A program made the translations under genes and the position numbers. A DNA stretch of 32,613 bases, from contig JAHBMJ010001320.1 in assembly GCA_018398765.1 (NCBI GenBank), forward strand, positions 1 to 32,613, given 5' to 3'. The number at the start of each line of letters is the position of its first letter. Within the stretch, counting starts at the first letter, position 1. Under the pieces are notes generated by a model. That model ran no database searches, was not told the DNA's origin, and saw nothing but the letters and a program-made list of their open reading frames with translations. Below are positions 1 to 32,613 of the stretch, one piece after another. The stretch comes from Chromera velia (taxonomy: Eukaryota > Sar > Chromeraceae).

Positions 1-225
1 AACAGGCTGAAAGAACTGTACGAAATTGCGAAGCAGAAAGCACCCATTAACATAAGAATACAGATCGCACAATGCGTTGCAGGTGCAACCGGGAGGGGCA
101 CTTCTGATAATAAGAAAAAAATGAAGGATATGGTGTTGCTGTTGTGCACAATTCTGCCTAGAAGCGGTTTCAAAGCTATAGCCGACTGTCTCAAGAAGGT
201 CCATTCTGTCGATAAAGCAAGTTGA
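1..225 (+). CDS. 3' end of an unrecognised protein-coding gene (partial)
   Basis: The frame starting at base 1 is open for 74 codons and ends in TGA at 223-225. It has no start in the window, so the gene or its last exon begins upstream. The peptide is Lys-rich and mixed in composition. It opens NRLKELYEIAKQKAPINIRI and ends in HSVDKAS, and looks like a helical domain rather than low-complexity shadow. I do not recognise the family. It could be the last exon of a host gene or the tail of a mobile-element ORF. Confidence 0.55.
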   Translation, partial: NRLKELYEIAKQKAPINIRIQIAQCVAGATGRGTSDNKKKMKDMVLLLCTILPRSGFKAIADCLKKVHSVDKAS

Positions 226-538
226 GGCAAATCGATCCGATTGGCATGCAGGCTTCCTCATCCCCCCCCCCCATGAATGTGTGCTCTGGGTTGTCCTCAA
301 AGCCTTGCTAGTGGCTTGGGATTTGGCGTCGCTAAATCGAGGATTTAACCCTCAATCATCATCATCATCATCACTCCATCAATATAATATTAATGTAGTT
401 CATTATATAAATATGTTTAGTCATTATATCACGCTAAAATTAAAATCAAAGCAAATTAACGTATAAAATGATTTTAAATGTTTTCAAATTATGTGGAAGC
501 TATTAAATCTATACCAAACTGATGCTAATAAACATACA

Positions 539-581
<43 letters not shown>

Positions 582-952
582 TTTGTCATTGAATCATCAT
601 GATGTGTTCATAAACTTTCAATCAATTTAAAATGTTTTTAATCAAGTACAGATACTTTTTACAACAATTTAAAAGCTTTCAAATTGTTTCAAAAACTTAT
701 TTTCACTCTAGAAATCCACTAACATATCATACATATAGAAGTCACTTTCAATTCCACTAAGTCTTACTTTGGAGTCCACTCTGTTCCTCCATATATATAT
801 ATATATATATATCTTTTGTCATTGAATCATCATGATGTGTTCATAAACTTTCAATCAATTTAAAATGTTTTTAATCAAGTACAGATACTTTTTACAACAA
901 TTTAAAAGCTTTCAAATTGTTTTAAAAACTTATTTTCACTCTAGAAATCCAC
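226..952. other. AT-rich intergenic spacer between two converging gene ends
   Basis: No convincing coding frame is seen. The stretch holds a short ATC repeat (about 355-373), a TA microsatellite (about 550-579), a second one (about 791-812), and the first copy of a 233-bp tandem duplication. The genes on either side point towards each other, so it would hold both 3' ends. Confidence 0.6.
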
Positions 953-1022
953 TTACATATCATACATATAGAAGTCACTTTCAATTCCACTAAGTCCTAC
1001 TTTGGAGTCCACTCTGTTCCTC
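580..1022. repeat. Tandem duplication, 233-bp period
   Basis: The segment starting at 580 (CTTTTGTCATTGAATC) is repeated from 813 with only a few mismatches, and the copies end at about 790 and 1022 with CTGTTCCTCC. TA runs sit at the start of both. The second copy contains the last codons and stop of the minus-strand UBA-protein gene, so the first copy carries a duplicate of that coding end, separated from the rest of the gene. Confidence 0.9.
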
Positions 1023-2740
1023 CCTCCCACGTCCTCACTCCCCCTCGGCTGCCTTCCATGCTTCCCAGCAGGGGCTCGGTCTTCTAGAGCTGTCCTTGTC
1101 AGGACCCGGACTCCTTGCGTCTTGGCTTCAGCCTCTCTTCTCTTTATGTCCCTGTTCCTCTCCCTTCTTCCATTCACCTTCTTCCCAGAGCCCTCCACTC
1201 CAGTCATCTTCACGTCCCCCGGTTCCGTCCCCTCATTCCCTTTCCCTCCTATCCCCCCCTGTGGTCCCCCCTCCGCCGGCCGGAGTGCTGAGGAGGAGGA
1301 GGAAGAAGAAGAAGAAGAAGAAGAAGAAGAGGTGAGGCTGACGATGGCGTTCACAACATCCCCCCCTTCGTTCCTTAGTGCCTGCCTCGCCGGCTCGCTG
1401 TCTGCCCTTGTCTGACCCATAACAAGGCGTATGTTTTCTTCTATCCATCTCTCCGCTCTCTTTGCTCTCTCTCTCTGCCTCTCGGCGTCCACATCCCCCA
1501 TCACCACGTCCGTCTCCATCCCTCTTCCCTTCCCCCCCCTTGTCTTCTTCTTCTTTTTCTTCTTTTTCTTTTTCTCCCCTTCCGGAGCTGGAGCGGAGGA
1601 GCAAAGGATGGCAGGATCTTTGATCTTACCCCCCACCCCTTCCCCCCCTTTCCCTCCCTCCCTCCCTGTCCCCTCCAGGGCCGAATTTATATACCGGGTG
1701 GCTCTCCCCCGGTGTTTTAGGTAAGTCCTACCCCCCCTCATGCACTCGACTTCGTTCTGTCCCCCCTTATACACGGGTGGAGGGGGATGGATGACAAGGG
1801 GAGAGTAGAATGACTCTCTGCCTCTAGACTGAACTCCTCCAACCCCATGCTCCCTTCCATTCCCTGTAGAACCCCCCCAAAGGCCCTGCAGAACACCCAG
1901 AATCTGAATCCCTGAGCTGCCCCTACACGGATTCTGAATAAACTCTCCCCCTCCTACCCCCCTCTCCCCCCCTTGCCACTTCGGAGGTTCTCCCCTCGGT
2001 TCTTGCCCCTCCCGGTCAGTAGACGGGGCTGAGCCTCCCGGAGGTTCCCACAAAGGCCCGTCTGGTCTGTGCTGTGCCGTAAAGAATTTCAAGGACATAG
2101 ATTGTCCTCTCACCCTCTCTCCCCCCCCACAGAGGGCATTCACTCGGATCATAACAGACTGGGTCCTGTGAGTCATCTTGGGAGCCTGTAGAGAGGAGGG
2201 AAGAAACAAGGAGGGGAACAGAGGAGCGTTTGCAGCCCTCTCCGGGGCAGGAGACTGAGCCCGACCCGGAGGGGGGTGCAAACGTCCTCTGTTAAAATTA
2301 GGGGCATGTCTTCGCTTACTTGAATTATCCATGCCTGCATTGGAAGCCCCGCCCGTCCTCTTCATACCCCTCCGTATCCAGAATCGAACGCCCCCGAGGT
2401 GCTTACATCGGATCAAGATGCCAAAACCTGCAGTCTCCTCCCCAAAACAATCCAGGAAGGTCTGGGCTGCAGCAGCATCTCTGAAAATAAGAATGCCGCC
2501 CCTCTGGAAAGAGATGAACTTCTTGATGATGCCGAAAGGAAGCTCGAATCCAGTGATGAAGTGGTACACTGTCAGCCTAGAGCCCTCCCTGAGCTGCTCT
2601 GTATCCCTCTCTCACTTCTCTTCAGAGGAGGAAGGAGGCCTGTCAAGAAACTCAATTCCCTCCACCATCCATGCACACGGATCAAAAACTATACCCTGGA
2701 GATGTGAGACTTCCGTAGCGAGTCTCTGGATCTTTCTCCC
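953..2740 (-). pseudogene. UBA-domain host gene, 3' part (exons 1b, 2, 3), split by a retroelement
   Basis: Three exon pieces fit in phase: 2740-2616 (rest of exon 1), 2576-2407 and 1587-953. Intron 1 is only 39 nt (GTGAGA...CTCTAG). Intron 2 is 819 nt (GTAAGC...CTCCAG). With the 5' piece at 10371-10238 and one copy of the target duplication removed, the product is 352 aa. Residues 85-141 (VYHFITGFELPFG...) have an RRM-like pattern of strands and helices. A Lys run follows at about 147-156. Residues 188-227 (WIEENIRLVMGQT...GDVVNAIVSLT) resemble the UBA of NAC-alpha and HYPK, ribosome-associated proteins. A Ser run from GAA-type repeats follows. The UBA match is family knowledge; the overall function is unknown. 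The insertion separates the start codon from the rest, so this allele should be inactive unless another start is used. Confidence 0.6.
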
Positions 2741-2811
2741 GATAATTGATTTGAAGAACAGATAATTGATTTGAAGAACACCTCCTGCTTGTCGTGAACA
2801 GAAAATCTGAA

Positions 2812-2865
2812 AGCGCTCAGGTCCAACCGGTTTCGGGCTTATCAAGCCTCGTCAGGGACAACGCT
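2812..2865 (-). ncRNA. Hammerhead ribozyme, copy 1
   Basis: Read on the minus strand: outer stem I AGCG pairs with CGCU, across an internal loop (UU opposite CUGAG). Inner stem I is GUCC with GGAC. The core CUGACGA follows, then stem II (GGCUU, loop GAU, AAGCC with one extra C), the core GAAA, and a palindromic stem III ACCGGU followed by U. Predicted cleavage lies between plus-strand positions 2825 and 2824 (GUU|GGACC on the RNA). All invariant core residues (CUGANGA, GAAA, UH) are present. This open-stem-I, very short stem-III form is the one known from PLE pseudo-LTRs. Orientation matches the RT. Confidence 0.85.
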
Positions 2866-3256
2866 ATACAGAGTTCTAAGCTCCAGACTGAAGTCTTTGG
2901 CTGAAATCACTTTAATGCTCTTCTGCTTGTTGATGCTAGACTAGCAAGAAACAGAGGCAGTTCAAGCTTCTTTCCAAAAATAATAATCATTGTTGAGCAT
3001 AGACGGTAGCCACCTTTTTTCGGAAGCTACTTTTTTTCGGCACGCCACGCGGTGCACAGCCAGGTTCTATATCTATGCGCGGTTCTAAGGGGCATGGGCG
3101 GGTCCGCTTGCGTGTTTGCGCTAAATACAGAACATTTAAATAAAACGAAATCATTTATTTCTACAATTGCAGAGGCTGGAGCTAAGTAGAAGCCTGTTTA
3201 TCAGTACTTCTACATAGACTACCTTTCATGGGGGTATACATCACATCAAAAGATCT

Positions 3257-3286
3257 TTTAATTCTTCCTGCAGGAAGAATTAAAAA
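3257..3286. repeat. 30-bp perfect palindrome in the left pseudo-LTR
   Basis: TTTTAATTCTTCCTG is followed directly by its reverse complement, centred on CTGCAG. It lies inside a wider inverted repeat that pairs 3220-3237 with 3287-3301, so a transcript would form a long hairpin. The right copy carries the same palindrome with one mismatch, preceded by AAGATC. Confidence 0.9.
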
Positions 3287-3399
3287 TACCCCCATGAAGG
3301 TCCAGCTGATTCTTATGCGGCAGCAGCTGTTGAAACACCAATTAATATTCACTCACAATTGATTACTTCCAAAAACATTTATTAATTTTCATTTTTGAG

Positions 3400-5911
3400 T
3401 CAATGTTCAGCTGCCTGTTTCTTTCTGATGTTTTTCTTCCATTCACTTTTCAACATAGAGAGCAGGTTCGGAGGGTTGCGTCGTGCAATCATAATACGGC
3501 AAGCTATTTTTCTTTGGAGCTGACGTCTAAAGAAACCAACAACAGGATCTAGTTAAGTAGATCCTTGTACCTTGAAGAAGAGATCATTAGATCTTTTCTG
3601 CGTGTTCGTTGCTTCTTTCAAGGGGTTATCGGCATTTTGCACAGCTCGCACTGCTTCAGCTCTCAATTGGTCGATGGAGGTGAGGACTTTCTTTCTTTCT
3701 TTCTCTCTGTCTATGAACTTGACTCTGCTTGCTTCTTGGAGAAGGAGGGGGAGGGGGTATCCCCTCTGCATGAAACGCAGGAGAACCTCAACCTGCTCCT
3801 TCCTGAAAACTGCTTCACATGTACAGAGACGCAGACGTCAGATTAATTCTGCTCTCACCAGTGACAGTTTCGTTCGCTTTCTGTGCGCTGATGTCCATGC
3901 CAGATATTGATGTGCATTCAGTGCCTTCGTGTGAGGACGAACCTCCAAGGCAATGAATTCCCCCTCCCAGCGTGCTGCCCATAGCTCTACATCAAGGTGG
4001 ATGATGGGTGTGTGGAATAAGTCCTTTGCTGCCACTATCGAGTAACTGCTAAAGCGCAAACGTATGTGTGGGTCTGTATATGTGAAGAAGGTGTCAAGAA
4101 AAGAAACCAAGGCTTCCTTTGTACTGTTAATCCATTCAAGCAATGCATCATCAATGTAACGGTCATATTCATTCAAGGCAGAGGGCTTGCTGTCACTGAA
4201 CAGAAAACCTTCGAATGCATGCGCCAACACCAGCTTCGCCATCTCCCCACCTGCCAAAGAGCCCATTGGCACACCCCCTTTCTGTTTAAAAAAAGAAACG
4301 TTCCCTTCTTTTAAATTATCGGTATACTGAAATATGACATGCAACAGAAGCCGAAACATGGCTCTCCAAATGGCGAGGAATTGATTCTCTCTCCATTCTT
4401 TTGGCTCGTAGGGCGGGCGTTCCTTCTCTATATGCGGGAGCATGTTTCTGCAGAAAAACTCTTTGTTTTCGTTTAAAACTTTGAACAGAACTTCAAGGAT
4501 TTTTGACTGGTCCAGGGAGGTGTATAGGGAAGAAACATCGGCAGTGGTAAGGAAGGAAGAAGCGTGAATTCTTTTCCTTTCGTACTTTCTAACTACCTCT
4601 GCAGATGCGATTATGTGCTGGCTGTGTGCTGTGGAAAAAGGCTGTAGTGTGATGGATATAATGCGATGTAGAGAAGAGAAGAGTGAGGAGCAAAGAGGGA
4701 TGATTGGCTGCCCCACGATCGGGTTTTTGTGGATCTTGATAATCATAAAGAATTCAGGGAGCCTGGCGTGCTCGATCTGCGCTGCTGTTTCCTTCCTTAC
4801 ATACAGAGAGAAAGAGAAATCAAGGAATTCAAGGCAGTCGGCCAGTTCGCGCACAAGCTTCTTCTCTTCCTCTATGGGATTACATGAGATCTTCTCGTAT
4901 GCCTCAGGGTCCCCGAGTTGCCTCAGGGCTTCCTTATCATACCAGACTAGGCCGATTGCACCCACTCCCATTCCCTTGTCCGTCATTCCCACCCTTACCC
5001 TCATGCCGAGCGTTTCTATTGCATTCATTGCATGAAGAGAAAGGTTAGATTTGGCAGGCGGAAAGAGAGAGGGACCCATCTCATGCATCGTATCGATCAG
5101 AGGTTTGACTAACAATCGTGACAGCGCAGACTGGTCGATGTCTTTCTTGTCCATCCATCGATCCGAAGAGGAGAAAAGACATGGCAGGCCTTCATTTGTT
5201 CTTCCTCGCTTTTCAAAGAAATTCTTTCATTTTGCTGTGCGAGCCAGCTCGTTCAGACTACTTTCGAGTTCCGATTGCAATTTGTGTAGAGGCATTGGAG
5301 CATCTACTAGAAACTTTACCCCCCGTGTGAGGAGCTCTTTCTCTGTAGAGGACAGCTCGCTGGGTTTGATACCAATCGCATATCAACACGACGGCAGAAG
5401 GTTTGCCTCTGCAGTCGGAACAGGGAGTCTCAGCCAGGTCTCGTTCATGAAGCTCTTCACAATCTTTTCTTTCTCTTTTTCCGTTTCCGCTCTCATAAGC
5501 CTCATGACACATTCATGCCGAAGATCAGCGTGGTTGATCCCTTTCCAGTCTGTGGAAGAGATTCGTGAATGTGGATGGGAGGAAGACGACAAACGAGCCG
5601 TTTTCGACAGGGAGGAAATAGGAAGGGAAGAAGAAGAAAAGGAAGAGGAGAGAGCCTGACAAGAGGAGGCGAGGGCTGCAACAGCATCATTCGAAACATT
5701 CTCTTCTGGATAGAGGGCATTCATATAGAAAAACCGTGCATAGAAACTCATGGAGGGTGAATTTGGCAGCAGAGCAGAGAGCATTCGATACAAGATGGAC
5801 AGTTTCTGAGAGTAGAGGGGAGAGGGGGAATATGGGCGGAAGAGTGGGTAGAAAGGTCGCACGTGAATCCTGTTATGGGTCTCTTTTTCGATCCTTGGAG
5901 ACGAAGGGAGT
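3400..5911 (-). pseudogene. Penelope-like reverse transcriptase with four in-frame stops
   Basis: One minus-strand frame stays coding from about 5911 to a TGA at 3400-3402, with stops inside at 5383 (TGA), 5227 (TGA), 3838 (TGA) and 3553 (TAA). The longest piece, 5154-3838, is 438 aa. In it are KIHK (140-143), motif A TTADVSSLYTSL with D207, GGVPMGSLAGGE (293-304), the catalytic RYIDD (332-336), then HLDVELW and EVRPHTKALNAHQYL...SAHRK, a PLE signature. Family-like text also lies beyond the stops: STEKELLTRGVKFL between 5383 and 5227, MQRGYPLPLLLQEA after 3838, and RIMIARRNPPNLL after 3553. The breaks therefore interrupt one protein rather than bound it. The role is copying element RNA into DNA at a nicked target. 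No GIY-YIG motif was found. Confidence 0.85.
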
Positions 5912-7375
5912 TCAACCCCTTCCTCCCCTACCTCCTCTGAGTGACCCTCGAATGGACCCTCGAAAGGAACCATGAAAGGCTCCCCGACTACCTCCTCTCC
6001 CCCTAGGCCTGCCTTGTCCCCCCCATCTACCTCTGCTTTGTTGGTTCTATTGGTGGAGCCTTGCAGGCGGAGGACCGTTCTGATGGAAGTACTGCTGGTG
6101 CAAACCCGACTGACCACCCTGTTGTGTGTACGAGGGGTGATACGCTTGGGCCTCGGGACCCTGGGGGTGATACCCTAGGATTTCAGGACCTTAGAGGCGA
6201 TACCCTTGGACCTTAGGACCCAGGGGGCGATACCCTTGGACCTCAGGACCCTGGGAGCGATACGCTTGGACCTCAGGACCCTGGGGGCGATATCCCTGGA
6301 CCTCAAGACCCTGAGGGCGATACCTTTGGACCTCAAGACCCTGGGGGCGATACTCATGGGCCTCAGGACCTTGAAGGTGATACCTTTGGACCTCCAGACC
6401 CTGAGGGCGATACCCTTGGGCCTCGGGACCTTGAGAGTGCGGGTTCTGGCCTTGGCTAGCGTGGGTCTGCTACACTGGAGCATTAGAAAAGAGTTGCATA
6501 TGGCTGAAATTTCCGTCTCCCCTGCCTGCTTCCCCATCTGAGCGGAATCTTTTCTACTGTTGCTCTGTTCTGCCTTCCGTCTGCTTCCCTTCTGCATTAC
6601 CGTCTCTCTCCTGCAGAGTCGCTGAGGAGTCGGCGGGAGCATTTCTTTTCTGCCTGCCCTTGTGGTTCTCTGTCTGGCTTTAGTCTTTCTTCTGTCTGTC
6701 CCCTTTCTTCTTTTTCTGAGTGTTTCCTCCTCTTTTCTCTGCGTCACCTGGGGGGGCTGATTCTTTGTGTTGACTTTTCTCTTTGGGGAGGGGGTGGGGG
6801 GCAGAGGTCGAAGGGAGGGTTCCGTCACCCTTTCCTTTCAGACGCGAGTCAACTTCCTGCTTCACGGTGTGGGAGACCGTATGCTTGAGCGCTTGCATGA
6901 GGGACATGAGCCCTCTAGGTATACGCTTCTCAATCTCTTTCTCGAGAAAGTTGAGTTCGTTTTTATACCTCTCTGCCTCCGTCTGAGCATCGCGTACCTC
7001 CATCGCCTTCTGTCTTACCCTCTCGCTCTGCGCCCTGAATTGGTGGAGAAGGATTGCGGGTACGACTGCATCGATGTGGGTAGCTTCAACACCGGGCAGA
7101 TCCTGAAACGCACGAACGTTCTTGTCTGCTACTTTGAGGATCTCGAGCGCATCTCTACAGATTCTGAAAGCCACGACCTCCCCAAATCTCGCCTCAATGC
7201 GAGCCTGCACATAAACCGACAGAGGAGCGCCAGTTATAATCAGTGGCTGCACGTCCCTTCTTACTTGTGGAGTGTCACTCAGGAACTCACTCCGCAAGTG
7301 AAGAGGAAAAGGAAGGAAAGGCAAAAAGCAGGTTCTGTCAGTGCCTTCATGCGCACTCCTCTCATTTCCTTTCAT
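5912..7375 (-). pseudogene. Gag-like ORF of the element: coiled coil, basic tail, 10-residue repeats, RGG tail
   Basis: This frame opens at ATG 7375 and runs 231 aa to TAA 6680. The first half includes PLIITGAPLSVYVQARIEAR, an RRM-like strand-helix start. A charged helix (RVRQKAMEVRDAQTEAERYK) and a Lys-rich tail follow. The same frame then stays protein-like past TAA 6680, TAG 6554, TAG 6470 and TAG 6047 to TGA 5912. It includes ten copies of a QGPEVQGYRP-type repeat (6435-6135) and an Arg-Gly-rich end (RGRGGSRGAFHGSFRGSIRG). RGG boxes and coiled coils suggest an RNA-binding nucleocapsid-type role, by analogy with LINE ORF1 or gag. This is inferred. The RT frame overlaps the end and lies in a +1 frame relative to it. 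Confidence 0.6.
6135..6435. repeat. 30-bp tandem repeat, ten units, inside the gag-like ORF
   Basis: The unit is close to GGCGATACCCTTGGACCTCA plus GGACCCTGGG, repeated ten times with point changes. Since 30 is a multiple of three, each unit encodes ten residues. On the minus strand, in the frame of the upstream gag-like ORF, this reads QGPEVQGYRP. The other open frames (for example PRVLRSKGIA on the minus strand, LDLRTLGAIP on the plus) are by-products of the periodicity. Confidence 0.9.
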
Positions 7376-7689
7376 TTTCTTTCTTCCATGCCTTGCTCAA
7401 TCGGCTTCCAACAGGCATTAGTCCTGTGAGGGCCGTCTGAGAGAGCAGGGAGATAAGAGGGGATGAGAAGGCAAAAAGAGAAGTAGTCATCCTACGTTTC
7501 TATTCCGTTTTATTTTTCTTTTACTCTTTTTTGCTTTCTTTTCGTCTTTAACTTCAATTCTTTGAAATTCTTTACATTTTTTTTCTTTTTGTTTCTTTGT
7601 GGAGTGAGACTGTTGTTTTCTGTCCCTTTTTCTGATAGCTGAGCGTTTCTCAGGAATTCGTACGTCTTATCAGTTAGGGAGGGTGAAAA

Positions 7690-8300
7690 CTCTAGTTTCC
7701 GTTTTCTTTGCTTTCTTCCTTCTGAGAGGGGAGTATCGCCCTGGATCTCACCCCGTATCTCTACAGACGAGAGAAAGAAGAGAGAAAGAAAGAGAGGAAA
7801 TTGTCAGTTTCCCTTGCTGAATATATTTTTTCAGTTCCTTTTCTTCAATCTAAGAAGGGAGTATCACTCAGGATCTCACTCCCTTTCTCGAGAAGTGGGA
7901 GAAACAAAGAAAAAGATGTGTCGATGTGTCTTGCCAAGTTCACTTTCTCTGCTCATTTTCTTCTGAGGGGGGAGTATTACTCAGGATCTCACTCCGTATC
8001 TCAAGAAGAGAAGTCTCTCAGAGAAAGATCACTGAATGGCTTTACGACGTTCAGCCTTTTCCTTTCCCTATGTGTCGTCATCGTCGTTTCTTCTTATATG
8101 TCGTCATCAATTACCGGCCGTTGCCTCTCGTTCTATCGTTTCTCTCTTTTGTTTCTTCTTGTGTGTCGTCATCACTTACCGGCCGTTGCCTTTCGTTCTA
8201 TCATTTCTCTCTTTTTCCTGAATCTTTCTCTCTCGTTTCTTCTTTTTCTGAACCTCTCATTCTCGTTTCTTCTTTTTCTGAACCTTTCTCTCTCTGTGTC
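7690..8300. repeat. Degenerate repeats in the element's spacer
   Basis: Three units share a block like GAGTATCACTCAGGATCTCA, starting near 7731, 7859 and 7971, about 112-128 bp apart. Related fragments lie near 7265 and 8308. From 8070 to 8206 a 63-bp unit with TTACCGGCCGTTGCC occurs twice. From 8216 to 8296 a 27-bp unit with TTTCTTCTTTTTCTGAACCT occurs three times. On the minus strand these read as Lys/Arg/Glu-rich peptide, so they may be a decayed charged linker. Confidence 0.7.
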
Positions 8301-8309
8301 GGCAACTTG

Positions 8310-9644
8310 AGTGTCACTCAGCATTCACTATGTCAGCGAGACAACATGGAGAGGAGAGGGCAGATGGAGAGCAAAAAATAAGAGGTGGATACTGCATGAC
8401 AGACCTTGTTGACTTCTTTCTGCACTTGGCTGAATTTCTCCTGTATGGCCGTTTAGATCAAGTCGAGGGAGGACTTGGGCATGTATTTCATGGAGCCGGT
8501 GCTTTTCATGATGGCTTCCTAGGCCTTACAAAGGCAGAGATGCCAGAATCTGGGATCAAGGGGCAGCCCTTCCAGGTTCATTAACCAGACATCATCACTG
8601 TCGTAGGCTGAATTCAGACCTGTGGGGTTTGCTGTGGGTGGCTGGGCTGCGGGTGGCTGGGCTTCGGGTGGCTGGGCTGCGGGTGGCTGGGCTTTGGGTG
8701 GCTGGACTCCGGGTTACATTACAGCTTCGTGCTGTCTCTGCTCACCTCCTTGCTCCCTTCACTCGTCTCCCTGCCCCTGCACTTGTCCTTACCCCTACTC
8801 CTGCTCCTGATTGGGTACTTGCGGGCGAAGTCTGTTCTCTTCCCCAACTTGCCTCTCTGAATCATCCTCGTCGTCGAACCGTAAACCATAACCCCTGCCC
8901 GTTGTTACTTTGCTCGATTTGGGCTACCACATCCACATCCCGCAAGTTGCTGCTCATACTTCCCCTTAACGCACGGGGCTCGGCGCTTCAAAATCCGTTC
9001 CCGTTTGCATTGCTGGGTTCTGTAAGTCCTCCCATGGGGGCAACCTTGACTGCTGCTGCGGCTGCTGCAATATGCCCGTTCGCATTGGGCCCGTTGGTGT
9101 ATGCACCTGCTCCATTGCCGGGAGGAGCTGCCTAAATGGGCGTAGGGGCAGGATCGGAGACGGAGACGGGTGATGGGTGCAGATCTGAGGCTTCGGGAGA
9201 AGGAATGAGGCCGTACTTTTGGGGGCGGGCTCTGACCTTAGCCAGAAGTTGGTCTGCACAGACGGGGAAGCGCTTGATCAGCTCAAGGTTTGTTTCATCG
9301 ATGATGGTGATCAAGTCGCCATCCACGTCTTCGGTCTCGAGAGAGAATTTCCTGTTCTTCCAGTCAAGGACATTCTCGAGGATCAGATGGGGAGGGAGAG
9401 AACCGGCCTTTGCCAGTTGCTGAATAATGGAGGTGAGGAAACATAGTTGCTTCCCCAGGCCTAGCTCCTCCTGCCTCTTCTCCTCATTGATCCCATCCAA
9501 GAGGAAAAAACGAGTCTGTCCCATTTGGATATACTTATCAAAACGATGGAAAATCCGCTCTGTGTGCATAATCTCTTTTGGGATAGAGTTTGGCAGGGAG
9601 ATAAAATACTTATGCAGACAAGAGTTGCTCTCCTCGTCACTCAT
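8310..9644 (-). pseudogene. ORF1 of the element (broken)
   Basis: ATG 9644 opens a clean 170-aa stretch (MSDEESNSCLHKYFISLPNS...) to TAG 9132. It contains LDGINEEKRQEELGLGKQL and ENVLDWKNRKFSLETEDVDG and ends in a Pro-rich tail. Protein-like text continues in the same frame (AAPPGNGAGAYTNGPNANGH, then an Ala run). Near 8890 it switches frame into GYGLRFDDEDDSERQ, a Gln-rich stretch, five QPPxA repeats (8700-8630) and DDVWLMNLEGLPLDPRFW. Stops lie at 8795 (TAG), 8789 (TAA), 8759 (TGA), 8714 (TAA), 8519 (TAG) and 8453 (TAA). No family was recognised. It is transcribed first, next to the 5' ribozyme. It may be a structural protein, but nothing in it proves that. Confidence 0.55.
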
Positions 9645-9702
9645 TCTGAACGCGAGGACTGGAAAGAAGGAGAAACAAGGTGGAGGGTCGGTTGACTTAA
9701 CT

Positions 9703-10237
9703 GATAATTGATTTGAAGAACACCTCCTCCTTGTCGTGAACAAAAAATCCGAAAGCGCTCAGGTCCAACCGGTTTCGGGCTTATCAAGCCTCGTCAGGGA
9801 CAACGCTATACAGAGTTTTAAGCTTCAAACTGAAGTGTTTGGCTGAAATAACTTTAATGCTCTTCTGCTTGTTGATGCTAGAGGCAGTTCGAGCTTCTTT
9901 CCAGAAACAATAATCATTGTTGAGCATAGACGGTAGCCACCTTTTTTCGGAAGCCACTTTTTTTCGGCACACCACGCGGTGTGCGGCCAGGTTCTATATC
10001 TATGCGCGGTGCTAAGGGGCATGGGCGGGCCCGCTTGTATGTTTGCGCTAAATACAGAACATTTAAATAAAATGAAGTCATTTATTTCTACAATTGCAGA
10101 GGCTGGAGCAAAGTAGAAGCCTGTTTATCAGTACTTCTACATAGACTACCTTTCATGGGGGTATACATCACATCAAAAGATCTTTTAATTCTTCCTACAG
10201 GAAGAATTAAAAGATCTTTTAATTCTTCCTGCAGTGC
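9703..10237 (-). repeat. Right pseudo-LTR (5' end of the element)
   Basis: Direct copy of the left repeat, offset 6942 bp at the ribozyme. It contains hammerhead copy 2. At its outer end the AAGATCTTTTAATTCTTCCT palindrome arm is followed by a second partial copy (10210-10234) before the host exon resumes at 10238. A few extra bases at the junction are typical of imprecise target-primed insertion. Confidence 0.85.
9754..9807 (-). ncRNA. Hammerhead ribozyme, copy 2
   Basis: The 54 nt are identical to copy 1, although the surrounding repeat has diverged by substitutions and small indels. Same fold: two-part stem I, CUGACGA, stem II hairpin with one bulged C, GAAA, and a self-complementary stem III. 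It sits at the 5' end of the element, where cleavage would define the 5' end of a transcript starting upstream or cut tandem transcripts into unit length. That role is known for the family and inferred here. Confidence 0.85.
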
Positions 10238-10371
10238 CTCCCCAAGGCATCCTCCATCTGACCCATTCTCTCCTTAGCCTCCCCTCTGGGCATGAAGGTT
10301 CTTCCCAGGGTGACGACCTGTCTGCCGAGAGTGGACTTAAGATCCTCCAGGGTCACCGATGTGCAGGACAT
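10238..10371 (-). pseudogene. UBA-domain host gene, 5' part of exon 1, beyond the insertion
   Basis: Read on the minus strand from ATG at 10371, this gives MSCTSVTLEDLK... and runs open to the retroelement edge. The last host codons are GCC TTG GGG AG. On the far side of the element (2740 downwards) the frame resumes with GGG AGA AAG ATC. If the repeated GGGAG is counted once, the reading is ...EDALGRKIQRLATEV... without a break. The ATG lies directly after a TCAA microsatellite (10372-10397 on the plus strand), so the 5' UTR or an earlier exon is uncertain. The peptide is not recognised by family. Confidence 0.6.
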
Positions 10372-10397
10372 TGATTGATTGATTGATTGATTGATTG
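10372..10397. repeat. TTGA microsatellite
   Basis: About six and a half copies of TTGA directly precede the ATG of the split host gene (minus strand reads TCAA). A similar run occurs at 20562-20580. Confidence 0.9.
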
Positions 10398-11914
10398 ATG
10401 ATTACTGAGACGGAGGAGGAGAATGACCAAAAAGGGAGATAAGGCCAAAAAGGGAGACCGAAAAAGTAGTTAAAAAGAATGTGCTGTAGTAGCTGAACGG
10501 AACCTGAGAGAACGCAAAAGGTAAAAGCTATTTATTCGATTGACTCGATTGGATAATGCTGGCACTTAAACATTTCCAGCGCTGTATCGGTCGCGCAAGG
10601 CCCCGATCTGGCACGGCGCCTCTGGCCAGGTTTCACTGAAGGCAGGATTGCCTCCCTCCCACACACCTCTGGTCTTACCTCACTAGACAGGGCCGCGTCC
10701 CTCTTATCTCTGGTCCTTTCTGTCAGAATAAACCAAAGAAAAAAGAGGAGACGGCGTGAGGTCAAGGACACATCACGTCTCGTTCATAACCAAAACTGGA
10801 CCATTTTCTTTCGTGACAAGAGGGATAAACTCCTCAGGTTCTATTCCTCGTATCAGATATCTGTTCTGGTCTGTTCTGCTAGAAGTGTATCTAGGATTTC
10901 AACCTATTCCTCAATCTTCCTCAAATTTTTAAATCCAATCGAGTGATAATTGATGTACTAATTTTCTTTGGCCTTCCTAGAAGTCTTTCCAGTTTTCTCT
11001 TTATCACTGTCTTATCTAGTGTCTCATTCACCCCTCCCGCGTGACCCTCGTGACCCGGGTCTCGTCCCTCACCACATCGTCAGGAAAGGGTGGCATCGAC
11101 AGTCACTTTATAGGGTAGCTAGCTCGGTCATACTTATTATATATATGATACTCATGCATATTCATGCATTTACATGCATTATCATATATCACTTTGAAGA
11201 CACCGTTCAAAATTTAGAGCTATATAGGGCTTTAATTTTTAGCTATTTAGGCGTATGTGGACATGGAACGTACGTACCTGCTTACATGTGAAAGACTCTA
11301 TAGACCACTAAATTTTTTAAGCTAGCAGGCTATCGTAAGAGTCTCATGATTTCTTCTTACGGAGAAAGACTGAAGGACGGGATACATTACATCTTCCCGT
11401 TCCTTATATTGTTCAGCCGTTTCATCTCATCACATTTTATGAGCATCCTGCTATTGATTGCAATTAATTCAACTTGCATGGAGAAGCATGCACATACATG
11501 TATGTAGCTCAGCATAGCTCATCAATCTATGAGGCGGCGCGCATGGTGGCGGGCACTTTAGGTATGGTGGGCCGGGCGCATAGCGGCTCACCAGCATGCC
11601 ATGCCCACGCGCGGAAAGCGACAGTCACTTTCACATGCATGTATGACCCAGAAACGCCCGGAAAGCGAAGCTGAGAGGGCACTTAATAAAAATTGCACCC
11701 CCCAGTAGTAGTGCGAGTACCCTTAGGCTCGTAACCCCTCGTCACCCCGCCTCTAACACCTAATACCTAACCCCCTAGAACACATGGATGGCTCAGTACG
11801 TCCGACGTTGACATGATCGAATTAAGATTTGACGCACGCGAAGCTCGGCCCCAGACAGACAAGTAATGCAGCTGAGGGGGCATTCACCAAATTTCAAACA
11901 TGGATAAGAAGAAT

Positions 11915-11965
11915 TCATTTCGCTTTCCGGGCCATTCGCACCTAGATTCGCACGGAGTGCGTCAG
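11915..11965 (-). repeat. Copy of the CTGACGCACTCCG dispersed repeat
   Basis: The reverse complement reads CTGACGCACTCCGTGCGAAT, a 13-bp local duplication, then GGCCCGGAAAGCGAAATG. It matches 23916-23953 and the arms of 26726-26896. A partial plus-strand partner (GCCCGGAAAGCGAA) lies at 11656-11669, so the two may be ends of one roughly 330-bp non-autonomous element. Confidence 0.7.
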
Positions 11966-11989
11966 ATGCATGATTTACTCGATCTGCAT

Positions 11990-12036
11990 GGCGGCGCGGC
12001 GCGCCGGACTAGCTACGCGGGCCGCGCCGCCGCCGC
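11990..12036. repeat. GC-rich inverted repeat
   Basis: GGCGGCGCGGC and GCCGCGCCGCC are perfect 11-bp complements separated by about 20 bases, followed by another GCCGCC. The surrounding patch is CpG-dense while the flanks are AT-rich. It could be a CpG-island-like promoter element or a hairpin; nothing else decides. Confidence 0.6.
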
Positions 12037-12530
12037 GCTAGCGCGATCGATGGCCGTCTCTCATTGCATACACATGGACTCATCCGTCTCTCACCATCTC
12101 TAGCTCACCCACCTTATTATATAATATACCCTCTGACACGTACTCTCCAGGTTGTCGAGCCTGTACGTTAAGTTAATGAGGTGAGGGGAGGGCATGTCTC
12201 TCTGGAGCAAGTGGTCCAACGCTTGAGATCGCTCCAGCTTAGTCTTGCAGTATTGTTATTCAATTGGCTGTGAACGAACGTGCCACTTCTGCAAAGAGAT
12301 AACTGGTGCAACTCTCTATCTACTCTTGCGGCCGCAGAGGCGTGCCTAATGAGATTGGTGGGCTTTTCCGACGGGGCCTTCGTATTCCAACTGGAAAATT
12401 ACCGCTGAATTATATTCTAACCGCTTTTCTTTCTTCGATCGGCTTCTTCTCACTGCACAACTGAAGAGACGGTGCTCTCGCATTGTCGTTCTTGATACGC
12501 GAATTCAGTGCGCACCCTCATTTTGGGGTC

Positions 12531-15500
12531 ATGAAGAGCTTTCTGGGCAGCGCGATCAGTAAGTACGATGTGGATGACTACGAGGACGATGAAGTGACGA
12601 AGGCTAAGGCAAAAACCGTGTACAAGCCCTGGGACCAAATTGTCACTGATGAGCAAAATCGACGAAGGTAGATACTCCGCTCCCCTCCCTTCTCGCCAAC
12701 CCCCCCCCTCCCGTTGCCATTGGTTTCATGTCACATACGTGCCTGCTCCTCTCTTCAATTCTTCACCATTCTTTCTGCCCCTCCCTACCCCCATTCGCCC
12801 CTCCTTTCACGCTCACCCCCACCTTCGAGTTGGTATGAAATGAAACTCAACTTGCAATACGTAGAGAGCAAGCACCCTTGGCCTGACTGCAGATTTCACG
12901 GTGCCTTCACTGGCGGGTTCTCTGCTGGCTTCTTTAACACCGTTGGCTCCAGGGAAGGTGGGCTGGTGTCGATAGGATTCGGTCCATTCTTGTTTGTTGG
13001 GATCGTATGGACACTTGCAGTCTCTTTCCGAGAGAGAGAGTGTCAGGTTTTTTCTGCTTCAGTACATTGAACTGACTGACTGACTGACTGACTGGCTGAC
13101 TGACTGACTGACTGATTGACTGACTGACTACCTGACTGACTGGCTGACTGACTGACTGACTGACTGACTGACTGACTGACTGACTGACTGACTGACTACC
13201 TGACTCACCGGCTGACTGACTGACTGACTGACTGACTGGCTGACTGACTGATTGACTGTCTGACTACCTGACTCACCGGCTGACTGACTGACTGACTGAC
13301 TGACTGACTTGAAGCCCTGTGTGCGTGTGAGGATGAGGGGACCTTTGTGGATGCACGCATATGCGCTTGAACAGCCGACTCGTGAATTCCGATGCAGACG
13401 TCTGACCGAAGTCTTCCTGCCAGGCGCCGACTAATAATTCCTTCTCTCTCTGTTTTCTCTCTCTCTGATCCCTTGCTCTCTCGCGGGCGCGCAGGATGGA
13501 AGCCTTCGGAATTCAAGTCGTCGGCAGGCAACAGGGGTGAGTCAAGCACTGGCAGGCAGGCAGGCAGGAGAGCACTTCATCCATCATTCCGTATTGGTGC
13601 GGCTGTGGATTTTCTCTTCCGTGTTCATGCAGGTTGAAGAGTCTCGCATGATGGATGGTACTGCAGGGGGAATGGGGAGAGTGGGGGAAGTGAAAGAGTT
13701 GAAGCGACCTCTCTGGGCACTCCGTCTCTTCTCTTCTCTTTTTGTTTCCTTGTTTTTGAATTTCTGCGAATGCAGCCGACAAGAGGAAGCAGAGGGTCGA
13801 GGACTACATGGACGAAGAGGACTTGAAAGAGTTCAGGGCAGCAGCTGCCTCGGGGGGGACGAAACGTCCAGGCCCTCTGTCTCAGGCTGCTGCAGAGGGA
13901 TTCAAGAAGAGAAGAGAGAAAGAACGAGAGGCGACCTCAGCTTCCTCTTCCTCCTCATCTTCCACTGCTGCTGCTGCTCGAGGAAAGGAAGAGGAGAGAG
14001 CTGCGGAGGGACGGGACGGGGAGGGGGAAGCTCCAGTGGCCCCATCTGCCGATTTGGCAGAGGGGTTGGGGGTCCTCAAGGGAGTCATGGAGGCCTCATC
14101 TTCAGTTGGTCCGTATGGCTGTCCGTCTGTTTGATTGCTTGATTGTTGGTTCTGTTCTTTTGTCTGTTTTTTCTTTCTTTTTGTCTGTGATGTACATGAA
14201 GAAAAGAAGGGAGAAGAAGAAACATATAGTCTGTCTGTCTGTCCATTCTATTATTTTCTCTCCATTGGTGGATGTCTCGGCCTCAGTTGATGGGCCTGTT
14301 TTGTCATTCACAGAGGGAAGGAAGGAGGGGGGGGGGGGAATGGGCAATGAGTGAGCCCCAACTTTTGTTCGATTGAAAGGGGCCTTCATGGACTTCGCTC
14401 CTCTCTAACTTCCTCTTCCTCTTCTTCTGTTCTGCCCTTCATCTGCACTGCATGCGACAAGAAAGGAAAGGGAGACGACGCGTTGATTTTGTTTGTCCTT
14501 CTTTCTCTCTCGCTGACGGGGACCTCTTCTTTCGTCTTTTTGTCGACTGTGAGTGAGCTGTTTGTTTGCAGGGTCGAAAATTCTGCGTCAGATGGGGTGG
14601 CGCCCCGGCACCCGGGTTTGCATGCCGCGTGCTCGTCGTGTGCCTCGAGAGCTCCGTGTCGCGTTGGATGAAATTCGGAGACGAGAGAAAGAAGAGAGGA
14701 GGGAAACGATGAAAAAAGAGGAGACTAAAAGAGAAGAGGGTGGGGGAGGATCCCCAAAGGAATCACGCCCTGTGGTAAAGGGTCCCACGATGCCTTCTCA
14801 GGCTGCCCTTGAGAGAATGCGTCTTGAGAGAGAGGTTGAGCAAGTGGAGATGGGAGGAGGAGAAGAGGAAGAAGAAGAGACAGAAGAGGCACGAAGATAT
14901 AGACGATTGAAAGAGAGGGCGGAGGCGATGGAAAGAGATCTGGAGAGACAATTCGGACTCTCTCAACACCGGCCGCCCGCCTTGTCGGCAGGTGACCCCC
15001 TTCCTCGACCGCTGGATGACGATCGTCGCGGTTTGGGATTTTCAGCCCCGTCTCTTCGTCAAATGGTGGACGTTCCTGGGTCGAGTACGGCTGTCTCTGG
15101 GCAGAGGGGGGGGAGAGCTGGTGGTGGTATGAGTGGAGGCCGTTTTCCGTTTTTACAGCAGAGAGGAATTTTGTGGGAAGAGGACGACAATGAGAGTAGT
15201 TTGATGATGGGAAGCTCTGCGGGATTGTTCGGAAAGGGGAGAGGGGGAAGGGGAAAGCCGAGTAGGGATGTGGAGGAGGATGAAATGGAGTCGAGTGGAT
15301 ACTTTTCTTTTCTTCCTGCAGAAGGGGAAGAGGAGCCGTTGTCTTCCTTTGGCCAGGCCGGTTCATCTAGAGACATCATGGGGATAGGTGCTGGGGAGGG
15401 GCCTCTTCCTCTCCCGGCAGGGGGGAGACCTCTCGCTCTGACGGTCCGTCCTTTCGTTCTTTTCAAGGGGGGAAGAAAAAACGTTTTTTTGGGTATATAG

Positions 15501-16953
15501 GCTGCTGGTAATGCGTCTTTCTTACTTTTTCGCCTGTCAGCTGATCTATTTTGCTATAAAGTCTGGTGCTTCCAACTCTGTTTTGGGTTTGATTTGCGTG
15601 TGTGTCTGCATCCATGCAGGAGAGGGGGGAGAGCGCTAATGTCCAAAAACTCCAAAAGTCCAAGCGAGACGGGGTTCCCTTTCCTCCTATGTACACATCT
15701 GCTAGTGACGATACTCAAGGGCGGGTTGAAAGTTCGGATGTCGTCTTGGATGTTGAAGGCGGAGGGGGGCGTAGTAGAGGGTTGCTGAGATTGGAGGAGC
15801 GGCTTGGGCAGAAGAGCGAAGATGCAAGGGCGCCCTCCTGGTTTGACGGCAAACACAAGTGGCCCGAGTCGGACCGGCTGGCTTCTTCTTCACAGCGTGA
15901 GGAAAGAGAAACACAGACTGCACAACATCTGCTACGTGCGCAACAAGGTCAGTGTTTGTCCTGCCTTTTTGGTTCTGTGTTATGCTCCGTCGGACCCCTC
16001 CGAATAAATAAAGATGCCTTTTGTATTCTGTGTTGTGGTCTGTCGGACCCCTTTGAATAAATCAAGATGAGTCTGAAGCATCTCGGCTTTGCAGTGCCTG
16101 TGCCCATTCCTTTTCCGACTGGTGCAGTCTGCCTTCCTCTGCACTTTGCTCGTTTGCGAAGTCTGAGTTTTGCACTGTTTTTCCATGTGTGTACGAGCAT
16201 TCTTCTTTTCTTCTTGTCGCTGTTTGGCAGCGCGTGCTGCAACTGTTGGTGGAGGCTCTGCTGCAGTTGACAGAGGACGAGAGAGGAGTCGGCTGACGGC
16301 AGATGACAGAAGGGAAGCGCTGGGAGAGGCACCCAGAGTCCCTGCCCCCCCTCGGTCTTCTCCTTCACTCTCGGCCTCGGCGGCTTCAAATGCGAAACCA
16401 GAAGTGCCCGTCAAGAGTGAGGGAGGAGACGGCGCAGCTGCAGCAGCGTCGTCCTCTTCTTCTTCTTCGTCTTCTGTTGCTGCTGCTACTGCTTCGACTG
16501 CGGGAGTGAGCGCGCAGGAAAGAAACCAGGAAATGCTCGGTAGGTTGGTGGGGGGGTCACTCAGAGAGCGAGCGAGCGCGTCGGTGGGTGGAGGGGAGGA
16601 TCTTTGACCTTTCCTTCTCGTTCGCTTATAGAGATAGTGTCATTTCATTTCATTCCCAGACTGTCTGTCCACTTTTTTTTTTATCCCGCTACAGGCTGAG
16701 TCTCGTTGATTCACACTCTCTCCCCGTCCATCCTTGATTGACTTCCTCTCCTGTCTCGCTTTCCCCGCGTGTTTGTCGAGTCGACTGACCGATAGATTCC
16801 TCTGTTGGTCTGTAGTCTTCGTCTAATTTCCTTTTTCCTTCCCTCTGGCATGAGTTCAATTGACGCGTTTTTCTTCATGAGTGTGCCTGCTTACATGTGT
16901 GTGTGTGTGTGTGTGTGCGTGCGTCAGTGAGTGAGTGAGTGAGTGAGTGAGTG

Positions 16954-17023
<70 letters not shown>

Positions 17024-20000
17024 GGCCCGTTCTTTTGTGAGAGGAGAGGAGCAGGACATGGGAGGAGACAGGGGTGGGTAGGTCGCAGTCATGGCCTTCA
17101 GATGTTTGATTTGTTGTGTCGATGCATTGCTCATTAGAGGACTCAGGCGCATTTATTTGTCTATTTTTCTTTCCCGACAATTCGACCTTACTTCTTTCAA
17201 AACAATGCGATGCTTTTCCTCCCCGCAGTATTCCTTCCTTCCTTTCTTCCTTCTTTCCTGAGTCCTTAGCCCCCCTCCCTGACCCAACCGTCAACAGAAG
17301 TTTGACCCGTACATTCCTAGCCGAGCTTTTCGAAATTGAGTCTGACTCATAATTCCCTCTAGCTCTCTCGAAGGACTGCAAATCATGCAACCTCGACCGT
17401 CTCTTTCCTTTCCTCTTGTGTGTGTCATCCCGCTTTCCCGCTCCTTCCTCTGTCTGAATTTGTGCCTGTCCCGATCGGATGCAGTCCATAAACCTTTCGG
17501 TCCAGACCCAGAGAAGCAAACCCGGTACGAAGCTTTCCTTTGGTTGAAGGAGAGGGAGAAGATGCAGGGGTCAAAAGTCAGTCTGCATGTATGCAATTTG
17601 GGCGTTTTGTTTCCTTTTTTTGCTGAAAAAGACGCCTTTTTTTTCTGTTTGTTAAGCGGGAGATAGGTACTCTGCCCGTATTGTTCCTCATTTGCGGAAC
17701 ATCATTTACGCCGAATTTCCACTTCTGGTCTGACTCGGAGTTTCCTTTCTCTTTTTGCGACGTGGAGGTCTCTCACACCTCCTTCGTCTGTATCCTGTGA
17801 AGCTCGATCGATCTATAGGCAACCTAACTGACTGACTCACCGTTGTGGCCAGAGCTCTTCTTTCCGTAGCTTGTGATTTCATCCCTCCTCTCACTTCAAG
17901 CTCTTCCGCTTTGCTCCCCTGCCTGCCCTCTTTCCTTTCCCGATCGCGATCGTCGTTTCTCTCTTGCTGTATCCATCCACACATGCATTTGCGTATCACA
18001 CTAAACCCGTCTTTCCATTTTTCCTGCGTTCTAGAGCTCTGCTTTCGGTTCTCTTGTGTCGACTTTTGATTCACCATCTTCGTTTTTCTTCTTCTGCTTC
18101 AGGAGGGAGCCGGAGCTGCGAGTGAGAGAGAGAGAGTGGACGGCAGGTTTGGTGTGAGCAAGAAAGAAGAGGGGGGTGGTGAAGAAAGTGGGTCGAGAAC
18201 GAAAGTTAAGAAAGAAGAGGAAGAAGCAAAGGGGGCATCGGGGGTACGGAAGAGGGATAGGGACATCGAGAGGGAGAGGGAGGCAGCAGAGAGAGAAAGA
18301 GAGGAAGGAGAGAGCTCAAAGGACGCGAAGGGACAAAATGACGAGGACCAAACGAACAGAAGAATAATGACCGACCATGAACGACGAGTTGGCAAAGCCG
18401 CAGCTGAAAGAGAAAAACTGGAATTCGGTCAGTCGAGTAAGCTCTCTCTATCCTTTTGCCGCCACTGATCGAATTAGGACGGAAGGCACCACCGAGGTCC
18501 CTCCCAAGGCCGGCCCCCTACATCACGTACGGCTTTTTGCCTGTGGTCTCAAATCAATCCGTTCTATAGACTACACGGCCTGTGTTCTTTTTTTCTTTCT
18601 GTTTTCTGTTTTCTGATCGTCATGACACATGGATCGACGGGGGGACGAGCACACGGACAGAAAGACATGCATGCAGAAAAATGAGAGAAAAAATGGGCAA
18701 AGCAGTCGAAGCGTGGGCAGTGACATGCATACCGTATCTATCGATATCATGTTTCTCTTCTCAGTTCCACCTGCTGGATCGATCCGAGCTTTCAAAGCTT
18801 TCCATGAAGAATCAAGACGTACATTCACCGCTTCGCTTTTCTCATCTTTTGTACCGCGAGCGATGGCCATGCGACTGTCTCTCTGTCTCCCTTCTTCCTC
18901 CGATAGTCTGACGCACGCACGCACGTGGTGTGTATGCAGAGAGAGTGTACCGCATGTTCCGCTCGGGTGCCGCCCTCGTGAAGGCTGGGGACACCAATGG
19001 AGCGCTGGAGAGAGACACGGGGGGTGCAGGAGGCAAGAGGGGGGTCAGTTATCGGTCTTTTCTTGTGTTCTCTCACTTTCTCAACCGTTCTCTCTCCTGA
19101 AACTGACCGTCCCGTCTCTGTACTGCTACGCTGATTCGGGTGGAGGCGCACACTCTTCCGCGGGCCGAACGAATGTGTTTGAGGAACGCGGCGGTGCATG
19201 CAGTAAAAGGGACGATCGAGGGATTTCTGGTAGTGCGTTTGGTGGAATCGCAAAACAATGTGCGCGGCTTTTGCTTCCGTCGTTGTGCATACGCGCGCGC
19301 GCGCGTGTGTGTGTGTGTGTATGTGTGTGTGTGTGTGTGTGTGTGTTTGTGCTCCTTTCCTGAGATAGCCGTATACCATGTTACTCTTTTCCTTCTGTTG
19401 CTTCTCCCCACACTTTGAGTAGCCCGTCTGGTTTCCCTGCGTGTGTGTGTGTGTGATTACATACATTCTGCCGTGACCGAAGGTGCCGACAAATATGAAA
19501 AGCTGACCACCTGAACCCGATCTTCTTTCCTTCCTTCCTTTCTTCTTTCCTTCTTCTTTGTTTGTGTCCTTTCAGGTCTCTGGAACATCCGCGTCGACAG
19601 AACGGAAGGCGACAAGGACAGTGCACCACTGGGCTCCTGACCCGCTCGTGTGTGTGCGTTTTGGGTTACCCAACCCTTCTTTGACAGAGGAGTCGCATGA
19701 GAGGAAAAGGGGCCCTCAGGGAGGACGCGGGGGGATCGGTCCGACTTCAGGACTTGGAGCTTCGTCCTCCCTACAGGGGTCGCCCCTCCCAGCAACCACA
19801 CCAACAGCACCTATCGTGATTGAAGATGAGACAGATGCGCGCTCTGCGTGGGTGGACAGATCGAGGCAAGGTGCAGTGGGAGTTGCGGGAAGCAGTAGGG
19901 GGACTGGAGGAGGCACGGCGGCGCTGTCTGAAGCGTTTGAGTTGGAGGGAGGGGGCAAAAGAGAAGACCCTGCGCCCCCTCCGTCAATATCCCGACCTGC

Positions 20001-20218
20001 AGAGAGCCTCTTCAAGGTCAGCGGGCAAAAGTTGGTTGGGGGGGTAGATCAACGGTTGTCGCGTTGCGCGTCTCTTTTTCTGTTCGCCTGCTGTGGGATT
20101 CGTGTGATGCATTCTTATATCAACGGCTCCATCCATTCGATTTTTTATACATTAATTATGTTTGATCAATGTTTGTGTGCAGGAGATTTTCGGAGATGAG
20201 AACGACGAAGATGAGTAA
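12531..20218 (+). CDS. GPATCH1: GPATCH1-like G-patch domain protein, 12 exons
   Basis: Exons: 12531-12667, 12893-12957, 13495-13536, 13776-14108, 14572-15443, 15620-15947, 16231-16539, 17485-17576, 18103-18427, 18940-19043, 19576-20016, 20183-20218 (TAA). All phases agree, giving 1027 aa against about 930 in human. Homology blocks: N-terminal DUF1604 ([20 protein letters not shown] at about 46-65, then [13 protein letters not shown]); G-patch-like [15 protein letters not shown] at 191-205; [17 protein letters not shown] at about 698-714; [20 protein letters not shown] in exon 11; and the end [21 protein letters not shown]1 is a nuclear protein of the spliceosome that works with a DEAH helicase. 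Long Ser, Glu/Arg and Gly-rich inserts explain the extra length. Start: the first ATG in the exon 1 frame. Exon 10 is the least certain. Introns hold long microsatellites. Confidence 0.9.
13065..13311. repeat. CTGA/TGAC microsatellite in GPATCH1 intron 2
   Basis: About 60 copies of a 4-bp unit (CTGA) with interruptions such as CTACCTGACTCACCGG, which itself recurs about every 70 bp (near 13195 and 13264). It lies wholly inside intron 2 (12958-13494), so it does not affect the protein. The open frames over it are artefacts. Confidence 0.95.
15975..16070. repeat. Tandem duplication of about 54 bp in GPATCH1 intron 6
   Basis: TCCGTCGGACCCCTCCGAAT, then AAATAAAGATG, recurs as TCTGTCGGACCCCTTTGAAT, then AAATCAAGATG. 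Both copies follow TGTGTT. They lie 28-123 bp downstream of the exon 6 donor. It is probably a simple local duplication. Confidence 0.75.
16899..17023. repeat. GT and GAGT microsatellites in GPATCH1 intron 7
   Basis: A (GT)n run, a (GAGT)n run (about 16929-16952) and two more GT runs broken by ATGTATGT. They sit inside intron 7 (16540-17484). The His/Thr-rich open frames on the minus strand are artefacts of the CA repeat. Confidence 0.95.
19290..19348. repeat. GC/GT microsatellite in GPATCH1 intron 10
   Basis: An alternating GCGCGC stretch runs into a GT repeat; a shorter GT run follows at 19440-19456. Alternating purine-pyrimidine tracts of this kind can adopt Z-DNA. It lies within intron 10 (19044-19575). 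Confidence 0.9.
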
Positions 20219-21362
20219 GCAATCACATGAAGCTAGACATGAATGTGTCTCGAAAACAAGCTAGGGCAAAATTTAAATAGGTAAAAAAACCAATTGAATA
20301 TGAGTTAGACATTAAACACCAGATCAGACCAGCTGGCTAAGCGGTCGATTAAACCAGCGATTGTAGCATCAGCAATTTGGTGATCGACAGTCGTGAGTTT
20401 GAATCTCAGGGCCGACTCAGGCTAAGTTCTCATTCTAAAATGAAAAAAAAGTTTCAACCGGCTCAAGTTTAAACCTAAGTTTAAACCAATATTTTATGTG
20501 TTTTATACTTTTTTCATAATTAAGAATTTCACAACAAAAAAAGAATATTTTTAAATGACTTGATTGATTGATTGATTGACTTCTTTTAGGATTGGGATTA
20601 ATGTCCGGAGGATTGGCCTCCCGCCTCAATGCCGAATGTCCGACGTGCGGCTTCCAAGGAAAGCACCTAGACGCATCAAACCTCTCTGGCCGCCGTGGCT
20701 GGCCCACACAGGTCTAACCTATGCCGCGGACGGATCAGATTGAACAATCAATCACTTATGTGTGTATGCAAGAGGGATCGAGAGGGCTCATTTCATTCCA
20801 AAGCAGGGTTTAAAAGGGAACTTAAACTTAGACTTGAACGATCCCAGAATTGTAAATGAACGGCTCAAAGCGAGTTCCAAAACCTCCCAGCATCCTAGCC
20901 AGCATCCCGTCCTCGGATGATGATCCTCCTCCTTTGTCCCTCCTCTTTTGCTTCCTTTGTATCACTTAACACCCTTACATAGAAACTAGCTACTGTATGT
21001 TAAGGGGTCAGACCTAGACTAGGGCCTAGATATTTTTATCCGATGATCAAACATTTTTTTAATCAAAAAAGTCAAATATAGAAAGTGTGTGCACTAAAAT
21101 TCCACTTACCCCCGCAGGCCGGCGCAGACGGCTTCTGACTGTGTGCGACAGTACGTTGGTTCAATCTGCCGCAGTGTGTATGGTACTCTCTCGAATCAAA
21201 CTCTCGATCCTTACCGACATTCCGACCTTTGTGTCAATCAAGCCTCTGAGTGGTCAGCAGTGCACGGCAATCAGACGATCGTGCGTAGATGTACGTAGAG
21301 AGGCCGGCAAGAGAGTAAGGAACTGCAGGGCGGTGCGGGTGGAGCCTAGTTGCTGCTACATC

Positions 21363-21394
<32 letters not shown>

Positions 21395-21531
21395 GCCTCT
21401 GGTCGACACGTAAAGGCCCACCTGCTGTTGCTGGTGCTGGGGGGGCATCGGCATACCCCCATTCCTCCTTCTGTGGTCTTTTGGCGCTGGAGGGAGAAGG
21501 GGGGCACCTGGATTCGTGACTGACCGCAGAC
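20219..21531. other. Intergenic region downstream of the GPATCH1-like gene
   Basis: No coding exon could be supported. The left part holds the 3' UTR and a tRNA-like segment followed by a TTGA run. 20960-21080 is AT-rich. A CT microsatellite lies at 21364-21396. Open frames on the minus strand at 21234-21531 have Arg/Glu-rich text from that CT repeat and no clear splice context. Confidence 0.4.
20325..20582 (+). repeat. tRNA-like head with TTGA tail, possible SINE
   Basis: TGGCTAAGCGG (20334-20344) fits a pol III A box (TRGCNNAGYNGG). GAGTTTGAATCTC (20395-20407) resembles a B box, with the TGAG/CTCA stem of a T arm. The spacing is that of a tRNA with a long variable arm. The outer 7-nt ends pair badly, so it is not an intact tRNA. 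A TTGA microsatellite ends the segment at 20562-20580, as in some SINE tails. No second copy lies in the window, so this is tentative. Confidence 0.3.
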
Positions 21532-23458
21532 TCACACCCATCGAGTACGCACTGTCTGTATCCCCATCCTCGCTGCAGCCGCAGGAGCTGCAGCCCCCCC
21601 CCGACCACGTCGCCCTGCGGTCCCTCTCTGTTGTGGTGCGGCAGCGCTTTGGTCGAGCTGAGGAGCCCCTCCGGTTGTGACGTCTGCTGGCTTTCGGACA
21701 ACAGCACCCTGTGAAGAAGGGAAGGGGCATGCATTTATTTTGAATTATTTTGGATTATTTTGAAAATAAATGCTTTCGGACAACAGTACCCTGTGAAGAA
21801 GGGAACGGGAGAAACACGGTTCAAGTCATTTGTAAGGGACAAAAGTAAAGAAGTTCCAACCAAGGGAGTGTAGAGGGGAGTGAGAAAAGCGAGGGAAAGG
21901 AGAAGAGACCGCATTCTGAGGAATCACACTCCTTGTTTGTGCATTCGCAATCCAGGAAGAGCCTCAAGAGCTAGCTGAAGAGGGCACAGCGAAAGCGGGA
22001 GCAAGAGGTCTGCGAAGAACAGAAGGGCAAAGAGAAAGTCCCAAAGAGCATGTCCAAACACATTTTCAGACTTTCCGCTCTCTCTTGCCGCAAACGCTCA
22101 CAGAGAGAGAGGCATATGCATAAAATGCGCCACGCTCATTCGTGCAGCACAATTTTAGGAAAGACACGAAAGTGATCTTTCTTTCCGGCCTACCGTCGGC
22201 ACTTTGTCTCTCCCAGCTGCTCCCTCCATCTGTTTTGCCATCTTCTTCATTTGCGTTTCTTTCTCCTTCACAGCCTTCAAAAGCATTGCCTCTCTTGCCT
22301 GCATCAGTCGCTGCTTCTGTTCTGCTGCACGGGCACAGTCCTGCATCAGTCGCTGCTTTTGTTCTGCTGCACGGGCACAGTTCTGCATTAGTCGATACCT
22401 CTGTACTGCTGCACGGGCACAGTCCAAGGGAGGCACGGGAACACCCTTCTTCGGCAGTTCCACCGGTCCTGCCTCGCCGGAAGTCAGAGGCCCCGTGTTT
22501 CCATCATGGACAGCGACGGTCGACTGGTTGTCCATACACTTCTCGCGCTTTTGCTTGTAGTTCAGCTGGGTGGGCGGAGGGCGAAACGACTCGCCTGTCA
22601 CTGAGCAGAGCAGAGTTTCTAGAACCACCCGGCAACGTTCATACTCGCCCTGCAGTTTGCATGAAACGGAAAGAAGGGTCAACAACGCGGGAAATAAAAA
22701 TTCAAACGGGGCTGCGACATCTTTTTGACTCGGTCCTTCCTTGCCACTGCCCGCCAAGCTGTCTGCCAGCCTTTCCCTTTTCCGTGTTCATGTGTAGGCG
22801 TGTGAAAAAAAGAGATCCGTTGATCGATACTGCAGACTGACCGCAGTCTTGAGGCAGAGCTGTAGTTTCCTGGGTTTGCTGCTTTTCTTCCCGTCTCTGC
22901 TGACATATTCCAACACGATGAGGAACCACGGGTCTCTCGGGGGCGCAGTGGAAGCATCCGCAGTGGGAGCATCCTTGAAAGGAAAAGACTTGGGGACGCG
23001 TAGACGACGAAATGCAGAGACCTCAACTGCACCTCTCTCACAAGGGGCAACGGAAGGCGAAAGTCTCTTGTACTGTGATGGTGAGCAAGCACGAAGGCAC
23101 AAGAAAGAGCACTTTCGCGACTAGGTTGATTCTGGTTGGTCGAGAGAAGAAAAGACTTGGATACGTGTGCAGAGACGGGCCAAAGAAAACAAAAAAAACG
23201 GACAGAAAGGACAAGAGAATCTTCTGGTGAAGTTGGGATTTGACCGTGTTTCGTGGGACAGTCTTGTGAACGGGCACAAAATGTGAAAGAAATTCAAGGC
23301 AGGCGTACCTGATTTGCTAGCCTCGAAGGCATCCGGGCCAGATTGGTATGGTCCTCGTTCAGCTTGAAGCACCGCCAGTGGGTTGCCCCATCGTGAAACT
23401 TATACCACCTGACTCCAATCTTTGCCTCCTCAATGCAAGAAGACTTGAGGCCCTCCAT
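21532..23458 (-). CDS. Unrecognised multi-exon gene with 14-residue Ala/Gln repeats
   Basis: Exons fitting in phase 0: 23458-23309 (MEGLKSSCIEEAKIGVRWYK..., donor GTACGC), 23072-22842 (YKRLSPSVAP..., donor GTCAGT) and 22649-22194 (GEYERCRVVLETLL..., donor GTAGGC). A possible last exon is 21708-21532 (GAVVRKPADVTTGG..., stop TGA). That gives about 337 aa; if the third exon simply reads on, it stops at 22155 and the product is 291 aa. Exon 3 has three 14-residue repeats of the form CARAAEQKQRLMQD, then a Lys/Met-rich helix (VKEKETQMKKMAKQMEG), so a coiled coil is likely. Residues THWRCFKLNEDHTNLARMP and DPWFLIVLEYVSRDGKK look like folded domain, but I do not know the family. Splice sites are of the same type as in GPATCH1. 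The start is uncertain and an upstream exon may exist. Confidence 0.5.
21691..21806. repeat. Duplicated 34-bp block with acceptor-like end
   Basis: CTTTCGGACAACAGCACCCT then GTGAAGAAGGGAA occurs at 21691-21723 and again, with one change, from 21773 (82 bp apart). Between them lies a TTTTGAATTATTTTGGATTA stretch. The first copy contains the acceptor proposed for the last exon of the minus-strand gene, so the duplication offers two alternative acceptors. Confidence 0.75.
22286..22428 (-). repeat. 42-bp tandem repeat coding for 14-residue units
   Basis: The plus-strand unit contains CTGCACGGGCACAGTCCTGC followed by ATCAGTCGCTGCTTCTGTT and occurs three times with small changes. It lies in exon 3 of the minus-strand gene and encodes CARAAEQKQRLMQ-type units. 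Because 42 is a multiple of three, the frame is kept. Confidence 0.85.
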
Positions 23459-23471
23459 CCTACCACCTTAC

Positions 23472-23690
23472 CTAAGTGAGTGTCTTGTGCTCAAGAAGCA
23501 GCTCGGAGAGAAGACCCTCGAGCCCAAAAATCACTCTCACTGGATGAGTGCTCAAAGTATCCAAGGTCAACACGGCGAGTTGCTGGATCAATTCAAGAAA
23601 AGATCTGTCTCCACACTGTGCAGAACGCGACTGCAACAACTTTAAGTGGAAGACTATACGGAAGTCTTCGAACGCTATGAGATGGGACAA
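23472..23690 (-). CDS. Possible exon, Leu-rich, of unknown gene
   Basis: After a candidate acceptor (CATCTCATAG at about 23691) the frame reads FEDFRIVFHLKLLQSRSAQC, then a Leu-rich amphipathic stretch (ELIQQLAVLTLDTLS) ending LLLEHKTLT and TAG at 23472. The texture is coding. The stop lies 14 bp upstream of the ATG of the next gene's first exon. A good GTAAGG donor sits directly after the stop, which is odd. It may be the end of a separate gene, or an upstream exon broken by a mutation. Confidence 0.35.
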   Translation of the reverse strand: MSHLIAFEDFRIVFHLKLLQSRSAQCGDRSFLELIQQLAVLTLDTLSTHPVRVIFGLEGLLSELLLEHKTLT

Positions 23691-24410
23691 GTTCAATCGT
23701 CAGAGCAAAGAGTATAACTGTACTATAACAGAAAAACGAGGACGCCTTTCTTCATCCCTCCTTCTGTGTCAATCAAGAGAAAACATAGAGAAAACTACAT
23801 GAAAACTACCCAATTAAGTGACTCAGTCTGACAATGTCTGACATGCAGCTGCATGCATGCTGATCGAATCTTGAGGGTTCGGGTACGTGCTTGCGCAATG
23901 TGCCGAACGCTGCGTCTGACGCACTCCGTGCGAATGGCCCGGAAAGCGAAATTAACTTTGGACTCCGAAGCAACGGTGACTGCATGCAGTTGTGTTAAGT
24001 GCAGACGGCGAACATGCCGAAGGGGTTGGGAAAAGAGAAACCACTGAAGGGCTCAGGATACAGTCAACAGTGTTGAGCAGCAGGTCTGAGTTTCTTTGGG
24101 TAGGATAAAGGGAAAGAAAAGAGAGGAAAAAGAATGGAAGAGATGGGGGAAGAGAGAGATATAAGAGAAAAGGAAAGAGTGGTGATGGATAGGGGGGTGG
24201 AGGCGCTTCACAGTGCCGCGGCGACTGTTGGAACACTAGACTTGGTCGTTTTGTTAGTCTAGAGTTAGATGGTGTACAACGGACAACTGAGACTCTCTGT
24301 CTGAGGGGAGAGGCGGGAAAAACTTCAGACATGGCAAGACTGTCTCAAGCTGTCAGGTTATGAAGTAGGGTGGGCTTCAAGACAGTAACAGTCAGGCAGA
24401 TCTGTCATAC
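23691..24410. other. Spacer with a dispersed-repeat copy
   Basis: No supported gene. It contains the CTGACGCACTCCG repeat (23916-23953) and a purine-rich stretch (24100-24190). It ends at the target site of the LTR element. Confidence 0.5.
23916..23953 (+). repeat. Copy of the CTGACGCACTCCG dispersed repeat
   Basis: CTGACGCACTCCGTGCGAAT then GGCCCGGAAAGCGAAATT, the cleanest copy in the window. It occurs alone here, with no obvious inverted partner nearby. Confidence 0.8.
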
Positions 24411-24792
24411 TGTGAAAAGTTCGGCCCCAGCGGACCGAAGTCTCAGTGTTCCGCCGCCTCATAAAGTTAAACGACCAGGAACTATCGCAAGTGCGCGTAC
24501 CACGAGCGTCATGCAGATAAACACCTGCAAGCATGTACGATTGAATTGATTGATGCATCACTATGGGAAAAATAGACAAGCCAGCAATAAGATTAGAGTA
24601 TGAAAGTAGGTCCGAAGTGACTAGATCATACCTGACCATATGTAGCTTGTATACGATGATTGTGACTCTGTGAAGAGTGAGTGACTGCATTGGATAGACT
24701 CTCGAGAGACGTTTCTATATGTTGCGTAGCATCATGTTTCTGTATCTACACCTTCTAGCTTCAATCTACCAGAAGGAACCTAAATCTTTCCA
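24411..24792 (+). repeat. 5' LTR
   Basis: Begins TGTGAAAAGTTCGG and ends TTTCCA. It aligns along its length with 25908-26299; the main difference is a 10-bp longer stretch near 26020-26040 in the right copy. The divergence means the insertion is not very recent. Confidence 0.8.
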
Positions 24793-25026
24793 GTGGTGCT
24801 CCTTGTGTCGGGCAAGAACCGGAGCTTTCAGAATCAGACTGATGGCGTGTTCTGGCCGCTGAGCAGGGAGAAGAAAAAACAGGTCTGGCGGCAAGGTATG
24901 CATGTGACAGATGAGCGGCTAGGATGAGCGGAGTGATGTGGAGTGACTGATCTCGGACTAATCTTCAACTACCCCTACGACTGCCCCCATAACAGAAGAA
25001 TGGAAAGGATTGGGAATGAGAAGGAA

Positions 25027-25401
25027 GCATAGAAGAAAAAGAGAAGAGTGAAAGAGAAGGAAAGGAAAAATGAAGACGAAAGGGAAGAGGCAGGCGCCTC
25101 ACTGACAGAAGATCTGCACGAACATGCATGCAGAGATAAGAAAATGGCCAAGACACTTGCACAGAAGCAGCAGAAGATGATACAGAGCATCAGAGCCCAA
25201 CAAGAAAAGGCAGCTACAATTGGAGCAAAGTGAGTTGCAAGAGTTGACAGAGGTTTGTAAGGCAACCTGGTTGAGACTGCGAGTGAGATGGACAGATTTG
25301 GTGTGGCTAGAGAGGAGTAAAGATGGCCAGTCGTCTGTAACCTCCGATAGAAGGAAACGAAAAGGGGGATCAGATCTTGCCCTGGCCAATGGAAGTGAAT
25401 G
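25027..25401 (+). pseudogene. Degenerate coding remnant inside the LTR element
   Basis: A Lys/Glu-rich stretch reads AGASLTEDLHEHACRDKKMA, then AQKQQKMIQSIRAQQEKAA up to TGA at 25231. An overlapping frame continues LQLEQSELQELTEVCKATWL to TGA at 25399. Together they suggest one charged, coiled-coil-like protein with a frameshift near 25210-25230. It may be a gag remnant. No zinc knuckle is seen. Confidence 0.4.
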
Positions 25402-25907
25402 AAAGGCAGAGGGGCTTGGCACAATGAACCGCCAAATCATTTCCAGTGCTCACAGGTGTTCGTGCGAATGTTTGAAGACTGATGGAGCAAGGAGAGAGGC
25501 TAAAGCGCATTTGGTGACTTGAGTGACCTGCGTATGAATTCGATCTCTGATGCTTAGATTGTTAGCTAGGAATAGGGGTATCCTAACAAAGACGCGGGTT
25601 CTGCTTTCACGTACATAAGTATTGAAGCCGACTTGTGAGAACAAGCAAGGATTCCAAAAGAGAGAGAATTGCACTTCCAAGAAAAAGACGATTACACAAA
25701 TAAGATGGAAAGATCGGAAGAAAAAGAAAGGGAGAAAAAGAAGTAGAGAAACAGAAGGTGTCAGTGGTGATTTTAACTGATGAGTGGGTGACGATGGGTG
25801 AGTAGAAGTGAGCACAAATTTGTGAGAGGTCCCCCGAGAGATGTTCAAGAGAAAAAAAGAGAAAAGGGGATGTCATATTGAATGGTAAGTTGCCGGGACA
25901 GGGGGCA

Positions 25908-26299
25908 TGTGAGAAGTTCGGCCCCAGCGGACCGAAGTTTCAGTGTCCCGCCGCCTTATAAAGTTAAGCGATCAGGAACTATTGCGAGTGCGTGCACCAC
26001 GAGCGTCATGCAAATAAATGTATGTAAGTACGTACATGCACGTACGATTGAATTGATTGATGCATCACTATGGGAAAAACAGACAAGCCAGTAATAAAAT
26101 TAGAGCATAAGAGTAGGTCTGAAGTGACCAGATCATACCTGACCGTATGTGGCTTGTACACGATGATTGTGACTCTGTGAAGAGTGAGTGACTGCATTGG
26201 ATAGACTCTCGAGAGACGTTTCTATATGTTGCATAGCATCATGTTTCTGTATCTGCACTTTCTAGCTTCAATCTACCAGAAGGGATCCAAATCTTTTCA
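25908..26299 (+). repeat. 3' LTR
   Basis: Begins TGTGAGAAGTTCGG and ends TTTTCA, followed by the target duplicate GTCATAC. It contains an extra ATGTATGTAAGTACGTACAT stretch compared with the left LTR. Confidence 0.8.
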
Positions 26300-26725
26300 G
26301 TCATACGGCAGAGGCAGGGGCAGGGGAGAGGTGTAGTCAGGAATGAATATCTGACATCCTGCATAACTGAAGTTTTACCAGACTGCATCAGTGGAGGGGG
26401 GAGCAGATATGCATATGGGGTATGGGACTGACTCCGGAGGAGTATTACAGTATTTCAGTGGAAAACCACTGCCCCGTGGTGGACGAAAGTCTGCCGAGAC
26501 GAGATGAGATGAGACAAGTGCCCTCTTAGTGATACATCAGACTGCGTGCGTCAGTTTTTAAATCTGAGATTCATGCTCGCGCGCTCGCGTGCTCCCACCT
26601 GAACTCAATCTTTGTAAGTGCCCCTCAACTACGCTTTCCAAGCTATCCAGCTTTCTGTGAACATACGTCAGACATCATCTGCATGGTCTGAAGGTGCAAT
26701 TTTTGTTATCTGATGGTGGCGCAGA

Positions 26726-26896
26726 CTGACGCACTCCGTGTGAATGACCCGGAAAGCGAAATTACCTCAAAAATTTTGATGGAAAAGTGACTTTAAATGA
26801 GGGTGCATGGGCTCGAACCTAAGACCTCGCCGCGTCATTCTTTCGAACGTCCCAAATTTCGCTTTCCAGGTCATTTGCACACTTCGTATGCGTCAG
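26726..26896. mobile_element. MITE-like element with 38-42 bp terminal inverted repeats
   Basis: The left arm 26726-26763 (CTGACGCACTCCGTGTGAAT, then GACCCGGAAAGCGAAATT) pairs with the right arm 26855-26896, whose reverse complement is CTGACGCATACGAAGTGTGC, then AAATGACCTGGAAAGCGAAA. The arms differ by a 4-nt gap and a few changes. The 91-bp middle has no coding potential. The arms match the isolated copies at 11915-11965 and 23916-23953, so the repeat is a transposon end. The target duplication is not clear. Confidence 0.65.
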
Positions 26897-26928
26897 ATAC
26901 GAGACACTGCGCGCTAAACTGCATGCAT

Positions 26929-26966
26929 CTGACGCAGACAAGCATACGAACGGCCCCGGAAAGCCG
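26929..26966 (+). repeat. Diverged copy of the CTGACGCA repeat
   Basis: CTGACGCAGACAAGCATACG then AACGGCCCCGGAAAGCCG, a weaker match to the MITE arm only 32 bp downstream of it. Confidence 0.5.
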
Positions 26967-28289
26967 TAGAATACGTCTGAATTCAGCTTGAAATGACTTG
27001 AAGCACAAAAATTAAATTAAACGGTTTTTGAACCGACATAGTGCGAGACAAAAAAATGTTATTTTAATTAAAAAAGTATTTTAAAAAAATAAAATTATAT
27101 TACTCTCAGTACGTATCATGGAGGTGGCAATCATCATATATCATCATGAGATAAAAATGTGGGCTAGCTAGGGATGTTTCCATAAAAACGCCTGCATCTA
27201 TCAAACATTTGGCGTACAGAATTATATGTCTAGATCTAGTGAGCCTTCGGAATTGCACGCTTAGCCCCCGTACTGACGCTGAGGCCCCGCCGCCGCCCGC
27301 CACCCCACCCAGCACGGCACTGCGCGGCACTGTCACTCACCCCTAGACTCACCCCCTCAGATCTTTCTGTCTACCATGCAGTGCTCCTTTAAGCACATTG
27401 TCTATTATCAGTAACCCCGCAATGCTAAGAGATACAAGCTGTGGATTGTCTTCGCGTCGTCTGCATCGTTGTTTTCTATCTGTTGATTCTGTGTATTCAA
27501 CTGCGTTGCCAGTCTCAGGCGGCACTGGCAATCGAAGGAACTCCCCCTGTGCTCTAGGGGACCTTCCCCCGTCTATGTTGCACCTATAGTTAGGAGGCCT
27601 TTTTAAAGCTTTTTTAAGGCAAATGTATAAACTTCTAAACAAGCTAGAATGTGTAAAAAACCTTTAAAAGTGTTAGAAAAGTCATAACCATACTATATAC
27701 AGGCTTAATTTTACTATACAAAGTGTTTTTAATTTTTTTACCATCTGAGAGCCCCAAATAGGGTCCATTATCGCATAGGTCACTGCCGGGATACATTTTT
27801 TCTAACGATATTTAGCTACACTATTTTTTAGCAGAATCATGCAAATTAGTATCCATTTATGTTATTATTTTTAACTTGCCTAAGTTGCCTTTATCATTCG
27901 TATATGCATGATCACTATATGGTCGTAACCCCCGGGTCGTTTATGGTTTTATTTGTTGGACGTTCTTAAGGTTAACAACTTCACACTGTCACGTGTCAAG
28001 TAAAGTTAGTAAACAAAAGATAATCTGTCTGTATATTCATACTTTACGTCTCAGCTACTCTCAACACGACTACTTGCGCAAGCATTTGAATACATTTTAA
28101 TACATTTGGGCATTGACTCATCAGGATTCAGGAAAGTGAACATGCCAAAGCAACTACCTCTCATTGATCAGCAATAACATACCACGCTTGGCAAGTGGGT
28201 ATAAAGAAGTTTAATCACTTTTGTTTACTGTGCACTCGTACAGGAAAGAGAAGCGATGAAAAGGGACCGCAAAAGCAAGTAGATCGACA

Positions 28290-29110
28290 AACTCTGAGTG
28301 CATGTCGACAGCGAGGCAGTGATGCGATGCAGATACGCTAAATGGACAGCGATGGACAGACGCGGCCCCAAAGAGAGCGAATGCTCGCAGACGGCTAGCA
28401 GACGGCAGAAGTGACGCAAAGAAAGCTAGAAAGAAAGTCAATGCATGTCCATGCATAAAGATGGCAGCAACGAAGCAGAGAGAGGCAATGGAATTGGAGA
28501 AGGCAACAGCGACGCAGAGGGAGTCAACGCATGGAGGCGGCAGTCTGAGAAGTGAGAAAGACAGAGTGAATGCATTGAAGTGGCTAAAGCGACACAGAGA
28601 GAGTCAACACATGGAGGCGGCAGAAGTGACGCAGATAGAGTCAATGCATGGAGAGGCGGCAGCTAGCCTGGCAGAAGCGGCGAAGAGAGAATCAACACAT
28701 GGAGGCAGGAGAAGCGACGCAAACTTTAAGAGACTCAGTCAGAGCCAATGCATAGAGAAGGATACGGAAGGATAGAGAAGGCAACAGCGACGTAACGGGG
28801 CCAACGCGTGGAGATGGCAGCGAGGCAGTCAATTCATGGAGAAGACAACAGTTATGCAGAGAGAGTCAATGGATGGACAAGGCAACAGTGACACAGAGAG
28901 ACTCATGCAATGCATGGAGACGGCAGAAGCGACGCAAGGCGAGTCAACGCATCGAGACGGCAGAAGTGATGCAGAGACAGTCAATGTGTAGAGACAGCAG
29001 TAGCGTCTCGATCAGAGGGAATGGATACATCGAGAGGAGAGAAAAGATGCAGAGACATGCAATGATCGGAGAATTGCGCCAAGGCAAACACAGAGAGAAT
29101 GTTTGAACGA
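28290..29110. repeat. Degenerate minisatellite, about 40-bp unit
   Basis: The unit resembles GGCAGAAGCGACGCAGAGAG then AGTCAACGCATGGAGAC and recurs many times with substitutions and variable spacing, clearest between 28500 and 28985. Long open frames on both strands (Met/Gln/Thr/Arg-rich on plus, Ser/Leu/Cys-rich on minus) follow from this periodicity and do not look like folded protein. Similar words (GATGCAGATAGAATAAATGC) continue faintly to about 29300. Confidence 0.7.
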
Positions 29111-29299
29111 AGATGAAAGAAGAAATGCGGAGGGATGCGGAGGGAATGCGCATTGGCACAAAGAGGAGAAACCAGGCAGAGACAATGAACGAGAAAAGAC
29201 GATATGATGCAGATAGAATAAATGCATGGACTCGCAGAAACACCGTAGAGGGAAGAGAGACTGCAAAAGCAATGAATGCAAACACAGCAAAGCGCCGAC

Positions 29300-30441
29300 A
29301 TACATGCAGCGCATGTCACGACGTGAAAAGACACAGAGGCCAGAAGAGACGGAGAGACTAGACAAGAAAATTCCGGAACAGACATGCACACACTTCACGT
29401 ACCAGATCCTCCACAGTAGCGTCCACGTCTTGTGTTTCACTCAAAGAAAGCTTTTCACAGCTTGGAAAACAAGGCACACAAAGTGAAGGAATCCAATTGC
29501 ACGATAAACATGAAGCAATGTGGCAAGCGCCATCGTGATGGAGACGGCCTCGCGGGAGACGGCAACAACAACTAGCTGGTTGGGCTAGCCAAAGAACTCT
29601 TGGACAAAAAAACCCATAGCAACTGCCGATGATAGTTCAGTAGAAGACGCGACTGGTACGAAAGCGATCTTAATTGTGCCGTGCTTTTCGACACGTTTCT
29701 CCGTCACTCAATTCAACGCAGCTAGCTTGAAATTGTTTCGTTAATTTGGAATTTTGGTGCATGGCGCAGAGGGATTTCGCTTTTCCAGACCATTTGATCC
29801 ACGAACTTTCCGGGGCGTCAATTCTGCTCCGAGCTGCATGCATGCATGCATTATTACGGCATCCGGACGGCATCCGGGTTGGGCAATCCGGAGCGCGCCT
29901 TCGGCGCGCGCGGTCCCCAACATTTTTCCCAAATGATCGTAGTACATGCATGCAACAGGTTCCCCTTCCCATATTAATATATGGTGCATGACAAAACCTT
30001 CAATCACGGTTGTAGCTGCGCAAAGGCGTAGCCGCGGTATCTGTAAATGTCATAGATGGCCGGAGATGGCTAGACGGGCTTCAAAACCTAGCTTCAAGAC
30101 GGTTGAGAAGAAGAAATAAGAAGAGCTCTGCTATTAGATACATTTGCTAATAAGAAAATTAATCGCGTACAAGGACTTCGCTAACACATGGTAATAACAT
30201 GAATAAACGTGAAAGAGAAAATGAAATTGTAACCATAGTAATACATTACTGATAAATCTTTAATAACTTATTTTTGCTTATAAAAAAAAAAAATCCCAGT
30301 GCTCCCCACTTAAATTTACTTACATTTTTATTTTTTATTTACGGAGTCAATATATAGGTCTTTTACATACAGACACACATGCTGTAATGTTTCTTTCATT
30401 TATTTTCATTTATATTTTGGCCATTCTAGTAGTAGCATAGT
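29300..30441. other. Intergenic region without a supported gene
   Basis: No coding exon recognised. It contains a strong hairpin (29892-29908) and an AT-rich stretch from about 30120 to 30420 with an A run at 30283-30293. Confidence 0.5.
29892..29908. repeat. GC hairpin
   Basis: GCGCGCC-TTC-GGCGCGC is a perfect 7-bp stem with a 3-nt loop. The preceding text (GCATCCGGACGGCATCCGG) is also repetitive. There is no T run after it and no gene to terminate, so a function is not supported. Confidence 0.6.
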
Positions 30442-30886
30442 ATACCAGATTCACCCATACTTTGCCCACTTTCGCACTGCCTTCCAGGGCCGCCCGTGCA
30501 TGCATTTCTCTGCCGTCTCTTTTCTGGCTGGAGAGATCGTGCAAAGTCGAGGCAGGGGGAGATCTTGGGTCACAGCTCAAATGACCAAATAGGGGTCTCC
30601 AAAGTTGCTGATTACATCTTTGAGATTGGGGAGGTCCATAGAACAGCCTTTTCTATCAAATTTTTATTGGAGTGATAAGAACTGAAAGATTTGCCCATCC
30701 GTCTCCCTGCATGCCCCTCTGTCCATATGTGTCGCTTTTTTCTTTTTGCAGGGCACCCACCAGACCGTCCACCTGGGAGGCTGACGACTCTTTTCTCTCT
30801 CTAGGTTAGATTGAGGAATCCTGAGCTGTGATTGAGGCAGTGCACGCTTCTTGTAGGCTGCAATGCATGAGTGCCCCCTCACTTTT
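30442..30886. repeat. Long direct repeat, copy 1
   Basis: It matches 32169-32613 base for base with no net indel and roughly nine substitutions in 445 bp. The left edge is sharp (ATACCAGATTCACCC in both, different flanks). The right edge cannot be seen because copy 2 runs off the window. The copies are 1727 bp apart. They could be LTRs of a short element or a segmental duplication. Confidence 0.9.
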
Positions 30887-32168
30887 AGGCAGGCTCTTTA
30901 CATGGATTTATCTGGAGTTTTTTCAAACTTGGTATGTTTAGGTGGAGGACCCGAAACCCCGGTAGGCAAAGTATAGTAAAATATACGGTGTGTTCGTTTG
31001 TTTCTCTTCCTTGGCTGAATTTACTAGCGGCAGGGGCCTGTCACTCAGTGTATATATTGGTGCATGCATGCCCTCTGCAGGTGCACTCCCTCGGTATCTC
31101 TCCTCTTCTCTGTGGTGAGAGAGGAAGGCAGGTCAGCAAAGCGCTAAACGTGCCTCCCCCCTCTATATCTCTGATTCTGCTCTGTGTGGCTGTGAAGACA
31201 AATCTATCCCGAACGGTCTCCAACAGTAAAACGGTCTCTAAAACAACCATACCTCTCAAGCTTTTTTAGGCAGTAAACAATATTTAAAAGCTTAAAACAA
31301 AGAGTTTTAAGCGATCAAACAGTACGATTTCCTGTTTTTAAATTAATTGGGTTTAGTGAGAGAAAAAAATATATTATATTTGACCGCGTGGCATGCGTGT
31401 TTCGTACGTCAACACACGCGCCTGTCATGCATGCAATTAAGGCGGCGGCGGGGAGCACCGGAATTTAAAATCGCGCGGATCAATATCGATGAAATCAAAA
31501 AAGCCAATTTTGATGCACGCAGATGCAGCTGAAGGACGCGGTTGCACCTCTACGCACATTGAGCTCAAAGATGATCGACGTAATCGACTAGATCGACGCA
31601 CACTGTATATTTATCTCTGCACATTGTGGAACTATGGATCTGTTTCGAAAGTGTTCACTGCTGATGTTTCCAGATCAGGTTGCACAGTATTTCAAACAAA
31701 ATAGCTGGATTCTTTACATGCTATTGGGAGAGCAGACGTTGGAACGAACCTCAGCCGTCTCTCTTCTTCGGGTATGGCCATCTCGTTCTGCTAGTAAGCG
31801 TGGTAGGTAAATTTGGAGAGGCCCGTCTTGCTCTCCATCTTTGATTGACGTCTTTTTTCTTTTGCATGCCTCTATACATGCACCTAAGCTCTTGCTTTCT
31901 TTGCCGAGGGAACTGGCGCTGTTTTCATTTTCCTTCTGGTGAGTTCGAGGTTCCGTCTCCCGCCGTCTCCTCTCAGATCGACGTGTAGTAGCTAGCCTTG
32001 ACAACTCGTTGCATTATATCAGGCACTGGCCCACCTTAAACAGTGCCATGCTTTCCTGGCCAGAGATGGCGTTTTTTGTTTTTTGTATACCATGAGACCC
32101 TTTCCTGTTCATATGCCGTCCCTGCCTCCTGCCTCCTTCTATAACCTCCCATACGAATTTTTCTTCAG
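30887..32168. other. Sequence between the two long direct repeats
   Basis: No RT, integrase or other recognisable coding motif. The open frames are short. 31270-31380 is AT-rich. If the flanking repeats are LTRs, this is the interior of a non-autonomous element. Confidence 0.45.
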
Positions 32169-32613
32169 ATACCAGATTCACCCATACTTTGCCCACTTTC
32201 GCACTGCCTTCCGGGGCCGCCCGTGCATGCATTTCTCTGCCGTCTCTTTTCTGGCTGGAGAGATCGTGCAAAGTCGAGGCAGGGGGAGATCTTGGGTCAC
32301 AGCTCAAGTGACCAAATAGGGGTCTCCAAAGTTGCTGATTACATCTGTGAGATTGGGGAGGTCCATAGAACAGCCTTTTCCATCAAATTTTTATTAGAGT
32401 GATAAGAACTGAAAGATTTGCCCATCCGTCTCCCTGCATGCCCCTCTGTCCATATGTGTCGCTTTTTTCTTTCTGCAGGGCACCCACCAGACCGTCCACC
32501 CGGGAGGCTGACGACTCTTTTCTCTCTCTAGGTTAGATTGAGGAATCCTGAGCTGTGACTGAGGCAGTGCACGCTTCTTGTAGGCTGCAATGCATGAGTG
32601 CCCCCTCACTTTT
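32169..32613. repeat. Long direct repeat, copy 2 (runs off the window)
   Basis: Second copy of 30442-30886. It begins directly after TTTTTCTTCAG, which looks like a splice acceptor; the plus frame across the junction reads YQIHPYFAHFRTAFRGRP to a TAG at 32317-32319. In copy 1 the preceding bases differ (GTAGCATAGT). Confidence 0.85.

Follow-up and report, generated by a model that had tools for sequence, protein, structure and literature searches.

Do the terminal repeats of a Penelope-like element (PLE) in Chromera velia encode a pair of hammerhead ribozymes, and was the RNA of such elements cut in vivo before it was copied into DNA? Cleavage in vivo before reverse transcription is reported as unresolved for PLEs. 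The question was raised by a stretch of 32,613 nt of C. velia (contig JAHBMJ010001320.1, positions 1 to 32,613; hereafter the window), where a first-pass annotation had noted hammerhead-like sequences in both pseudo-long terminal repeats (pLTRs) of a PLE.

The element and its pair of hammerhead motifs

The element spans about 7.5 kb (2741-10234, putative ends). The first-pass annotation had called it a much larger element; its length exceeds only slightly the 4-6 kb that PMC6431247 gives for PLEs. A Penelope-type reverse transcriptase (RT) frame with a YIDD motif is located on the minus strand (3838-5226); it is interrupted by an in-frame stop (3838-3840) and continues to about 3555. The 3' pLTR in the RT sense (2757-3285, minus strand) reaches from the 3' end to an opening palindrome, and the 5' pLTR (9699-10234, minus strand) bears, on its outer side, one and a half units of the palindrome, the end points of both being inferred, those of the 3' pLTR from repeat comparison. 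Sequence repeat analysis placed a perfect 30-nt palindrome at the start of the 3' pLTR (3256-3285) and one with 1 mismatch at the start of the 5' pLTR (10183-10212). The terminal 22 nt (2761-2782, minus strand) form the tail site where the outer 3' ends of copies stop. A second tail site at the pLTR-internal junction (9694-9709, minus strand) is the putative start region of reverse transcription, as judged from the 3' ends of other copies. Thus, the element has the Penelope-type RT, the pLTRs, and the tail signature of a PLE. At the 3' end of the element, its final 20 nt occur twice in tandem (duplicate 2741-2760, within 2741-2780), perhaps a trace of the template end having been copied more than once.

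The window RT was homologous to PLE-like proteins at 22-29% identity, one of which carries a GIY-YIG domain, and a protein from an MMETSP transcript was 93% identical to the window RT over 59% of it. While the window copy is broken by its in-frame stop, another copy (L010) is open over 614 aa; the RVT_1 match of this longer copy (E = 7e-4) was below the cut-off. Canonical PLEs carry a GIY-YIG endonuclease, and nuclease-less PLEs are known (PMC6431247). This endonuclease was found neither by Pfam, applied to the tested element frames and L010, nor by scanning the element and 21 RT loci with a loose motif. A PDB sequence search gave no match, and the mean pLDDT of the RT structure model was 58.5. 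The element also contains an open frame of 231 aa (6680-7375, minus strand) with only a weak Seryl_tRNA_N match below the cut-off, and tandem 30-nt repeats occur inside element frames at 6134-6463.

Several other features were recorded in the window and its genome. Residues 49-325 of the C. velia CCMP2878 protein P0002 matched the window's genome at 100%, and the gene model of P0002 (C3880:27348-38655) fuses about 50 PLE RT residues with an unrelated exon, two copies of which lie around a PLE copy. Other repeat pairs in the window were 98% (30442-30741/32169-32468), 90% (24511-24794/26018-26301), and 99% identical (558-790/791-1023). A 538-aa minus-strand frame lies at 953-2569, its HYPK UBA match of 23 bits being below the cut-off of 27, and an exon of the window (14574-15500) gave no match when used as a protein query.

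Direct comparison of both end repeats confirmed that the minus-strand sequences at 2812-2865, in the pLTR downstream of the RT, and at 9754-9807, in the upstream pLTR, are identical over 54 nt, as had been claimed. Read 5' to 3', the motif consists of outer stem I (AGCGTT), inner stem I (GTCC), the core CTGACGA, stem II (GGCTTGATAAGCCC), and GAA, followed by ACCGGT (positions 15.1 to 16.1), U17, the predicted cut, GGAC, CTG, and AGCGCT. Positions C3 to A9 correspond to 2855-2849. This letter-by-letter reading bore out the full core and the two-part stem I of the first-pass annotation and arrived at the same predicted cut, 2825|2824, with 9767|9766 in the second copy. The orientation was also correct, the motifs and the RT frame being on the same strand. 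All core nucleotides (CUGANGA ... GAAA ... UH) are present with three stems, open at stem I as in type I hammerheads. Stem I pairs as GUCC/GGAC in its inner part and AGCGUU/AGCGCU in its outer part. Stem II (GGCUU/AAGCC) requires one bulged C just ahead of GAAA, and stem III consists of ACCGGU alone, where a monomer could form two base pairs; the first-pass annotation was silent on this bulge and on the self-complementarity of stem III. A strict descriptor of our own matched only these two sites in the window. On 400 simulated windows (13.0 Mb), the same descriptor gave 6 matches, so one such family would arise by chance in a given window with odds of roughly 1 in 70. The free fold recovered stems I and II with part of the core mispaired and was only mildly better than that of shuffles (z = -1.64; 14 of 200 shuffles equally good).

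A covariance-model search had been named among the checks that could refute the ribozyme, and its outcome in the window was literally negative. No hammerhead match was found by Rfam in the window at E <= 1 or in 2700-3000 at E <= 10. Among six loci of families B-E (the other PLE families are described below), Hammerhead_1 matched only two family E loci, at 32.6 and 21 bits, the better one just below the cut-off of 34 bits, which is a curated threshold and not a structural criterion; these matches give the motif an independent anchor. A genome-wide RF00163 search gave seven weak matches, none above the cut-off and the best being a family E copy (C3881, 28.8 bits); at that loose threshold the control also gave matches in 11 of 14 well-known genomes. 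Our own covariance model (R1) found unseen families weakly (12-19 bits, E 0.02-1) and missed family D, and free folding failed to return a hammerhead for representatives of families B and C. The pattern CTGANGA..GAAACCGG was rejected as a hammerhead finder, because its matches were mostly due to chance (63 vs 75 in the control).

Conservation within and between families

The first-pass annotation had attributed the identity of the two 54-nt motifs to selection or recent homogenization. The identical run around the motif is 67 nt long (2809-2875), while the longest identical run between the repeats is 86 nt and lies elsewhere (3184-3269), and 6.8% of all 54-nt windows in the repeat pair are without any difference. 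The lack of divergence in the motif is thus not remarkable. In the window's own family (family A), the core was intact in 9 and mutated in 11 of 20 copies, a count that leaves out L085 and L088, whose coverage does not include the motif. The substitutions affected C3 (4), U4 (1), G5 (1), G8 (2), and G12 (6), a total of 14 vs 9.4 expected from site-class rates, that is, no fewer than expected. Selection on the core within family A was accordingly rejected, homogenization was not borne out either, and the free variation of the core in other copies, which had been named as evidence against the ribozyme, was indeed found in this family. An excess inactivation of catalytic residues is not claimed: C3, G8, and G12 seemed over-mutated, with the same total of 14 vs 9.4, and core CpG compared with other CpG gave p = 0.07. 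The family A core has decayed much as the remainder of the repeat has, which is what old copies of any element would show.

An RT search of the genome gave 39 matches with identities from 100% to about 30%, some of them pieces of one copy. Hammerhead motifs were present in family B (L059, L065, L094, and L095, as well as L027 and L031 with G12A), family C (L036, L060, and L061), family D (L029), family E (L089, L093, L096, and L097), family F (L019, L021, L104, and L111, as well as L105 with G12A), family G (L022 and L028, decayed), and family H (L023). Seemingly long frames in L027 and L029 (about 2000 aa) proved to be runs of N and were rejected. The copies of families B, C, D, F, G, and H neighbor RT genes, on the RT strand and about 0.65-1.2 kb beyond the aligned RT end. 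A relaxed descriptor applied to 27 RT loci gave 10 matches on the RT strand, 9 of them at the motif, and 0 on the opposite strand.

Apart from the motif, pLTRs can hardly be aligned from one family to another. Stems I and II covaried with the core kept: in 10 hand-chosen sequences of families A, B, and E (MAFFT alignment, stem III left unpaired), 93.2% of cells were paired vs 74.5% in shuffles (0 of 500), and covariation was 0.664 vs 0.318 (0 of 500), with slid partners reaching at most 0.217. Three of the five measures lay beyond all 500 shuffles; the other two, pairs changed on both sides (224 of 500) and pair types (419 of 500), were not above them. Twelve representatives of families A-F and H were checked letter by letter for hammerhead parts, and stem III was self-complementary in all 12 (G-U counted as a pair), with the sequences ACCGGU, ACGCGU, AUGCGU, ACAUGU, ACUGCAGU, ACAGCUGU, ACAGUUGU, and ACAUGUGU. 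Since families A, B, and C were found by patterns containing CCGG, only D, E, F, and H are independent in this respect. The self-complementarity was lost in the decayed copies L076 and L022. It resembles that of the minimal PLE hammerheads, which reviews describe as cleaving as dimers (PMC6155905; PMC7761336).

The paired layout was found again in family F. The element at C180 has the pLTR-opening palindrome twice, 5.3 kb apart. Its downstream pLTR carries the motif 460 nt past the palindrome (L019), and an intact motif was found at the predicted place in the other pLTR (C180:46380-46600), 486 nt past the palindrome. Paired motifs are therefore a feature of at least two families. Taken with the stem covariation and with the truncation ends described below, this supports the claim of a hammerhead pair in PLE pLTRs and, with C. 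velia as the host, its assignment to a protist. We judged that the between-family evidence and these genomic footprints outweigh the negative Rfam result in the window and the variable core of family A.

The 30-nt palindrome itself (TTTTAATTCTTCCTGCAGGAAGAATTAAAA) opens the pLTRs and, with at most 3 mismatches allowed, turned up 29 times in the genome (C180, C3582, C659, C1924, and C795 among them; control 0). Its region is identical over 42 nt between families A and F, though their RTs are only about 50% identical, and the outer 5' ends of family A copies carry one to three palindrome units. Six palindrome sites outside RT loci were scanned, of which C600 has a ribozyme copy (core G12A), while the scan found none at C809, C499, C3923, C3244, and C3452. 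As for family E, a search of about 1.5 kb around its four loci detected no RT beside the hammerhead-bearing repeats. The repeat of L096 is found a second time at a distance of about 1.55 kb, where its motif is decayed (L103); family E may be a non-autonomous unit of about 1.55 kb, akin to a retrozyme.

Truncated copies and the predicted cut site

At their outer 3' ends, family A copies terminate with AATTATC, usually extended by 1-7 nt from the internal AGTTAAG. These ends resemble the PLE tail signature given in PMC11167929, so reverse transcription would start there. A 22-nt end probe for family A found 26 places (reversed control 0), which left 24 termini, 20 long and 4 short, once two duplicates had been removed, the inverted one at C2090 and that of the terminus at 2741. 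The four short copies were 54-64 nt long and had their starts at offsets 0, +5, +8, and +10, where 0 is the nucleotide directly following the predicted cut; a direct repeat of 13 nt flanks the C1403 copy. Solo family A fragments of 22-53 nt were absent when the end probe was used at up to 2 mismatches. At C2090:19880-20130 (L100), a family A mini-copy adjoins, in head-to-head arrangement, 38 nt of its own sequence in inverted form.

For family B, a first search scored 40 of 806 candidates and a second scored all 14. The census comprised 15 matches, with eight distinct truncation events at 0, 0, -1, -2, -2, -9, +12, and -59; C1633 and C196, which have common flanks, were counted once, and the offset of C1 comes from search coordinates only. 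Five of the eight were within 2 nt of the predicted site (p = 6e-6), the offsets -1 and -2 being ambiguous because of a run of four T there. The 5' flanks of these five copies differ, so they look like separate insertions, and two of them have five nucleotides in common after their 3' ends. The clustering at the predicted site was thus observed in family B, together with one exact case in family A, which on its own was weak (1 of 4, p = 0.16). When both families were pooled, 6 of 12 truncation ends were at most 2 nt from the predicted site (p about 4e-6) and 3 of 12 were exact (p about 1e-4), under a simple uniform null over 121 nt and with the +/-2 nt window chosen after the data were seen. 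The 12 ends exclude family A copies truncated far upstream (C3552, C3542, and C2979), the interrupted copy C1912, the first family B unit at C664 (start unclear), and C3135 (which runs through). The single truncated family F copy (C1744), which starts 55 nt upstream of the site, was also excluded; with it, the count is 6 of 13. In addition, two family B mini-units are arranged head to tail at C664:88060-88330 (L115), the second starting exactly after the predicted cut and abutting the 3' end of the first, which could reflect a circular or repeated template.

The position of truncation ends at or next to the predicted bond suggests that cleavage occurred in vivo before reverse transcription. 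A rather unlikely alternative is that the RT stalled at the folded hammerhead on uncut RNA, in which case the fold would be real and cutting in vivo would not be needed. Three of the four family A ends (+5, +8, and +10) lie within the 3' strand of stem I, as stalling would have it, but the family B ends at 0, 0, -1, -2, and -2 are at the bond itself and not at the far edge of stem I. We consider it very improbable that the motif of the window family is a decayed, inactive relic and that the footprints arose by chance or shared ancestry. The absence of an Rfam match in the window, the mutated core in 11 of 20 family A copies, and the bulged stem II fit a relic, but the stems covary across families, the paired layout is kept in family F, the truncation ends near the predicted bond have differing 5' flanks, and the core decays in line with the rest of the repeat (14 vs 9.4 expected). 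Also very improbable is an internal promoter that starts transcripts at this position beside an incidental hammerhead: promoters in pLTRs have been proposed for PLEs (PMC11167929) and genomic ends alone cannot separate a transcription start from a cut, but the start would have to coincide with the hammerhead cut site in each of two families with otherwise dissimilar repeats.

Proposed mechanism and known systems

We consider it fairly probable that each pLTR of the window PLE encodes a type I hammerhead, whose stem I has two parts, whose stem II is bulged, and whose stem III is self-complementary, and that cutting before copying yields the mini-copies. Catalysis, dimer action, and the order of steps are what we infer here. 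The predicted ribozyme would probably act best as a dimer, formed by two ribozymes of one transcript or by two transcripts. A cut after U17 would leave a 3' product whose first 60-70 nt reach the region where reverse transcription would start, as located from the 3' ends of genomic copies. If the RNA were cut before copying, the RT would stop at the new 5' end and a mini-copy of 60-70 nt would be inserted; if it were left uncut, a longer copy with pLTRs could form. More tentatively, and with slightly less than even confidence, we propose that the ribozyme gates retrotransposition: cut transcripts would give only mini-insertions of 60-70 nt that mark the cleavage site, and full-length copies would come from transcripts that escaped.

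Hammerhead ribozymes in protist PLEs are said to have been reported already in a 2014 abstract by Cervera and De la Pena, so the kind of element and its ribozyme are known, and the genomic footprints at the predicted cut site are the part that could potentially be new. An open-access literature search, which reached few subscription papers, gave no description of C. velia hammerheads or of Chromera Penelope elements. The window motifs share with the minimal PLE hammerheads reported by Cervera and De la Pena (2014) and by Lunse, Weinberg and Breaker (2017), as reviews describe them (PMC6155905; PMC7761336), the type I form in both flanking repeats and the very short self-complementary stem III expected for dimer action. 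They differ in the chromerid host, the outer stem I part, the bulged C in stem II, and the genomic truncation ends at the predicted cut described here.

The Poseidon element PAc of Anolis carolinensis (PMC11167929) likewise has pLTRs, a hammerhead near the pLTR-internal junction, an internal start of reverse transcription, and copies ending in the tail signature. In contrast to the Chromera element, in which none was found, PAc has a C-terminal GIY-YIG nuclease. Its hammerhead required protein in vitro, no RNA reads began or ended at its cut site, and cutting was unnecessary for insertion in vitro; these observations count against cutting before copying. Terminons, the giant PLE-related elements of rotifers (PMC6431247), also combine a PLE-type RT with hammerhead motifs and extra frames, but the Chromera element is far smaller, and the four kinds of telomere-type repeats counted were absent from the window. 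Retrozymes, as characterized in PMC6155905 and PMC7761336, share hammerheads in the repeated ends of a retroelement. By definition they are non-autonomous units giving circular RNA, whereas the window element carries its own RT.

If the ribozyme does gate retrotransposition, the genome of C. velia would keep a fossil record of hammerhead cleavage in vivo. Ribozyme-delimited mini-copies, if confirmed, would provide a purely genomic assay of in vivo cleavage that could be used on any PLE-bearing genome.
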